Positions 1 to 64,000 of a stretch of 64,000 nucleotides of DNA are shown here, in pieces (the stretch's first letter is position 1; every line of letters starts with the position of its first letter). The notes below the pieces were generated by a model, which had not been told where the DNA came from, made no database searches, and saw only the letters and a list, made by a program, of their open reading frames with translations. Source of the stretch: Planctomycetota bacterium (GTDB taxonomy: Bacteria; Planctomycetota; Planctomycetia; Pirellulales; PNKZ01); assembly GCA_018242585.1 (NCBI GenBank), contig JAFEBQ010000035.1:1-64000 (forward strand), in the 5' to 3' direction. The translations under genes were made by a program, and so were the position numbers.

Positions 1-100
1 CGTCAACGTCCAGCCCGACGCGGCCGGCAACCCGGCCAATCATATCCACTGCATTTGGCGTGATATGGCGGGGGATTTCGCGGTGCCGCTGAAGAAGTGA
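1..100 (+). CDS. 3' end of an unidentified gene
   Basis: The first 100 bases hold the last 32 codons of a plus-strand reading frame ending in TGA at 98-100. The C-terminus reads ...HCIWRDMAGDFAVPLKK. The start lies outside the window, and the visible part is too short to assign a family. Codon use looks like the neighbouring coding sequence, so it is probably a real gene end. Confidence 0.5.
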   Translation, partial: VNVQPDAAGNPANHIHCIWRDMAGDFAVPLKK

Positions 101-127
101 GGCGGCGTGGAATGGTGGCTGCTTTTT

Positions 128-235
128 GCCAGTTGTCCGTGGTCCGTTGTCAGTTGTTGGAAGTCAATACGCTCAATTCCAGCATTGAGCTCGTATCTGA
201 ATGCAACTGACAACGGGCAAATGACCACTGACAAG
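128..235. repeat. intergenic inverted repeat
   Basis: CCGTTGTCAGTTG at 144-156 is matched by its perfect reverse complement at 204-216. The pairing extends imperfectly outward to about 128 and 235 (AGTTGTCCGTGGTC against GACCACTGACAAGC). A related sequence, GTCCGTTGTCAGTGGTCAGT, occurs at 55751. This suggests a dispersed palindromic intergenic element rather than a terminator, since there is no T-run. Confidence 0.6.
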
Positions 236-430
236 CTACCGCACCGCGTACCTAAGCTCTTCTTCGGTCTCGTGCAGTTCGTCGATCATCGCGCGCAATT
301 CGGTAAATTGCCACTCGGCCCCGGCGAACGCCGGCTGCGGCCTCGTCTCGCGATGTTCCCAGTGAGTCACGCGCAAGCGGACTTCTTCGGCGCGTTCGTC
401 CAGAAACAGCCAATTCCGCCAGCCACCCAT
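236..430 (-). CDS. small hypothetical protein, 64 aa
   Basis: This is a charged 64-residue protein beginning MGGWRNWLFLDERAEE and rich in Glu and Arg (…LRAMIDELHETEEELRYAVR). The start is chosen because AAGGAG lies 10 bases upstream of the ATG (complement of 441-446). A longer frame reaching 1027 runs antisense to the neighbouring methyltransferase-like gene and is rejected. There is no signal peptide or membrane segment. I do not recognise the family. It lies downstream of the methyltransferase-like gene on the same strand, about 290 bp away. Confidence 0.6.
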   Translation of the reverse strand: MGGWRNWLFLDERAEEVRLRVTHWEHRETRPQPAFAGAEWQFTELRAMIDELHETEEELRYAVR

Positions 431-722
431 GATCGAAGTTCTCCTTGTAACCGCACCCCGATTCCCAACTGAGCGAATCACGTTCAAGCGTATCGCAATC
501 GAAGTCTCGCACCACGGTATCTTCGATCCAGGCGGCGCGGTCACCCCATGAAATTTCAAGCGGGGGATGCCTGGCTGGAGCAATGGGAAAACTTTGCCAG
601 ATCGCGCTCGACGCCGGTTGTCTGATCGGTACGACCGGAACGTGGGCGCGGGCTGTTTTGGCTGGAAAAGTCGGCAAAAGCGCCGGGCGCGGCGCTGCGC
701 TTGCCGCACAAGATTTGGCGGC
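431..722. other. intergenic region with no recognised gene
   Basis: About 290 bases lie between the 64-aa gene and the methyltransferase-like gene. Open frames here are GC-driven shadows without ribosome-binding sites. The only signal I see is the Shine-Dalgarno sequence of the 64-aa gene at 441-446. Confidence 0.4.
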
Positions 723-1517
723 CTAGGGCAGCCACCAGCCGTGCGGCCACCAAGGTTGCAATTGCAACTGGGCCAGGCAATCGGCCAAGAGGGGCAAGAA
801 TATCCAGCGGAGCGCGCGACGAGCTTCGGCCGAAAGAGCAGGCACGTCGACCAGCAGCTTTTCGCCCAGGTGCAAATCGCGCCACTGCGGCCAGAAGCGC
901 GGCGTCCGCCGCATGTACGCTTCGTAGTCGGCCCCCAGACACGCGACGAGTTGCGACTCTTCAGCAGGGATGGTGCCGACGATGTAGAACACGATCGCCG
1001 CCATGATCCCCACGGCGAAGGTAACACTATGGAGGAACACTGCGGCCGACAGCCAGATCAAGAACGTGCCAACGTACAGCGGATGCCGGCAGATCGAGTA
1101 CGGCCCGGTGCAAACCACCAAGTGCGACTTGCGGCCCCCCACATACAACGTGGCCCAAAAGCGGAACGTCAGCCCAGCCAGGAACATCGACCAGGCGGCC
1201 GCGTCCCAGGCGATGTCGCTCCAGCGGCCCGAGCGTGGAAACGGCGCTGTCGAAGCCAGCACGGCCAGCGAAGCCGCCAGAATTGCCAACCCGCCGGCCC
1301 AGCCACGGGCACGGAACGACCAGGGCCTGCGCCGTGCGACGTCGGCCGTCGCCACTTGCGCTTCGGTCGTGGGCCAATCTGGCTCGGCGTTCTGAAGATC
1401 GGTGTTATGCAAATCAACGCGGTGCGGCGGGCGACCGGTGCCGTGGCGACTATCAATTCGTCTTTGTGCGGTAAGCATGCTCAAACTAATTCGGTCGGAT
1501 TCGGTGTCTTGTTTCAA
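723..1517 (-). CDS. isoprenylcysteine carboxyl methyltransferase-like integral membrane protein
   Basis: This is a multi-pass membrane protein of the ICMT/PEMT-like family, whose members use S-adenosylmethionine to methylate lipids or prenylated or small substrates at the membrane. The family core is visible: four to five hydrophobic stretches, the CTGPYSICRHPLYVGTF motif around residues 140-155, and an EESQL…YEAYMRRTPRFWP tail typical of the SAM-binding C-terminus. The frame opens with TTG at 1517, and an ATG at 1478 (13 codons later) is an equally possible start. It follows the glycosyltransferase gene by about 36 bp on the same strand, so the two are probably cotranscribed. The substrate is not predictable. 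Confidence 0.8.
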   Translation of the reverse strand: MKQDTESDRISLSMLTAQRRIDSRHGTGRPPHRVDLHNTDLQNAEPDWPTTEAQVATADVARRRPWSFRARGWAGGLAILAASLAVLASTAPFPRSGRWSDIAWDAAAWSMFLAGLTFRFWATLYVGGRKSHLVVCTGPYSICRHPLYVGTFLIWLSAAVFLHSVTFAVGIMAAIVFYIVGTIPAEESQLVACLGADYEAYMRRTPRFWPQWRDLHLGEKLLVDVPALSAEARRALRWIFLPLLADCLAQLQLQPWWPHGWWLP

Positions 1518-1553
1518 CGGCCTGTGGTCGCGAGTTGTCGTCCGGCCTAGGCG

Positions 1554-2780
1554 CTAAGCGGCGCGGCGGTGTTCCTCGGCCGCGGGGGCAGCCGGTACAG
1601 GGAATCGAATCGTCGTCGGCTCGGTAGGAACATCATCCAGCGGTATCAGCCGGGTGCCCATCGCCAGCCGGTAGCGTGTGCCGCGCCAATTGACCTGCCC
1701 CTTAAAGGGCCCGGCCAGCCAGATACCGGCCATGAGGAAGTCTTTCAGCCACATGCAGGGAATGAACCGCAACTGCGGCCACCTGCCGCGAAACGATCGC
1801 ATGGCGATGGATTCGCAGGTTGCCTTGAGCACCATGGCCGCGGCGAGGAACCACAGCCCCTGCCAGCCCAGCCAGAGCGACGGCACCAGTGCGATCGCCA
1901 GCGGATTCGAAAGCCATTCCAATGGGTAAGCCAGCGGCTGTAGCCGGCAACGCATCGAGGCGTGACGAACGTGACGACTGAGCGAAGCCTGAAAGGACCA
2001 GTTGACGTGAATCGCCCGCACGGGCACCAGCGAAAGCTTACAGCGCCAGCCGGCCTGGTTCATGGCCACGCCCATCAGGTAGTCTTCGGCCAGCACGTCG
2101 CGCAACTGGCTGAACTCACCAATGTCATGGAGCGCTTCGCGGCGGATAAGGATTCCCTTGCCCATCACCGCGTCAACGCCCGCCATGTGCTTGGCCAGCA
2201 AGGTGGCCGTGGCCGCCATTTCGGACAGGCGGAAGTTCTCGATCGCCGCGGCCGCGGTCTCTTCGCCTTGGCCCACGACCGGCTGAAAGACCAGGCCGAC
2301 TTCCGGCTCCTGGGCTTCCGCGACCAGTAATTTCAAATCCTGCGGCTCGATGCGTACATTGCTGTCGCTGATCAGCAGAAACTGACCCTTGGCCAGCGGC
2401 AGCATCCATTCAAGCAACAGCACTTTGGGGTTGGCCGAGTAACCGTCGGCGCCGGCCACGATTTCGATCGGGCTGTTGGGGAACTCGGCGGCCACGCGCC
2501 GGGCGACATTCAGGCCAGGATCCTTGGGATCGCGGCTGCAGCACAAGATTTGCAGCGCGGGATAGTCGAGCCGGGCGAACGAGCGCAGATTCTCTTCAAG
2601 CTGTTCGTCAATGCCGCGCAGCGGCTTCAGAATTGTCACTAAAGGCCAACGCTTCAGGTCGTGAGGCTCGGCCAACCAGCGCGAACGCGCGCGACGCCAA
2701 CCAATGGCCATCAGGGTGGCTACCGCATAAGCGGTCATTGCCAGCAGGAACACCAACGTAAGTGGTGGCAAGAAACCCAT
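1554..2780 (-). CDS. GT21-family (ceramide glucosyltransferase-like) membrane glycosyltransferase
   Basis: This is a 408-aa family-2-fold glycosyltransferase of the GT21 group, which includes ceramide glucosyltransferase and the hopanoid-associated HpnI. It has an N-terminal membrane helix (residues about 5-28) and LKPLRGIDEQLEENLRSF at about 51-68. An NPK motif lies near 117, SDSNVR at 138-143 (D1/D2 aspartates), and EDYLMG near 233 (catalytic base region). RHVRHASMR stands where the family has its (Q/R)xxRW box, and two or three C-terminal membrane segments follow. The acceptor is probably a membrane lipid, by family inference. A possible Shine-Dalgarno sequence (GGAAGG) precedes the ATG by about 9 bases. 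It is upstream of, and probably cotranscribed with, the methyltransferase-like gene. Confidence 0.82.
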   Translation of the reverse strand: MGFLPPLTLVFLLAMTAYAVATLMAIGWRRARSRWLAEPHDLKRWPLVTILKPLRGIDEQLEENLRSFARLDYPALQILCCSRDPKDPGLNVARRVAAEFPNSPIEIVAGADGYSANPKVLLLEWMLPLAKGQFLLISDSNVRIEPQDLKLLVAEAQEPEVGLVFQPVVGQGEETAAAAIENFRLSEMAATATLLAKHMAGVDAVMGKGILIRREALHDIGEFSQLRDVLAEDYLMGVAMNQAGWRCKLSLVPVRAIHVNWSFQASLSRHVRHASMRCRLQPLAYPLEWLSNPLAIALVPSLWLGWQGLWFLAAAMVLKATCESIAMRSFRGRWPQLRFIPCMWLKDFLMAGIWLAGPFKGQVNWRGTRYRLAMGTRLIPLDDVPTEPTTIRFPVPAAPAAEEHRRAA

Positions 2781-2978
2781 CAGAGGAGCCTTCCAAAGCG
2801 TCGACGCGGAGTAGCTTTCGCCTAGGGCTACAGGGGGCGTAAGTTATCAAAACGGAAGGCCCAGGACTACGGCACTTTCAGCGACTGGGGGAACTGAGCA
2901 TGCCGGTGAAAAGCCGTGGAATTCACGCGGATTTTGCCATTTGCGGCAGGGGAGAATCGCCCCGACCAGCCGGGCACG

Positions 2979-4661
2979 CTAGCGTGGGCGAGGAAGGCTG
3001 CTGGCCAGTTGCACCAACGCGAGCAATTCGCGGCCGGCGGGATGATGGGCGATGGCCTCTTGAGACTGGCACCAGCGCGACAGCTCGCGCCAGCCAAGCG
3101 CGCCGACCGTCGCTTCGTGCCGCAGCAGCAAGCCTGCCGCCACGGCCGTCACCGCCCGCTGGGTTACCGGGGCCGCCTGGGGGACCAGCCGGGCGTCGTC
3201 AATCACGGCCAGCTCGCGCTTCTCCGCCGTCGCTTGATCCCCGCGCGTGAAGTGGACCTTCACGGTCATCAGCTCGGGACGCTGCTGAGCAGCTTGTCTC
3301 GTCGCCTGGTACTTAAGCGGCACCGAGCTGCCAGTTGCCGGAACTAGCTCGTAAACCGTGGTCGTGCTCGCACCGGCGGGCAGATCGACCGAAACCGAGC
3401 GTTCATCGCGCAACATCGTGGCCGATACCAGGGCCGTGCGCGACGAGAACGTGCGAAACGCCGCGATGCGCGGGGCGTTGACTTCGACTTCGGCCACGAC
3501 GTTATGCAGCACCGAATCGCGATTCGACGGGATCGCGGAGATTGATGCCGGATCGGTCGTGATCGTGACGATCACCAATCGATGGGCCGGTTGCCAGGGA
3601 CAGACGACCGTCTCGCTCCACAGGCTGACACCACGGCTGCGCTGCGTCCCTTTCAAAGTTCGATTCTTGTCCGCCGCTGGCTGCGCGAAGCGGTTGACGA
3701 ATTGGGAAACATCGATGGACGACGAAGCCGGCCACCGGCCCGTCGACAGCTCGCGAATGGCCTGTTGCACCGAATCGTCGCCAATTTGCAGCGCATTGAG
3801 TAACAGCGGAGCGCCCCGTGCCGAGACGAATCGAGCGGTCGGCCCGGTCGAGGTGCCTTGTACCGAGGCTGAAATCGCCCCAACACCGATCACGTTTCGC
3901 CGACTGGCGATCGTCGGCAGGCTGTCCCCTGCTGCTGGATAGCTGGCTGCCGAGTGTTGCGCGATCGGCTGGTTCAGCACTGGTGTCAGATCGTGTAAGT
4001 ATTCCGCCGAGCGATTCCAGTTGGCGCGTTCGCGCGGCAAGGCAAGTTCCAACTCGCCGATCAGCTGCGCGCCGTGTGTTACCAGGTCGCGAACCATCGC
4101 GACCGAAGTGTCGTGATCTGGCTTACGCTCGTCCCCCGCCGCCACGGTCGCTTCGCGCAGGTCGATGAGCACGGACGCTGCGTCCGTATCAGCCCGGTCC
4201 TGGCTAACCGCCATCTCGTTAGTTGTGCGTGACCGTGAACCAATCACGGGGTTGGCGTCAACGGTTGCCACTAATGCTTGATCTGCGTTGTCAGCAACTG
4301 GCGCTCGGGCCGCCGCAGCGAAGTACCAAAGCGCACCGAGGTTCAACAGCAGCGAAGCGGTCAGCCCGGCGACGAGCGCGGGCCGACGAAAGCGAGAACG
4401 CTTGTCGGGCATCAATGTCAGGGCGACGGCACGAGTTGGCTCGGCCAGTCGCGCTGCGATCAGATTGCGCAGCGAGGAACTTGCCCGGGGGAGCGGCTCT
4501 GTCCGCCGCTGGCGTCGTAGTTCATCCGCCAAGCGCGAGATCGCCTCGGTCACGGCAACCCCGTCGGGGTTGCCGGTCAGCAGACGTTCAGCCTCGGCCC
4601 GCTCGGCGGGATCAAGCTGACCAAGTGCTAACGCGGTTTGTAAGACGTCACGGTCGCTCAT
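2979..4661 (-). CDS. membrane protein with anti-sigma-like N-terminus and YfbK-like C-terminus, vWA domain missing
   Basis: The 560-aa protein has a cytosolic N-terminus (1-90), one membrane helix at about 95-117 and a large extracytoplasmic part. That part contains segments typical of YfbK/von Willebrand A proteins: STGRWPASSSIDVSQFVNRF (about 305-325, cf. the 'G.LPPADAVRIEELINYF' region), PWQPAHRLVIVTI (about 350), and VVAEVEVNAPRIAAFR followed by TTTVYELVPA (about 385-440). In the family a vWA domain of roughly 180 residues with a DxSxS metal site lies between the second and third segments. Here they are about 20 residues apart and no DxSxS is present. Its position 118 bp downstream of an ECF sigma gene suggests it is that factor's regulator or partner. 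Confidence 0.7.
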   Translation of the reverse strand: MSDRDVLQTALALGQLDPAERAEAERLLTGNPDGVAVTEAISRLADELRRQRRTEPLPRASSSLRNLIAARLAEPTRAVALTLMPDKRSRFRRPALVAGLTASLLLNLGALWYFAAAARAPVADNADQALVATVDANPVIGSRSRTTNEMAVSQDRADTDAASVLIDLREATVAAGDERKPDHDTSVAMVRDLVTHGAQLIGELELALPRERANWNRSAEYLHDLTPVLNQPIAQHSAASYPAAGDSLPTIASRRNVIGVGAISASVQGTSTGPTARFVSARGAPLLLNALQIGDDSVQQAIRELSTGRWPASSSIDVSQFVNRFAQPAADKNRTLKGTQRSRGVSLWSETVVCPWQPAHRLVIVTITTDPASISAIPSNRDSVLHNVVAEVEVNAPRIAAFRTFSSRTALVSATMLRDERSVSVDLPAGASTTTVYELVPATGSSVPLKYQATRQAAQQRPELMTVKVHFTRGDQATAEKRELAVIDDARLVPQAAPVTQRAVTAVAAGLLLRHEATVGALGWRELSRWCQSQEAIAHHPAGRELLALVQLASSLPRPR

Positions 4662-4779
4662 TACCCAGTTCTTTTCGATACTTAGAGACTGTCCGTCAGC
4701 CCACCTGATTCAATAGTTCCGTCGATTGAGTTCCCCTGCCCCTGATGACGGCCCAAGGGCCGTTTCGTTTCACCCAAGT

Positions 4780-5445
4780 TCACGTTTCCAGGGTTGCATT
4801 TTGCCCCAGCCACTGGGCCACCTCGGGGTCGGCACGCATCTGTAGCAAGGCCCGGTGCATGAGCACCCGGACGTACGGCTCATCGTGCCCGATGACTTGG
4901 GCAATCTCGCGATAGGCAAAACCTACGGACCAGAGGTGAACCACCTGTCGCTGCTTCTCGGGCAACAGGTCAATCAGCCGGGCCAGCCATTGGCTGCTGT
5001 CGTGAACCTCGGCCGTCAGGTGTGGGTCGGGCTCGCGGCTACAAACGGCCATGTCGGCGTGGCCCGAATCGGCCGAAGTGTCCGTTTCGAGCTGCACCAG
5101 TCGGAGGGCTTTGCGGCGGAAGTCGATCGCCCGATGGTGACAGACCGTGTAGAGCCAGGCCGCGATGTTACCGATGGTGTGGCGTTGCTGCTCGCAAAGC
5201 CGGAGGAATACGTACTGGACGACGTCGCGCGCCGATTCCCAGTCACCGGTCAGTCGCTGAGCAAAGCGGGTCAGCGGCTGCTCGAACTGATCGACACAGT
5301 CGAGCACCCAGCGACGATGGGCGTCGGCCGAATCGTGGAGGGGCTCGGGCTGGTGCGATCCGGTCGGCATGCGTGGCGGTTCCCAGTCGAGGTGCTTGCC
5401 TATCGAATGCCGATAGACAACGCGCATCCGTATTGCGACGGTCAA
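4780..5445 (-). CDS. ECF-type RNA polymerase sigma factor
   Basis: This sigma-70-family factor of the extracytoplasmic-function type would direct RNA polymerase to a specific regulon. Region 2 is visible as SARDVVQYVFLRLCEQQ…AWLYTVCHHRAIDFRRK, and region 4 as LPEKQRQVVHLWSVGFAYREIAQVIGHDEPYVRVLMHRALLQMR. The tail after region 4 is short. The start is uncertain: TTG at 5445 has AAAGGGG just upstream, while ATGs at 5427 and 5370 are alternatives without a clear ribosome-binding site. The gene is followed by the YfbK-like membrane protein, the usual arrangement of an ECF sigma factor and its controller in planctomycetes. Confidence 0.85.
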   Translation of the reverse strand: MTVAIRMRVVYRHSIGKHLDWEPPRMPTGSHQPEPLHDSADAHRRWVLDCVDQFEQPLTRFAQRLTGDWESARDVVQYVFLRLCEQQRHTIGNIAAWLYTVCHHRAIDFRRKALRLVQLETDTSADSGHADMAVCSREPDPHLTAEVHDSSQWLARLIDLLPEKQRQVVHLWSVGFAYREIAQVIGHDEPYVRVLMHRALLQMRADPEVAQWLGQNATLET

Positions 5446-5592
5446 CGAGCCCCTTTTATATCAAGAAATCGCCTGCCAATCGCCCATTTGCCGGCAAGCC
5501 AGCGGCCCAGGCTTGATTGACTCGCCGGGGCGAATCCTGACAATGTGAGCAGTTTACGCACGTACGACGCTTGTTACGCCTGGGTGAAGCCG

Positions 5593-6336
5593 ATGGCCGC
5601 CACGTTTGCCGTCATTTTGCCGGCCGCCGGTCAAAGCAGCCGGTTCCGCGACAAGACCTACAAAAAGCCCTTCGCCCCGCTGGGGGGCAAGGCGGTTTGG
5701 CTCCATTCGGCCGAGCGGTTCCTGAACCGGGATGATGTCAAGCAGGTCTTGTTGGTGATCGCCCCCGAGGACCGCGAGGAGTTTCAGACCAAGTTTCAGG
5801 CCAATGTGATGATCCTGGGCATTGAGGTCGTGAACGGCGGCGCCGAGCGGGCCGATTCGATTCAAAATGCCCTGGCCAAGGTCCAAAGCGACATCGACTT
5901 TGTAGCGGTCCACGACGCGGCTCGGCCATGCGTGGCCGGCGTGTGGATTGACCGAGTCTTCGCCGCGGCTGAAAAGCATGGCGCGGCTGTCCTGGGAGTA
6001 CCGGTGTCGAGCACGCTGAAACGGGTGAATAGCGATCAGCAGATCGCGGAAACCGTCTCGCGAGACTACTTGTGGGAGGCCCAGACGCCTCAGGTGTTCC
6101 GCCGACAATTGCTGATCGACGCCTATGCCCGGCGGGCTGGTTTCAAGGCCACCGACGATGCCCAGTTGGTCGAACGGCTGGGTCAGCACGTGGCGATGGT
6201 GCAAGGTTCGTCAATGAATTTGAAGATCACGACCCAAGAAGACTTGCGCCTGGCCGAGCAGGTGCTCAAGGCGTTGCCCAAGCCCAAGGGATTGGGGCCG
6301 TTTCATCCCTTTGCCGACGATGACAAGTGGCGCTGA
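5593..6336 (+). CDS. ispD: 2-C-methyl-D-erythritol 4-phosphate cytidylyltransferase
   Basis: IspD transfers CMP from CTP to methylerythritol phosphate in the MEP isoprenoid pathway. The nucleotide-binding loop AVILPAAGQSSRF is at residues 6-18 with KKPF just after it. VHDAARPCV, STLKRV and EAQTPQVFRR are also typical, and the C-terminus holds KITTQEDLRLAE. Length is 247 aa, slightly longer than the usual 230-240. I chose ATG 5593 because the family starts a few residues before the loop; the frame is open from a GTG at 5545. It is 83 bp upstream of tyrS on the same strand. Confidence 0.92.
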   Translation: MAATFAVILPAAGQSSRFRDKTYKKPFAPLGGKAVWLHSAERFLNRDDVKQVLLVIAPEDREEFQTKFQANVMILGIEVVNGGAERADSIQNALAKVQSDIDFVAVHDAARPCVAGVWIDRVFAAAEKHGAAVLGVPVSSTLKRVNSDQQIAETVSRDYLWEAQTPQVFRRQLLIDAYARRAGFKATDDAQLVERLGQHVAMVQGSSMNLKITTQEDLRLAEQVLKALPKPKGLGPFHPFADDDKWR

Positions 6337-6419
6337 GCGCGCGAAGGCGCAATATTGGCATTGATTGAATTCAAGGAAGGCTGGCTGCTGTGCGGCCGGT
6401 CGATAGGTGACACGACAAG

Positions 6420-7709
6420 ATGAGTGGCATGGATATTGTCGACGAGCTGCGCTGGCGCGGACTGATTCACCAGACGACTGACGATGCGCACCTGGCCAAG
6501 TGGCTGCTGGAGAAAAGCCGGACGGTTTACGCGGGCTTCGACCCGACGGCCGACAGTTTGCACGTGGGGCACCTGGTGGCGTTGACGATTCTGCGCCGTT
6601 TTCAGCAAGCCGGGCATCGACCGATCGCCGTGGTGGGCGGCGCTACGGGGATGATCGGCGACCCCAGCGGCAAGAGCGACGAGCGCAATCTGCTGTCGCT
6701 CGAGCAATTGCGGCACAATGTTTCGAGTATCGAGCAGCAAATGCGCCGCTTCCTCGATTTTGGCAACGGTGCGTCGGGCGCGCTGCTGGTCAACAATTTC
6801 GACTGGATCGGCAAGTTCAGCTACCTGGAGTTCTTGCGCGACGTCGGCAAGAACTTTCCGGTGAACGTCATGCTCGCCAAGGATTCGGTTCGCGCGCGAT
6901 TGGAGCGGAGCGACTCGGGCCTGAGCTTCACCGAGTTCAGCTACATGCTGCTGCAAGCCTACGACTTTGTGCATCTGAACCGCACATATGGCTGCGAGTT
7001 GCAAGTCGGCGGCAGCGATCAGTGGGGGAATATCACGGCGGGCATCGACCTTGGCCGCCGGATGCACGGGGTGCAACTGTTTGGCATCACGTCGCCGCTG
7101 TTGACCAAGAGCGACGGCACCAAGATGGGCAAGACCGAAGGGGGCGCGCTGTGGCTGGCTGCCGAGCGGACTTCGCCGTTTCAGTTCTACCAGTATTGGA
7201 TCAACGTCGACGACGCCGACTGCGGCAAGTGTTTAAGGTTCTTTACCGATCTTTCGCGGGGCGAAGTCGAAACGCTCGACGCCGCTCGCACCGCGAACCC
7301 CGCGGCCCGAGAGAGCCAACGCCGACTGGCCGAAGAATTGACCCGGATGGTTCACGACGAGGAAGGATTGGCACGGGCCAAGCGAGCAACCGAGATTCTG
7401 TTCGGCGCGGAGATCAGCTCGTTGAGCGATGCCGAGTTGAACGAAATCTTCGCCGACGTGCCGAGCCACGAGTTGCCGGCGGCGGCGCTGGCGGCGCCGG
7501 GACTGGGCATTCTGGAAGCCCTGGTGAAAGCCGGCCTGGCCAGCAGCAACGGTGAGGCCCGTCGCACGGTGCAGCAAGGGGGCGCCTACGTGAACAATCG
7601 CCGGATCGACCGACACGACTTGCAATTGACGCGCGAACATCTGGCCAGCGAGTCAGTCATTGTCTTGCGAACCGGCAAGAAGAAGTACGCGCTGCTGCGT
7701 TGTCGCTAG
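6420..7709 (+). CDS. tyrS: tyrosyl-tRNA synthetase
   Basis: This class I aminoacyl-tRNA synthetase charges tRNA-Tyr. It shows YAGFDPTADSLHVGHLV with the HIGH-type motif HVGH at residues 48-51. QLQVGGSDQWGNI marks the tyrosine pocket, and KMGKT (about 235-239) is the KMSKS loop. A C-terminal S4 RNA-binding domain contains LVKAGLASSNGEARRTVQQGGAYVNNRRI. At 429 aa it matches the standard bacterial enzyme. An ATG at 6429 is an alternative start; the weak AGGTGA at 6406 gives no clear decision. Confidence 0.95.
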   Translation: MSGMDIVDELRWRGLIHQTTDDAHLAKWLLEKSRTVYAGFDPTADSLHVGHLVALTILRRFQQAGHRPIAVVGGATGMIGDPSGKSDERNLLSLEQLRHNVSSIEQQMRRFLDFGNGASGALLVNNFDWIGKFSYLEFLRDVGKNFPVNVMLAKDSVRARLERSDSGLSFTEFSYMLLQAYDFVHLNRTYGCELQVGGSDQWGNITAGIDLGRRMHGVQLFGITSPLLTKSDGTKMGKTEGGALWLAAERTSPFQFYQYWINVDDADCGKCLRFFTDLSRGEVETLDAARTANPAARESQRRLAEELTRMVHDEEGLARAKRATEILFGAEISSLSDAELNEIFADVPSHELPAAALAAPGLGILEALVKAGLASSNGEARRTVQQGGAYVNNRRIDRHDLQLTREHLASESVIVLRTGKKKYALLRCR

Positions 7710-7757
7710 CGAGGCTGATTCGTTCGGAAAGAGTGTCAAAGGAGCGGCGGTCAGGCG

Positions 7758-8486
7758 ATGGCTCGGAAGCTGTTCATCATCGTGGCCTTGGTGGTTGTCG
7801 GGCTGTTGATCGCGGCGGCCAGCGGCTGGTTCGCGCTGCGGCACGAGCCCGATTTCTATGCCAAGGCGCTCGATCGCGAACCCATCGAGCAAGAGAAAGC
7901 CAGCGACGCCATGCTGGCCCAGGCCACGGGGCTGGCCAGCCAGGCGCGCAAGCCGGGCCGCTGGAGCGCGGTGATCACCGCCGACGAGATCAACGGCTGG
8001 CTGGCGGTCGACTTGCCCAAGAACCACGCGCGGAATATTCCCCCCGGAGTGTCCGACCCGCGGGTGCGCATCGTTCCTGGCGAGGCGCGACTGGCTTGTC
8101 GCTATGCCGACGCGCCGGGGGGGCCGGCGGTGATCTCGGTGATCGTCGATGTCCATGTGGCCGAGCCGAACGTGTTGTCCATCCGCCTACGCGGCCTGAA
8201 AGCCGGTGCCATTCCGCTGCCCCTAACGTCGGTGGTCGAGGAAGTGACGCGCTTCACCAACCAATGGCAACTGCCGACTCAATGGCGGACGCAGCATGGC
8301 GATCCGGTGGCGCTGGTGGACCTGAAGGCGCTGCTGGCCCAGCAGGATTCGCACTATCAGCTCGACGCCTGCGAATTCAAGCAGGGCGAACTCTGGCTGG
8401 CCGGCGAGACATTGCCGGCGAACAAGCCCGCCGCAACGAACAACGCGCCGGCAGTCCCTCAGTCGGGCGCGGCACCCGGCCGATAG
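7758..8486 (+). CDS. membrane-anchored hypothetical protein
   Basis: The 242-aa protein has a single N-terminal membrane anchor (MARKLFIIVALVVVGLLIAAASGWFAL) and an extracytoplasmic domain of about 190 residues, ending in an Ala/Pro-rich tail. The pattern of an anchor followed by DEINGWLAVDLPK and beta-rich segments recalls YpmS/DUF2140-like proteins, but I cannot assign it. It starts 48 bp after tyrS on the same strand, with AAAGGAG about 14 bases upstream. Its last 28 bases overlap the 3' end of the convergent phosphoesterase gene. Confidence 0.75.
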   Translation: MARKLFIIVALVVVGLLIAAASGWFALRHEPDFYAKALDREPIEQEKASDAMLAQATGLASQARKPGRWSAVITADEINGWLAVDLPKNHARNIPPGVSDPRVRIVPGEARLACRYADAPGGPAVISVIVDVHVAEPNVLSIRLRGLKAGAIPLPLTSVVEEVTRFTNQWQLPTQWRTQHGDPVALVDLKALLAQQDSHYQLDACEFKQGELWLAGETLPANKPAATNNAPAVPQSGAAPGR

Positions 8487-8839
8487 TGCCAGGTCCAGTG
8501 GGTTGCATCCGCCGCGGCTCGAGTAAGCTCGACCTTTCCGAGCAGTTTCTGGCAAATTAGGCGAGCGGCAAAGTGATTTGCCTCGTCGGCGATTACTTCG
8601 TATTGGCCGGCATCCCAGCGGATGACGCTGCCGCGGTCGTCTGACACCGGACCTTCATACTCGAGATATACCAGGCGATGATCAGGTAATGCCGTGACCG
8701 GGGCGGGAACAACGACATCGGGCAAAGTTTCAATGGCCCAGGTTCGCAGCACGCCACCGACTTCGAACATCAGATCCCAATGCGATGGTCGGCCGGAGCT
8801 AGCCGGTAGCTCGTGACGCAGCACGACGAAGCGCGGCAT
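8459..8839 (-). CDS. stand-alone LigD-type 3'-phosphoesterase (DNA polymerase ligase) domain protein
   Basis: The whole 126-aa protein corresponds to the phosphoesterase domain found at the N-terminus of LigD in bacterial non-homologous end joining. Typical elements are RFVVLRHELP (residues 3-12), SHWDLMFE (about 19-26), HRLVYLEYEGPVSDDRGSVIRWDAG (about 54-78), and FAARL…LTR in the last third. In LigD this domain trims 3' phosphates and ribonucleotides. Here no ligase or polymerase domain is attached. It starts 4 bp after holB, so it is probably translated with tmk-holB. Confidence 0.85.
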   Translation of the reverse strand: MPRFVVLRHELPASSGRPSHWDLMFEVGGVLRTWAIETLPDVVVPAPVTALPDHRLVYLEYEGPVSDDRGSVIRWDAGQYEVIADEANHFAARLICQKLLGKVELTRAAADATHWTWHYRPGAAPD

Positions 8840-8843
8840 GGGC

Positions 8844-9902
8844 TCACCTTGCCAGGACGGCGGACTGTTCGCGCGCCAGGTCGTCCAGCCAACATTCGAT
8901 GACGTTGGCCTGATTGATGAAACGGTCCAAAGTTTCGCGCGCCGTCAATGTGCGCTCGACGCACAACGCCGCCAGCTCTTCGTCGGGCCAGGCCAAGGCC
9001 GCGTCGGCCGCCGCCTTGGTCAACAGGGGCGCACCGCTGGCTGGTCCGCCGACCAGCCGCCGCGAAACAGCCGCGAAGAAATCGGTGGTTATCTCGAACA
9101 CGGGGCGAATCCGCTCGCGCTTGGCCGAGGCTTCCTTGCCCGCTTCGTCGGCGTAGGCCAACAGCATCTTGGCGGCGGTCAGTTGATCGAACGGGGCGGC
9201 CGCGAGCAATTCGAGCCAGCGCTGGCGAAACCGCTGCAAGTCTTCGCTGGCCAGTGTCTCGACGGCGTCCAAGCTGCCATTGGCCAACTCGGCCCACTGG
9301 CGAGCGGTGGCCGCGTCGGGTGCGCGGCCCGTCTTCATCAATACGCGCGCCGAGACGTCCGGCGCGAGCGGTCGGAAGCGGATGATCTGGGACCGCGAGC
9401 GAATCGTCGGCAACTGGCGCTCGATGTTGGTGCCGATCAGAAACACGATCGCGCCGGGCGGAGGTTCTTCGAGCGTTTTCAGCAGCGCGTTGGCCCCTTC
9501 CTCGTTAAAAAAGTCCGCGTCGTCGATGATCGCCATGCGGCGACTACCGGGCAGGGGCTTCTGCCAAATATCGTGACAGAGCCCTTCCTGCATCCGGTGT
9601 TCCTGGCGACCGACGATCAGCTCAACGGGGATGAAGTTCTTTTCCTTCGGCATGCCGACTTGCAGCAGGTCGGGATACGTCCCGGCCACGATTTGCACGC
9701 AGCTGGGACACTTGCCGCAGGGATCGAGCAACTCGGGCCGGCGCTCTTGGCAGACTAGGGTTTGAGCCAAGCGCAGCGCGAAGGTTCGTTTGCCGACGCC
9801 CGCGGGACCGACGAACAGGAACGTGCTGGCCAACCGCCCGCGCGCGAGAATGCGGCGGAACTGCTCGGCAACCTCGTCGTGTCCTTCAATGTCGAGCCAC
9901 AT
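8844..9902 (-). CDS. holB: DNA polymerase III delta' subunit
   Basis: HolB is a clamp-loader subunit of the replicative polymerase (AAA+ fold). Visible are the Walker A loop VGPAGVGKRT (31-40), zinc-binding cysteines C51, C62, C65 and C68, a MAIIDDADFFNEEGANALLKTLEEPP Walker-B/sensor region, and IRSRSQIIRF near 170, where the family has its SRC-type sensor. The C-terminal half is helical. It lies 27 bp after tmk and 4 bp before the phosphoesterase gene. The tmk-holB pairing is common in bacteria. Confidence 0.9.
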   Translation of the reverse strand: MWLDIEGHDEVAEQFRRILARGRLASTFLFVGPAGVGKRTFALRLAQTLVCQERRPELLDPCGKCPSCVQIVAGTYPDLLQVGMPKEKNFIPVELIVGRQEHRMQEGLCHDIWQKPLPGSRRMAIIDDADFFNEEGANALLKTLEEPPPGAIVFLIGTNIERQLPTIRSRSQIIRFRPLAPDVSARVLMKTGRAPDAATARQWAELANGSLDAVETLASEDLQRFRQRWLELLAAAPFDQLTAAKMLLAYADEAGKEASAKRERIRPVFEITTDFFAAVSRRLVGGPASGAPLLTKAAADAALAWPDEELAALCVERTLTARETLDRFINQANVIECWLDDLAREQSAVLAR

Positions 9903-9929
9903 GGCGGTTGGATTCCTGCTGTAATTCGA

Positions 9930-10541
9930 TTAGCGATTCCAGGCCGGCAGCGCTTCGATCTCGCGGCGAATCGCGCCCTGCACTTCGTCGACGCTGCTCG
10001 AGGCGTCAATCACTCGGATCGAGTCGCGATGTTCGGCCGCCTCGGCCAGGAAGCCTTGGCGTACGGCGGCGAAGAAGGCTTCGCCACGTTGTTCCATGCG
10101 ATCGAGCGAGCGATTGATTCTGGACCGGGCCACTTCGATCGGCAAGTCGAGCACGATGTTCAAGTCGGGCAGCAAGCCGCCGGTGGCCGTCAGCCCGACG
10201 TTCCAGATTTCAGCCGGTGGCAGCCCGCCCGCGTGTCCCTGATAGACCACGTTGGCCAGTAGAAACCGGTCGGAAAGAACCGTCGCTCCGCGGGCCAAAG
10301 CCGGGCGAATGACCTGTTCGACCATTTGCGCTCGGGCCGCCATGTAGAGGAGCATTTCGCCGCGTCGGCCGATCGGGGTGTCGTGCGTCCCCAGCAGGAT
10401 TTCTCGCACCGCTTCGCCTAGTTCCGTGCTGCCCGGGTCGCGGCAAGTGACCAACTCGCCGCGCGCGGCCAGCCAGCCGGCCAGCAGCTTGAGCTGGGTA
10501 CTCTTGCCGGCTCCGTCAACGCCATCGAGCGAAAGAAACAT
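9930..10541 (-). CDS. tmk: thymidylate kinase
   Basis: Tmk phosphorylates dTMP to dTDP for DNA synthesis. The 203-aa protein has the P-loop GVDGAGKST at residues 7-15, TCRDPGSTELGE with the DR(E/D)PG-type motif, LSDRFLLANVVYQG with the DR(Y/F) motif, and a basic lid region (RSRINRSLDRMEQRGEAFF). It is the first gene of a tmk-holB-phosphoesterase run on the minus strand. Confidence 0.93.
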   Translation of the reverse strand: MFLSLDGVDGAGKSTQLKLLAGWLAARGELVTCRDPGSTELGEAVREILLGTHDTPIGRRGEMLLYMAARAQMVEQVIRPALARGATVLSDRFLLANVVYQGHAGGLPPAEIWNVGLTATGGLLPDLNIVLDLPIEVARSRINRSLDRMEQRGEAFFAAVRQGFLAEAAEHRDSIRVIDASSSVDEVQGAIRREIEALPAWNR

Positions 10542-10624
10542 GCGCGGCCAGAGTCAGGAACCAAGGAACGAATCTCGCGACGCTCGCGACCTGCGAGCAT
10601 TGTACCTGATCGTCGCGCCGCGCG

Positions 10625-11626
10625 TCAGGCGTCGGCCGCTTCGCCATCGCCGTTGGAGGTGGCGTATTTGTCGAGCAACTTGCGTCCTCGTTCGAGGACG
10701 ATCTCGCGCAACCGCCGCGGACGAATCACTCGGGCGTGATCGGCATAGCCCAGGATCCACCACGAGATTTCGTGCAGCCCCGAGACCTGGGCGTGGAAGT
10801 CAAGTGTCCCGTCGGCTCGCCATTCCAGGCGTTGCGTCTTGTGCCAGAGCACCTCGGCCACGTTGTGGGCCACGAGCTTGTCGAAGCGGACGGTCACATG
10901 CTCGTCGGGGCCGGGCTCGGGGATCAGATTCCAGGCGTTGCCGAGCATTTGATCGACGTTGAAGCCGCGCGGCACTCGAAACGATTCGTCCAGGAGTTCC
11001 AGCGCGCAGATGCGGCCGATATTGAAGGTGCGGATCGCGCGGTGCAGGCTCGACCGGCCCACGACGTACCAACTGCGGCGATTGAAGAACAGTTGATATG
11101 GGAACAGCTTGGTGCCGATGCGTTCCCCTTCGGCTAGGCTGTCGTAGGTGATCCGCGCCGCTTTGCGCCGCTGGGTGGCTTGCAACAATTTGTCATAATG
11201 ATCGTGCCGCTCGGCCAGCGGATTGACCGGCCCGAGCCTGATTCGCACGGCACGGGACGCTTCCCGCAGCTCGTCGCGCAGGGGCGATGGCAGCGAGCTT
11301 TCGATCTTGGCCGCGGCCGAGCGCGCCGCGCCGTACAGGGGGATGCCTCGCGAATTGCCCAATTCCTGACAAATGGTCAACAGGGCCAGCGCTTCTTGGG
11401 GCGTGAAATTGGTGGGCGGAAGCAAGACCGCGCCGGGCACGTGGTAGCGCTGGCGATCGTCGTTGAACTCGAGCGGCACGCCCGCCTGGCGCAAGATTTC
11501 CAGGTCGCGAAAGATTGTCCGGCGGCTGACGCCGCATTCACGCGCCAAGGAACTGGCGGTGTGACCCGGGCCGGCTTGCAACAAGCTGATTAGCTCGACC
11601 AGTCGTACGATGCGCGTCTTGGGCAT
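10625..11626 (-). CDS. HTH and WYL-domain transcriptional regulator
   Basis: The 333-aa regulator has an N-terminal DeoR/HTH_11-type helix-turn-helix (LVELISLLQ…SSLARECGVSRRTIFRDLEILRQAG) and a WYL ligand-sensing domain in the middle (AARITYDSL…FPYQLFFNRRSWYVVGRSS…RTFNIGRI). A WCX-type extension follows. Such proteins commonly repress or activate DNA-damage, phage-defence or metabolic genes by binding nucleotides. ATG 11626 is chosen because family proteins begin just before the HTH; an upstream extension to 11770 lacks similarity. The 5' end overlaps the last 89 bases of the TolC-like gene. Confidence 0.88.
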   Translation of the reverse strand: MPKTRIVRLVELISLLQAGPGHTASSLARECGVSRRTIFRDLEILRQAGVPLEFNDDRQRYHVPGAVLLPPTNFTPQEALALLTICQELGNSRGIPLYGAARSAAAKIESSLPSPLRDELREASRAVRIRLGPVNPLAERHDHYDKLLQATQRRKAARITYDSLAEGERIGTKLFPYQLFFNRRSWYVVGRSSLHRAIRTFNIGRICALELLDESFRVPRGFNVDQMLGNAWNLIPEPGPDEHVTVRFDKLVAHNVAEVLWHKTQRLEWRADGTLDFHAQVSGLHEISWWILGYADHARVIRPRRLREIVLERGRKLLDKYATSNGDGEAADA

Positions 11627-13880
11627 GTCGTGATCCGGGCTCGGTGAACGGCTTGTCGAAGATCCCTTGGCGACGGGGCGCGGCCACGGCTTTTCGAGCC
11701 ACCTGGGCGACTGGTTGCCACACCGAGGCGATCGCTGGCACATTTTGGCCAGCCACGCCAGCGGCTGCAACGCCTTCGCCGCGGCCCAAGCGGTTGATGC
11801 TGGTCGACTGGCCTGGGGCTGGCGAAGCCGGCGGCGGCGCCACCTGTTCGGCGGCGGGTTGCTCGGTGGCCGGAGTTGGCTGGGCCGACGGCGGCGAACC
11901 GAGGTTCACGCCAGGCAACTGGTTGATCGCTCCACGGCTGACCACGTTGGGCCGGGTGAAGCCATAGTTGATGAACATGCCCGAGTCGCGATTTTGAGCC
12001 CGCTTGCGAGCATCGACGTAAGCCTTGTCGGCCCAGGGGCCTTCCGACAGGTAGACGCCGTTGTATTCCAACAGCGAACCCTTGCGAGTGTGAACCTGCG
12101 AGATGGTCTGGTTGTACAGGGCCAGCACGTCGTAATAGGTGCTTTCGGCGTCGGCCAACTGGCGCTGGGCGTCGAGCAACAGGTCCAGCGTCACGGTGCC
12201 AGCGTCGTACGCGGCCCGCACGGCGGTCACCTGTCGTTCGGCGGCGACGCGGCGGTTGAAGTTGGTCTGGCACAAGGCATAGAACCGGTCGAGGTTGCGA
12301 ATGGCGTTGGTCAATTGGTGCGAGACTTCGAGTTCCTGATCTTGCAGGATAGCTCGCTCGCGCGCCAATTGCAGTTGTTCATTCCGCACCGCGGCCAGAC
12401 CTTGGCGGAAGCCGAGCGGCATTTGGAAGTTCACGCCCAATTGCCATTCCTGGTAGTTGCCGCCGAGCAGACTCCCCCAGGCGCTGCCGAATGGAACATT
12501 CTGGCCCAGGCGGTTGTCGGTGAACTGGTTGCTGTTGAGCAGGTTGTTGCCCAGGCCGCGCCAGCGGTATAAGGCCTGGGTAGTCAATTGGGGCAAGAGG
12601 TAGTTCTTGGCGGCAATCAATTGCAGTTCGTGCTGCTTGATGAACCAGCGCTGCTTGCGCAGTTCTGGTGCGCGCATCATGGCTTCGGAGTTGATCTCTT
12701 GCCAATCGAACACCACGCGAGCCGTGGTGGGCTCGTCGGCCGGACGAATCAGCCGGCCATCGGTCGGGGCCAGACCCATCATGTACCGCAGTTGGTTTTC
12801 GCTGGTGTACAGATCGCTGAGCGACCCTTCGACTTGGCTGCGGAACAGGAAGTATTGGGCGCGAGCCTGGGCCTCTTTTTCCGCTTCGCCGCCGCGCGAG
12901 CCGGCGCGGTACAGGGCGTAGATCTTCCGCCAGGTGGCCAACGCGCTGTCGCGGCCGGCAACCTTGGCGTCGAGATCGCGATAGTTGTAATACAGGCGCC
13001 AGTAGGTCAGTTCGACTTCCTGGACCAGGTTGCGGACGCCAATTTCGACGTCGGCCACCGATTGGTCGTGATTGATGCGGGCAATTTCCACGCCGGTGTA
13101 GTTGCCGGGAGTGGAGTTCGGACCGGCAATGCGGTTGAACTGGGCGCCGGCCCCTTGCAGCAAGGGATGGTCGAATTCCATTTCAATGTCCGGCTGCCAG
13201 ACATTGTGGAACTGCAGGGTGCCCGAGTTATTCATGTCGTAGTACGTATGGTTGCGCAAGTAAGCGGTGCCGCCGGTCGCGGTCTTCTTCGACAATTGGT
13301 TGGTCTGTTGCGCGTAGTCTTGCTGGTAAATGGCCGGCTGGAAGACGACGCCGTTGATGGCCACGACCGAGTTCTGGGGGCGGTCGTTCTTCTGCCAGAA
13401 GGTGTTGCTCGAAAACTGGGCGTCGAACTGCGACAGCGCCGCCTCCACGCCCGTTTGCGGATTGCTCTCGACGATCGACGGGCCGAAGGTGGTCTGCACG
13501 GTCGCCGGCGCCGTGGTCAAACGGGTCGGGTCGCCGAACCGGCTGCCACCCGCCAGCGAGGGCGAGATGAACGCCTGGGCGCCGAGCGAACGCATGACCT
13601 TGCTGTTGCCCAGCGTGGATTGAATGGCATCTTGCAAAGTCAGATCCCAGACCTCGCGAGTTTCGCTGTTGCTGACGGTCAATGGCGCCTGGCTGCGGGT
13701 AACTTCCAAAAGAGTATCCGTCTTGGTGTCGGGATACTCGACTTTGGTGGCCACGCCCAGATAGTGCGACATGTCGCCGTCGTCGCGGAAATAGAATGGC
13801 CGCGAAGGCGAACAGCCTTGGGCCAAAGCCGCGAGCAGCATGATGGAAACGACAATGCGTTGATGGAGACGCCGCTTCAT
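11538..13880 (-). CDS. TolC-like outer-membrane efflux lipoprotein
   Basis: This 780-aa outer-membrane factor family protein would form the exit duct of a tripartite efflux or secretion machine. MKRRLHQRIVVSIMLLAALAQGC is a lipoprotein signal with lipobox LAQGC, which fixes the start at 13880 rather than 14045. Two long helical repeats of the family follow (VEIGVRNLVQEVELTYWRLYY…; QLTNAIRNLDRFYALCQTN…AYDAGTVTLDLLLDAQRQLADAE). The C-terminal 130 residues are Pro/Ala/Gln-rich and low complexity, and the reading frame runs 89 bp into the WYL regulator gene. No inner-membrane pump or adaptor is next to it. Confidence 0.87.
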   Translation of the reverse strand: MKRRLHQRIVVSIMLLAALAQGCSPSRPFYFRDDGDMSHYLGVATKVEYPDTKTDTLLEVTRSQAPLTVSNSETREVWDLTLQDAIQSTLGNSKVMRSLGAQAFISPSLAGGSRFGDPTRLTTAPATVQTTFGPSIVESNPQTGVEAALSQFDAQFSSNTFWQKNDRPQNSVVAINGVVFQPAIYQQDYAQQTNQLSKKTATGGTAYLRNHTYYDMNNSGTLQFHNVWQPDIEMEFDHPLLQGAGAQFNRIAGPNSTPGNYTGVEIARINHDQSVADVEIGVRNLVQEVELTYWRLYYNYRDLDAKVAGRDSALATWRKIYALYRAGSRGGEAEKEAQARAQYFLFRSQVEGSLSDLYTSENQLRYMMGLAPTDGRLIRPADEPTTARVVFDWQEINSEAMMRAPELRKQRWFIKQHELQLIAAKNYLLPQLTTQALYRWRGLGNNLLNSNQFTDNRLGQNVPFGSAWGSLLGGNYQEWQLGVNFQMPLGFRQGLAAVRNEQLQLARERAILQDQELEVSHQLTNAIRNLDRFYALCQTNFNRRVAAERQVTAVRAAYDAGTVTLDLLLDAQRQLADAESTYYDVLALYNQTISQVHTRKGSLLEYNGVYLSEGPWADKAYVDARKRAQNRDSGMFINYGFTRPNVVSRGAINQLPGVNLGSPPSAQPTPATEQPAAEQVAPPPASPAPGQSTSINRLGRGEGVAAAGVAGQNVPAIASVWQPVAQVARKAVAAPRRQGIFDKPFTEPGSRHAQDAHRTTGRANQLVASRPGSHRQFLGA

Positions 13881-14313
13881 AGGTTTACCGGTCCTGCGAA
13901 GGCAACTTCGATCTCTCCCGCGTCGCACGTTCTGGAGCGGCGGAAGCATTCCGCTACCCGGCGAGCACGGCCTTGGCCTGACGCTCCGCGTTTGCTGGCT
14001 GGGTGAAGACCCTGCGCGCAAACCCCCGGTCGGAGTTTCAGGCAACTAGAAGATCGGCGTGGAGAGCCGGCAAACTTTGAAAAATCGTTAAGATCGTTCT
14101 ATTCGATACAGATTGCCATGTTCGTCTGGTCAATCTGGGGGGCCGCAATTCGCGGCCTGAAGAGCGACTGGCGCGAAAATAGAGAGTCGGCGACGATGAG
14201 GCGGAGCCACACCTCGGCCACGGTGTGAAATGATGGCAACGCTAGCACCGCCTGCGTTGCGCCATCGAAGTGCTAGGTTCCGGTCAATACTAGCTGTGAC
14301 AGCAGCGTCGAAC
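13881..14313. other. intergenic region with no recognised gene
   Basis: This 433-bp stretch separates the TolC-like gene from the cytochrome/WD40 gene. The efflux-gene frame stays open upstream to 14045 but shows no conserved character. 14080-14130 is AT-rich compared with its surroundings and may hold the efflux-gene promoter, but I cannot point to convincing -35 and -10 boxes. Confidence 0.35.
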
Positions 14314-16485
14314 TTATTTGGCCACACTGGCTTGTTGCTGCTTCTTCACGGCGTCGTAGGCTGCCCGCTCGGTCTGAGTGCGGGCCAGGGCGTCCTTGGC
14401 AGCCGCCAGACGTTCACGCAGGCCAGCCAGCGCCACCTCGCGCTCGGCCAAGGCCTTGGCGACCTCGGGCTTGGACTTGTTCAACTTTTCGAGCGTGGCC
14501 TTCAGGGCGACTCCCTGGTCCTTGGTCGGCTTCACCACGGCCACCTTGGACTCGCGGTCCTTCTGCATTGCCGATCGAGCTTCGGTGATGTCAGCGATCT
14601 GCTTGCGCACGCCGTCCAAGCGTTTTTGCGAGTCGGCCAACTTCGACTCGGCGGCTTTGCTGGCCTTGTCAGCAGCGTCCTTCGCCTTGGCCAGTTCCTC
14701 GGTCGGCTTGCTGTCCTTTTGAGCCTGCTCCAGCTTCTTGGCCTGGTCGGCCAGGGCTACTTGCGACTTCTTGGCATCGTTTTGAGCCGAGCGAAGTTGC
14801 GGCTCGACTTCGTTCTGCTGCTTGCGGAGCGCTTCGATCTGGGCGACCGCTTGCTTCATTTTGGCTTCAAGCTGCGGCAGTTCCGTCTCGAGCTTCTTAC
14901 TTGCGGCGGCGTTACTTGCGGCGTCAGCTTCCGCCTTTTTCAAGGCGGCTGCATGGTCATCGACCGGCTTCTTGGCGCCGGCGACGGCATCTTCGGCCTT
15001 CTTTAATTCGGCGGTCAGGGTCGCAATCTGATCCGTCTCACGCTGAACCAACACATCGAGCGTCGGCGGGTTTTGTTGGAACGAGGCCAACAACTTGCCG
15101 TCGGTGGTTTCGAGAATGCAAATCTCGCCGGTCCAATCGCCCGCCAACACGCGGTGGTTGTCATAGGCGGCCGCCACTTCCAGTACCTGATCGGCCATGG
15201 CCGGGAAGGCCCGCAACGACTTGCCGTTTTCGTCCCAAAACTGCACTCTTTTATCGCGGCCGCCGCTGACCAGTTTACCATCGCGGGTGTATTGCACCGC
15301 CGTGGCGCCACCACTGTGAGCGCCCCAACTCTTGATCGGTTTGCCTTCGTCGACGTTCCAAAGCTTGATCGTGCCGTCTTCACTGGCGCTGGCCAGGATT
15401 TTGCCGTCGGCCCGCCAACTCAACGAGCCGACGCCGTTGGTGTGGCCAGCCAGGTTTTGGTATTCGCGCCCGGTCTTCGCTTCCCAGACCAGAATGCCGC
15501 CGCTGCGGTCGCTCGTGGCCAGGTACTTGCCGTTGGGGCTGAACTCGGCGGCGTAGATCCAATCGGTATGCTTGCGCAGGTCGTATTCCATCTCGCCATC
15601 CGAAACGTCGTACACGCGCACAATCCGGCGCGGGCCACCCAGGGCGACCAGCGTCTGGTCAGGGCTAATATCAGCGGCGAGTACCGTGTCGACTTCGTCG
15701 CCGATCTCGGTCACGCGCTCGGCCTTCTTCACGTCATACAGCGCGACGCGGCCCGATTGGCCATTGCGTCCGCCGGCGGCGAGCAGCAACGAGCCATTGC
15801 GGCTGAACCGCAACACTTGCGGCACACCCTCGGCGAACGGCAGCACGCCAATCATCTGGGCCTTGTCCGTGTTGAACAGCAAAATCTGCTTCTGGCCCGC
15901 GGCGGCGGCCAGGGGGGCCCAAGGGCTGGCGGCCAGGGCGGTGATCGCGCCGGGCCGGGCCGAAACCACGAGCGGTTGGCGGAACACCTGCTCGGGCATC
16001 GGCGGCGGACCTGCGGGCTTTTGCATCGAAGCCGTCGCGTTCAGTTCCAGGTTCTTTTTCTTGGCCGTCTTGATCTTCGAGTTGGGGTTCTCGAGCGCGC
16101 CGTCCAGAATCCATTGCTTGATGATGTTCAGCTTGGCCTCGGGCAGCTTGTCCTGCTCCGGCGGCATCTTGGGTGCTTCTTTATGCGACACCAGGGTCCA
16201 CAAACGCGAATTGTCCAAGTCACCGGCAAACACCACGTCGCCGCCAGCGCCGCCACGCATGGTCGACGCATACGAGTCGAGCGCCAAATCGCTCTTGGCC
16301 TGATCCTGGTTGTGGCAGGTGTAACAATGCTCGCGGAAGACAGCCTGGACTTCGGTGAAAGTCACCCTGGGCTTGTCGCCGGCGGGCTTGGCGTCTTCGG
16401 CCATCGCGGCCGGAGCGGCCAGCCCCAGCAGGCCCCAGGTGGCGATTAAGCAAGCATGTCGCATCGTCTGGGCGGCGAACAACAT
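14314..16485 (-). CDS. planctomycete cytochrome c plus WD40-repeat protein
   Basis: The 723-aa secreted protein (signal peptide MLFAAQTMRHACLIATWGLLGLAAPAAMAED) starts with a planctomycete cytochrome c domain carrying one heme site, HCYTCHN (about residues 53-59), and the KMPPEQDKLP segment with a candidate Met ligand. The middle is a WD40 propeller (AEFSPNGKYLATSDRSGGILVWEAKTG, LSWRADGKILASASEDGTIKLWNVDEG). The last 230 residues are Ala/Lys/Glu-rich and probably coiled coil. GAGGAG lies 11 bases before the ATG. It is the last gene of a four-gene cluster with DUF1549/1553, PPC and DUF1501 proteins. The cellular function is unknown. Confidence 0.87.
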   Translation of the reverse strand: MLFAAQTMRHACLIATWGLLGLAAPAAMAEDAKPAGDKPRVTFTEVQAVFREHCYTCHNQDQAKSDLALDSYASTMRGGAGGDVVFAGDLDNSRLWTLVSHKEAPKMPPEQDKLPEAKLNIIKQWILDGALENPNSKIKTAKKKNLELNATASMQKPAGPPPMPEQVFRQPLVVSARPGAITALAASPWAPLAAAAGQKQILLFNTDKAQMIGVLPFAEGVPQVLRFSRNGSLLLAAGGRNGQSGRVALYDVKKAERVTEIGDEVDTVLAADISPDQTLVALGGPRRIVRVYDVSDGEMEYDLRKHTDWIYAAEFSPNGKYLATSDRSGGILVWEAKTGREYQNLAGHTNGVGSLSWRADGKILASASEDGTIKLWNVDEGKPIKSWGAHSGGATAVQYTRDGKLVSGGRDKRVQFWDENGKSLRAFPAMADQVLEVAAAYDNHRVLAGDWTGEICILETTDGKLLASFQQNPPTLDVLVQRETDQIATLTAELKKAEDAVAGAKKPVDDHAAALKKAEADAASNAAASKKLETELPQLEAKMKQAVAQIEALRKQQNEVEPQLRSAQNDAKKSQVALADQAKKLEQAQKDSKPTEELAKAKDAADKASKAAESKLADSQKRLDGVRKQIADITEARSAMQKDRESKVAVVKPTKDQGVALKATLEKLNKSKPEVAKALAEREVALAGLRERLAAAKDALARTQTERAAYDAVKKQQQASVAK

Positions 16486-16559
16486 CGAATCGGATACTCC
16501 TCAAACTTCGCCGTCGGGCGACGCTTGATTGGTCGAACAGGTAGGATGAACGGGCAGGT

Positions 16560-19007
16560 TTAGTGGTTGAACAGGAACTCACGCGAGTTCAGCAGCGCCC
16601 AAAAGACGTCGGTCAGCACTTGGGCCTGGTCCTTCTCGCCGACCATCGCCAGCAAGCGAGACTTTTCTTCCTCGGTTGGGCGCCGCGTCAGGCAGCGAAT
16701 GTACATCGTGTCGATGATCTCGGCCGGCGCCTTCTTGGCCTGTAACATCTTGGTGATGATGCCGCCGGCGGCGATTTTGCCTTCGACCGTGGCGCCGTTG
16801 ATCAGGTGCAACGACTGGGACAGCGTCGGGTCGGTCTTGGCGTCGGCGGCACAAACCGTCTCGCGCGTCGAGCGGCCGAACGTGGTCAGGAAGTAGCTGC
16901 TCGTCGCGCCGTCCGGAATCTCGGTCGCGTGCGAACCCTGGGCCAGGCCCCGGAACCGCTCGGGCGCTTCGGTCGCCTGGCTGATGCAGTCCAACAGGCA
17001 TTCGGCCTTGATGCGGCGGATGTTGCCGTGGGCGAAGTTCTTTTCGTCGTCTTCGTTGCTGGCGTTCCGCTGAGTCGCCCGCTGGTACGCCTGCGAATTG
17101 CAAATATCGCGAACCAACTGCTTCATGTCATAGTTGTACTTCACCAATTGGTCGCCCAAAGCGTTGAACAGTTCGGGATTGCTGGGCGGGTTGCTAACGC
17201 GGATGTCGTCCACTGGCTGGACGACCCCCATGCCGAAGAAGTGTTCCCAAATCCGGTTGGCCACGCTGGTGGGAAACAGCGGATTGTCCGCCGAGGCCAG
17301 CCAGTCAGCGACCACTTGCCTGCGATCCTTACCCGCCACGGCCGGAGTCGGGCCGCCGAGGAACTTGGGGGGCATGGCCTTCTTGACAACTGGGTGATTC
17401 ACTTCTCCGCCACCGCGATTGAAGATGATGTACTCGCGCGGGTCTTCGGCCTGCTTGCGGCCAACCTGGGTGAAGAACGAGGCAAAGCTGTAATAGTCGT
17501 CCATCGTCCAGCGATCGAACGGATGGTTGTGGCACTGGGCGCACTGGGTGCGAATGCCCATGAACACCTGGGCCACGTTCTCGGCTGATTTCAGCGCATC
17601 GGGCTGGGCCAAGTAGAAATTGGTGGCCGGAGTGGCGAACGAACTGCCGCTCGACGCCAACAGGTCATGGACGATCTTGTCGATTGGCCGATTCTGGTGA
17701 ATCTGGTCGGTCAGCCACTTGGAATACAGGTAAATCCCCTTGGGCTGCATGATCTGGTTGTTTGAGCGCACCAGCAGAATCTCAGCCCACTTCATCGCCC
17801 ACAGTTCCGAGAACTCGCGGCGTTCCAACAAGCGATCGATCAGCTTGGCCCGCTTTTGCGGATCCTTGTCGGCGGTGAATTCTAGGAACTCTTGCTCGCT
17901 GGGCAACAAGCCGGTCAGGTCAATCGTGATGCGACGCAAGAAGGTCGCGTCGTCGCATTGCTCGCTGGGAAGGATGCGCAGCTTTTCGAGCTTGGCGTTC
18001 ACCAGTTGATCGATGTAGTTCACCGGCTGCATCTTCGGCGCTACATAGTCGAGACCCTTGGGCAGGACCAGCACTTGCGATCCGACCGAGAAGGTGTCGA
18101 AGCGGGCCATGATGAAGGCCTCGCCACGCGCCGCCGCCGTCACCACACCCTCGGGCGTCATTTGGGCCGAGGTTTCGTTGTTCGACGAGAAGACCGTCAG
18201 GTCCGTCACGTCGCGATCGGTGCCATCGGTGTAGACCGCCCGGGCGATGAACCGCTGCTTGGCGCCGGTCCCTTCAAGCACCGCGCTCGGCGGATAAATC
18301 TCAACGCGGACCACCTTGGGCACCTGCCCCACATCGTTCGGCGCGCCGGCTTCAAGCCAACGGAGGACCGTGGCGTAGTAATCGCTGTTCTTCTCGAACC
18401 GCTTGCCACCGGTGTGAGGCACCGAGCCGTCGGCTTTCTCCAGCAGCATGCTCTCGGCCGGCAGGGCCAAGTTCACGCGGCGGAAGCCCAACTCGTGGGT
18501 AATGCGATAGTGATCGCCGGCCGGGTCGAAGCCGAACAGCGACATGTTAAAGCCGTCCTTGCCGCGCGCCGCGCCGTGGCAGCTACCCGTGTTGCAGCCA
18601 GCGCGGGTAAAGACCGCCATCACGTCGAGCGTGAAGCTGACCGGGCGTTCGGTCTTGGCTTCCTTGACCGAGACCGCTCGTTCGACCTTGTGGCCGTTGA
18701 ATTCGATTTCGAGCTTGGTGCTGCCGTCGGCGACGGGCAGGACGGTGCTCCCTTCGATCTTCGCGATCTTGCCATCGGCCAGCTTGGCTTTGGCCTGGGA
18801 CGTCACGTCGAGTGTCACGCCGTCGCTGCGCTCGGCTACCACGACGAAGCTTTGCCGATCGCGCGACGTCGTCAGATTCAACTCCGGCGGAAAGACCTCG
18901 ACCTTGGTGATCGTGGGGGCCGCCTCGAGCGCGGCAGGCAAAACCCAAGCGCAAATCGCCAGACAAATCGGGCGCGCGATATTCCATCCCATGCGAGTCA
19001 CGTTCAA
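16560..19007 (-). CDS. DUF1549/DUF1553 protein with Ig-like and cytochrome-type segments
   Basis: This 815-aa secreted protein is typical of planctomycetes. After a signal peptide (to about residue 29) come a Big-type Ig-like region, a heme-type GCNTGSCHGAARGKDGF segment and a second Ig-like region (VVRVEIYPPSAVLEG…VVTAAARGEAFIMARF). DUF1549 follows (YIDQLVNAKLEKLRILPSEQCDDATFLRRITIDLTGLLP), and DUF1553 starts around NPLFPTSVANRIWEHFFGMGVV. CAQCHNHPFDRW is a canonical CxxCH site. It sits between the PPC protein (9 bp away) and the cytochrome/WD40 protein, and paired DUF1549-1553/DUF1501 genes are a hallmark of the phylum. The biochemical role is unknown. Confidence 0.9.
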   Translation of the reverse strand: MNVTRMGWNIARPICLAICAWVLPAALEAAPTITKVEVFPPELNLTTSRDRQSFVVVAERSDGVTLDVTSQAKAKLADGKIAKIEGSTVLPVADGSTKLEIEFNGHKVERAVSVKEAKTERPVSFTLDVMAVFTRAGCNTGSCHGAARGKDGFNMSLFGFDPAGDHYRITHELGFRRVNLALPAESMLLEKADGSVPHTGGKRFEKNSDYYATVLRWLEAGAPNDVGQVPKVVRVEIYPPSAVLEGTGAKQRFIARAVYTDGTDRDVTDLTVFSSNNETSAQMTPEGVVTAAARGEAFIMARFDTFSVGSQVLVLPKGLDYVAPKMQPVNYIDQLVNAKLEKLRILPSEQCDDATFLRRITIDLTGLLPSEQEFLEFTADKDPQKRAKLIDRLLERREFSELWAMKWAEILLVRSNNQIMQPKGIYLYSKWLTDQIHQNRPIDKIVHDLLASSGSSFATPATNFYLAQPDALKSAENVAQVFMGIRTQCAQCHNHPFDRWTMDDYYSFASFFTQVGRKQAEDPREYIIFNRGGGEVNHPVVKKAMPPKFLGGPTPAVAGKDRRQVVADWLASADNPLFPTSVANRIWEHFFGMGVVQPVDDIRVSNPPSNPELFNALGDQLVKYNYDMKQLVRDICNSQAYQRATQRNASNEDDEKNFAHGNIRRIKAECLLDCISQATEAPERFRGLAQGSHATEIPDGATSSYFLTTFGRSTRETVCAADAKTDPTLSQSLHLINGATVEGKIAAGGIITKMLQAKKAPAEIIDTMYIRCLTRRPTEEEKSRLLAMVGEKDQAQVLTDVFWALLNSREFLFNH

Positions 19008-19016
19008 CTCCTCGTG

Positions 19017-21401
19017 TTACTTCGACTTCTGCGCAGGTGCGGGAGCCGGCTTCTTTTCTGTTTCTTTCTTCACCAGCGGCACATCGACGCGCAACTCAGC
19101 GGGGCCGAGCATGTGGATGATCGGCTCGCCGTCTTGCATGACCGTGGCGCGGCACATCAATGACTTGTGACGGCCGCCCGGCGTCTTGGCCGTGGTATCG
19201 ACCTTGAGCGTTACCTTTTCGGCCTGGGCGTCGAACTCGATCGGCTCGGCCTTGGCTTCCGCCGGCAGGCCCAGCAGTTCGAGCTTTGCCTTGCCGGCGA
19301 ACTCGCGGGCCACGTCGACGTCGATGGTGAAATCAGTCGACTTCCCCTGATCGACGGCCATCGGCTTGAAGGCAAAGGTAAAGAACGATTCTTCGACCTT
19401 CAGGACCACCATCTGCGTGGCGACTTCGACCCGTTGACCTCCGACCTCGGCCGAGCCGACGACCACGATTCGCCAGTCGCCGGTCTGGGCATCCTTGCTG
19501 GCTGTCAGCGGCATGATCCCTTCGGTCTGGCCTTCGTTGATCATGGCCGAGCCCGACGAGCTGACACCCGGCGGGTTGTAAACCATTCGCATGGTGACCG
19601 GGGCCTTGTAGTCCTTGTCGCGAACGCAGCGAACCTTCAGTTCCATCGAACCGTTGCGGACCAGCGGAACCTTCGGCTCGACAATTTCCAGATGGAACGG
19701 CACCGGACGAATCACGGCCGTGGCCATCCGCGTTTCGGTGCGGCCGAACAGGACGCGGTTGTTGTTCACGCGAACCATCATGCTCAACTGTTCCAGGTGG
19801 CCGTCGATGGTCACGTCCTTGTCGCCTTGTTTGGTCTTCAACTGGCCAGTCAGGTCAACCAGTCCACCACCAATCGCGGCATCGTCCGCCGCCGAGACCA
19901 AGAACAGCGTCTGTGATTGGTTGGACGGCATCGGCACGACTTCGGCTTTGAAGCCAGGCGGCAGATCCTTGAGCGTCACGGCCACATCGCCCGAGCAATC
20001 GCGGCGCTGGGCGCTCATCATCAGGGCCATCCGGTTCCCTTGCGGCACCGGCAGCACAATGTCTTCATAGCGGCGCAGCTCGGGCAGGCTGAGCGACAGC
20101 GCCGGCTGGGCCTGGGTAATTTCGACGCGATAGACGAATCGCGGGCCGCCGCGATTGAGCATGTCCTTGACGACCACCACGTACTCGCCGTCGGCCGGGA
20201 CGTTGAACTTGAGCGCGCTGTCCGGATCATTTCCCACGTCGTCGTTCGACGCCACGGCGCCACCGGCGGCGCGTTCGATCGTCAGCACCGAGTCGATCGG
20301 CGAGCGCAGACTGCGCCCGAACAGCCGGACGTCGTACGATTCACCCTTCTTGGCGGTAAACTTAAAGCGGTCGATGTCCCCCTCGGCTTGCAAAATACCG
20401 TTCAGAGCGACGGGCGCCGTCACCGGCGTGGCCTTGTCGCTCGTGTCGTTCGGTTCGGCTTCCAAGGCGTTTGCCAGCGTGCTGAGCCGGAAGGGAATGC
20501 CGCTCGGCGCGGCGCCGCGATCGTCGTGGGCCTGAATCTCGTAGCGATAGCTTGCTTTCTTGGGCGTGGCCAGGGCCAGCGTCGTATCGCCCGCCACGTC
20601 GCCAATCAGCTTGACGCTCACCGTCTGGCCAAGCGGGCCGCCGGGGGGATAAGCCGCGCGGGGCTGCGGATAGCGGCCAATGTGAACGCGATAAGCGCCA
20701 TTGCCCAGCAGGGCCATGTCGCGCACCAGGATGAAGTACTTTCCCTCTTCTGGAGCGACGCACGAGGCGATGGCGTCGCAGTTGATCAGCACGTCATCAT
20801 CGGAGTTGGCCAATTCGTTAAGGTTGGCATCGGAGATCGAAACGAACGGGTCGAACAAGCCGCGCCCCAGGCGAATGCCTTCGATTTCGGCCGTGAGCCG
20901 TTCCCCCTTCTTGGCCTGGACGACGTAATAGTCCAGGTCGTCGCCGTTGGCCGTGCCGTTGACCGTGGTGTCAAGTTCGATCTGCTGAGCCTTTGCCGGT
21001 TCGTTGTTCGGTTCCTTTTCGGTCACTTCGGCCAATGCGCCGATTGAAAACACGCCCAGTTCGCTGATGCCGTAAGCCGTCACCACGCGAATCGAATGTT
21101 GGCCCAAGCGACAATCGCTGCTGATGGCCAACGTGAGTTCGGCGGTGCGTTCGTCGAGCTGTTTGACCCCCTTCACCGTGATGCCGGGCTCATAGACGAT
21201 CAGCCCCTCGACCTTGGACAAACCACGGCCGGCGATCTTGACCGTCAACTCGGCGCCGCGCGAAGCGCCCGGCGGAACCACGTTGGCGATTTGTGCGACC
21301 TGCTGGGCGGCGGCTTGCTGGGACGAAACCAAAATGGCGGCCAAAGCAACGATCAGCCCGGGGCACGGCGACAGGAAGCGGCGAGGAGAACTTAGTTTCA
21401 T
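19017..21401 (-). CDS. secreted protein with bacterial pre-peptidase C-terminal (PPC) domains
   Basis: The 794-aa exported protein has the signal peptide MKLSSPRRFLSPCPGLIVALAAILVSSQQAAAQ and an IPT/TIG-like segment (VPPGASRGAELTVKIAGRGL). At least two PPC-type beta domains follow (EKEPNNEPAKAQQIELDTTVNGTANGDDLDYYVVQAKKGERLTAEI and EAEPNDTSDKATPVTAPVALNGILQAEGDIDRFKFTAKKGESYDVRL). The C-terminus is beta-rich with a Lys/Pro/Ala tail. ATG 21401 is used because the signal peptide begins there; the frame is open to 21536 but the extra residues are not signal-like. It lies 9 bp before the DUF1549/1553 gene and probably acts with it at the cell surface or periplasm. Confidence 0.85.
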   Translation of the reverse strand: MKLSSPRRFLSPCPGLIVALAAILVSSQQAAAQQVAQIANVVPPGASRGAELTVKIAGRGLSKVEGLIVYEPGITVKGVKQLDERTAELTLAISSDCRLGQHSIRVVTAYGISELGVFSIGALAEVTEKEPNNEPAKAQQIELDTTVNGTANGDDLDYYVVQAKKGERLTAEIEGIRLGRGLFDPFVSISDANLNELANSDDDVLINCDAIASCVAPEEGKYFILVRDMALLGNGAYRVHIGRYPQPRAAYPPGGPLGQTVSVKLIGDVAGDTTLALATPKKASYRYEIQAHDDRGAAPSGIPFRLSTLANALEAEPNDTSDKATPVTAPVALNGILQAEGDIDRFKFTAKKGESYDVRLFGRSLRSPIDSVLTIERAAGGAVASNDDVGNDPDSALKFNVPADGEYVVVVKDMLNRGGPRFVYRVEITQAQPALSLSLPELRRYEDIVLPVPQGNRMALMMSAQRRDCSGDVAVTLKDLPPGFKAEVVPMPSNQSQTLFLVSAADDAAIGGGLVDLTGQLKTKQGDKDVTIDGHLEQLSMMVRVNNNRVLFGRTETRMATAVIRPVPFHLEIVEPKVPLVRNGSMELKVRCVRDKDYKAPVTMRMVYNPPGVSSSGSAMINEGQTEGIMPLTASKDAQTGDWRIVVVGSAEVGGQRVEVATQMVVLKVEESFFTFAFKPMAVDQGKSTDFTIDVDVAREFAGKAKLELLGLPAEAKAEPIEFDAQAEKVTLKVDTTAKTPGGRHKSLMCRATVMQDGEPIIHMLGPAELRVDVPLVKKETEKKPAPAPAQKSK

Positions 21402-21728
21402 CGTCAGGTACCGCGAAGGATGTGAGGGTTCTTCGGAAGTTTTTCGGGGATCACGCGGATGGAACAGTTCAGATTGAGTGAACGCGGAACGCCAGCCACG
21501 GCGGCGCGTCTCACCCAGACGTTCTCGAAGTGTCACGCTCTGGGGAATGCGGGGTCGAGCGCGATTCAGGTTGGGCGGGCCAGGAACAAATCAGGGATCA
21601 CACGGGCAGGTTGGCAATGCGCTCATCGCCGGCTGGTTTGCTGGCCAGCCGGCGACGGTGCGCTTGGTTTCATTCTAATTGCGAGGCGCGATTCGTCGAC
21701 GATTTGTTCGCCGGACGAATTGCGAAAA
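21402..21728. other. intergenic region with no recognised gene
   Basis: 327 bp lie between the DUF1501 gene and the PPC gene, both on the minus strand. I see no conserved small frame, hairpin terminator or clear promoter. The distance allows a second promoter for the downstream three genes. Confidence 0.35.
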
Positions 21729-23030
21729 CTAGGCAATCAATTCCTTGAGCAGTTTACCGCCGTCGCAAATCTCAATCGGGCGGTCGCCCGGAGCCATCAA
21801 CTCCTTGTCGGCCACGATGCCCAACTGGTTGTAAACCGTGGTCGCCAGGTCGGCGGGCCCGACCGGATCGTCCTCGGGTTCGCTGGCCGTGGCGTTCGAC
21901 GTGCCGTAGGCCATGCCGCGCTTGACGCCGCCACCGGCGAGAACCACGCTGAACACGCGGGCCCAGTGATCGCGGCCGGCCGTACGGTTGATCTTCGGCG
22001 TGCGGCCGAACTCGGACGACACCATGACCAGCGTTTCGTCGAGCAAGCCCTGCTTGTCGAGGTCGCCGATCAACATGGCAAAGGCCTTGTCAAAGTCAGG
22101 CAACGTGCGCTGCATGCTCGAGGTGATCCGATCATGCATGTCCCAGCCACCGTAGGTGAGCGAGACAAACCGCACGCCAGCAGCCACCAGCCGGCGAGCC
22201 ATCAGCATCCGCTGGCCAGCCTGGTTGCGACCATAGGCGTCGCGAACAGCGGCCGGTTCGGCGTCGATGTTGAACGCTTCGCGAGCTTGCTTCGAGCTGA
22301 TCAGGCTATAGGCCCGATCATAGAAGGTGTCCATCGCCTTCAGACCGTCCGACTTTTCCTTGGCGGCGAAGTACGAGTTCACCGCTTCCAGGGCGGTGCG
22401 ACGACGGGTGAAGCGATCTTCGGTCATGCTCCCTTGCATGCTCAGGTCGCGGACCTGGAAGCCGCCTTGAGCGGGGTCCGAGCCCAGCGCGAACGGCGCG
22501 AACGACGAGCTCAGGTAGCCCGAACTGGCGAACTCGTTCGGCACATTCGGAATGCAGACATACGGCGGCAGGTTGTTGCGCGGGCCGTATTCGTGACTAA
22601 CCACCGAACCCATGCACGGGTAAGTGAGGGCCGGGCTCGGCTTGTAGCCGGTGAACATGTTGTGCGTGCCACGTTCGTGGGCCGCTTCGCCGTGGGTCAT
22701 CGAGCGGATGACCGAAATCTTGTCGGCGATGTCCGCCGTACGGGGTAGCAGTTCCGAGAACTGCACGCCGGGGATCTTGGTGTTGATCGGCTTCAGTTCG
22801 CCGCGATACTCGATCGGCGCGAACGGCTTGGGATCGAAGGTTTCTTGGTGGGCCATGCCACCTGGCAGATAGATGTGAATCACGCTCTTGGCCTTGGCGG
22901 GCAAGAAGTCGTAATTCTTTTGTCCAGCCTGAGCTTCCTGAACGCGGAAGAAGTCAGCCAGGCTGATGCCCACGCCGGCCAACGCGCCGACGGTGAGAAA
23001 ACCACGACGGCCAGGATTAAAGCTACTCAT
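21729..23030 (-). CDS. DUF1501 Tat-exported protein
   Basis: This 433-aa protein belongs to the DUF1501 family, related to the alkaline-phosphatase/sulfatase fold. The N-terminus NPGRRGFLTVGALAGVGISLADFF is a twin-arginine signal. Family segments include VIHIYLPGGMAHQETFDPKPFAPIEYRG, SVIRSMTHGEAAHERGTHNMFTGY, MVSSEFGRTPKINRTAGRDHW and NQLGIVADKEL. AGGGAG precedes the ATG by about 10 bases. It is the promoter-proximal gene of the cluster with PPC, DUF1549/1553 and cytochrome/WD40 proteins. The substrate is unknown. Confidence 0.92.
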   Translation of the reverse strand: MSSFNPGRRGFLTVGALAGVGISLADFFRVQEAQAGQKNYDFLPAKAKSVIHIYLPGGMAHQETFDPKPFAPIEYRGELKPINTKIPGVQFSELLPRTADIADKISVIRSMTHGEAAHERGTHNMFTGYKPSPALTYPCMGSVVSHEYGPRNNLPPYVCIPNVPNEFASSGYLSSSFAPFALGSDPAQGGFQVRDLSMQGSMTEDRFTRRRTALEAVNSYFAAKEKSDGLKAMDTFYDRAYSLISSKQAREAFNIDAEPAAVRDAYGRNQAGQRMLMARRLVAAGVRFVSLTYGGWDMHDRITSSMQRTLPDFDKAFAMLIGDLDKQGLLDETLVMVSSEFGRTPKINRTAGRDHWARVFSVVLAGGGVKRGMAYGTSNATASEPEDDPVGPADLATTVYNQLGIVADKELMAPGDRPIEICDGGKLLKELIA

Positions 23031-23278
23031 TGCCTACATCTCCCTGCTACCAAAGGTGGGTCTTAATGCAGCCCTGTGCGGGCCAGCGGGTGGGGCGTTC
23101 GCAAACCGATTCAAACCAGCGGTGGGGTGCGGCATGCGCGCCGCGGCTGGAGTCGTTCTGCAACTAATTGCCAGCAGAGTTTCAAATGTTACGTGAAAAA
23201 TCCAAAAACATTGATCTGTTCTGCTGGCAGTCCAAACTCGGGCAAGTGTCGGCAAGTGGTTATTCGTTACCTGCCAAG

Positions 23279-23308
23279 AGTTTAGTTAAACAGGCCGAAC
23301 CGTGTCAA
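23279..23308 (-). promoter_or_regulatory. candidate promoter for the DUF1501 cluster
   Basis: On the minus strand TTGACA (23308-23303) is followed after 18 bases by TAAACT (23284-23279). It lies about 250 bp upstream of the DUF1501 start in an AT-richer stretch. It is a motif match only, with a long 5' leader implied. Confidence 0.35.
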
Positions 23309-23385
23309 GCAAATCGCAGGTGGGAGGTGGCGGGAGTTTGGCGCTAGTTCAGCGCCGAACTGGGGCAGGGGGGAAGGGCGCCACT

Positions 23386-23440
23386 GCTCCCCGCGGAGTC
23401 GGCCCGAACCGGTGAGTTCGGGGCGTACTCCGCGAGGAGC
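23386..23440. repeat. long imperfect hairpin downstream of csrA
   Basis: GCTCCCCGCGGAGT (23386-23399) pairs with ACTCCGCGAGGAGC (23427-23440) with one mismatch. Inside it GCCCGAAC (23402-23409) pairs with GTTCGGGGC (23416-23424) with one bulged G. It has no T-run. It begins 56 bp past the csrA stop and could end or stabilise that transcript. Confidence 0.45.
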
Positions 23441-23442
23441 CG

Positions 23443-23568
23443 TTGGCAGCCAAGAAGACTATCGCAGCCAAGAAGACAGTCGCAGCCAAGCGGTATCAAC
23501 CGGCCCGGCTCATGCCACCGGGGGTGGCAGAAATCGTGGCCGAAGCCGCCCGGTTGGCGGCGGGGTGA
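23443..23568 (+). CDS. possible 41-aa Ala/Lys-rich peptide or gene remnant
   Basis: A short plus-strand frame starts with TTG and reads MAAKKTIAAKKTVAAKRYQP…VAEAARLAAG. The DNA has an 18-bp tandem unit (GCAGCCAAGAAGACtatc, GCAGCCAAGAAGACagtc, GCAGCCAAGcgg). Such AAKKT repeats are typical of histone-H1-like or other nucleic-acid-binding tails. AGGAG lies very close upstream. It overlaps the 3' end of csrA in antisense, so it may be a remnant rather than an expressed gene. Confidence 0.25.
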   Translation: MAAKKTIAAKKTVAAKRYQPARLMPPGVAEIVAEAARLAAG

Positions 23569-23726
23569 GGAATCGCGTTTGGCTCCAGTTCTTGCCGTAA
23601 AACCAGCATGTCGGCAGGGGCCTGGATGCCCAGTCGGACCTTGTCACCGGCGACTCGTACGACGGTAATCACAATCGAGTCGCCGAGCTTAATGCTCTCG
23701 TTCTCGCGTCGGGACAACACGAGCAT
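23496..23726 (-). CDS. csrA: carbon storage regulator, RNA-binding
   Basis: CsrA dimers bind GGA motifs in mRNA leaders and control translation. MLVLSRRENESIKLGDSIVITVVRVAGDKVRLGIQAPADMLVLRQEL covers the full five-strand core. The 76-aa form has an unusually long, Ala/Pro-rich C-terminal tail (NAIPHPAANRAASATISATPGGMSRAG) compared with the common 60-65 residues. Two ATGs are adjacent; the second (23726) is preferred because GGAGG lies 6 bases upstream, versus 3 for the first. It is downstream of the 95-aa small gene on the same strand. Confidence 0.92.
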   Translation of the reverse strand: MLVLSRRENESIKLGDSIVITVVRVAGDKVRLGIQAPADMLVLRQELEPNAIPHPAANRAASATISATPGGMSRAG

Positions 23727-23921
23727 CATTCACCTCCGTGTGAAGCGTGCAAAAGCGGGACGAGAACCGGGGTTCGGCTCGGCCGAACGTCTTGCCTCGG
23801 GGCATTGGCAGCCCCACAGTTCGTCCCGCTTGGGTTTCAGTTATGTGAATCTATGTACACTATCTTGGGGCGGCTTGTCAAAGCAATTCCGGGTGTGAAT
23901 TCGGCCGTCCCATTCGGTTGG

Positions 23922-24209
23922 CTAGCTGAGGCTGGGAGCCTGGGCGAGCACCGTCTGCCGAAAGCGTTCTCCCGTCGAGTTATAGAACAAAATCGTGTTG
24001 CGGTCGGTTTCCCAAATGGCCGAGAAAACGACCGAACGAGGTCCGCGAAGGCTGAAAAACATTCCGCAAGGGCGGTCGCCGCGAAGCAGCAATTTCTCCG
24101 TAAACGGAAAGGCGTCGATCTCGAGTTGTTCGTGCTGGCACAAAATGTAATTGACGTACTGACGAAGCTCATTCAGGGATGTAAGACGTTCAATTTCTTT
24201 CGCCGGCAT
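23922..24209 (-). CDS. small hypothetical protein, 95 aa
   Basis: This small soluble protein reads MPAKEIERLTSLNELRQYVNYILCQHEQLEIDAFPFTEKLLLRGDRPCGMFFSLRGPRSVVFSAIWETDRNTILFYNSTGERF…. It has no signal peptide or membrane segment. The mixed alpha/beta composition and ordinary codon use suggest a genuine gene, but I do not recognise the family. GGAG lies 14 bases before the ATG. It precedes csrA by about 195 bp on the same strand, so co-regulation is possible. Confidence 0.65.
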   Translation of the reverse strand: MPAKEIERLTSLNELRQYVNYILCQHEQLEIDAFPFTEKLLLRGDRPCGMFFSLRGPRSVVFSAIWETDRNTILFYNSTGERFRQTVLAQAPSLS

Positions 24210-24440
24210 GGCTAATAACTCATCTCCATAGACAGCGTGAAACGCAGTTCTGGACCGTAACGAAGCAGGGCGTTTGCTAGAGATTGCCGACTAGCGTGCC
24301 CCGCTGACATGGGGAGTATCGGCAAGTTGGGCAAACTGAATTTGCCGCGAAGTTAGGAAATTGTTGCGCAGCGCAAATCAGCGCCCCGCAAGCGCGGCAC
24401 GTTTGGTTTTTTCTTCAAGCGACTCAAATTCAAAATTGCC

Positions 24441-25421
24441 TCAAGGCGCGGCCGAATACCGCTCGTACTCGGCGGCAATATTCGCCGTTTCGGCGTCGCC
24501 CAGATGGAACACATAGCGGTGTCGCAGCGTCAGCGACTTGCCCGATTCAATCTTGGTGACACGAGGCTCTTTGGTCTTGTCGAATTCATGTTCGCCAAAT
24601 GGATTGGCGGCGAACAAGCCGTAGTCGCGCACATGCCAGCGCGTGGGATGGCGGAAACTGCTCGGATGATTCAGCACCGCGATGCCGACCGACTGGCCGT
24701 CGACCTGGCCCGAGTAATCGACCCACCGCGCCGGCTTGCCCCACGCTTCGGTGTCGCGCATGCCTTCGCTGGTCAGGATGTGACCGTTGCCGCCTTTGAC
24801 GTCCATCACCGTCGGCACGCGAATGCCCATTGCCCCTTCCTTTGTGTCGCGAAACTCGACGTCGCCGGCGGTCGCGTTGATGGTGACGTCGAAGTCAATC
24901 ACGCGCGACGTGCCAATCACCTGGAACGTGAGCTTGCGAGTGTCTTCGCAATGCTTCTTGCCGTTCTGATCGATCCAGTCGTTGGTGGTCACCAGGATCG
25001 CGCGGCCGTCCTCGACACCCACCTTGTCGAAGCGGCGATGAACGATCTGGCCCAGCACTCGGCCGTTGGGAATCCCCTTCGGATAGGACGCCGGCTCGGA
25101 CCAGAAGTCCACGCCGTCGACGTCGCCGTGGGTGAACCAGAGCGAGCGCTGATGGACGTGATCGCGTTTTTCCCCTGCGACGTCCGCCATCGGATAAGCC
25201 CGGCTGATCGGCTTACCGGTCGGCCCGATGATTGGCCAAACGATCGGCTTGCTGCCGCTTTTCACGAGGTATTCGGCGAACGGCTGGCCGTCGATGGTGA
25301 TCTTGGCACCGGCGTCGTTCTGTTCAATTTTCACTGTTTCTGCCGCGGCCACGGCGCTCAACAGGCACAGTCCGACCAGGCTCAACGAGGCAGTCCAACG
25401 GAAGCGCGGCGCGCAAAGCAT
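24441..25421 (-). CDS. secreted PmoA/DUF6807-family protein
   Basis: The 326-aa exported protein (signal MLCAPRFRWTASLSLVGLCLLSAVAAAE) belongs to the family annotated as 'PmoA family' or DUF6807, common in planctomycetes. Despite the name it is not a methane monooxygenase. Family hallmarks are KPIVWPIIGPTGKPISRAYPM, RDHVHQRSLWFTHGDVDGVDFW, and GNGHILTSEGMRDTEAWGKPARWVDYSG. Length is normal. The start was set at the signal peptide ATG; an open extension to 25607 runs into the CRISPR leader region and is not signal-like. The function is unknown; carbohydrate-related roles are often guessed. Confidence 0.85.
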   Translation of the reverse strand: MLCAPRFRWTASLSLVGLCLLSAVAAAETVKIEQNDAGAKITIDGQPFAEYLVKSGSKPIVWPIIGPTGKPISRAYPMADVAGEKRDHVHQRSLWFTHGDVDGVDFWSEPASYPKGIPNGRVLGQIVHRRFDKVGVEDGRAILVTTNDWIDQNGKKHCEDTRKLTFQVIGTSRVIDFDVTINATAGDVEFRDTKEGAMGIRVPTVMDVKGGNGHILTSEGMRDTEAWGKPARWVDYSGQVDGQSVGIAVLNHPSSFRHPTRWHVRDYGLFAANPFGEHEFDKTKEPRVTKIESGKSLTLRHRYVFHLGDAETANIAAEYERYSAAP

Positions 25422-25671
25422 GGGCAATTCTCCAATCGCGTCAGAGCGAAAATCGCGGTGGGGCGGCGTAGGGGGCAGGCCAGGGGAGCGGCATCGATTA
25501 TCAGCTACGCCCAAGCCCATGTCCACGCGCGGCGGAGAAATTGTGAACCGGCTAACGCCGAGCGAAATTGAGTTGCCAGGCCAATGACACCGACGGAGGC
25601 GCTCCACGTCGATGGAACCTTTCTGTAACGGCGAGGCGATGGCCGGCGTAGTCGCCGGCCATCGCCTCGCC
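25422..25671 (+). promoter_or_regulatory. CRISPR leader region
   Basis: These 250 bases lie between the DUF6807 start codon and the first repeat. crRNA polarity (set by the tracrRNA strand) and the decayed repeat at the other end both place the leader here. It holds no convincing gene. Its last 42 bases form the perfect hairpin described separately. I cannot point to a confident promoter in it. Confidence 0.6.
25630..25671. repeat. perfect 18-bp hairpin abutting the first CRISPR repeat
   Basis: GGCGAGGCGATGGCCGGC (25630-25647), a six-base loop GTAGTC (25648-25653) and the exact reverse complement (25654-25671) form a perfect stem. Its last base directly precedes repeat 1 at 25672. No T-run follows. 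It could be a leader element, a block to transcription entering or leaving the array, or a dispersed palindrome that landed at the junction. Confidence 0.9.
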
Positions 25672-27749
25672 GTTGCGGGTTGGTCGCAGGCAGGGATCAG
25701 TTACACTCGCCGTTGGCGTTGAAGTTCGCGACCGTGGGTTGCGGGTTGGTCGCAGGCAGGGATCAGTTACACTACCGCGCGTCGCGCTTGCCGGCGAGCG
25801 CCAGTTGCGGGTTGGTCGCAGGCAGGGATCAGTTACACTGGGCGATGTCTCCGCGCGGCAACGCGATGGGTTGCGGGTTGGTCGCAGGCAGGGATCAGTT
25901 ACACTAGGTCGCAGCATCAATACTGCACCGCTGCGTTGCGGGTTGGTCGCAGGCAGGGATCAGTTACACTGCGGCGGCAATGTTTGGTGTGGGGCTTCGT
26001 GTTGCGGGTTGGTCGCAGGCAGGGATCAGTTACACTTTCCCAACGTCTGGACCAACCTCGCGGAGCGTTGCGGGTTGGTCGCAGGCAGGGATCAGTTACA
26101 CTCCACCGCGCCGGCTTGCTGCTGGAACTGGTGTTGCGGGTTGGTCGCAGGCAGGGATCAGTTACACTTTTTGGAGGCGTTCAAGTGGCGACCACAATGT
26201 TGCGGGTTGGTCGCAGGCAGGGATCAGTTACACTCGCGGCGAATAGATTGTCCTTCAAGCTCAGTTGCGGGTTGGTCGCAGGCAGGGATCAGTTACACTC
26301 TCCGCGTGCAAGAGCGCTCGTCCTCGCGTGTTGCGGGTTGGTCGCAGGCAGGGATCAGTTACACTACCTCGTTGAGTTTGTAAACGGAACCATCGGTTGC
26401 GGGTTGGTCGCAGGCAGGGATCAGTTACACTTGTCGGCGATGGCGTGTCAGTGCTTGTCTGGTTGCGGGTTGGTCGCAGGCAGGGATCAGTTACACTTCC
26501 CTGGTAGCGCAAGTCTCGTTGGGTTGGGTTGCGGGTTGGTCGCAGGCAGGGATCAGTTACACTCGTCCATGATGCAGTGGTGCCCCTCTCCCTGTTGCGG
26601 GTTGGTCGCAGGCAGGGATCAGTTACACTCGTCGGACTGATATAGAAACTAGCGTTACTGTTGCGGGTTGGTCGCAGGCAGGGATCAGTTACACTTTTTC
26701 AGCGGCGCATCCAGCAGCGCCTCGGTTGCGGGTTGGTCGCAGGCAGGGATCAGTTACACTTTCTTTCTCCTGTGAAACAAACGGAACGGGTTGCGGGTTG
26801 GTCGCAGGCAGGGATCAGTTACACTACAAGCTGTGGAAAGACATCCGACATGCCAGTTGCGGGTTGGTCGCAGGCAGGGATCAGTTACACTAATGAGCGC
26901 TACATCTCGGCCGGCGCTAAGGTTGCGGGTTGGTCGCAGGCAGGGATCAGTTACACTCGTTTGGCGTGGTCACCGATGAGCGCGACGGTTGCGGGTTGGT
27001 CGCAGGCAGGGATCAGTTACACTATCCCAATCGCGTTCTATCGGCTGCTTTTGGTTGCGGGTTGGTCGCAGGCAGGGATCAGTTACACTGACGCCAATCA
27101 CGCCCGCGCCTGTCTGGCCGTTGCGGGTTGGTCGCAGGCAGGGATCAGTTACACTGAGAAGCGATCTGTCGTCTCCCTCATTATAGTTGCGGGTTGGTCG
27201 CAGGCAGGGATCAGTTACACTGGCGGCATGATCGCATGCGCGCTGACCAAGGTTGCGGGTTGGTCGCAGGCAGGGATCAGTTACACTTCGATCGCTCGAC
27301 GGTAGCGCATCACATCGGTTGCGGGTTGGTCGCAGGCAGGGATCAGTTACACTACCCGCCGACCGCGCAGGTCCCGGGCTTGTGTTGCGGGTTGGTCGCA
27401 GGCAGGGATCAGTTACACTTGACCGACGCCTGGGCCGACGCGGCCTGGAGTTGCGGGTTGGTCGCAGGCAGGGATCAGTTACACTGTAGATTCGGCAACG
27501 TGACGTTCGCGCGTCGTTGCGGGTTGGTCGCAGGCAGGGATCAGTTACACTCACAGAGCGCGACGGCCGCAACCGCGGCGAGTTGCGGGTTGGTCGCAGG
27601 CAGGGATCAGTTACACTCCCAGCCGAAACGCCAGCTCGCCATCCTTCGTTGCGGGTTGGTCGCAGGCAGGGATCAGTTACACTGCCACGTCCGATCTGCC
27701 GTGCAGCGTGTCAGTTGCGGGTTGGTCGCAGGCAGGGATCAGTTACACT
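25672..27749 (+). CRISPR. type II-C CRISPR array, 32 repeats and 31 spacers
   Basis: Thirty-two 36-bp repeats (GTTGCGGGTTGG…CAGTTACACT) appear identical throughout. Spacers are 30 bp, except four of 29 bp after repeats 4, 9, 16 and 17. First repeat 25672-25707, last 27714-27749; no two spacers look alike. The plus strand is the crRNA strand because the plus-strand tracrRNA carries the matching anti-repeat, and because the repeat starts with GTTG as type II crRNA repeats do. The repeat's last six bases, TACACT, resemble a -10 box with TTGGTC 16 bases upstream, as in Neisseria-type arrays where repeats carry promoters. Open frames across the array (MRVGRRQGSVTL…) are artefacts. Confidence 0.98.
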
Positions 27750-27780
27750 GTTCCCCTGCCAACTGACGGGACCAATTGGG

Positions 27781-27801
27781 GTTGCGCCCAATCGGTTCAC
27801 T
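27781..27801 (+). repeat. degenerate terminal CRISPR repeat
   Basis: GTTGCGCCCAATCGGTTCACT lies 31 bases after repeat 32, exactly one spacer length away. It keeps the repeat's first six bases (GTTGCG) and a close match to its last twelve (ATCGGTTCACT versus ATCAGTTACACT), but has lost about 15 internal bases. Its last two bases are part of the cas2 stop codon (27800-27802). It marks the old, trailer end of the array. Confidence 0.65.
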
Positions 27802-28129
27802 AGAAAAGTTCGAGTTGATGCCCCGGTTGCTCGGGGCGTCGACGCATTTTTCCCCAAAATATCTGCATCCTTTCAAACTGCTTGTCGGTGATGGTGAGCA
27901 TGCGCACCTCGCCGTCCGGTGGCAGTCGGCCTTTCACGCGCCGTTGGTGAACCACGGCATTTTCCTCGCTGGGGCATGGCCGGCAATATACCGAGAACTG
28001 CATCCGCCGAAAGCCGTCCTCAAGCAAGAACTTGCGGAAGCGGGCATACTCGCGCCGCGCTTGCTTGGTGTCGACCGGCAGGTCGAACATCGTCACGACC
28101 CACATGCATCGGTATCCGCTGATTCGCAT
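27800..28129 (-). CDS. cas2: CRISPR-associated endonuclease Cas2
   Basis: Cas2 bridges two Cas1 dimers in the spacer-integration complex. The 109-aa protein begins MRISGYRCMWVVTMFDLPVDTKQARREYARFRKFLLEDGF, with the conserved Asp at residue 16. It continues QFSVYCRPCPSEENAV and GEVRMLTITDKQFERM. GGAG lies 10 bases before ATG 28129; ATG 28105 is a possible shorter start. It overlaps the 3' end of cas1 by 37 bp, and its stop codon lies in the degenerate terminal repeat. Confidence 0.95.
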   Translation of the reverse strand: MRISGYRCMWVVTMFDLPVDTKQARREYARFRKFLLEDGFRRMQFSVYCRPCPSEENAVVHQRRVKGRLPPDGEVRMLTITDKQFERMQIFWGKMRRRPEQPGHQLELF

Positions 28130-29034
28130 GGTTCGGGAATCTCCAGCCGACGGCCTTGGCCTTGGAAGCAGGCGGCAAGCGACGCGACGTAAGCGTGCAA
28201 CTGCACGAACAGCGGACCTGCTCCCGTGCCGGTGCGAACCGGCAGCGTGAGCAATTCAAGCAACGCAGCTTTGGTCGGCTGGTCGAGTTCCGTCTGCCCC
28301 GCGAACGCCAATTGGCGCACGCGATCATCGACCAGCGGCCGCAACGGTTCGACCAAGTCGTCGGCCAGACAAAACGGGTTGGCTCGATGCCGATGGTGCA
28401 AGCCCCAGGCCGGCAGCAACCCGCCCGATACCAGCGCTCGCGCCACGGCGGCCCGCACAATCGCGTAGCCGTAGTTCAACATCCCGTTCAGGCCGCGTTG
28501 ATCGGGATCGCGATGAAAGGGAAGCTGATCGGCCAGGCTGGCGGGCGCATTCACCAGCCACGCCGACCAATAGGCTCGCGCCGCCTGGGCCTCGATGTTG
28601 CTGGGATCGCCCGAGCGAACCTGCGTCATCAACTCGCGCATTCGCCGTGCTGGGGGCGAAGCGGGATCAAGGTTGTCGGCTTGGGCCTTGATCTTGGCAC
28701 GGACAATCTGCTGCCACAGCCGCTTGCGCAGCGGGAGCGGCGCCGTGATCTGTTCGCGCAGTCGCCACACGACCTGCGAGTGGTCGCCCAGGGGCAGCAA
28801 CATGCCCACGGGCAAGTGATCGCGGCCACACACGATTAGCGTGGCGTCGGCGGCGGCCAGCGAGGCCAAGGCGTGATGGGTGTAGGTCGCCTGGGGATGA
28901 TCGACGACGACCACGCCAACATCTTCACAGGGAAACTGGCCGACGGTTTGTTCGCCGCGGCGGAGCAGAAGTTGATCGAGGCGGACACAGAGGTGCGCCG
29001 GCTCGCGCGAGATTTCGATCGTGCGTTTAATCAC
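28093..29034 (-). CDS. cas1: CRISPR-associated endonuclease/integrase Cas1 (type II)
   Basis: Cas1 catalyses insertion of new spacers at the leader-repeat junction. The 313-aa protein starts with GTG (29034): MIKRTIEISREPAHLCVRLDQLLLRRG. Metal-binding residues are present: E148 in SNIEAQAARAYW, H213 in GLHHRHRANPFCLADDLVEP, and E229 in LVEP. The C-terminus is extended by a charged tail. It lies 115 bp after cas9 and overlaps cas2. No csn2 or cas4 gene is present, which fits subtype II-C. Confidence 0.95.
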   Translation of the reverse strand: MIKRTIEISREPAHLCVRLDQLLLRRGEQTVGQFPCEDVGVVVVDHPQATYTHHALASLAAADATLIVCGRDHLPVGMLLPLGDHSQVVWRLREQITAPLPLRKRLWQQIVRAKIKAQADNLDPASPPARRMRELMTQVRSGDPSNIEAQAARAYWSAWLVNAPASLADQLPFHRDPDQRGLNGMLNYGYAIVRAAVARALVSGGLLPAWGLHHRHRANPFCLADDLVEPLRPLVDDRVRQLAFAGQTELDQPTKAALLELLTLPVRTGTGAGPLFVQLHAYVASLAACFQGQGRRLEIPEPCESADTDACGS

Positions 29035-29149
29035 TGCGGCGGCCCCACGGCGGTAGCGAACGACCGTCCGTGGCCCGGGCTGCGAACCGATGCAAACTGA
29101 GCGCCAGGCTAATTCGCGCCCACAGGGGTTTCCAGAGGGGAGGCCAAAA

Positions 29150-32100
29150 TCAATCGTTGGCCCACCGAATCCGGCCTAAAAGGTCAACGGTGACCTTTTT
29201 GCCGTTCAGCGTGCTGGCTTTGACGGCGTATTTCGTGGCGTCGGAACTCGGCCGCGCATCGGTGTGCGATATAAAATAGATTTGTCCTTGAATTGCCCCT
29301 GCCGTTCGGTAAACAAACAGCCCCTGGGTGCCACGGATGTCGGCCAAGATAGCCTCGTTGTAGCTCAGCGACATGAGGAAGCGTGCATCGCTTCGCTTGG
29401 GGTGAACCCGCCGAATGATCGATTCACCGGCTTGATGACGCCGAATCGCTTCGAGCATCGTCGTGGCAATCATTTCGCGTCGGGCTTTGCCCTTGGCGTC
29501 GGTGAATTCATAGATGGCAATGTGGTGGGTATTGCCAGGCTTGACCATAGCCGCGTCGCGGAGTGGTTGAATCGTCAGGTCTGCCTTCTTCAATCGCACT
29601 TTCTTGATCTGCACGCCTGACGGCATCAGCAAGGGTTCACGCCAAACCTCCTTGGATATGGACTTCTTGTCTCCCGGCTCGATGCCAAACTGCTTCAGAC
29701 GCGCGACGACAATGCGGCGAATCCCCTCGTCGCGAATGTCCTCGATCATGGCCGTTGTCAGCGCCTCGAGTGGCTTGCGATAGACAAATACTCCGGCCTG
29801 TTCGGTTGGGCCGTAGAGCGTTTCTTCATGCAGCGCGCCGGCCAACTTCCGCCGCACGCGGTGCGAAACATTGATCTGATTGACGGCGCTTTCCACTTGC
29901 TCGCGAAAACCCTTCCAAGGGGCGGGCAGTTCCGTTTGGCCGCGCGAACGAGCCAGTTGTTGCAATCGCGAACGATCCAACAGGGCGATCACGATGGCAT
30001 CGACGGCATGATGGCGGTGGTCGTCGCGATTCTTGCGGTCTTCCCCGCTGAGATTGAGTACCTTGTTCAGCCCCCACTGGTGACGAAGTTCGGCGGTAAG
30101 CTGCCCCTTGCTGGCCACGACGTCGACACCCAGTTTTTGCAGATAGCCGTGAACGGCCGACGTAATGTAGGCGGTGTCGTTCAACTGCCGCGCGATGAAC
30201 TCATCTTGCTGGCAGGACTTCTGACTGAAGCGAGCGCGCTTGTTGAAGGCCAATCGCGCGACGCGCTGCAATAACTCCTCATACCGATCAGGATGTTTCG
30301 CGACCAGCCATTCATGGGGCGTTTGGTTCCCTTTGGCGTCGTTTTCGCTGCGAAAGCAGACGACTTTGTTTGCCAACGAGTCATCAAGCGTGCGCGAATA
30401 GGGCAGAATATGATCGACATTCACTTCGCCCCCCAGGAGTTGCTTCTCGCTGATGACGCGGCCCGAGTAAACGCAGCAGCGATCTTGCTCTTCCCACAGC
30501 CGGTACAAATCGATCTTGGACCGCGTCGGCTTTTCACCGAATTCCGTGAGAATCTCCGCCACTCGGTCTCGTTCACGGGCGCGTTCGCGGGTATCGCGTG
30601 TGTATCGGGCGCGTTCGATGGAGTTTCCCTTCACCTCCCGGGCCAACTCGATGTGAATTGCGTCGGGCCGACCGAACTCGCGGACCACGGCGTTGACGAG
30701 CTTGCGAACTTCGTGGATCGCCTGCCGCACTAGAGGATTGGTGATGTCCGGCGGCTCGGGCAGGTACTGGCCCGCTTTGACGGGGCGTTCCCACGGCGCC
30801 AAAAAGCCAGCCAATCGCAACGCGCAGGGCGCTCCGTCCCGCGTCATCAACGGCAGCCTGCGTTCAAGGTGCGGCAACAATCGTTCGATCGTTTCGCGCC
30901 CCAGGCTGGCATACCCTTCCGGCAGCGGGGCATCGAACAACCTCGCCGCCAACTCGGCGTCGAGGCCGAATTCTTCGCCCGCGCGACGCACGAAAGTTTC
31001 TTCGTCGTCGTGGATCAGCGAGCGGACAATCGCGGTCTTGGTGGCTTCGGGTAGCTTGTGCCATTCCTTGCCGTAATACTTCTTGTTTGCCAGGATGGCG
31101 TCGGTCTTCATGCCGTCGAGCTTGTGACGATCGCCGCGTTCCAGGTTGAACGCGTCGCTTTCGAGCAAGCCGAGCAGCTTTCGCAGCTTGTCGAACTCGA
31201 CGGCATCTTTTTCGGCGAGTGCAGCCAACACCTTGCCGCGCTGGTCGTCGGTAAGTTCACAGATTTCCCCGTCGCCGCGCATCACGCGCAGGTTGTTCAC
31301 TTCCTGCAATACCCGAAAACGCTGCGCTGCGCGATCGGCGCGTGGACAGCGTTTCTGCTTGGGATCGTACTCGCACTGGCCCACGACGCTTTTCGGCGGT
31401 TTCAACTTGCGTTGAAAGAAGGTCAGGCCGAACAGTCCGACTTCTTGCACCGCTTGCCGCGGATCTTTGCCAATGCGCTCAGGTCTGCGCGGGTAAGTCT
31501 GTTGACCCCGACGGCCGTACTTCAACTGGTCAGTCAGCAATTCCGGGTGATAGGATTGTTGCTGCGCCCAAATCTGATCGAACTCGGCAACGAACATCGA
31601 GCGGCGTGTGTGCTTGCCCCGCAGACGCTCCAAGGGGTTCGCCGCATAGGCGGACGCCAAATGCTCGCCGAGCGTGCGATGACCAGCGGCCTTGATGTCT
31701 TGCTCCAACTGGCTGATCTCCGCCAAGGTTTTGGAGTCTTCCTTTTGTTTGTCGCGATCCCCCTTCTTGTTCGAGAGAAACCCGCGGCGCTGGTTCAGGT
31801 GAATCAAGATGCGCCCGATTTCAAACGGTTCCAGGCGCGAATCGAGCGCGCGGCTGCGCAACGAATAGGGATCGAGTTGATCGAGGCGAGCTTGTTCTTG
31901 CGGGTCGACTGGATAGAGACCAGCGCGAATCAATGCTTGTCGCACGCGTTGCTTACGCCGCGAACGGCGGGCGATTTGCCGGCGCATGCCCCGCGCAATG
32001 CGGCGGGCCTCATTCTTCGAGTGTTCCGCCCCCTGTTGGTCGCGATCGACCCCTTCAGGAAAAATCCTCGCGCCCGTGGCAACGACCTGTGACTGGTCTT

Positions 32101-32173
32101 CGTCGAGGTCTAACAGCGCCCAACCGATTGAATTCGAGCCAATATCCAGACCCAGTACGCGCCGCTTCGCCAT
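29150..32173 (-). CDS. cas9: CRISPR RNA-guided endonuclease Cas9, subtype II-C
   Basis: The 1007-aa Cas9 has all catalytic residues: RuvC-I D10 (LGLDIGSNSIGWAL), RuvC-II E509 (AIHIELAREVKG), RuvC-III H722 and D725 (HHAVDA), and HNH D587, H588 and N611 (VNVDHILPYSRTLDDS…RSENDAKGN). The Arg-rich bridge helix is at about 55-85. The compact length and lack of csn2 and cas4 indicate II-C. ATG 32173 is right because it gives D10 and has GGAGG 7 bases upstream; the frame stays open to 32293 through the tracrRNA gene, an artefact. It is the first gene of cas9-cas1-cas2 and is divergent from the tracrRNA. Confidence 0.97.
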   Translation of the reverse strand: MAKRRVLGLDIGSNSIGWALLDLDEDQSQVVATGARIFPEGVDRDQQGAEHSKNEARRIARGMRRQIARRSRRKQRVRQALIRAGLYPVDPQEQARLDQLDPYSLRSRALDSRLEPFEIGRILIHLNQRRGFLSNKKGDRDKQKEDSKTLAEISQLEQDIKAAGHRTLGEHLASAYAANPLERLRGKHTRRSMFVAEFDQIWAQQQSYHPELLTDQLKYGRRGQQTYPRRPERIGKDPRQAVQEVGLFGLTFFQRKLKPPKSVVGQCEYDPKQKRCPRADRAAQRFRVLQEVNNLRVMRGDGEICELTDDQRGKVLAALAEKDAVEFDKLRKLLGLLESDAFNLERGDRHKLDGMKTDAILANKKYYGKEWHKLPEATKTAIVRSLIHDDEETFVRRAGEEFGLDAELAARLFDAPLPEGYASLGRETIERLLPHLERRLPLMTRDGAPCALRLAGFLAPWERPVKAGQYLPEPPDITNPLVRQAIHEVRKLVNAVVREFGRPDAIHIELAREVKGNSIERARYTRDTRERARERDRVAEILTEFGEKPTRSKIDLYRLWEEQDRCCVYSGRVISEKQLLGGEVNVDHILPYSRTLDDSLANKVVCFRSENDAKGNQTPHEWLVAKHPDRYEELLQRVARLAFNKRARFSQKSCQQDEFIARQLNDTAYITSAVHGYLQKLGVDVVASKGQLTAELRHQWGLNKVLNLSGEDRKNRDDHRHHAVDAIVIALLDRSRLQQLARSRGQTELPAPWKGFREQVESAVNQINVSHRVRRKLAGALHEETLYGPTEQAGVFVYRKPLEALTTAMIEDIRDEGIRRIVVARLKQFGIEPGDKKSISKEVWREPLLMPSGVQIKKVRLKKADLTIQPLRDAAMVKPGNTHHIAIYEFTDAKGKARREMIATTMLEAIRRHQAGESIIRRVHPKRSDARFLMSLSYNEAILADIRGTQGLFVYRTAGAIQGQIYFISHTDARPSSDATKYAVKASTLNGKKVTVDLLGRIRWAND

Positions 32174-32196
32174 TCGCCTGCCTCCTACAAAAAAAC

Positions 32197-32224
32197 TTGA
32201 CTGCCGAGCCAGAGTTGCTAATCT
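32197..32224 (+). promoter_or_regulatory. predicted tracrRNA promoter
   Basis: TTGACT (32197-32202) is followed after 16 bases by TAATCT (32219-32224), itself preceded by TGC as in an extended -10. The predicted start near 32231 coincides with the first base of the anti-repeat. It lies inside the cas9 5' leader, so the two divergent units share about 50 bp. Confidence 0.55.
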
Positions 32225-32230
32225 AAGCGG

Positions 32231-32340
32231 CAGTGTAACTGATCCCTGCCTGTAATTGACCTTCTCGCAACAAGAAGAAAAATTCGCAGGCAACGCTCTA
32301 CGGAGCGACCAGCCGCCTTGGCAACAGGGCGGCTTTTTTT
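32231..32340 (+). ncRNA. tracrRNA
   Basis: This trans-activating RNA pairs with the crRNA repeat to load Cas9. The anti-repeat has two parts: 32232-32252 (AGTGTAACTG…GCCTG) is a perfect 21-base complement of the repeat's 3' end, and CGCAAC (32266-32271) complements its 5' GTTGCG. A 13-base internal loop lies between them. Downstream are a small hairpin CGCTC-TACG-GAGCG (32294-32307) and the terminator. Ends are predicted from the promoter and terminator, not measured. Confidence 0.93.
32312..32340 (+). terminator. intrinsic terminator of the tracrRNA
   Basis: GCCGCCTT (32312-32319), loop GGCAAC and AGGGCGGC (32326-32333) form an eight-pair stem including one G-U pair, followed by seven T. 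It fixes the strand and 3' end of the tracrRNA. Confidence 0.93.
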
Positions 32341-32740
32341 ATTGCCGCATGAGAGTTGATAGACGGCTCGCCGAGCGGCTTGCGGTCAGGCTACACCCGC
32401 GCGTCTTGGGTGGCACCGATGGCTTGGCCATCGGTGTTGCGCAGCAACAAGAAACTCGATGGGCACGCGCAACCCAATGGTAACTTGCCACCCGCGCGGG
32501 ACGGCGCCCGAGGTTTCTTGCGGCCTTCGGCCGCCCAGGTGCAAGCACCTGGGCCACCCCACGAGACCGCTTTTGATGGGGTTGCGTCCGGGACGCTGCT
32601 TTGACGACGCGAACGCAGCGCTCCGACGCGTTCCAAGCCGGTGGCTTTGCCACCGTTCTTGGCGGCAGAGCCGCCGGCTTGGGTGAGCAAGCGATGCACG
32701 CTTGCCAGAATCGCCCTCGACTCGGGATCGCGGCCCGAGG
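32341..32740. repeat. gene-free region with a cluster of short palindromes
   Basis: About 400 bp without a supportable gene. It holds several hairpins: CACCGATGG-cttgg-CCATCGGTG (about 32414), GCCCAGGTGC-aa-GCACCTGGGC (32533-32554), GGTGGC-ttt-GCCACC (about 32640) and GGCGGC-aga-GCCGCC (about 32662). Open frames across it have no ribosome-binding site or recognisable motif. It looks like an accumulation of dispersed palindromic elements. Confidence 0.6.
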
Positions 32741-33511
32741 CTACTCGCCGGCTTCGGCGGCTGGCTTGGGCAAGTACGGCTTCTGATATTCGCGCAGGTT
32801 CACTTGCTCGAACGTCGCCAGCCAGGTGGCCGCCTCGTTCAGCCGATCTTGCTCGGCGCTCAGAATGCGCCATTGCAGTCGATGCTCGGCACGCAACGTG
32901 ACATCCTTGCGAGAACCCTTGGGCGAGTGGCGCGTGGCCGTCACTTCGGTCGGCATCAAGCCCCGGCTGTCGAGGGCCGAGTTCAATTGCAGCCGCGCGA
33001 ACGGCGGCAGCGAGCCGGGGCGCAGCATCGTGTTCAGCTTCGTCTGCCAGTTGATGAAGTCGGCGTACAGGTCCGCCGCGTCGGGCAGCTTGGGGGTCGT
33101 GGCCTGCACGCGATAGGTCAGCCATTCACTGGTCAGCGTCAGCTCTTGCTTCGTTGGGTCAAACTCTTCGGCGAACTTCGGCTCGGCCAGAAACGCCAGC
33201 AGCGGCACGATGCTCCGCTTCATGGTCTCGCTCTTCAGGTTATTCGTGAACGCTTCGATTTGTTCGAGCGTGACTTCGGTGCGGACCTTGCGCTCGGGAT
33301 CGAGCACGACGAACTTGTTGCCCGGCGCGTCAAAGACCGTCACCTCGCGCGGATTGTCCAGAAAGTCGTAGGCCCGGCCGGCCTGGAACACGGTCGTGCT
33401 TTCGACCACGTCCTTGTCGACGTGCAATTTGCTGTAGATGCAAAAGTCGGCCGCGAACACCGACGAGGCGACGGCACAAACCACGATCGTTGCCAGAGAG
33501 CGCTTGAACAT
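32741..33511 (-). CDS. secreted hypothetical protein, 256 aa
   Basis: It has a signal peptide (MFKRSLATIVVCAVASSVFAADFC), then a soluble mixed alpha/beta domain (KLHVDKDVVESTTVFQAGRAYDFLDNPREVTVFD…NKFVVLDPERKVRTEVTLEQIEAFTNNL), ending in a Pro-rich tail. ATG 33511 is chosen for the signal peptide; the frame is open to 33631. I do not recognise a characterised family. The architecture suggests a periplasmic or surface protein. It is convergent with nothing nearby and lies downstream of no operon partner. Confidence 0.75.
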   Translation of the reverse strand: MFKRSLATIVVCAVASSVFAADFCIYSKLHVDKDVVESTTVFQAGRAYDFLDNPREVTVFDAPGNKFVVLDPERKVRTEVTLEQIEAFTNNLKSETMKRSIVPLLAFLAEPKFAEEFDPTKQELTLTSEWLTYRVQATTPKLPDAADLYADFINWQTKLNTMLRPGSLPPFARLQLNSALDSRGLMPTEVTATRHSPKGSRKDVTLRAEHRLQWRILSAEQDRLNEAATWLATFEQVNLREYQKPYLPKPAAEAGE

Positions 33512-33732
33512 GGCGAAAGTCCAAATCCGGGGATGACGGGAGGCCCTGCCCGAGTTTCGGGCGCGGCAGGATACCTGAGGGTTATTCCGGGTGTAAACGT
33601 CAGAATCGTCGCCAGCGGCCCGTGCTATCACTTGCCCGACCCCGCCGCCATGCTAGGGTTGAATAGCGCCACAGCCTGACGCGGCTGGGGAAGGTCTGCG
33701 CAGGCGTGTCGCCCACCATCCGAGGGTCTGCA

Positions 33733-34692
33733 ATGCGTTCGTTCCTGGTTACCGGCGGTGCTGGCTTTATAGGGTCTCATTTGACCCAGGCGCTCGTCGA
33801 GCGCGGTGACCGAGTGCGCGTCTTCGACAACCTCAGCACCGGCAAGCGGGAAAACCTGCAGGAGTTCGCGGCCGACGTCGAGTTCGTCGAGGGGGACATC
33901 ACCGACCCGGCCGCCGTGGCGCGAGCCATGCGCGGCGTCGATGTGGTGTTTCACCAGGCGGCCTTGGCCTCGGTGCCCCTGAGCGTGGAACGTCCGTTGG
34001 ATTGTCACGCCGCCTGCGCGACCGGGACATTGACGGTGCTCGATGCCGCGCGGCGCGCGGGGGTCAGCCGGCTGGTCTACGCGGCCAGCAGCAGCGCCTA
34101 TGGCAACACGCCGACCAGCAGCAAGCGCGAGACCGATCTGCCCGCGCCGATTTCGCCGTACGGCGTCGCCAAGCTGACGGGCGAGTATTACTGCCAGGCG
34201 TTCGCCGACACTTATGGCTTCGAGACCGTCAGCCTGCGGTATTTCAACGTGTTTGGCCCGCGCCAGGATCCCGACAGCCCCTACTCGGCGGTGATTCCGC
34301 TGTTCCTGACGGCGATTCTGGCGAACAAGCGGCCGATCGTGTTTGGCGACGGCGAGCAATCGCGCGATTTCACGTTCGTGGCCAACGTGGTTCACGGCAA
34401 CTTGCTGGCCGCGGACGCCTTGAACGTGTCGGGGCGCGTGTTCAATTTGGCCAATGGCCAGAGCATCAGCCTGTTGCGATTGCTGGCCGCGTTGAACGAG
34501 CAACTGGGCACGCAGGTCGAGCCGATTCACCAGCCGCCACGCGCTGGCGATGTGCGCGAGAGCCAGGCTGACATCACCCAAGCTCGCGCCGCGTTGGGCT
34601 ACGAACCGCAGGTTGGCTTCGACGAGGGGATTCGCCGCTCGATCGATTACTACCGAGCGCTGGTCGAACGCCGGCTGGCCGCGGCACGCTAG
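33733..34692 (+). CDS. NAD-dependent sugar-nucleotide epimerase/dehydratase
   Basis: This 319-aa extended short-chain dehydrogenase is closest in pattern to UDP-glucose/UDP-GlcNAc 4-epimerases of the WbpP/GalE type. The Rossmann motif FLVTGGAGFIGSHL covers residues 4-17. The catalytic Ser lies in VYAASSSAYGNT, and the YxxxK pair in SPYGVAKLTGEYY. SLRYFNVFGPRQDP and VFGDGEQSRDFTFVANVV are typical of the family. GAGGG lies 8 bases before ATG 33733, while the upstream GTG at 33706 lacks support. It probably supplies sugar nucleotides for surface polysaccharide. The exact substrate is not determinable. Confidence 0.88.
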   Translation: MRSFLVTGGAGFIGSHLTQALVERGDRVRVFDNLSTGKRENLQEFAADVEFVEGDITDPAAVARAMRGVDVVFHQAALASVPLSVERPLDCHAACATGTLTVLDAARRAGVSRLVYAASSSAYGNTPTSSKRETDLPAPISPYGVAKLTGEYYCQAFADTYGFETVSLRYFNVFGPRQDPDSPYSAVIPLFLTAILANKRPIVFGDGEQSRDFTFVANVVHGNLLAADALNVSGRVFNLANGQSISLLRLLAALNEQLGTQVEPIHQPPRAGDVRESQADITQARAALGYEPQVGFDEGIRRSIDYYRALVERRLAAAR

Positions 34693-34704
34693 CGCCGCGA
34701 GGTT

Positions 34705-35391
34705 CTATTTCGCCGCTGGAACCAGTTCGTCGATATAGTCGGCCCACAGTCGATCGACGCTCTTGCCGGTCAAGCGCCGGAAGGTTTCGTAGTCGTATTT
34801 CCCGTTTCGCAGCGCGCGATTCAACTCGGGCACGACGTTCGCCCCGTGCCGCTTCTCGACCCAGCCGAGAAACAAACCGCCGGTCTTGTAACCGTCGCGA
34901 TAGTTTTGTCTTAGCGGGTCGAGGTGCGTAGGCCCGGCTTGCGGTTCGTAATGGACGTAGCGCACGTAGTCGGCAATTGACTCGACCAGCCAGGGCGCGC
35001 CGCCGCGCGGATAGCCTTGGATGACGTGCGTCAGCTCATGCACGACCATCCCTAAATCCTCGGGATGCTTCTCGACCCAGCCGACCGAGATCGAGATCGT
35101 ATTGCCGCTGGTGGCCGCGACCGCTTTCAGATTGCGCCGAAATACGAGCTTGATCTCTGCCGGACGAACGTCGCTTTGCAGAATGGCGGCGATCTTGGGC
35201 TGCCACGTACGGACCAACTCCTTGGCCTGCTCAGCCCAGGGGGCCAGATGCGGCGCTTCCGACACGTCAAAGACGAGGCTCGCAACGTGGCCCGCGTCTG
35301 GCTCTTGGCCCCATGTCGGATAAGCCGACGCCGAGGCCAGCCAAAGCCCGATCGCCAGCATTAAATAGGAACCAATTCGCAGTTCCGGCAT
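34705..35391 (-). CDS. secreted basic-secretory-protein-like metallopeptidase
   Basis: The 228-aa exported protein (signal MLAIGLWLASASAYPTWGQ within the first 30 residues) matches the basic secretory protein family of putative zinc peptidases. VVHELTHVIQGYPRGG carries the HExxH motif with a following Gly, and APWLVESIADYVRY supplies the third-ligand region. The C-terminus ends DRLWADYIDELVPAAK, as is common in the family. It converges with the epimerase gene (12 bp between stops) and lies downstream of the DUF1080-like gene on the same strand. Confidence 0.85.
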   Translation of the reverse strand: MPELRIGSYLMLAIGLWLASASAYPTWGQEPDAGHVASLVFDVSEAPHLAPWAEQAKELVRTWQPKIAAILQSDVRPAEIKLVFRRNLKAVAATSGNTISISVGWVEKHPEDLGMVVHELTHVIQGYPRGGAPWLVESIADYVRYVHYEPQAGPTHLDPLRQNYRDGYKTGGLFLGWVEKRHGANVVPELNRALRNGKYDYETFRRLTGKSVDRLWADYIDELVPAAK

Positions 35392-35403
35392 TTGACGCGG
35401 CCC

Positions 35404-36132
35404 CTAGTTCGCGAAGGCCGGCGCCGCTTTCTTCTCGGCGCTCGGCGACCAGACGCGGATGTTCGACACCTTGCCCGTGTCGTCAAACGAGCCAAAGCCC
35501 AGCCAGCCGGTGCCGAATGTTTTGTCCTCGGCCACCATGATCGGCTTGGTCAGATCGTCGAAATAGACGCGAATGCTTCCGTCGCTCACCTGGCGGTGGA
35601 CTCGCACGCGATGCCAGACATTCAACCCCCAGTTGTTCCCTTCGTTGCTGACCTTCGAGATCTTCAGCCGCGCCGCGTCGTTGACGATGAAGATATTGTT
35701 GGCGTGATCGTCGGCCTTGGTGGCGATGTGGGTGTAGTAATACTGCGACGGCGACTGAAACCCGAAGAAGATCACCATGTCCCGATGGCCGTACTCCTTG
35801 CCGGTTTGCAGGCAGTCGGCCTCGATCACCACGTCGCCCACGCGCAGGTCGCGGACCAGGGCAATGTTCACCGGCGAGCGATACGGCGGCTTGTACTTGC
35901 TCTGTTTGAACAGTTCGAGCGCGCCGCGGTTGTCCTCGAGCGCGTGTTTCCAGGCGGCCGCGTCGGTCATCTGAAAATCGCCCACGGCATCGGCGCTCTT
36001 GAAGTCCTGGGAATAGACCAGTTGGTAGTTCTCGGGAATCCCGGCCGGGCGTTCTTCGGCCCAGGCGGTGGCGCCCCAGGCGGCGATTCCACAAAAGGCA
36101 AGGATCAACCAGCAGGCGGCGGCCATTCGCAT
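35404..36132 (-). CDS. secreted DUF1080-like (concanavalin-type beta-sandwich) protein
   Basis: The 242-aa exported protein (signal MRMAAACWLILAFCGIAAWGATAWAEE) has the beta-sandwich pattern of DUF1080 or 3-keto-disaccharide-hydrolase-like proteins: LVYSQDFKSADAVGDFQMTDAAAWKH, LRVGDVVIEADCLQTGKEYGHRDMVIFFGF, WHRVRVHRQVSDGSIRVYFDD, and WLGFGSFDDTGKVSNIRVW. GAGGAG precedes the ATG by 11 bases. It is followed 12 bp later by the metallopeptidase gene, so the two are likely cotranscribed. The function is unknown; a carbohydrate-related role is an inference from the family. Confidence 0.78.
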   Translation of the reverse strand: MRMAAACWLILAFCGIAAWGATAWAEERPAGIPENYQLVYSQDFKSADAVGDFQMTDAAAWKHALEDNRGALELFKQSKYKPPYRSPVNIALVRDLRVGDVVIEADCLQTGKEYGHRDMVIFFGFQSPSQYYYTHIATKADDHANNIFIVNDAARLKISKVSNEGNNWGLNVWHRVRVHRQVSDGSIRVYFDDLTKPIMVAEDKTFGTGWLGFGSFDDTGKVSNIRVWSPSAEKKAAPAFAN

Positions 36133-36395
36133 CGTCTTTGCAGCTCCTCAAAGGCGGCATTCGGCAGAGTGAACGGGACTGATCTTAATTCACCGAGATA
36201 TTGCTTGCCACTACAACGCTTGCCACCGAACCGCACGGCAAACTTTACCTAGGCGGCGCGACGCCTAGCAAAGTTACGCCTGGCGCTCCCCAGGCGGCAT
36301 CTCCCGTGGTTCGCTCAGCTTGCGCTCAATCGGCTCAAAACGATTGACCGAAAGCATCGTTACATGACCGTCATGCGTCGCTCGACGCGCGGCGG

Positions 36396-36580
36396 CCGTG
36401 GTCCATTTGGTTCACGTCGGAATCCAGGGAAGTGGAGTGCAAAGCTCCCGCCGCCCCGCGACTGTAAGGGTGACAACGGTCATGAAACCGCCACTGGGCA
36501 TTCGACTCTCCGGAGTGCGAACGCCCGGGAAGGCAGGCCCGCGGATGACCCCCAGCCAGGATATCTGGTCCACGTGGTGT
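36396..36580 (+). promoter_or_regulatory. cobalamin riboswitch upstream of the TonB-dependent receptor
   Basis: The element contains the conserved core GCCGCCCCGCGACTGTAAG (from 36450), GCCACTGGGCA (from 36490), GGGAAGGCAGGCCC, GGATGACCC, and a B12 box AGCCAGGATATCTGGTCC (36554-36571). CCGTGG (36396-36401) can pair with CCACG (36570-36574) to close it. It lies 45 bp before the receptor start. The receptor's ribosome-binding site sits in a self-complementary AAGGAGCTCCTT (36611-36622), so control may be at translation. Confidence 0.93.
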
Positions 36581-36624
36581 AACGAACGCGACTTTCCTCG
36601 AGGGAACAGGAAGGAGCTCCTTTC

Positions 36625-38760
36625 ATGACTGTCTTGCTGCGCGCCCGCACTCGGGCGCTGCTGGCCGCGCTAGGCTTCTGCCTGGGTAGCGCCGATCTGG
36701 CCAGCGCTGAATCGCCCGCACAAGGCGCAACCACGTCAACGTCCGAAATCAATCTGGTCGCTCAGGAAGAACTGGCGGCGGCGCAACCGACGCCCGACGC
36801 GCCGGCGACCACCACGCCCTCGGTGCAAGGTCCGGCCACCCCGCGGCCGCAATTCAATTTGCCCGAGACCGTCGTCACCGGCACCCCCTATGGCGTGGGC
36901 GCTCCGGGCGGGGCGACGCCGGGTTCGACCGTCGTGAACAGCGCTTCGCTCGGCGGGACGCCGCTCGGTCAAGCGGGCTCATCGGTGACCGTGATCACCG
37001 CCGAGCAGATTCAGCAGCGCCGGCAGACCAGCGTGCTCGAAATGTTGCGCGGCTTGCCGGGGCTGAATGTCGTGCAATCGGGCGGACCTGGTCAGCCGGC
37101 GTCGGTGTTCATTCGCGGGGCCAGCAGCGAACAAACCAAGGTGATTCTCGACGGCATCTGGATGAACGATCCGTTGACGACGGGGCGGCTGTTCGACTTC
37201 TCGACGCTTTCGGTCGACAACATCGATCGGATTGAAGTCATTCGCGGCCCGCAAAGCACCCTCTACGGTTCCGATGCGATTGGCGGCGTGATCAACATCG
37301 TCACCAAGAAAGGAAGCGGCCCGCGCAGCTCGACCGCGACTGCCATGGGAGGCTCGTTCGGCATGGCCCGCGAGTCGTACAGCGTCAGCGGCGGCAATCA
37401 GAAGATGAATTATTCGGCGGCTGGTTCTTACTATCAGAACACGGGCATCTCGGCCGCCGATTCACGGTTGCCGGGAAACACCGACCCGAATGGATTCAAC
37501 AATACGAACCTGTCGACGCGGCTGGGCTGGACGCCCACCAAGAACTTCGACGTGGAGTTCATCATGCGTTACATGCACGGCGTGTCCAAGACCGACCTGT
37601 TTGGCGGGCCGTTTGGTGATGATCCGAACGGCCATTCCGACACCGATCAGCTCTTCACGCGCACGCAACTGCATTACCGCGGCGAGGAAGAGATCTATGA
37701 AACCTGGCTCGGGTACAACACCTCGAACACGACGCGCGACTATCGCTCGGACCCCGGCCCGAACAGCACGGCCTTCCAGTTGAGCCACACCAATGGCACG
37801 ACCAACATGGTCGATTGGAAAAATGCCGTACACTTGACCAAGCGCAACACCTTGTTCGCCGGCGCTAGCTACATCAGCGAATCGGGTTGTTCTTCGTTCA
37901 GCTTCTTGGATCCCGCCTTCCCGCCAGCGTTTGTTGACGTGGCGTCCCCGAGCACCATCACCGACACGGCGGTTTATTGTCAGGATCAGATTCAACTCGG
38001 CGAACGCTGGTTCACGAATGTTGGCGTGCGGCAAGACAACTACAGTCAGGCCGGCCTGGCCACCACGTATCGGCTTTCGTCGTTGTATCGAGTGCCGGGT
38101 TCCGAGACGGCGGTGCGCGGCAGCTTGGGCACTGGATTCAAAGCGCCGTCGATCTATCAGTTGTTCGACGCGCAGTTCGGCCGGCCCAATCTATTGCCCG
38201 AGCAAAGCCAGGGGTATGACTTTGGCGTCGACCAGCCGCTGTTCGACAACCAGGTGGTGCTGAGCGCGACATACTTTCGCAATCAGTTCACGAACCTGAT
38301 TCAATTTCAAAGCGCCGGCTTCTCGGGTTTCTATACCAACGTGGGTCGCGCCGCGAGCGCCGGCCTGGAGTTTACGGCGTTGGTCAGGCTCGATTCGCGC
38401 ACCACCCTGACCGGCATGTACACCAAGCTCGATACGCGCGACGAAGTGAACGATGTAAAGCTGCTGCGCCGGCCCGATGACGCGGCCAGCATCGGTCTCA
38501 ATCGCAAATACTTTCGCGATCGAGCGAATCTGAATCTGACGGTGATGTACGTCGGCCAGCGCGACGACATCGATTACATCGGCAATCGCGTGCAGCTTGA
38601 CCCGTACGTCGTCGCCTACGTGGCGGGGTCATACAACCTGACCCAACGCGTGCAGTTGTTCGGCCGCATCGACAACTTGACCGATACTCGCTACCAGGAG
38701 GTCTCGGGCTTCGGCGTGATGCCATTTTCAGGTTACGCTGGAGCCAGCGCGACCTGGTAG
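36625..38760 (+). CDS. btuB: TonB-dependent outer-membrane receptor, probably for cobalamin
   Basis: The 711-aa receptor has a signal peptide, a low-complexity linker, a TonB-box-like LPETVVTGTPYG (about 82-93), a plug domain (SSVTVITAEQIQQRRQTSVLEMLRGLPGLNVVQ…SVFIRGASSEQTKVILDGIWMNDP) and a 22-strand-type barrel ending in an aromatic (SATW). Barrel landmarks include VIRGPQSTLYGSDAIGGVINIVTKK. Cobalamin as ligand is inferred from the riboswitch directly upstream and the riboswitch-controlled TonB gene that faces it. GGAG precedes the ATG by 9 bases. The symbol reflects inferred function. Confidence 0.88.
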   Translation: MTVLLRARTRALLAALGFCLGSADLASAESPAQGATTSTSEINLVAQEELAAAQPTPDAPATTTPSVQGPATPRPQFNLPETVVTGTPYGVGAPGGATPGSTVVNSASLGGTPLGQAGSSVTVITAEQIQQRRQTSVLEMLRGLPGLNVVQSGGPGQPASVFIRGASSEQTKVILDGIWMNDPLTTGRLFDFSTLSVDNIDRIEVIRGPQSTLYGSDAIGGVINIVTKKGSGPRSSTATAMGGSFGMARESYSVSGGNQKMNYSAAGSYYQNTGISAADSRLPGNTDPNGFNNTNLSTRLGWTPTKNFDVEFIMRYMHGVSKTDLFGGPFGDDPNGHSDTDQLFTRTQLHYRGEEEIYETWLGYNTSNTTRDYRSDPGPNSTAFQLSHTNGTTNMVDWKNAVHLTKRNTLFAGASYISESGCSSFSFLDPAFPPAFVDVASPSTITDTAVYCQDQIQLGERWFTNVGVRQDNYSQAGLATTYRLSSLYRVPGSETAVRGSLGTGFKAPSIYQLFDAQFGRPNLLPEQSQGYDFGVDQPLFDNQVVLSATYFRNQFTNLIQFQSAGFSGFYTNVGRAASAGLEFTALVRLDSRTTLTGMYTKLDTRDEVNDVKLLRRPDDAASIGLNRKYFRDRANLNLTVMYVGQRDDIDYIGNRVQLDPYVVAYVAGSYNLTQRVQLFGRIDNLTDTRYQEVSGFGVMPFSGYAGASATW

Positions 38761-38869
38761 CTGGACTCGCGGGGCATGAACAGGGCGCTCAATCTGAGGT
38801 GCGAAAGGCCTGGCCAGCTTCCGTTCGCCGCTCGTTGCTGAACCTGCGGATTTAACCACGATGATACGA

Positions 38870-38926
38870 CGATCACGATGTCAGATAATCTGAATCTACG
38901 TCGTGCCATCGTGATCGATTTCTTTT
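38870..38926. terminator. hairpin between convergent receptor and TonB genes
   Basis: CGATCACGATG (38870-38880) and CATCGTGATCG (38907-38917) are perfect complements. A small hairpin TCAGA-taa-TCTGA lies between them, and TTTCTTTT follows on the plus strand. It lies about 110 bp after the receptor stop and probably ends that transcript. Confidence 0.55.
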
Positions 38927-38954
38927 CCGCGGCGTTGGCCGAGCAAATCGCCAT

Positions 38955-39773
38955 TTACTCGGCCAGTCGGAAGCGAATCGGCACGCCGATCGTGTGGTCG
39001 ATCGGTTGACCGTGGCGCAAGGCCGGACGAAACCGCCAGCGCCAGATCACGTCGAGCGCCGCCGCGTCGAGCGATTCATTACCGCTCGATTCGAGCACCG
39101 TGGCGGCTTTCACCGTGCCCGTCGCCGCCACCGTGACCGACAGCAGCACCGTGCCGACGGCGCGCACTCGTCGGGCGTCGGTCGGATAGGCTGGACTCGG
39201 GTTGTAAAGCGGCGACGGCTGCCGATCGATGTCGGCCCCGGCGATCGGATCGGAACTGGGTGAAGGGTCCGAGCGCACGGCCGACGATACTTGCTCGATC
39301 TTCAACAGCGGCTCGACAATCGCCCGGGGCAGCGTCACATCCTGTTCCGAGTTCATCGTCGGGTCGCCTCCCGACTCGACCCGTTCAAGCACCGGCGTGA
39401 GCATGGCCACGGGAACATCGGACGTTGGTTCGCGCGTGGTTTCGCTTGGCGACGAAAGGCGAGTCAGATCGCGCACCCGGCTGTGCCGGGCCAGATGAAG
39501 TTCGGGGGCCAATTCCGGCGCGACCGTTTCGCGGTCGGGGGGCAGCTCGGTCGGCAGCGTGATGTCAATGGCTTCTTGTTCGCCGCGGTCGGCGTTGCCT
39601 GCGCTGGCCATCGAGGCCATCAGCGCCATCGAGTTCGGGCCGGCCTCGATCGGCAGCGCGCCGGCCGGCCGAAACAGGGCGTGGAGCACCACGGCCGCGC
39701 AGGCGACACCGACGTGAAACGCCAGGCTCACGCCCACACCGGCGGCCCAATAGCTGCGTCGAATGGTTGGCAT
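38955..39773 (-). CDS. tonB: TonB-family energy-transducing protein
   Basis: The 272-aa protein couples inner-membrane energy to outer-membrane receptors. It has an N-terminal anchor (RRSYWAAGVGVSLAFHVGVACAAVVLHALF), a long periplasmic linker and a TonB C-terminal domain (PSPAYPTDARRVRAVGTVLLSVTVAATGTVKAATVLESSGNESLDAAALDVIWRWRFRPAL). The linker is less Pro/Lys-rich than in enteric TonB. ATG 39773 is chosen at the anchor; the frame is open from TTG 39866, and neither has a clear Shine-Dalgarno sequence. It is preceded by a cobalamin riboswitch and converges on the receptor gene. Confidence 0.85.
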   Translation of the reverse strand: MPTIRRSYWAAGVGVSLAFHVGVACAAVVLHALFRPAGALPIEAGPNSMALMASMASAGNADRGEQEAIDITLPTELPPDRETVAPELAPELHLARHSRVRDLTRLSSPSETTREPTSDVPVAMLTPVLERVESGGDPTMNSEQDVTLPRAIVEPLLKIEQVSSAVRSDPSPSSDPIAGADIDRQPSPLYNPSPAYPTDARRVRAVGTVLLSVTVAATGTVKAATVLESSGNESLDAAALDVIWRWRFRPALRHGQPIDHTIGVPIRFRLAE

Positions 39774-40005
39774 TTCAAACACGTGAGCGTCGGTTCCCGA
39801 ATGCTTTGTGCGCGAGGGGGCGCGCAGGGCACTGCGCGGCTCATTCGCGAGCGTTGGATCAAGCAAGTTGCGAGCGCCAGGGATTCATGCCGACAAATCG
39901 TGTGCGCAAGCGGAACAGGGGCGCAGCGCAGGCGACTTACCAGCCAATGAAAGCCGAGGACGCTTGGCCGCGCGCTGTCCCGAGCAGCACGTGGCACGCA
40001 AAACC

Positions 40006-40261
40006 GACGTTGGTAGGTCTTCTGACTTTCAGGCTGGGGCGAACCTCGCGGCACGGGCCTTGTGAGCCGTGTCGCGCTGATCGTGGGCCTCGACCCTTCT
40101 CACCGGGAGCAATTGGTCCGGTCGGAACCACGTTGCTCGGCAATGGGTTGGCGATGGAGGCGCCCTCGTAACACCTGATTACAGCGGCGGGGCCGTCCCG
40201 GAGTTACACCGGGTTCCCTGTTTGCCGGTCGGGTCCATCGACCCGGCCGGCCACCAACGTC
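40006..40261 (-). promoter_or_regulatory. cobalamin riboswitch upstream of tonB
   Basis: Read on the minus strand, AGGGAACCCGGTGTAACTCC and GACGGCCCCGCCGCTGTAA (complement of about 40180-40220) form the conserved core. GTCAGAAGACCTACC (complement of 40012-40026) is the B12 box. GACGTTGGT at the 5' side (complement of 40253-40261) pairs perfectly with ACCAACGTC at the 3' side (complement of 40006-40014) as the closing stem. It lies about 230 bp upstream of the TonB start. Confidence 0.92.
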
Positions 40262-40609
40262 CAGACCCGGGTTAGCCTACCCCCCGGTCGTGGCGGCGTC
40301 AACGCGGCCTGGCCTGGGAGAAGCCCCTGGAAAGCCCGCTGTTTGGCTGGCGAATCGCGGTGTCGCTCGAGGGCACGACGACCCGTCGCAAGTGGTTGAT
40401 GGGAGGGTAATTCTCGTGCAAAAAAAATGGCATTCCCCAGGTCGGCTGATAGAATCAGAGGTTGAATGCATGAGGGACATGCATGCTCGGCTCGCTACGT
40501 TCGGCGGTAGGGGGGGGAATGCCCCAACCGAGATCGCGTTAGCGCTGCCCAAGAAATTCAAACGCCATTCGGCCTGCTGGTAGTCAGCAACTCGAGGAGA
40601 AACACGTTT
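40262..40609. other. divergent intergenic region
   Basis: 348 bp between the tonB riboswitch (minus) and the DUF1559 gene (plus). It should contain promoters for both. 40421-40470 is AT-rich relative to its surroundings. The only clear site is GAGGAG about 11 bases before the DUF1559 start. I see no small gene. Confidence 0.35.
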
Positions 40610-41803
40610 ATGGCTCGCCGCGTCAAGCGCCATGGTTTTACCCTGATCGAACTGATGGTGGTGATCGCCATCATCGCGCTGTTGGCCACGATGTCATTCC
40701 GTGGCATCACCAAGGCTCGCGAAACCGCGCGCAAGCTGCGTTGCAGCCAGCAACTGCGCGACATCGCGACCGCCTTGAATCAGTACGAAATCGATCGTCG
40801 TCAGTATCCGGGCTATCGCAACGTGTTGCTGATGACGAACAACGCCTCGTTCACCAACCCGAACAATCCGGGTCAAGGTGGCGTGAGTTGGGCGGTGCCG
40901 GTGCTGCCGTACTTGGACTACACGGCGGTATACGACGCCATGCGTACGCCGGTGACGGGATCTCCCGGCGGCAGCGGCAGTGGTTCGGGCGGCTCGGGTG
41001 GTGGTGGTACCACGGGGCCGATTGTCTCGTCGAACTATGCTCAGATCACGATCGAGAACTTCTCGTGTCCTTCGGACCCGCCATCAACGGCTGGCGGCAC
41101 GCCATTGGCTTATGTGGTGAACTCGGGTTGCATCGACACGCAAGGAACCCCTCGCACCACGACGACGGCCGGCGTGCCGCGCGACTGGCCGGCGAACGGG
41201 GTGTTCTTTGATCGCTTTACGGGCAACCCGACCGCGTCGTATACCGGCAGCGGCGGCAGCCAGGCCAACACCGCGAACATGATTCCTCAAGTTCAACAGA
41301 GCAACAGCTGGATCGGCCAGCGTGACGGTCTGGTCCAGACGATCATGTTGACCGAGAATGTCGACCACGGCCAATACATGGACGTGCTGGAACAAGCGCT
41401 CGGCTGCATCTGGGATATTATGGCCCAAGTGCAAGGTAACCAGCAGTCCCAGCCCGGCAGCCCGCCGCCGCAAGCCATGCCGACCCAGCCGAACTATCGT
41501 ATCAATGCGAATAAGGGCGTCGGGGCCTCGACTCAGGCGGGCTCGCTCTTTACGCAAAGCTCGGGTAGTAGCGGCTCGCCGCAGCAGTACCAATACACGC
41601 GCCCGTCGTCGATGCATATTGGCGGCGCGAACGTGGCGTACTGCGATGGCCACGTTGGCTTCTTGAATGAGCAGATGGAGTACTTCGTCTACTGCTTGCT
41701 GATGTCGGCTGACGGCAAGAACGTCAAGCAGCCCGGTCAGACTCAACCGCTGCAGAACAACTGGTTCAAGCTGCCGGTGGACGACGCCTGGGTCAACCCG
41801 TAA
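40610..41803 (+). CDS. DUF1559 prepilin-like protein
   Basis: This 397-aa protein of the DUF1559 family is heavily expanded in planctomycetes. A type IV prepilin-like N-terminus (RRVKRHGFTLIELMVVIAIIALLATM) would be cleaved after G and methylated at F. The body has the family's CPSDPPSTAGGTPLAYVVNSG segment and ends with the HxxxxxxxxxDGH-type motif (SSMHIGGANVAYCDGHVGFLNE). A Gly/Ser-rich stretch (SPGGSGSGSGGSGGGG) near residue 117 is unusual. GAGGAG lies 11 bases upstream. It is monocistronic with its own terminator. Confidence 0.92.
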   Translation: MARRVKRHGFTLIELMVVIAIIALLATMSFRGITKARETARKLRCSQQLRDIATALNQYEIDRRQYPGYRNVLLMTNNASFTNPNNPGQGGVSWAVPVLPYLDYTAVYDAMRTPVTGSPGGSGSGSGGSGGGGTTGPIVSSNYAQITIENFSCPSDPPSTAGGTPLAYVVNSGCIDTQGTPRTTTTAGVPRDWPANGVFFDRFTGNPTASYTGSGGSQANTANMIPQVQQSNSWIGQRDGLVQTIMLTENVDHGQYMDVLEQALGCIWDIMAQVQGNQQSQPGSPPPQAMPTQPNYRINANKGVGASTQAGSLFTQSSGSSGSPQQYQYTRPSSMHIGGANVAYCDGHVGFLNEQMEYFVYCLLMSADGKNVKQPGQTQPLQNNWFKLPVDDAWVNP

Positions 41804-41872
41804 GGAGCCTGACGGTTTGCTGATCGCCCTGCTCGATGACGGCGGGGCTCAGCGGAACGATGAAACGCAGAG

Positions 41873-41912
41873 GGGCTCGGCGGCGCGAAGGCGCTGCCGA
41901 GCCCGCTTTTTT
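41873..41912 (+). terminator. intrinsic terminator after the DUF1559 gene
   Basis: GGGCTCGGCGGCGC (41873-41886), loop GAAG and GCGCTGCCGAGCCC (41891-41904) form a 14-pair stem with one G-U pair, followed by GC and six T. It lies 70 bp after the stop codon. Confidence 0.9.
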
Positions 41913-41947
41913 GCTCGACGCGCGTTATCCAGTTACGCGAATCGCGG

Positions 41948-42415
41948 CTAGTTGGCACGCAGTGGGTTGGACGTCTCGGCGGACTTGTTGAGAGGGCCAG
42001 GTTCATCAATCGGCGTTCGAAGCGGATTGATCCGCAAGCACGACTGAGGCGCGTCCTGGGCTGACGGGTTCTTGGCGGCGTCGGTTTCGACCGTGGCGAC
42101 GGCTGGCACGATTGGCGAATCGTCCGAGATGACGACCGGCGCTTGGTGCGACGCCGGTTGGACGCCATCCCAAAGGGGCGCGGGGGCCGGCGTGGCCAGC
42201 CGCGCGGCCAGCGAACCCAAGGCGTGTGACACTCCGGCGGCTTTCAGGTCCGGCCTCGTCTTGTCGGCGGGCTTGGCGTACCGCACACTGCGGCGCAGCG
42301 CGTCGAGCGTTTCCTGCCGCTCGGCCGAATCATCGGCTCGCGTGAGCGATGTTGCGCCGCAAACGCCGCCGATCACCACGATGGCCATTGCCCAACGAGC
42401 GAAAGCGCGCTTCAT
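41948..42415 (-). CDS. secreted hypothetical protein, 155 aa
   Basis: A signal peptide (MKRAFARWAMAIVVIGGVCGATSLTRADD) is followed by a low-complexity, Ala/Pro/Asp-rich chain (LDALRRSVRYAKPADKTRPDLKAAGVSHALGSLAARL…). ATG 42415 is supported by GAGG 8 bases upstream and by the signal peptide; the open frame to 42610 is not used. No family recognised. It converges with the DUF1559 gene. Confidence 0.65.
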   Translation of the reverse strand: MKRAFARWAMAIVVIGGVCGATSLTRADDSAERQETLDALRRSVRYAKPADKTRPDLKAAGVSHALGSLAARLATPAPAPLWDGVQPASHQAPVVISDDSPIVPAVATVETDAAKNPSAQDAPQSCLRINPLRTPIDEPGPLNKSAETSNPLRAN

Positions 42416-42670
42416 GTTAAAACCTCGTGGGCTGGCCGACACGTCGCCGGAATTGGAAGTGGAAATCGCACGCATTGACGAATCTTGAAGAATCGCCAGC
42501 GCGAGCGAATTATCGGTACAATCGCTCCAGCTTCTTGAATTAGACCGGCGCGACAGCATGACAGCACGTTGCGAGCAACGCCGCCGCCCCCTATAAAGTC
42601 CGTTGCGCATCCGCTTTGTTCCCGCTCGGCATGGTTGCCGCTGCTAGCAAGCCACGATCAGGAGTCGACG

Positions 42671-43015
42671 ATGTCCACAACTCCCAAGCCCGGCGACGCC
42701 GCCGCTGCGAACCAGGTGCAAGTCCGCTTTGACGAATCGAAGCTGGTGGCGATGTACGCCAATTTTGTCCGCGTCACTCCCACGCCCGAGGAGTTGGTCC
42801 TCGACTTCTGCCTGAACGCCCATCCGCTGGGGGCGACCGAGGATCCGATTCCAGTCGGCCAGCGGATTGTGATGAACTATTACTGCGCCAAGCGGATGAT
42901 GATGGTCTTGCACCAGCAGTTGTCGCGCCACGAAGCGGCCTTCGGCGTGCTCGAAACCGACGTGCAGCGTCGGCTGATTCCCTCGGCCCGACAAGGGCAG
43001 CAGCGGGGCGAGTAG
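42671..43015 (+). CDS. DUF3467 protein
   Basis: The 114-aa protein matches DUF3467, small proteins of unknown role found in many bacteria. FDESKLVAMYANFVRVTPTPEELVLDFCLNAHPL and VGQRIVMNYYCAKRMMMVLHQQLSRHEAAFGVLETDVQRRL cover the conserved region. ATG 42671 has AGGAG 8 bases upstream, which sets the start against a longer open frame from 42569. Confidence 0.88.
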   Translation: MSTTPKPGDAAAANQVQVRFDESKLVAMYANFVRVTPTPEELVLDFCLNAHPLGATEDPIPVGQRIVMNYYCAKRMMMVLHQQLSRHEAAFGVLETDVQRRLIPSARQGQQRGE

Positions 43016-43066
43016 ATAAAACCACTGGTGCGGCCTGGCCTGCTTGGCAGGCTGACGCGCGATTCG

Positions 43067-43089
43067 CACTGGTGGCCTAGCCACCAGTG
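43067..43089. repeat. short perfect palindrome
   Basis: CACTGGTGGC (43067-43076), loop CTA and GCCACCAGTG (43080-43089). A partial copy ACCACTGGTG sits 46 bases upstream at 43021. No T-run. It belongs to the same style of palindromes seen near 32400-32670 and 25630. Confidence 0.7.
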
Positions 43090-43150
43090 GCGCTATGTCG
43101 GCGATGTGTTTCGATCATTGCTCCTCAGCGCTTAGGGTGCGGCGGATAAT

Positions 43151-44254
43151 ATGTCCTGGTATCACCTGACTGATCCTAGCTCGACCCCTTCGCCGGCGTT
43201 GCTGGTCTATCGCCAGCGCGTCGTGGATAACATCCAGCGGATGGTCGCCATCGCGCAGAATCCAAATCGGCTCCGCCCGCACGTCAAAACGCACAAAATG
43301 GCCGAAGTCGTCGCGCTCGAGCAGGCCGCCGGGATCGACAAGTTCAAGTGCGCGACGATCGCCGAGGCCGAGATGACCGCCCGCTGCGGCGCGGCTGACG
43401 TGTTGATCAGCTACCCGCAGGTGGGGCCGAATATCGGCCGGTTGGTCAAGTTGGCCGAGACGTTTCCCGACACGCGCTGGTCGGTCACGTTCGACAACCT
43501 GGAACAGATGCTCGCCCTGGACGAAGCCGCCGCGCCAGTCTCGGGACGCATTGAGATGCTGTTGGACCTCGACGTCGGCATGCACCGCACCGGCGTGGCG
43601 CCCGACGAAACCGCGGTGGCCTGGTATCGGCGTTTGGCCGAGGCCCGGCATGTGCGCCCCGGCGGTTTGCACCTCTATGACGGTCACATTCGCCAGCGCG
43701 ACGTCGCCGAGCGTCGGGCGGCGGTCGACGAGGCCTTTGCTCCGGTGGCCGAGCTACGCACCTTTTTGAAGTCGCAATCGTTGCCGGTGCCGCGCGTGGT
43801 GGCCGGTGGTTCGTTCAGCTTTCCGATTCACGCCCATCGAGCGGACGTGGAACTGAGCCCTGGGACGACGACCTTCTGGGACCGTGGGTATGGTATAAAC
43901 ATTCCCGACCTGCCGTTTGAGCCGGCGGTGATGCTGCTCACCCGAGTCGTCAGCCGACAGCCCGGCAATCAGCTCTGTCTGGACCTGGGCTACAAAGCCG
44001 TCTCGGCCGATCAGGCCGACGGTCGCGTTTACTTTCCCGACTTGCCCGACGCGCGAATGGTGGGCCATAGCGAAGAGCATCTGGTCGTTGAATCGGCGGC
44101 GGGCGCGAACCTGCGGGTGGGCGACGTCCTCTACGGGATGCCGTGGCATGTCTGCCCAACCGTGGCCTTGCATGCCGAAGCGCTGGTCGTGCATCGCGGC
44201 CAGGTGATCGATCGCTGGGCTGTCGCGGCGCGCGATCGCCGCTTGACGATCTAA
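43151..44254 (+). CDS. D-threonine aldolase / D-serine dehydratase-like PLP enzyme
   Basis: The 367-aa PLP enzyme of the alanine-racemase fold is similar to D-threonine aldolases and D-serine dehydratases, which cleave or deaminate D-hydroxyamino acids. RPHVKTHK carries the probable PLP lysine K46. IDKFKCATIAEAEMTARCGAADVLISYPQVG and LDVGMHRTGV follow. PWHVCPTVALH near the C-terminus has H333 and C335, the metal ligands of this family. The exact reaction is uncertain. It is 35 bp upstream of the KaiC-like gene on the same strand. Confidence 0.85.
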   Translation: MSWYHLTDPSSTPSPALLVYRQRVVDNIQRMVAIAQNPNRLRPHVKTHKMAEVVALEQAAGIDKFKCATIAEAEMTARCGAADVLISYPQVGPNIGRLVKLAETFPDTRWSVTFDNLEQMLALDEAAAPVSGRIEMLLDLDVGMHRTGVAPDETAVAWYRRLAEARHVRPGGLHLYDGHIRQRDVAERRAAVDEAFAPVAELRTFLKSQSLPVPRVVAGGSFSFPIHAHRADVELSPGTTTFWDRGYGINIPDLPFEPAVMLLTRVVSRQPGNQLCLDLGYKAVSADQADGRVYFPDLPDARMVGHSEEHLVVESAAGANLRVGDVLYGMPWHVCPTVALHAEALVVHRGQVIDRWAVAARDRRLTI

Positions 44255-44289
44255 GTCGCTCTCATTTACTGCAAGGTTCAGCACCGCGC

Positions 44290-45171
44290 ATGGCCGAAAC
44301 TCGCTACTCGACGGGCGTTCCGGGACTCGACGACATGCTCGGCGGCGGCTTGTTGCCCGGCACGCTGACCGTGGTGCTGGGAGCGACCGGCATCGGCAAG
44401 ACGCAATTGGGGGTCCACTTTGCCGCGGCCAGCGGACCAAATGAGCGACGGCGCGGCATCTTTTTCGACATGGGCTGCCGCGGCGACGCCCAGAACCATC
44501 AGCAATACGCCCGGCGGATGTATGACTGGCCGCTCGTGCCGGTCGACCCGAGCAAAGCGCCGGTGGTGGCCGATTTCTTCGCGCCTGGTCGCGCGCACGG
44601 CGACTATTTGCACGTCTTCGACTATCACGGCCGCCGCGTGACGCGCTCGGACCTGGGATTCGAGGCCTGGCAAGATTGGCAAGCCGAAATCGCCCGCAAG
44701 CTGGGGGTGACGATCGCCTTTTGCTACGGCAACTTCGTGCAAGGGGCGCGGCGGGTGGTGATCGATGGCATCGAGCCGGTCGACAAGCCAAGCGAGTCGA
44801 TCCAGTTCGAGCTGTTCGAGTACCTCTACCATCAACTGTTTCGCAAGGACGCCGAGTGGGTGGCGCGCGATCTGTTCCGCGAGCATTACCGCGAATTCGC
44901 CACCGCGGCCGCCGAGCACACGTATCCGGCTGGCGAAGTGGCGAGTCTGCTGCTGGTGACCACGGCCGAGACGATGCTCGAACAGTTGATCAGCCGGCCG
45001 CTCGACGAAGGGGACACGCTGGCCAATGCCAACACGCTGATCTACCTGGGCAAATTGCGCGAAGGGAACAGTCTGAAGCGCGCGGTCTACGTGGCCAAGC
45101 ATCGCGGCAGCGCGTGCAGCGATGAGATCGTACCCTTCACGATTGGCGATCGCGGCTGGCAGATGGAATAG
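44290..45171 (+). CDS. KaiC-like RecA-fold ATPase
   Basis: This 293-aa RecA/KaiC-domain protein starts TRYSTGVPGLDDMLGGGLLPGTLTVVLGATGIGKTQL with the P-loop GATGIGKT at 31-38. A Walker-B-like strand is RRVVIDGIEPVDKP. The C-terminal half lacks the second KaiC domain, so it is a single-domain member. The family's members act in clock, signalling or unknown roles. ATG 44290 matches the family start, and the frame open from 44143 overlaps the preceding gene. Confidence 0.78.
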   Translation: MAETRYSTGVPGLDDMLGGGLLPGTLTVVLGATGIGKTQLGVHFAAASGPNERRRGIFFDMGCRGDAQNHQQYARRMYDWPLVPVDPSKAPVVADFFAPGRAHGDYLHVFDYHGRRVTRSDLGFEAWQDWQAEIARKLGVTIAFCYGNFVQGARRVVIDGIEPVDKPSESIQFELFEYLYHQLFRKDAEWVARDLFREHYREFATAAAEHTYPAGEVASLLLVTTAETMLEQLISRPLDEGDTLANANTLIYLGKLREGNSLKRAVYVAKHRGSACSDEIVPFTIGDRGWQME

Positions 45172-45178
45172 CCTAGCG

Positions 45179-45206
45179 ATTAGCGGTTAGCTATTAGCGA
45201 TTAGAC
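45179..45206. repeat. 28-bp intergenic repeat, copy 1
   Basis: ATTAGCGGTTAGCTATTAGC followed by GATTAGAC lies just after the KaiC-like stop codon. A second copy with one mismatch is at 46741-46768, just after the lpxA stop. The unit itself contains near-repeats of TTAGCGATTAG. Confidence 0.75.
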
Positions 45207-45227
45207 CAAGGCATAAAAAAGGCTGCG

Positions 45228-45545
45228 CTAGCGCCGTGGGCCGAGCATGTGGGCCCGGGCCTTGGCGTCTTCGGCTTCCTGGATGCGACCCGCACGGACG
45301 CACGTCACGCTGAGGGCCGTGAAGCTGAATGAGTCGTTGGGCTGCAATTCACAGACCCGCTGGGCGTGACGAATCGCCTCGTCGTGTTGGCCCAGCTTGC
45401 CCAGCACGATGGCCAGCTTGGAATGGGCCAGGGCAAAGGCCTCGTCCTGGGCCAGGATTTCCTGCAATTTGGCCACGGCTTCGGGGAGTTTTCCTTCGTC
45501 TTTCAGGGCGTCGGCCTGATCGACCAGTTCAAATTTGCTGGGCAT
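45228..45545 (-). CDS. tetratricopeptide-repeat protein, 105 aa
   Basis: This small soluble protein is made of about three TPR helices pairs: FELVDQADALKDEGKLPEAVAKLQEILAQDEAFALAHSKLAIVLGKLGQHDEAIRHAQRVCELQPNDSFSFTALSVTCVRAGRIQEAEDA. Such proteins mediate protein-protein contacts. No signal peptide. It converges with the KaiC-like gene and diverges from lpxA. No partner is evident. Confidence 0.82.
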   Translation of the reverse strand: MPSKFELVDQADALKDEGKLPEAVAKLQEILAQDEAFALAHSKLAIVLGKLGQHDEAIRHAQRVCELQPNDSFSFTALSVTCVRAGRIQEAEDAKARAHMLGPRR

Positions 45546-45883
45546 GAGAATTCTTGATGGTGCTAGCAGAAGTGGGATGGATTGCGACCGCCGTTTGTGG
45601 GTATTCTACGCCCCCTTCAAGGCCGGCGGTACCAGAGAGTTGCGGAGGTTTCCGCCACGCCATGCTACCAGATGCCGGCCGCGTGAGGGGACGAAAAAGG
45701 TCGCCGACTGTTTTTCGGGTTAAGCCTGTCCGAACCGTCTAACCGATACCACCGTTAGACCGCGGCCACCGGTCACGCCGGCCCGCATCACTCGCCATGC
45801 CCGCGCGAGAGTCCTTCGACCACCGCCGTCGAAGCACACGCCACAACGGCAGTCGGGCCCGGATCGAACAAGGGATTCACGCC

Positions 45884-46735
45884 GTGGGCATTCATCCGCT
45901 GGCTGTGGTCGACTCACGCGCCCAGATTGGCGCGAATGTCGACATCGGACCCTTCGCCATCGTCGAAGCCGACGCCGTCATCGGCGACGACTGCACCATC
46001 GACGCCTACGCCATGATCAAGTCGGGCGTCAAGATGGGCCCGCGGAACCATGTCTTTGAACGAGCCGTCATCGGCGGCGCGCCGCAGCACCTGCGGGTGC
46101 CCGATGAGATTGGCGACGTGGTAATCGGCGAAGGCAACACGTTCCGCGAGAACGTGACGATCCACCGGGCCCTGCATGCCGGCGCGACGACTCAACTGGG
46201 CGACAATAACTTTCTGATGGTCGGCGTTCACGTCGCCCACGATTGCGTCGTGGGAAGCAACGTGATCTTCGCCAATGGCTCAATGCTGGCTGGCCACGTT
46301 ACCGTGGAAGATCGGGCCTATATCTCCGGCGGCGTCGCCGTGCATCAGTTCTGCCGCGTCGGCAAGCTGGTCATGGTTGGCGGCACCGCATTGGTCACCA
46401 AGGACGTGCCTCCGTACGTCACGATTGACGGCTGTACGGGTTACGTTGTGGGGTTAAACTCCGTGGGCTTGCGCCGGGCTGGTTATACGGCCGCGCAAAT
46501 TGCCGAACTCAAGGCCGCCTATCGCGTGATTTACCGCAGCAGCCTCCGCTGGCAGGAGATCATCGAACGACTCAAGGCCGAGTTCACCAACGAGCCCGCC
46601 GCCGATTACGGCCGCTTCCTGCCGCTTGTCACACGGGGCATTATTAACGAACGCCGCTTGCCGCCGGGCGTGGGTGTGAAGATCGGCGAAGAAGCCACGG
46701 TCGTGCAGAACGATTCGCAGCGGAAGGTTGGTTAA
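45884..46735 (+). CDS. lpxA: acyl-[ACP]-UDP-N-acetylglucosamine O-acyltransferase
   Basis: LpxA catalyses the first step of lipid A synthesis. The protein is a left-handed beta-helix of hexapeptide repeats (IHPLAVVDSRAQIGANVDIGPFAIVEADAVIGDDCTIDAYAMIKSG), with IGGAPQHLRVPDE and the catalytic-His segment MVGVHVAHDCVVG. Its C-terminal helical region (LNSVGLRRAGYTAAQIAELKAAYRVIYRS) is typical. Start GTG 45884 is chosen because AAGGGA lies about 9 bases upstream and it gives 283 aa; an ATG at 45797 adds a basic stretch unlike the family. Confidence 0.88.
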   Translation: MGIHPLAVVDSRAQIGANVDIGPFAIVEADAVIGDDCTIDAYAMIKSGVKMGPRNHVFERAVIGGAPQHLRVPDEIGDVVIGEGNTFRENVTIHRALHAGATTQLGDNNFLMVGVHVAHDCVVGSNVIFANGSMLAGHVTVEDRAYISGGVAVHQFCRVGKLVMVGGTALVTKDVPPYVTIDGCTGYVVGLNSVGLRRAGYTAAQIAELKAAYRVIYRSSLRWQEIIERLKAEFTNEPAADYGRFLPLVTRGIINERRLPPGVGVKIGEEATVVQNDSQRKVG

Positions 46736-46740
46736 TCGCG

Positions 46741-46768
46741 ATTAGCGGTTAGCCATTAGCGATTAGAC
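46741..46768. repeat. 28-bp intergenic repeat, copy 2
   Basis: This second copy of the ATTAGCGGTTAGC…GATTAGAC unit begins 5 bp after the lpxA stop codon, with a single C/T difference from the copy at 45179. Both copies sit directly behind a plus-strand gene. Confidence 0.75.
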
Positions 46769-46791
46769 AAGAATTGCGATAAGGCCATGCA

Positions 46792-46820
46792 AACCCAGAG
46801 GTTTAGCTCCTGGGTTTTTT
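46792..46820 (+). terminator. intrinsic terminator after lpxA
   Basis: AACCCAGAGG-tttag-CTCCTGGGTT forms a stem with one mismatched position, followed by TTTT. It lies 57 bp past the lpxA stop. Confidence 0.75.
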
Positions 46821-46840
46821 GTTGCGCAATCGGAATTTGA

Positions 46841-46945
46841 ACCGCAAAGACGCGAAGGACGCAAAGAAGACCGTAGACACTCAAGTAATCGTTCTGTACA
46901 TCTGCCCGCCGCGCATTCCCTTTGCGCTCTTTGCGTCTTTGCGGT
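46841..46945. repeat. inverted-repeat intergenic element (CGCAAAGACGC type)
   Basis: ACCGCAAAGACGCGAAGGAC continuing GCAAAG (46841-46866) is matched in reverse complement at 46920-46945 with three mismatches across 26 bp. Read in frame it yields the QRRKERKG…LCVLRVFAV peptide seen as a spurious 'hypothetical protein' in many genomes. It is a known style of dispersed palindromic sequence, not a gene. Confidence 0.7.
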
Positions 46946-46950
46946 GAAAT

Positions 46951-46984
46951 AAAAAAGCCCAAGGAAAGAGTTCCCCTGGGCTTT
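46951..46984 (-). terminator. intrinsic terminator after ppdK
   Basis: Read on the minus strand: AAAGCCCAGGGGAA, a short loop, then TTCCTTGGGCTTTTTT. Stem of about 11 pairs with one mismatch and a run of six T. It lies about 40 bp past the ppdK stop. Confidence 0.85.
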
Positions 46985-47023
46985 GATTGTTAATACACGA
47001 GGTCGCCATCCAGCGACGCCGTG

Positions 47024-49759
47024 TTACTTCTTCTTGGCCTTGTCGGCCACGGCGGCTTGGGCGGCAGCCAGCCGGGCAATCGGCACGCGGAACGGCGAGC
47101 AACTGACGTAGTCGAGCCCGATCGTGTGGCAGAACACCACGCTGGCCGGATCGCCACCGTGTTCGCCGCAGATGCCGATCTTCAGATCCTTGCGGATGCT
47201 GCGACCCTTTTCCACACCTACCTTCATCAGGGCGCCAACGCCGTCCTGGTCGATCGTCTGGAACGGATCATTTGGGACGATGTCCGTTTCCTTGTAGTGG
47301 TTGATAAAGCCGCCGTAGTCGTCGCGGCTCATGCCCAAGGTGGTCTGCGTCAGGTCGTTGGTGCCAAAGCTGAAGAACTCGGCACCGCTGGCGATCTGAT
47401 CGGCCACGGCACAGGCCCGCGGCACTTCGATCATCGTACCGACCAGATAGTCGACCTTCACACCGGTCTCGGCGAACACCTTGTCAGCTTGTTCGCGGAT
47501 GACCTTTTCCTGGTTCTTGAACTCGGTCACAAAGCCGACCAATGGAATCATCACCTCCGGCTTCACATCGATACCCGACTTCTTGACGGCGCAGGCCGCC
47601 TCGAAGATCGCCCGCGCTTGCATGGCGGTGATTTCGGGGTAGACGATGCCCAAGCGGCAGCCGCGGTGGCCGAGCATGGGGTTCGCTTCGTGCAGTTCAT
47701 GCACGCGGCGCGAAATGTAATCGACGGGGATGCCCGTCTTGGCCGCCAGGGCCGACTGGGCCGCGTGGTCGTGCGGCAGGAACTCATGCAGCGGCGGATC
47801 CAACAGGCGAATCGTCACCGGTCGGCCATTCATGGCCCGGAACAGCCCGTCAAAGTCCTTGCGCTGGAAGGGCAGCAACTTGGCCAGTGCCTTCTCGCGA
47901 GCCGGCAGGTCGGCCGCCAGGATCATCTCGCGGAACTCGTCCACGTGATCAAAGAACATGTGCTCGGTTCGGCACAGGCCGATCCCCTCGGCGCCGAACG
48001 AGACGGCTTCGCTGGCTTGCTTGGGCTCGTCCGCGTTGGTGCGAACCTTCAGCTTGCGATGCTGGTCGACCCAGGTCATCAGCTTGGCGTAACGCTGATA
48101 GACCGGCGACTCCTCGGCCTTCATCGTCTTGGTGATCAACACCTGGATGACTTCGCTGGGCTTGGTTTCGACCTTGCCCGAGAAGACTTCGCCGGTGAAG
48201 CCGTCGACGCAGATGTATTCGCCTTCTTTGAAGACCTTGCCGCCGACGGTCAGGGTAGCGGCTTCGTAGTCGATGTTCAGTTCCGATGCGCCCACGACGC
48301 AGACCTTGCCCATCTGCCGGCTGACCAGCGCGGCGTGCGAACTGGCGCCGCCGAAGGCGGTCAGAATGCCCTTGGCGGCTTTCATGCCGCGCAAGTCTTC
48401 GGGCGTGGTCTCGCGACGGACCAGAATCAATTCGACATTCGGGTTGGCGAGGAACTTCTTTTCGGCGTCATCGGCGTGGAAGACGATCTGGCCCGTGGCG
48501 GCGCCAGGGCCCGCGTTGATCCCCTTGGTCATCAAGCGGCCCGCGGCCACTGCGGCCTTCTTGCCAGCCTGATCAAACACGGGCTGCAACAACTGGTTCA
48601 AGTCGTCGGCCGGAATCCGCTTGGCCGACAACGCTTCTTCCGCGGTGATCTTGCCTTCGTCGACCAGGTCGACCGCAATCCGCACGGCCGCGAAACCGGT
48701 TCGCTTGGCGTTGCGGGTTTGCAGCATCCAGACCTTGCCACGCTCGACGGTGAACTCGATGTCCTGCACGTCCTTGTAGTGCCCTTCGAGAATCTTGCCG
48801 ATGTTGTCCAACTCGGCATACGCCTTGGGCATCGCCTTGGCCAGGGTTTCCTCGATCCGTTCCGGAGTGCGGATGCCGGCCACGACGTCCTCGCCCTGGG
48901 CGTTAATCAGATAGTCGCCGCAATAGCCCGGCGTCCCCAGCGCGCCGTCGCGTGTCAGCGCCACGCCCGTCGCACAGTCGTCGCCCAGGTTGCCGAACAC
49001 CATCGCCTGGACGTTGACGGCGGTGCCCCACTCGTGAGGAATGCCGTAGGTGCGGCGATACACCATCGCCCGGTCGTTCATCCAGCTATTGAACACGGCG
49101 CCGATCGCGCCCCAAACCTGCTGCTTGGGATCGTTCGGAAAGTCCTTGCCCGTGCGCTGCTTGATGGCGGCCTTGAACTCGGCGACCAGTTCCTTCAACT
49201 GGGCCACGCTCAGTTCGTTGTCGAACTTGACCTTGGCGGCGTGCTTTTTCTTTTCGAGCAGTTCCTCGAATGGATCGATGTCGGTCTTCTTCTCGGGCTT
49301 CAGGCCCAGCACTACGTCGCCGTACATCTGCACAAAGCGGCGATAGCTGTCCCAGGCGAACCGCTCGTTGCCCGAGGCCTTGGTCAGGGCCTGGACCGTG
49401 GTGTCGTTCAAGCCGATGTTCAACACCGTGTCCATCATGCCCGGCATCGAGTCGCGAGCGCCCGAGCGGCACGAGACCAACAGCGGGTTGGTCGGATCGC
49501 CGAACTTCTTGCCCATTTCCTTTTCGAGCTTGGCCATGGCCGCTTCGACCTGGCCGGCGAGTTCGGGCGGATATTGCTTGCCGTTGGCGTAGTAATACGT
49601 GCAAACGTGGGTGCCGATGGTGAAGCCGGCCGGCACGGGCAGGCCGATCTTGGTCATTTCGGCGAGGTTGGCCCCCTTGCCCCCGAGGAGTTCGCGCATC
49701 GAGGCGTCGCCGTCGGTGCCGGTTTGTCCAAACGAATAGACGTACTTCGTACTAGCCAT
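47024..49759 (-). CDS. ppdK: pyruvate, phosphate dikinase
   Basis: PpdK interconverts pyruvate + ATP + Pi and PEP + AMP + PPi. The full 911-aa protein shows the N-terminal nucleotide domain ([33 protein letters not shown]), the phospho-His loop [16 protein letters not shown] (about 455-470), and the C-terminal PEP/pyruvate barrel with [20 protein letters not shown] and the CGEHGGDP active-site loop. Length is normal. A same-length antisense open frame is a GC artefact. Monocistronic, with a clear terminator. Confidence 0.97.
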
Positions 49760-49925
49760 TGACGATGGTCCTTAGCGAATTGGCGTAAATCAGATTAGCC
49801 CAACAGTTTAGTGGTGCTCGGGCCAGATCGTCAAGGAGCCGACGGCCGCCAACGTAAACAAAAGCCGGATGGGACGTTACTCTGCCACGTTGAGAAAAAA
49901 GCCGCTTACGGGCCGGCGAGGCAAT

Positions 49926-49954
49926 TTGACACAATATCCCAAAAAAGGGATAAT
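49926..49954 (+). promoter_or_regulatory. toxin-antitoxin promoter with internal operator palindrome
   Basis: TTGACA (49926-49931), a 17-base spacer and GATAAT (49949-49954) form a near-consensus promoter. TATCCC-aaaaaa-GGGATA (49935-49952) is a perfect palindrome lying between and over these boxes. This is the expected place for autorepression by the antitoxin. The predicted start, 6-8 bases after the -10, falls on the ATGs at 49958/49961. Confidence 0.8.
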
Positions 49955-49960
49955 AAAATG

Positions 49961-50350
49961 ATGGGAGATGAAGGCGAGCAACCTGACTTGAAGCCGTTGG
50001 AATGGGTGGCTTCATCCAAGGGCGATTTGATCGAGTTTCCGATTCCTGTCAGAAAGGAAATGGGCTTTGCGCTGTACCTGGCGCAACTGGGAGCGCGCTC
50101 GCCGAGCGCCAAGGCACTGCGCGGGTTCGGCGGCGCAGGCGTCGTCGAGATTGTCGTCACCCATGACGGCAATGCCTATCGCGGCGTGTATACGGTGCGG
50201 TTCGCCCAGGCGATCTATGTGTTGCACTGCTTCCAAAAGAAGTCTCATCGCGGCATCGCGACACCAAAGCCCCACATTGAGCTAATTGAGCAACGACTGA
50301 AAGTCGCCGAGGCGCATTACCAGCGTCACTACCAGAAACGCTCATCATGA
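49961..50350 (+). CDS. higB: HigB/RelE-type toxin (Gp49-like)
   Basis: The 129-aa protein has the Gp49/HigB-2 RNase fold pattern: WVASSKGDLIEFPIPVRKEMGFALYLAQLG, GGAGVVEIVVTHDGNAYRGVYTVRFAQAIYVLHCFQKKSHRGIATPKPHIELIEQRL. Such toxins cleave ribosome-bound mRNA. Two adjacent ATGs (49958 and 49961) are possible. The promoter predicts a start at the second, hence a leaderless message, although AAGGGA lies upstream. Toxin-first order and a 4-bp ATGA overlap with the antitoxin gene fit HigBA. Confidence 0.87.
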   Translation: MGDEGEQPDLKPLEWVASSKGDLIEFPIPVRKEMGFALYLAQLGARSPSAKALRGFGGAGVVEIVVTHDGNAYRGVYTVRFAQAIYVLHCFQKKSHRGIATPKPHIELIEQRLKVAEAHYQRHYQKRSS

Positions 50351-50673
50351 AGAAAAAACAACTCGTTCAACCCAGCAGCGGCGATGTGTTTCAGGACTTG
50401 CGGCTGCCTGATGCTCAGGAGTATTTGGCCAAGTCGCAGCTTGCCGCGCGCATCTTCCAGGTCATCAAAGCCCGCGGATTGACGCAAACAGCGGCGTCCA
50501 AAGTCTTGGGAATCAATCAGCCCAAGGTTTCGGCGTTGCTCAATGGCCGGCTCGACGGTTTCTCAACAGACCGGCTGATCCGGTTCTTGAATGCCCTGGG
50601 ATGCGACGTGCGAATTACAATTTCGACGCCTCACCCGCGTAAATCGGGGCACGTCGAAGTGCTCGCGGGCTAA
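50347..50673 (+). CDS. higA: HigA-type XRE-family antitoxin
   Basis: The 108-aa protein has a helix-turn-helix (LAARIFQVIKARGLTQTAASKVLGINQPKVSALLNGRLDGFSTDRLIRFLNALG) at about 32-85. It would bind both the toxin and the palindrome in the promoter. It overlaps the toxin gene by ATGA and is not followed by other plus-strand genes. Confidence 0.88.
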   Translation: MKKKQLVQPSSGDVFQDLRLPDAQEYLAKSQLAARIFQVIKARGLTQTAASKVLGINQPKVSALLNGRLDGFSTDRLIRFLNALGCDVRITISTPHPRKSGHVEVLAG

Positions 50674-50707
50674 TCGAGGCACTGATCGCTGGCGTCGCGA
50701 AGACGCA

Positions 50708-52624
50708 TCATTCCGTGTACGGCATCAGCACTTCCGGCGCGGCCACACCGGCCAGGCTGGCCAGCCCGCCGTTGGCAATGGCTTCGCCCAGCTTGTTGGC
50801 CGTGCGGAAGTAGCGGTCGCTCGGCCGCTGGCCGGTCAGGCGATGCGACAGATCCTGGCACAGCAGATCGGCCGCCTGATGCACGAGCGGGTCTTTTTGG
50901 CGACCGGCGTACAGCGTCGTACACAAAATGATCATCGCGTCCTGCACGCGTTGCGATAGCTCGGCCATCCGGCATTGGCGGTCGGCCAGCGCCAACTGGT
51001 ACTTGCGCATCACGCCGCTGATTTCCAGGGCGGCACCCTGCAACCGCTGGCACGCGAACTTGGCATGTTCGGCCAGCTCGTTCGGCAACTGCGGAAGTTG
51101 CGGCGCGGTGTGCCCGCGCAGCTTCTGGCCGGCAAACCACTTGGCGTACTCCCACAGCGGTTCGCGCAGCACGGCCAGGTGCATGGGGTTGGCCATGTTC
51201 GGCTTTTTGATACCGGCGGCCGCCAGCGCTTTTCCGATCGGCTCGAAGAATTGCGTGCCGTGCTGTTTGACCAGCGACTTGAAGTAGGCCATGCCGAGCA
51301 TTTCGCCTTCGCCTTCGTAGATGCACGGGGCGAGGAACTCGTGGACGTTGTCGCCGAACAGGTGGCCGTGCAGAAACGCCCGGCCGCCGTGCGTCTTCAT
51401 CATCAGCTCGATAGCCGCGTCCTTTTGCGCCTCGCTGCCGAATATCTTGGCGATAATACATTCCATTTCGCCGCGGTAACCCTCGTCGATCAACCGCGAG
51501 CACCACGCCACCAGCGCGTCGGCTCCGACAATCAGTCCCGCCAGTCGCGCCATCCGGCGCCGCACCAATTCGCGTGTGGCAATCGGCTGGCCGTAGGTGC
51601 GGCGGAACTTGGCCCAGGGCAACATGCTGGCCAGCATGATCCGCATGCTGCCTGCCGCGGTGGCGCACAGCGCGATCCGCCCCAAGTTCAGCCCGTGGTA
51701 AGCAATGGTCAATCCGTCGCCGCGCGATGGCTTAAGCAGATTTCCCGCGGGCACGCGCAGATCGCGGAAGACGATCCCTTGATTGTAGGTATGCTTTAGC
51801 GCATAAAGCCCGTACTTCCGCAGTTGGAAGTGTTCGTTCTCTTGCTCCGGCAAATCGACGACCAAGACGGCGGGCTTGTTGTCGATCAGGCAGACGAGCC
51901 CGATGGTGCGCCCCGGCACGACGTTGGTGATGAACAGCTTTTCGCCGTTGACGACGTAATCGCCGCCGTCGAGAACGGCCCGGGTGCGCAGCGCCGTCAG
52001 ATCGCTGCCGGCGTTCGGTTCGGTCAGCGCGAACGCGCTCAACCGCCGCCCGCTGGCCAAGTCGGGGAGCCAGCGCTGCTTCTGCTCGGGCGTGCCGAAC
52101 GTCCGCACCGGGTCAACCGCGCCGATACAGCCATGCACGCTGGCCATGCCCGCCACGGTTGGTTCGACAGTGGCCATGCGCGTCAGGAACGGGGCAAAGG
52201 CGGCGAACGGCGCTCCGCTGCCACCGAATTCGCGATCGACCAGCAGGCCCCAATAGCCCGCCTGGCCCAGTTCGTTCAGCACCGACTCGGCGATCTTGTG
52301 ATCGGCGTTGTACAGAGTGCCCGCTTGGCGATGCGCGCGGACCAGTTCGATCGAACGGTCCATGATCTGTTGCACGTCGGCCGGGACTTTGGTCTCGCTG
52401 CTGGTGAACAACTCGACCGGCACCTGCGATTCCCAGACGGCGCGATGGGCCGGGCTGGCCACGGTCTGGAACCGCGCCGCGAACAAGGCTTCGACCTGAT
52501 CGTCGGCGCGATCGATCGCGCCGGTTCGCCGCGCTTCTTCCTCGCTCTTGCCGCCGAGCTTCAAGGCGGTTTCGGCGAACGACTGTCCTTCGCCGGTCGA
52601 CGGCTGCTCGAGATCGTCCTTCAT
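50708..52624 (-). CDS. acyl-CoA dehydrogenase
   Basis: This 637-aa FAD enzyme performs the first oxidation of acyl-CoAs. ACAD signatures are visible: YWGLLVDREFGGSGAPFAAFAPFLTRMA, FALTEPNAGSDLTALRTRA (substrate/FAD motif), YALKHTYNQGIVFRDLRVP, and FRRTYGQPIATRELVRRRMA. A C-terminal extension of about 200 residues past the standard fold makes it longer than the usual 380-400, similar to very-long-chain types. ATG 52624 has AGGGAG 10 bases upstream. It is the last gene of a four-gene fatty-acid oxidation run. Confidence 0.9.
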   Translation of the reverse strand: MKDDLEQPSTGEGQSFAETALKLGGKSEEEARRTGAIDRADDQVEALFAARFQTVASPAHRAVWESQVPVELFTSSETKVPADVQQIMDRSIELVRAHRQAGTLYNADHKIAESVLNELGQAGYWGLLVDREFGGSGAPFAAFAPFLTRMATVEPTVAGMASVHGCIGAVDPVRTFGTPEQKQRWLPDLASGRRLSAFALTEPNAGSDLTALRTRAVLDGGDYVVNGEKLFITNVVPGRTIGLVCLIDNKPAVLVVDLPEQENEHFQLRKYGLYALKHTYNQGIVFRDLRVPAGNLLKPSRGDGLTIAYHGLNLGRIALCATAAGSMRIMLASMLPWAKFRRTYGQPIATRELVRRRMARLAGLIVGADALVAWCSRLIDEGYRGEMECIIAKIFGSEAQKDAAIELMMKTHGGRAFLHGHLFGDNVHEFLAPCIYEGEGEMLGMAYFKSLVKQHGTQFFEPIGKALAAAGIKKPNMANPMHLAVLREPLWEYAKWFAGQKLRGHTAPQLPQLPNELAEHAKFACQRLQGAALEISGVMRKYQLALADRQCRMAELSQRVQDAMIILCTTLYAGRQKDPLVHQAADLLCQDLSHRLTGQRPSDRYFRTANKLGEAIANGGLASLAGVAAPEVLMPYTE

Positions 52625-52660
52625 GGCGTGGCTCCCTGATGCCAGGTGTTGGCGTCCATC

Positions 52661-52705
52661 AACCCTTCTCCCCTCGGGAGAAGGTGGCCGAAGGCCGGAT
52701 GAGGG
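52661..52705. repeat. dispersed 45-bp repeat, copy 1
   Basis: AACCCTTCTCCCCTCGGGAG…GGCCGGATGAGGG lies between the acyl-CoA dehydrogenase and ligase genes. It is the reverse complement of 61433-61477 with two mismatches, and it contains internal palindromes (TCTCCCC…GGAGA, GGCCGAAGGCC). Confidence 0.8.
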
Positions 52706-52837
52706 CCCCCGTCGCCCCGTGGGTTCTCGTCGCAAACTTGCGCGACGCGTTTACCCTCCCCCCGCCCCTCCCTGCGAGGGAGGGGTGTTCGCATGCTCTG
52801 AATTATACCTCGCTTGTTAGTTCCAGGCGGCCGGTCA

Positions 52838-54553
52838 TTAAGGACTGCAATGAACCCGTGTCCGCTGGTACATGGCCTCGATTTGTTCGGCAAAATGCTC
52901 GGCAATCACGCCGCGGCGCAGTTTGAGCGTCGGCGTCAGCTCGCCATTCTCGACCGTCAGCCCCCGGTCCAACAGGACGAAATCGCCAATCTGCTCGTAG
53001 CGCGAGACCCCTTTCAGTCGCTCGTCGATGTTCTGGCGGAACAACTGCCGCACTTCGGGATGGGCCAACGCCTCGGCCACCGACGTGACTTGCAACTCGC
53101 GTGCGAACACCCAGGGACGCAACTGATCGGGCTCGGGCACAATCAGCGCCGACAAGAAATTCCGCCGGTCGCCGATCACCACCACCTGGCGAATGAACGG
53201 ATCGGCCGACAGCAAGCCTTCCAGGTAGGTCGGCGCGATGTTCTTGCCGCCTGAGGTGACGATCAGGTCCTTCTTGCGACCCGTGATCTTCAGGTAACCT
53301 TCGGCATCGATCTTGCCGAGGTCGCCGGTATGCAGCCAGCCGCCGCGCACGATTTCGGCCGTCGCCTCGGGCTTGCGCCAATAACCCTGCATGACGTGCG
53401 GCCCGCGGGTCAGAATCTCGCCATCGTCGGCGATCTTGACTTCGACGCCAGGAATCGGCGGCCCGACGGTCCCCAGCTTGTGAGCCAGGTGCGTACACGT
53501 CGAAATCACGGGCGACGTCTCGGTCAGGCCGTAGCCTTCGAGCAATCGCACGCCCTGCGCGCGGTAATACTCGCCCACGTGTAGCGGCAACGGCGCGCCG
53601 CCGGCGATGCCGGCCCGCAACCTTCCGCCGAACACTTCGGCGAGGGTGATGTTGTTCCCTTGTTCCTGTTGCGTGGTGACGTAGCGCTGTACCTTTTCAA
53701 AGAAGTACGGCACGCCGTTCATCAACGTGGGGTGGTATTCCTTGCACTGCGGCACGACCGTTTCGGGAGCGTCGGCCAGGACCATCTCGCACCCTTGGGC
53801 GATCCAGGTAAATGCGTCGCACGTGCGGGCAAAAATGTGACTCAGCGGCAGCCAGGAGAGCCGCCGGTCGCCGGCCTGCGGCCCGAACGCGTCGAGCGAC
53901 GAAACCGCGTTGAACGCCAAATTGCCGTGCGACAGCATCACCCCCTTGGGCTCCCCCGTGGTGCCCGACGTGTAGAGAATCGTACACAAATCGCTCGGCT
54001 TGATGGCCGGCAAGTTGTCGGTCACTCGGGCGAGTTGCGCGGGCGATATATCCGCCGTGAACTCGGTCAGCGTTTCGACGGACATGGGCAGCGACAGGCT
54101 AACGCACGAATCGAACGAGACCCAACGAACGCGGCCACGCAACGCATCGACGCTGCCCGCCAGTTTCTCGGCTTGTTCCAGGCCGGACAGGAACACCAAT
54201 TGCGCCCCGGCGTCGGCGATTTGCCAGGCGATCTGCGGACCCGACAACGCGGCATGGATGGGTACATGAACCGCGCGGGCGAGTTGCGTCCCCAGGTCGG
54301 CGACGATCCATTCGTACCGATTGGGGGAAATCACCACCACGCGATCGCCGGCCGAGACGCCATCGCGAACAAGTCCAGCGGCGAAGCGGCGAACATCGTC
54401 ACCCAGCTCTCCCCAGGTGTGCGGACGCAATGCGTCACCGCGCCGGGCGATGATTGCCGTCTCGCCGGCCTTTTCCGCCACGCGACGAAAGAAGATCGAC
54501 GTGATCGGCTCATCGCCGGGCCTGCTTGCGATCGCTGTTTCAGCAGTTGGCAT
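52838..54553 (-). CDS. long-chain acyl-CoA synthetase (AMP-binding)
   Basis: This 571-aa adenylate-forming ligase activates fatty acids with ATP and CoA. LCTILYTSGTTGEPKGVMLSHGNLAFN is the P-loop motif, LLEGYGLTETSPVIS the second core motif, and GGWLHTGDLGKIDAEGYLKITGRKKDLIVTSGGKNIAPTYLE the hinge and C-terminal signature. It supplies substrate to the surrounding dehydrogenase, thiolase and FadB/J-type genes. Confidence 0.92.
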   Translation of the reverse strand: MPTAETAIASRPGDEPITSIFFRRVAEKAGETAIIARRGDALRPHTWGELGDDVRRFAAGLVRDGVSAGDRVVVISPNRYEWIVADLGTQLARAVHVPIHAALSGPQIAWQIADAGAQLVFLSGLEQAEKLAGSVDALRGRVRWVSFDSCVSLSLPMSVETLTEFTADISPAQLARVTDNLPAIKPSDLCTILYTSGTTGEPKGVMLSHGNLAFNAVSSLDAFGPQAGDRRLSWLPLSHIFARTCDAFTWIAQGCEMVLADAPETVVPQCKEYHPTLMNGVPYFFEKVQRYVTTQQEQGNNITLAEVFGGRLRAGIAGGAPLPLHVGEYYRAQGVRLLEGYGLTETSPVISTCTHLAHKLGTVGPPIPGVEVKIADDGEILTRGPHVMQGYWRKPEATAEIVRGGWLHTGDLGKIDAEGYLKITGRKKDLIVTSGGKNIAPTYLEGLLSADPFIRQVVVIGDRRNFLSALIVPEPDQLRPWVFARELQVTSVAEALAHPEVRQLFRQNIDERLKGVSRYEQIGDFVLLDRGLTVENGELTPTLKLRRGVIAEHFAEQIEAMYQRTRVHCSP

Positions 54554-54583
54554 ACTTATTGGCCCCGAGTTGCGGCGCGCAGA

Positions 54584-55744
54584 TTAGTTGACACGTTCAA
54601 AAATCGTCGCCACACCCTGGCCCAGGCCGATGCACATCGTGGCCAGCGCGATCTCGGCGTTCCGGTCAACCATGGCATTGACCAGCGTGGCGGCGATGCG
54701 GGCGCCGCTGGCCCCCAGGGGGTGGCCAATCGCGATCGCCCCGCCACGCACGTTCAGCTTCTCTTGATCGATGTCGAGCGTTCGGCAGCAGGCGATCGTC
54801 TGGGCCGCGAAGGCTTCGTTGATTTCGATCAGGTCGATGTCCTTCAAGCTCATGCCGGCGCGTTTCAGAACCTTCTGCACGGCAGGTACCGGCCCGGTCC
54901 CCATCACGGCCGGGTCGACGCCGACGATGGCCGTGGCCAGAATACGCACCAGTGGTTTCAAACCCAGCTCGCGTGCCCGCGCCTCGGACATGATCAGCAC
55001 CACGGCCGCGCCATCGTTCAGCGGCGAGCTATTCCCTGCGGTGACTGTGCCAACGACGGGCATAAAGGCCGGCTTCAGCGCGGCCAGCGCTTCGGCCGAC
55101 GCATCGAAGCGGATGCACTGGTCGACGTCCACCAGGAATCGCTCGCCAGCTTCGTTGTGACCCCAGATCGGGATCATCTCGCGGCGGAACTCGCCCGCCT
55201 GGTGCGCGGCTGCGGCCCGTTGATGACTGCGCAGGGCGAAGGCGTCTTGCTCTTCGCGCGAGATGCCCTGGCTTTGCGCCAGGAACTCGGCCGTCACCCC
55301 CATCAGCAGCGCGCCTTTGCTGGTCCGCGCGAAGAGCTTGGGGTTCAGGTCAATGTCTTTGTCCATCGGAATGTGAAGCATGTGCTCCAGCCCGCCGACG
55401 ATTTGCACATCCTCGGCCCCGGCCACGACGGCGTGCGACGCCTGGTTAATCGCCTGCAAGCTGGACCCACACAGTCGATTTACCGTGGCCCCGCCGGTGG
55501 CCATTGGCAGCCCGGCCATCAGGCCCACGTGCCGCGCCACGCAGAAGCCTTGCTCCCCTTGCTGCTGGGTGTTCCCCAGGATCAAGTCCTCGATCACCTC
55601 GGGATCGATTTTGGTTCGCTCGACAATCGCCTTGACGACGGCAACCGCCAAGTCGTCGGATCGGACGTTGCGGAACCAACCTTTTTCAGCGTGCGCGCGC
55701 CCGACCGGCGTACGGACGGCATCGACAATTACGGCGTGGGACAT
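54584..55744 (-). CDS. fadA: acetyl-CoA acyltransferase (thiolase)
   Basis: The 386-aa thiolase cleaves 3-ketoacyl-CoA. Catalytic Cys in TVNRLCGSSLQAINQA (about residue 90), His in GGAIAIGHPLGASGARI, and the C-terminal Cys in MCIGLGQGVATIFERVN. It lies 30 bp upstream of the acyl-CoA ligase and 110 bp downstream of the fadB/J-type gene. Confidence 0.93.
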   Translation of the reverse strand: MSHAVIVDAVRTPVGRAHAEKGWFRNVRSDDLAVAVVKAIVERTKIDPEVIEDLILGNTQQQGEQGFCVARHVGLMAGLPMATGGATVNRLCGSSLQAINQASHAVVAGAEDVQIVGGLEHMLHIPMDKDIDLNPKLFARTSKGALLMGVTAEFLAQSQGISREEQDAFALRSHQRAAAAHQAGEFRREMIPIWGHNEAGERFLVDVDQCIRFDASAEALAALKPAFMPVVGTVTAGNSSPLNDGAAVVLIMSEARARELGLKPLVRILATAIVGVDPAVMGTGPVPAVQKVLKRAGMSLKDIDLIEINEAFAAQTIACCRTLDIDQEKLNVRGGAIAIGHPLGASGARIAATLVNAMVDRNAEIALATMCIGLGQGVATIFERVN

Positions 55745-55750
55745 GGTGAG

Positions 55751-55773
55751 GTCCGTTGTCAGTGGTCAGTTGC
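55751..55773. repeat. short dispersed repeat related to 128-235
   Basis: GTCCGTTGTCAGTGGTCAGT lies just upstream of the thiolase start codon and shares GTCCGTTGTCAGT with the inverted repeat at 142-155. This is probably the same family of intergenic sequence. Confidence 0.45.
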
Positions 55774-55810
55774 AAAGGAAACAAACGGTACGTCGGTGAT
55801 GGGTTCACAA

Positions 55811-55840
55811 CAAAAGCCCAGGAGTATCATGCCCTGGGTT
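55811..55840 (-). terminator. hairpin after the fadB/J-type gene
   Basis: On the minus strand CCCAGG-gcatgatact-CCTGGG is followed by CTTTTG. It lies between the hydratase/dehydrogenase and thiolase genes and may attenuate transcription into the thiolase gene. Confidence 0.5.
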
Positions 55841-55854
55841 GCAGCAGTGAAAAT

Positions 55855-58008
55855 CTATCCTGGCCCTTCTTCGTAGAACCGGCGGCCGGACTTGGCTAAC
55901 TCAAGCAGCATGGGCGTCGGCTGGTACCGCGCGCCGAGCGATTCGTACGGCTTCAGCATTTCGACCACCTTGGCCGCCCCCAGCGTATCGGCCCAGAACA
56001 GCAGCCCCCCTTTGAACGGCGGGAAGCCAATGCCGAAGATCAGCCCCAGATCAACGTCGCGTGGATCGCGAACGATCTTTTCGGCCAGAATCCGCGTCGC
56101 TTCAAGCACCATCGGCAGGAACAACCGCTCGGTGATCTGCTTGTCCTTCATCGTCGCGCCCGGCTTGATGTGCGGGGCCAGCAACGCCGCGACCTCGGGA
56201 TCGTCGATCGCCCGCGGCTTTTTGCCGTCGTACTTGAACAAGCCACGCCCGGTCTTCTGCCCCAGTCGGCCTGCCTTGACGAGCGCCGTGAGAATCGGCG
56301 ACTCGCGCACACGGTCGGGAAACGCCTGGTGCATCACGTGGCCGGCGTGCAGTGCTGTGTCGAGCCCAACCACGTCGTAAAGCACGAGCGGTCCCATGGG
56401 CATGCCGAACCGCTTGGCCGCGTCGTCAACCGCCTTGAGCGAGACCCCTTCGGCCACCAGTTCGAGCGCTTCGTTCATGTACGGCAGCAACAGCCGATTG
56501 ACCAGAAAGCCGGGCCCGTCGTTCATCACGATCGGCGACTTGCCGACCGCTTTGGCATAGGCGACGGCCGTAGCCACGGTCTGGTCGCTGGTCTTTGGCC
56601 CGCGAATAATCTCGACCAGCGGCATCTGTCGAACCGGGTTGAAGAAGTGAATCCCCACGAATCGGTCGGGATGTTTCAACCCTTCGGCCAGTTGGCCGAT
56701 CGAGATGGCCGACGTGTTGCTGGCCAGGATCGTGTTCGGGCCCAGGTGTGGTTCAAGCCGCGCGTAGAGTTCCTGCTTGGCGGCGGGCTGCTCGATGATC
56801 GCTTCGATCACCAGATCGGCCTGCGCCAGTTCTTCATCGGCGGTCGTCGCGCGCAGCAGCGGCGCGAGCTTCAGCGCCTTTTCGACGTCGGGCCCCTTGG
56901 TGGCCTTGTTATACGACGCTTCTTCCAGGGCCTTGCGCGCGCCGTTGGCCAGCGAATCGGGGCGCGAATCAGTCAGGGCCACGGTGATGTCGCGCTTGAT
57001 GCTGGCGGCCGTGATGCCCGAGCCCATGATGCCTGCGCCAATCACCGCCATGCTCTTCACCGCCGCCGGTTTGATGTCCTTGGCGGCGATGCCAGGGTCT
57101 TTCTTGTTCCGGTCGGTCAGGAAAAAGACGTTGATCAACGAGCGGTTGATCGGCGTGCCGAACAGTTCGGCGAACGATTCCGACTCTTGGCGTCCCGCCT
57201 CGTCCTGCTCGACGCTCGATGCGGCCAGCAGCAGTTCCAGCGCCGCCACCGGCGCCGGGTATTGCCCCTTGGTCTGCTGTTGAATGAACGCGGCGGCCGT
57301 CGCCCCCAGGAAGGTCAGCTCGGTCTCGGACATTTCGATCGGCTGGGCCCAACGCTTGCGGTCGGCGAGATAGGCCTTCGACTTCTGCTCTTCCCGGACC
57401 AGTTGCCGCGCGGCTGCTTCGAGGTGTTCCGGCGCGACGCAATCGGTGGCGACTCCCATCAAAGCCAGCGCGCGACCGTCGATCGACTCGCCGCTGGTGA
57501 TTAGTTCGGCGGCGTTGCCCAGGCCCGCCACTCGTGGGAAGCGAACCGTGCCGCCCCAGCCCGGGAACATGCCGAGCTTCACCTCGGGAAAGCCGAACTG
57601 GGCCTTGGGATTGTTCGTGACCAGCCGGCGATCGCACCAGATGGCCAGCTCGGCCCCGCCACCGACGCACATGCCGTCGATAGCGGCCACGGTGACGAAC
57701 GGCATCTTGGACAAGCGCATGAAGAGCTCGCGTCCTTGCGCGGCGATGGCGATCACAGTTTCGCGGGTCGGCGACTTCTGCGCCACGAACTCGCGCAGGT
57801 CCGCGCCGGCGACAAAGATGCCCGGCTTGGCCGAGGCGATGACCAGGCCGGTGACGTTACCCCGCGCCACTAGTTGATCGAGGCAAGCGTTCAGCTCCTC
57901 GAGCACCACGCGCGAGAGGATATTCGCGCTTTTGTGCGGGTCGTCGAGCACCAGCCAGGCCAGATCGGGTTCGGGGAACGATAGTTTCAAATACTTGAAA
58001 TCAGACAT
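55855..58008 (-). CDS. fadJ: fatty-acid oxidation enoyl-CoA hydratase / 3-hydroxyacyl-CoA dehydrogenase
   Basis: This 717-aa two-domain enzyme performs steps two and three of beta-oxidation. The N-terminal crotonase domain has KPGIFVAGADLREF and the oxyanion-hole segment VAAIDGMCVGGGAELAIWCDRR. The C-terminal dehydrogenase has the NAD fold (AVIGAGIMGSGITAASIKRDI), SNTSAISIGQLAEGLKHPDRFVGIHFFNPVRQMPLVEII with the catalytic His, and NDGPGFLVNRLLLPYMNEA. FadB and FadJ cannot be separated from sequence alone. It is the first gene of the operon. Confidence 0.92.
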   Translation of the reverse strand: MSDFKYLKLSFPEPDLAWLVLDDPHKSANILSRVVLEELNACLDQLVARGNVTGLVIASAKPGIFVAGADLREFVAQKSPTRETVIAIAAQGRELFMRLSKMPFVTVAAIDGMCVGGGAELAIWCDRRLVTNNPKAQFGFPEVKLGMFPGWGGTVRFPRVAGLGNAAELITSGESIDGRALALMGVATDCVAPEHLEAAARQLVREEQKSKAYLADRKRWAQPIEMSETELTFLGATAAAFIQQQTKGQYPAPVAALELLLAASSVEQDEAGRQESESFAELFGTPINRSLINVFFLTDRNKKDPGIAAKDIKPAAVKSMAVIGAGIMGSGITAASIKRDITVALTDSRPDSLANGARKALEEASYNKATKGPDVEKALKLAPLLRATTADEELAQADLVIEAIIEQPAAKQELYARLEPHLGPNTILASNTSAISIGQLAEGLKHPDRFVGIHFFNPVRQMPLVEIIRGPKTSDQTVATAVAYAKAVGKSPIVMNDGPGFLVNRLLLPYMNEALELVAEGVSLKAVDDAAKRFGMPMGPLVLYDVVGLDTALHAGHVMHQAFPDRVRESPILTALVKAGRLGQKTGRGLFKYDGKKPRAIDDPEVAALLAPHIKPGATMKDKQITERLFLPMVLEATRILAEKIVRDPRDVDLGLIFGIGFPPFKGGLLFWADTLGAAKVVEMLKPYESLGARYQPTPMLLELAKSGRRFYEEGPG

Positions 58009-58058
58009 TGCCGTGACATCTCCATGTAGCCCTGGCAGTCGTAATCGTCGACAAGTAA

Positions 58059-58114
58059 GCTGGCCGCTACGGGCCGCGAAAGGTTGTTCGATACCGTTTC
58101 GCGGCCGGGCCAGC
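58059..58114. promoter_or_regulatory. long hairpin upstream of the ECF transporter operon
   Basis: Outer pair GCTGGCC (58059-58065) with GGCCAGC (58108-58114). Inner pair GGCCGCGAAAGG (58072-58083) with CCgTTTCGCGGCC (58094-58106), with one bulge. It lies 57 bp before the first transporter gene. No known riboswitch core is recognised in it. Confidence 0.6.
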
Positions 58115-58170
58115 GCCGTTGGTTATATCAGACCCGAGCGGCAGTTTCAGCCACTAGTTGTGACGGGCCA

Positions 58171-58824
58171 ATGAGCCACGAAATCAGCGAACCGAATGCC
58201 CGTCCTGTTACCTCGGCGGACGTAGCGAGCCGGCCGGGCTCTGGCGCCGACGTCGAACGCTTGACCGCGGTGGCGCTGGTGGCGGCGATCCATTTCGTGG
58301 TCTCGTACGTGTCGCTGCTGATCAATACCATTCTATTCGCGTTGCTGGGGCCGTATTCGATTTTCTTCTCGGGCGTCTTCGATCAGGGGGTGCAGGCACT
58401 GCTCCTGGCCGTGGTGCTGGTCCTATTTCCTCGCGTGGGAACTGCGTCGCTGCAGATGGCCACGGTGTTTCTGTTGAACGGCGTTTTCAGCGCCTCGCTG
58501 AATATTTCGTCATTGGTCTTGATTTCCGGCAGCATCGCGCTACACGAAGCGATCCTTTGGCTGGCGGGGGTAACGCGGCTGCCGGCGCTTCGCGAAGCGC
58601 GGCCCGCCCCGAGCGGTTCGATTATCGTCCGCGTGGCCGTCAGCATCGGTTTGTGCAAAGCCATCACGGTCCTGGTGCAGTACCTGATTTCGATGACGCT
58701 TTATCGGTTGCAGTTTTCCCCGTCGTTCATTGCCGCGGTGACGCTGGCGACGCTGGTCTATGCGGCCGTGGGAGGGGCGGCTGGCGTGCCGCTGGGCTAC
58801 CATTTGCGAAGGGCCTCGCCGTGA
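58171..58824 (+). CDS. putative substrate-binding (S) component of an ECF transporter
   Basis: The 217-aa protein has five to six membrane helices (VALVAAIHFVVSYVSLLINTILFALLG, VFDQGVQALLLAVVLVLF, ATVFLLNGVFSASLNISSLVLISGSIALHEAILWLAG, VAVSIGLCKAITVLVQYLISM, FIAAVTLATLVYAAVGGAAGVPLGY). Its place directly before the ATPase and EcfT-like genes, with a 4-bp overlap, identifies it as the likely substrate-specific component. The sequence does not match a vitamin-specific S component that I recognise, so the substrate is unknown. Confidence 0.72.
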   Translation: MSHEISEPNARPVTSADVASRPGSGADVERLTAVALVAAIHFVVSYVSLLINTILFALLGPYSIFFSGVFDQGVQALLLAVVLVLFPRVGTASLQMATVFLLNGVFSASLNISSLVLISGSIALHEAILWLAGVTRLPALREARPAPSGSIIVRVAVSIGLCKAITVLVQYLISMTLYRLQFSPSFIAAVTLATLVYAAVGGAAGVPLGYHLRRASP

Positions 58825-60467
58825 GTGCGCCCCCAGGGCCGATCATCGCCGCGCGCGGGCTGAGCTATACGTTTGCCGGCCGCACGGAACCGACGCTGCG
58901 CGATGTATCATTGTCCATTGCTCCCGGCGAGTTCGTCGTCTTGGCGGGGCGAACCGGTTCGGGCAAAAGCACGCTGCTCAGGGCGCTGTCCGGTTGGCTC
59001 GCTCAGCATGGTCGTGGGCAGCTCGCCGGCGAAGTGCGCATCGCTAGCCATGATGCGCGCGGTTTGTCTCGTCGAGAGTTGGCCAGTTGCATTGGCCTGA
59101 CGCAGCAAAGCCTGGACGATCAGTTCTGCACGACGAGCATCGACGACGAAATCGCCTTCGGTCTGGCGAATCTGCAATGGTCGAGTGAGCAGATTGCCGA
59201 GCGCCAGGAGCAAGCCGTCGCACGATTCGGTTTGGGTGAGGTGCGGCGCACGCCGATCCATCTGCTTTCCGGTGGCGAAAAGCAGCGGCTGCTGCTGGCC
59301 TGTTGGTGGGCGATGCGACTGCGGGCGTTGTTGCTCGACGAGCCGCTAGCCCAGCTCGATCCGCAGGCCGCCCACGAGTTGCTCGACGAACTGGCGCGCT
59401 TGCATCGGGAAGGCATGACGATCGTCGTGGCCGAACACCGGCTCGAGGAGTTGTTGCCGCGGGCCGGACGCTTGCTGGTGATTGACGAGGGGGCCGTCGT
59501 CGCCGACGTGGCGGCGCAAGATGCCGAAGCGGTAGCCGACGCGCTACAGCAGGGTCGCCTGGCGCTCCCGGACACGTTGCGGCTCTCGCTGGCCGCCGGG
59601 GGTTGCGCGACCGGCGAGGTGCCGCCGATACAAGCGGTCAGTGCGATGCCGAGTGGTGACGCCGAGTTATGTCGCGTGTCTCAACTAGGTGTGCAGTTTC
59701 CCGACGCGGTTGCGCCAATCTGGCGCGACGTTTCTTTTTCGATACGAGCAGGTGAGCGTGTGGCGATCATCGGGCCGAACGGCTCGGGCAAGAGCACGCT
59801 GCTGGCGACGTTGGCCGGCTTGATGCGACCAAAGTCCGGGGCGATTGCTTGGTCCGTTGGCAATGCGAGTCAGCCGCCGGTTGGGCTGCTGCCCCAGAAT
59901 CCTGATCTGGCTTTGTTAACGTCGAGCGTGCGCGACGAGCTGGCGTTCAGTCCGCGTCAGGCGGGGCTCACCGAGGGCGAAGTAGCAACGCGGATCGACG
60001 TGGCAGCCCAGCGGTTCGAGTTGAATCATTTGCTTGACGAGTTGCCACAGTCGCTCAGCCAAGGAGAGCGGTTGCGCGTCGCGCTGGCGAGCCTGGCGGC
60101 CATGCAGCCAGCGGTGTTGCTGCTCGATGAGCCGACCACGGGGCAAGATCAACGCCACGTGGCGGCGTTGATGGAAACTCTGGTCCGCGCGGTGGCCGAG
60201 CGGTCCTGGCTGCAAGCGTTGGCTTTCGCCACGCACGACCTGCACGCGGTGTTGGCCCACGCCACCCGGGTGTTGGTGCTGGCCAACGGGCAGTTGCAGG
60301 CCGATTGCTCGCCAGAACGACTACTCGACGATCACGAACTGCGCGAGACGGCCCGATTGCGTCTGCCGCCGCTGTTTGAGTTGCGCGATCGATTGGGGCT
60401 GAAAGGCCGCTCGCTCGCTGACATGATGGCCGAACTTGCCGCGCGGCGAGCAGGGGAGGGGGCATGA
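58821..60467 (+). CDS. ECF transporter ATPase with two fused ABC domains
   Basis: The 548-aa protein is a fusion of two ABC ATPases, replacing separate EcfA and EcfA' subunits. Domain 1: LAGRTGSGKSTLL (42-54), LLSGGEKQRLLLACWW and LLLDEPLAQLD. Domain 2: IIGPNGSGKSTLL (about residue 315), SLSQGERLRVALASLA and LLLDEPTTGQD. It starts with GTG 58821, overlapping the previous stop by 4 bp (GTGA), and ends overlapping the next start (ATGA). It powers uptake by the S and T components. Confidence 0.9.
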   Translation: MSAPPGPIIAARGLSYTFAGRTEPTLRDVSLSIAPGEFVVLAGRTGSGKSTLLRALSGWLAQHGRGQLAGEVRIASHDARGLSRRELASCIGLTQQSLDDQFCTTSIDDEIAFGLANLQWSSEQIAERQEQAVARFGLGEVRRTPIHLLSGGEKQRLLLACWWAMRLRALLLDEPLAQLDPQAAHELLDELARLHREGMTIVVAEHRLEELLPRAGRLLVIDEGAVVADVAAQDAEAVADALQQGRLALPDTLRLSLAAGGCATGEVPPIQAVSAMPSGDAELCRVSQLGVQFPDAVAPIWRDVSFSIRAGERVAIIGPNGSGKSTLLATLAGLMRPKSGAIAWSVGNASQPPVGLLPQNPDLALLTSSVRDELAFSPRQAGLTEGEVATRIDVAAQRFELNHLLDELPQSLSQGERLRVALASLAAMQPAVLLLDEPTTGQDQRHVAALMETLVRAVAERSWLQALAFATHDLHAVLAHATRVLVLANGQLQADCSPERLLDDHELRETARLRLPPLFELRDRLGLKGRSLADMMAELAARRAGEGA

Positions 60468-61327
60468 GCCGTTCCGACCCAGCTACGATGCATGGCCCGG
60501 TCTGGCTCGTGGGCGTCGATCCGCGCGTGAAGCTGGTTTGGCTGCTGGCCCTGTCGACGCTGAGCGTCTCGGTCGATTCGATGGTCGCGCTAATAGCTTT
60601 GGCTGTCGTTGAATCGTTGCCGCTAGCCGGCGTGCGGCTGTCGTGGCGTGGCTGGGGTGCGGTGCTGCTGCTCTTGCTGGGTGGCGCGTGGGCGGCCGTG
60701 TCGAGCCAGGCGGTTTTCTATCGATTCGAGCCGCGCACGCCGCTGTTCAGTGTGATGGGCGTGACCATCTGGCGTGAGGGTGCCTTCTACGGAGCGGTAC
60801 AGTCGCTGCGCTTCCTCGGTACGACGGCGTTGGGGTTGGCGATCGCCCTCTCGACGCCCGCGGCACGGCTGATGGCTGGCATGAGCTGGTTTCGCGTGCC
60901 AACCAGTGTTTCGTTCATGACGATCACCGCCTTGCGATTCTTGCCGGTACTGGCCGAACAGTGGCGACAAACGCGGCAAGCTCTCTGGCTGCGCGGCTAT
61001 CGGCCGGGGCGAGAACTAGCCCGGTTGCGATTAGGGGCGGCGCTTCGTGTGGAGATCGGAGTATTGTTACCGCTATTGGCGAGCTTGCTGCGCCGGTCAA
61101 CGACCTTGGCCACGGCGGTTACTGCCCGCGGGTTCGATCCCGCTGGGCGACGCACCGAGTATCCGGTGTTGCGAGCGACGGCCGTTGAATGCGTGGCGAC
61201 AGGATTGTTGCTACTCGTCACCGTGACTGTCGTTGGATTCAAACTCTTCTTGTGGCAAGCGGCCCTCTGGGAATGGCAGCCAGAGTTGCTGGAACCTTGG
61301 CGCGAATATTCGGCCCGGTGGCTGTAA
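60464..61327 (+). CDS. ECF transporter transmembrane (T) component
   Basis: The 287-aa EcfT/CbiQ-family protein has hydrophobic segments near the N-terminus (VKLVWLLALSTLSVSV, AVLLLLLGGAWAAVSS). Coupling-helix sequences lie in VSFMTITALRFLPVLAEQWRQTRQALWLRGYRPGRELARLR, and the second conserved box is STTLATAVTARGFDPAGRRTEY with the A-R-G motif. It couples the fused ATPase to the S component. Last gene of the operon. Confidence 0.9.
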   Translation: MSRSDPATMHGPVWLVGVDPRVKLVWLLALSTLSVSVDSMVALIALAVVESLPLAGVRLSWRGWGAVLLLLLGGAWAAVSSQAVFYRFEPRTPLFSVMGVTIWREGAFYGAVQSLRFLGTTALGLAIALSTPAARLMAGMSWFRVPTSVSFMTITALRFLPVLAEQWRQTRQALWLRGYRPGRELARLRLGAALRVEIGVLLPLLASLLRRSTTLATAVTARGFDPAGRRTEYPVLRATAVECVATGLLLLVTVTVVGFKLFLWQAALWEWQPELLEPWREYSARWL

Positions 61328-61341
61328 CGCTCATGCGTATT

Positions 61342-61477
61342 CACCCTCGCCCCTTGCGGGAGAGGGTCGCTCGCGTAGCGAGCGGGGTGAGGGGTAGGTC
61401 TCAAGCTGGCGCGACTTGAATTGATGAGTTGACCCTCATCCGGCCTTCGGCCACCTTCTCCCCGGGGGAGAAGGGTT
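61342..61477. repeat. dispersed palindromic repeats after the ECF operon
   Basis: CACCCTCGCCCCTTGCGGGA…GGGGTGAGGG (61342-61393) is followed by CCCTCATCCGGCCTTCGGCC…GAAGGGTT (61433-61477). The second is the reverse complement of 52661-52705 with two mismatches. The pair forms a composite of palindromes between convergent genes. Confidence 0.75.
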
Positions 61478-61492
61478 ATCGCTGAGTCGTTG

Positions 61493-63103
61493 CTAACGTG
61501 GCGACGGCGTTGACGGCGCGGGCGCGTCGGATTCGTCGAACAGGCGGCGGAGTAGTTCCTCGCGTGGGGGCCGCGTCAGCAGGCTGACGCCAATGCCCAA
61601 GACGCACGAAGCCGCCATGCCGAAGATCGTCGGATCGAGTCCCCACGGGCGAAGTGGTTTGAACGCGCCGGTCTGAGCGACGCCAAAGGCGTACAAACTC
61701 CATACCGATAACGAGCCGACAATCATCGAGGCCAGCGTCCCAGCCGCCGTCGCCCGCCGCCAGTAACATGCCATCATGGCCGGCATCAGCAGCGAACACG
61801 CGCTGCAAGTGGTGCCAAAGACGATCAGGTTCTGCAGGTAATCCGGCGGCTTGAGCACGGCAATCACGGCGGCCAGGCCGATGCACCCCATGACAACGTG
61901 CGTGATCAGCTTGACCCGAGCATCGGGCGCGTGGGGATGAATGAAGTGAAGATAAACGTCGCGGACAATTCCCGAAGCCATCACCAGCAAGAACGAACTG
62001 ACCGTGGCCATGACCGCGCCAAACGGCGCCGCCAGGATCAAGCCAGCCAGAAACGAGCCCCCCGGCAGCTCGTGCGTGGTCAGCAGCGCCAGACGCGGAA
62101 TGATCTGGTCGGACTGCGCGGCCGGCAAGTTCGGGATCAGCGCGCGGGCGGCCACGCAGATGCAAATGAGCGGGATGTAAATGAACAAGTTGTACGTACC
62201 CAGGCAGAAGATCGATCGCCGCAGCACCGCGGTGTTGCGCGTGGCCATTACGCGGACCATGCTGGCCGGCGACGCCATGCCGCCGAAGATCCAGATGAAG
62301 AACATCGACATGGCCAACGAGGGAGAGAGGAATTCGCCCCCCTTCTCGACATAGCCTGGTCCAAAGACGTAGGCCGACGACGTTTGTTTAATGGCCTCGC
62401 GCGAACCCACTTCCAGTCCGCCAGCCATTGGGATCACTAGCAACAGCAGGATCGCGACGCCGACCAACATCAACACACTCTGGAACAGGTCGGTCCAGAC
62501 GCTGGCCAGAAAGCCGCCGGCCATGGTGTAGCCAACGACCGTCACGGCAAAGACAATCAACCCCAGGTAATAGCTCCAATTGAGCGCGGCATGGCCGTCC
62601 TCGGCAATGGCCAACGCGCCGGTGCCAGGGATCGACAACTGCATCAGAATCGCGCCAGCCTTGAACTGGGCCACTAGCATGAACGACATGTAGAACATGA
62701 TCAGGAACGACATCACCAGTCCGACGCTGGCGCTTTCAAACCGGCCGCGAAACATGTCGGGCAGTGTGATCGCCGCCGTCTGACGTGACAGTTGCCCCAG
62801 TCGCTTGCCCAGCACCGAAAACGCGGTCAGCGGCACGAGCATGTAGGGACCGATCCACAGGGCGACGATCCAGCCGTGGCTGTAGATCAACGAGGGGACG
62901 CCCATGAACGTGCCGCCGCTTTGCACCGTGGCGGTCAGGGCCATGGCCCAGGTGCCGAGACCTCGATTGCCCAGGAAGAAGCCTTTGACGAACGAGCCGC
63001 GCTCGACCACGCGCTGGGCCAACAGTCCCAGCCAGCCCGAGATGCCGATCACCAGCGCCAGCGCCACCAGCACGCCGAGCCCGGCCGAGGGGGTGTCACT
63101 CAT
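61493..63103 (-). CDS. sodium:solute symporter, possibly PanF-like
   Basis: The 536-aa protein of the SSS family has about 13 membrane helices. FFLGNRGLGTWAMALTATVQSGGTFMGVPSLIYSHGW and SVGLVMSFLIMFYMSFMLVAQFKAGAIL are characteristic. ATG 63103 has GAGGG about 5 bases upstream and overlaps the stop of the preceding small gene by 8 bp. The YhdT-like partner hints at a pantothenate (PanF-type) carrier, but substrate assignment is inference. Confidence 0.88.
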   Translation of the reverse strand: MSDTPSAGLGVLVALALVIGISGWLGLLAQRVVERGSFVKGFFLGNRGLGTWAMALTATVQSGGTFMGVPSLIYSHGWIVALWIGPYMLVPLTAFSVLGKRLGQLSRQTAAITLPDMFRGRFESASVGLVMSFLIMFYMSFMLVAQFKAGAILMQLSIPGTGALAIAEDGHAALNWSYYLGLIVFAVTVVGYTMAGGFLASVWTDLFQSVLMLVGVAILLLLVIPMAGGLEVGSREAIKQTSSAYVFGPGYVEKGGEFLSPSLAMSMFFIWIFGGMASPASMVRVMATRNTAVLRRSIFCLGTYNLFIYIPLICICVAARALIPNLPAAQSDQIIPRLALLTTHELPGGSFLAGLILAAPFGAVMATVSSFLLVMASGIVRDVYLHFIHPHAPDARVKLITHVVMGCIGLAAVIAVLKPPDYLQNLIVFGTTCSACSLLMPAMMACYWRRATAAGTLASMIVGSLSVWSLYAFGVAQTGAFKPLRPWGLDPTIFGMAASCVLGIGVSLLTRPPREELLRRLFDESDAPAPSTPSPR

Positions 63104-63431
63104 CGTTCCCTCGCGTTTCCGCGGCCGCAGCCAGTTCCCGGTCGACCAGCGCCTCGGGCACGTCATCGGCCAGCGGCGCGTCCTTGATGATCACGAACGC
63201 GAACAGGGCCGAGATCAAGTAGCAGACGCCCCAAGGGACGACGATGCCGTAAAAGACCCAGTCGGGAAAGCCGAGCACGTAGGTCAGATCGTCGATCGAC
63301 CGGTCGTACCCATAGCGCGTGCAATAGACGACGGTGTATACGAGCGCGGCCCCCCAGACGACGAGCGACCAGAACGCTTCGCGTCGCGCGGTGCGCAGCA
63401 GGACATTGCCGGTGGAGGGAGTGACTGGCAT
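63096..63431 (-). CDS. YhdT/DUF997-like small membrane protein
   Basis: This 111-aa protein has two membrane helices (SLVVWGAALVYTVVYCTRYG and WVFYGIVVPWGVCYLISALFAFVIIKD) and the family's GFPDWVFYGIVVPW segment. YhdT proteins are encoded next to PanF-type sodium symporters, as here, where the stop overlaps the symporter start by 8 bp. Confidence 0.82.
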   Translation of the reverse strand: MPVTPSTGNVLLRTARREAFWSLVVWGAALVYTVVYCTRYGYDRSIDDLTYVLGFPDWVFYGIVVPWGVCYLISALFAFVIIKDAPLADDVPEALVDRELAAAAETRGNDE

Positions 63432-63495
63432 GAACGGAGGGCGGCAGACGAAGCGGTTGAGTTGGAAGCGGCGGGACGTTTCAGTCGCTGGCCAA

Positions 63496-64000
63496 TTATT
63501 CCGTCGCGCTGGCCGTTTTGCGAGCGTTTTCCCGCCAATGTTTGAAAGCGCCCCAGACGACCGGCAGGACGCTGACGATCACAATGGTGATTACGGCCGC
63601 CTCGAAGTTGTTCTTGATCAGCGGAATCTGGCCCAAAAAGTAGCCCGCGACCGACATCGAAAAGACCCAGCCGACTGCTCCCACGATGTTGTAAAGTGCG
63701 AATTGCAAGTAGCCCATCCGACCGACACCGGCCACGAACGGCGTAAATGTCCGGACCAAGGGCACAAAGCGGGCCAGCACGATCGCCTTGCCTCCGTGCC
63801 GTTCATAAAACTCCTTGGCGGCCATCAGGTGGTGATGCTTGACGAAGCGGAGCCGGCCTTTCTCGAACACCTGTTCGCTCATTTGTAGGCCGATGAAGTA
63901 GTTCAGCGCGTCGCCCGTAATGGCAGCGATCATCAGCACGACGTTGAGCGTGACGATGTCGAAGATCTCTTGCGAAGCCAGGAACCCGGCGGCAAACAGC
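63496..64000 (-). CDS. DedA/SNARE-associated family membrane protein (5' end outside window)
   Basis: The visible 167 codons run to the window edge, so the N-terminus is missing. LMIAAITGDALNYFIGLQMSEQ, FYERHGGKAIVLARFVPLVRTFTPFVAGVGRMGYLQFALYNIVGAVGWVFSMSVAGYFLGQIPLIKNNFE are the conserved DedA core with the essential Arg residues. Family members are linked to lipid flipping and membrane homeostasis. It ends 64 bp upstream of the YhdT-like gene on the same strand. Confidence 0.9.
   Translation of the reverse strand, partial: LFAAGFLASQEIFDIVTLNVVLMIAAITGDALNYFIGLQMSEQVFEKGRLRFVKHHHLMAAKEFYERHGGKAIVLARFVPLVRTFTPFVAGVGRMGYLQFALYNIVGAVGWVFSMSVAGYFLGQIPLIKNNFEAAVITIVIVSVLPVVWGAFKHWRENARKTASATE

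Follow-up and report, generated by a model that had tools for sequence, protein, structure and literature searches.

In type II-C CRISPR-Cas systems, the repeats carry their own promoters and the crRNA-5' end of an array is its old end (PMC12080349). According to Feussner et al. (2025), extraneous crRNA (ecrRNA) in these systems is countered by decay of the repeat, by an upstream terminator or by a hairpin that traps the guide (PMC12080349). Guide trapping was tested there only for a hairpin of Campylobacter jejuni that is also predicted to be a terminator, which the authors call a confound, so that masking and termination are indistinguishable in that case; the main text of the paper makes no mention of Planctomycetes (PMC12080349). 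In type II-A, as far as the work of Liao et al. (2022) is described in PMC12080349, a leader-repeat hairpin at the crRNA-5' repeat suppresses ecrRNA; there the leader and the newest spacer are found at this end, and the hairpin forms pairs with the repeat. In type VI, the leader-repeat hairpin is likewise an RNA structure at the first repeat acting against extraneous crRNA; it lies at the acquisition end, involves no tracrRNA and blocks both Cas13 binding and repeat processing (PMC13187072).

The window considered here, a stretch of 64,000 nucleotides from a Planctomycetota bacterium, contains a CRISPR locus with the gene order cas9-cas1-cas2-array (Table 1) and no additional gene between cas2 and the array. 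The locus was assigned to type II-C, which is defined by cas9, cas1 and cas2 with neither csn2 nor cas4 beside them, from Pfam hits of Cas9, Cas1 and Cas2, a tracrRNA and 36-nt repeats, the exclusion of csn2 and cas4 applying to the interval between cas2 and the array. All fold energies given below and here are predictions at 37 °C. The tracrRNA-repeat duplex, with a near-complete anti-repeat, has an energy of -63.7 kcal/mol, compared with about -45 for the best unrelated site in the window. Each repeat (25672-27749) ends in TACACT and has TTGGTC 16 nt upstream of it; this pair resembles a promoter, in keeping with the promoters that II-C repeats carry. At 32150-32293 in the window, the longest cas9 open reading frame and the anti-repeat of the tracrRNA, which is on the other strand, overlap, and the true start of cas9 is therefore probably an ATG further downstream (MAKRRVLGLDIG...).

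Table 1. Features of the type II-C locus and its flank, in positions of the window.
Feature	Position	Strand	Remarks
DUF6807 gene	24441..25421	-	directed away from array; promoter-like site 25525-25497 (-)
Putative guard hairpin	25627..25674	+	TAGT loop between arms 25627-25648 and 25653-25674; 19 bp before array and 3 bp in repeat 1
Would-be 22-nt guide of extraneous crRNA	25650..25671	+	19 of 22 nt inside 3' arm of stem
CRISPR array	25672..27749	+ (crRNA sense)	32 identical 36-nt repeats, GTTGCGGGTTGGTCGCAGGCAGGGATCAGTTACACT
Repeat 1	25672..25707	+	oldest, 'extra' repeat, no spacer upstream; intact here
Probable true leader	27750..27799	+	50 bp between array and cas2 stop codon; end conserved in relatives
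cas2	27800..28129	-	PF09827
cas1	28093..29034	-	PF01867
cas9	29150..32293	-	1,047-codon ORF; HNH_4, RuvC_III; true start probably further in
tracrRNA gene	32232..32340	+	anti-repeat, stem-loops, terminator ending TTTTTTT

Since the tracrRNA, with its near-complete anti-repeat and terminator, is encoded on the + strand, the crRNAs are read on this strand as well, and the hairpin consequently sits at the 5' end of the array. The age of this end was estimated from 62 non-redundant related II-C arrays with complete flanks, which were chosen by detectable Cas1 similarity and are not a random II-C sample. The crRNA-5' repeat departs from the consensus in 22 of the 62 arrays and the repeat of the opposite end in 2; the latter two (L040 and L063) seem to be due to over-extension of the array and to wrong orientation, and they were put right for the stem statistics, which were computed with the corrected orientation of three arrays. 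Among arrays with similar repeats, 28-44% of flank positions agree on the cas2 side, compared with 21-23% on the hairpin side. Moreover, spacer acquisition in the II-C system of Riemerella was seen between cas2 and the array (PMC6008519). Taken together, the repeat decay, the cas2-side flank conservation and the Riemerella acquisition site indicate that the segment next to cas2 is the probable leader and that the hairpin caps the trailer. The orientation proposed in the sequence-only reading, which regarded the hairpin as part of the leader-repeat junction, is thereby corrected: the hairpin is located at the trailer (oldest-repeat) end, opposite that junction, and the leader is at the cas2 end. 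A guiding role in Cas1-Cas2 integration, also suggested there, would fall at the wrong end, and setting of the transcription start of the array is unlikely because II-C repeats bring their own promoters (PMC12080349). A weak imperfect stem, CCAATTGGG / CCCAATCGG, with one mismatch, was found within the probable leader (27770-27796).

The hairpin is perfect, as had been noticed earlier, but its size was undercounted. The span 25630-25671, taken for 18 of 18 pairs with a six-base loop, forms 19 pairs around a 4-nt loop, and the stem runs three Watson-Crick pairs (AAC/GTT) further, giving 22 of 22 pairs over 25627-25674. Its abutment on the repeat was seen correctly, except that the stem does not end flush at 25671, these three pairs lying beyond the boundary in repeat 1. 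In RNA, the stem is predicted to reach about 7 pairs into repeat 1 when G.U pairs are counted. The predicted energy of the hairpin is -50.8 kcal/mol. In a comparison with shuffled sequences, the fold has a z-score of -8.1, none of 200 shuffles being equally good. The 50 nt before repeat 1 with its first 8 nt fold at -59.8 kcal/mol, compared with a mean of -15.1 (sd 3.8) for the sequences upstream of the other 31 repeats. Stem scores, i.e., pairs minus penalties, were also obtained for a 464-kb sample of the same genome as its own background, and only three stems besides the hairpin score at least 17 there (about 1 per 150 kb sampled). No second copy of the hairpin arm occurs at 0 or 1 mismatch in 5.57 Mb of the genome, and matches at 2-3 mismatches are scattered genomic sites. 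A dispersed palindromic (REP-like) element, previously named as the alternative together with the search for copies that might reveal it, was rejected because the arm is unique and such an element should be multi-copy. Rfam gave only matches far below the gathering scores, as expected of any long perfect hairpin.

In our opinion, the hairpin probably sequesters the guide of an ecrRNA so that Cas9 cannot be directed by it. A II-C crRNA consists of the guide followed by the repeat, and the crRNA-5' repeat is thus preceded by chromosomal sequence alone. Were transcription from outside to pass across repeat 1, the flanking DNA would become the guide of an ecrRNA, which would tie up tracrRNA and Cas9 uselessly; the hairpin would place this guide in the 3' arm of a stem of 19-22 bp and so lock it. 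Transcription of the + strand in this region is presumed, with divergent or spurious initiation as its hypothetical source, and it should be mentioned against the guide lock that the upstream DUF6807 gene is directed away from the array. We infer the working of such a lock in cells by analogy with the Campylobacter jejuni hairpin, an analogy weakened by the predicted terminator nature of the hairpin used in that II-C assay (PMC12080349).

Cofolding with the tracrRNA is compatible with this mechanism. The stem is predicted to retreat to exactly 19 bp at the repeat boundary, the three invading pairs yield, and the first 8 bases of repeat 1 all become paired to the tracrRNA, while 19 of 22 guide bases remain self-paired (mean 9 for other repeats). 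The tracrRNA binding energy of repeat 1 (-33.7) is close to that of the other repeats (mean -37.4, sd 3.1), and so tracrRNA pairing should hardly be hindered. Thus, the cofold predicts masking of the guide and not blocking of the repeat.

Comparison with related II-C loci, proposed in the sequence-only reading, revealed hairpins flush with the crRNA-5' repeat in other, unrelated arrays as well, which ties the hairpin to the array. A stem score of at least 10 at the crRNA-5' end was found in 10 of 62 arrays compared with 2.3% of intergenic sites (p 1.3e-6), and a score of at least 18 in 5 of 62 compared with 0.19% (p 1.6e-7). For this control, the genes were predicted with a simple ORF heuristic, and with intergenic positions as background in place of random ones the enrichment is smaller, yet retained. 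These data suggest that about one-sixth of related II-C arrays have a strong stem at the oldest-repeat end. The carriers include Planctomycetota, several Alphaproteobacteria, other Proteobacteria and one Bacteroidota strain; stem sequences of different arrays are unrelated to each other, and the arms at three other loci are each unique in their own genome. In nine of the ten hairpin arrays (9/62 overall), the end of the stem lies between -5 and +2 relative to the repeat, only the stems of the window and of L040 entering the repeat; the stem covers 15-20 of the 22 guide nucleotides in eight arrays, 14 and 9 in the remaining two. A U-tract on the repeat side is absent from all ten crRNA-5' stems. 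If stem and repeat decay were alternative solutions, hairpin arrays would be expected to keep their first repeat intact; the trend agrees (9/10 with a hairpin, 31/52 without), being not significant (p 0.08). The Cas1 of the locus occurs in none of the other 6 genomes of the same family, and compensatory change is therefore not visible in close relatives.

At the leader end, a stem score of at least 10 was obtained in 8 of 62 arrays and of at least 18 in 1 of 62. The former share also exceeds the stem background, so some array-flanking stems cannot be guide locks, which counts against this explanation. The leader-end (cas2-side) stems, of 11-18 bp, belong to L053, L066, L153, L149, L014, L167, L077 and L033; they are shorter and often more distant from the repeat than the crRNA-5' ones and could be bidirectional terminators or a part of the leader.

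Another, rather unlikely, explanation is that the hairpin marks a boundary of transcription, where pausing, Rho or RNase III would stop or cleave RNAs that enter the array on the + strand or that run on, along the - strand, from the cas operon and the antisense array into DUF6807. Its very stable stem (-50.8 kcal/mol) would suit this role, the DUF6807 gene follows downstream on the strand of the cas genes and has a promoter-like site to itself, and RNase III can accept perfect stems of about 20 bp as substrates. Terminators are predicted upstream of 11-12% of II-C arrays (PMC12080349), but no terminator-like site was found at 25300-25800 in the window, with T making up no more than 3 of 8 bases on the sense side and 1 of 8 on the antisense side, and a terminator would need neither contact with the repeat nor the length of a guide. 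An ordinary Rho-independent terminator blocking read-through, one of the roles imagined earlier, does not agree with the lack of a U-tract on either strand. Improbable as well is a hairpin of the II-A and Cas13 kind, occluding the repeat: the stem does invade repeat 1 and might stop its pairing with tracrRNA, but in the cofold the invading pairs give way, the binding energy stays near that of the other repeats and eight of the ten recurrent stems do not reach into the repeat.

A functionless palindrome, arisen by chance or carried as a passenger, seems still less credible. Stems of similar strength do exist elsewhere in the genome at the frequency given above, and the locus, in which conservation might show, is absent from close relatives, but flush anchoring, recurrence in unrelated arrays and the uniqueness of the arm, which is not a dispersed repeat, are difficult to reconcile with it. 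Least probable of all is a role at the DNA level, in which a cruciform would guide Cas1-Cas2 integration or mark the array end; a perfect palindrome at the array boundary invites this idea, but it stands opposite the cas2-side leader, and only 1 of 62 arrays has a long stem (score of at least 18) at the true leader end, compared with 5 of 62 at the other.

Guide sequestration by the hairpin also agrees with what has been described for II-C. Like the II-C hairpin of Feussner et al. (PMC12080349), that of the window belongs to the same subtype, precedes the repeat at the crRNA-5' end (the extra and oldest one) and has a 3' arm corresponding to the ecrRNA guide; this type is defined by a guide of 20-25 nt that pairs with sequence further upstream in a helix of 8 bp or more, and here 19 of 22 guide nucleotides are so paired. 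The statistic of that paper concerned 8-bp helices with no more than 2 unpaired bases, whereas the hairpin of the window abuts the repeat and has 22 pairs, all of them perfect. The C. jejuni Rho-independent terminator is likewise a stem-loop immediately preceding the first repeat, but its confounding U-tract has no counterpart at the present hairpin (PMC12080349). In contrast to the II-A hairpin as presented there, that of the window stands at the oldest end and pairs mainly the guide, and it differs from the type VI one in its end, in the presence of a tracrRNA and in the part of the RNA affected. A leader-repeat hairpin (II-A, VI) was rejected as a candidate, the position being away from the acquisition end and the repeat being unblocked in the cofold prediction. 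Most likely, by this analogy, the hairpin is a strong, unusually clear-cut and terminator-free case of the third, guide-trapping class, a kind already known since 2025 (PMC12080349). Stems free of a U-tract (window, L040, L081, L082, L053, L038) could separate guide masking from termination, which could not be done in the C. jejuni case (PMC12080349). It is a more speculative and, in our opinion, doubtful proposition that perfect stems of guide length which abut the oldest repeat are a separate, recurring II-C class of RNA locks, independent of termination, in which the ecrRNA guide is perhaps destroyed as an RNase III substrate, beyond being masked.

Some minor observations concern other palindromes. 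In L064, the first 12 bp of the repeat recur in inverted orientation in the flank upstream of the first repeat (GCAATCCGCAGC ... GCTGCGGATTGC), and the resulting hairpin would occlude the repeat itself in the II-A style, which is unusual for II-C. Two families of dispersed palindromes, CCAAGCCGGCGGC...GCCGGCTTGG and CATGCTCAAGTC...GACTTGAGCATG, unrelated to the CRISPR hairpin, are present in the source genome; their sites include L172 4230-4279, L172 15469-15519 and window 32633-32682, and further ones are L172 13260-13297, L177 2591-2619, L178 1214-1241 and L183 10095-10122.
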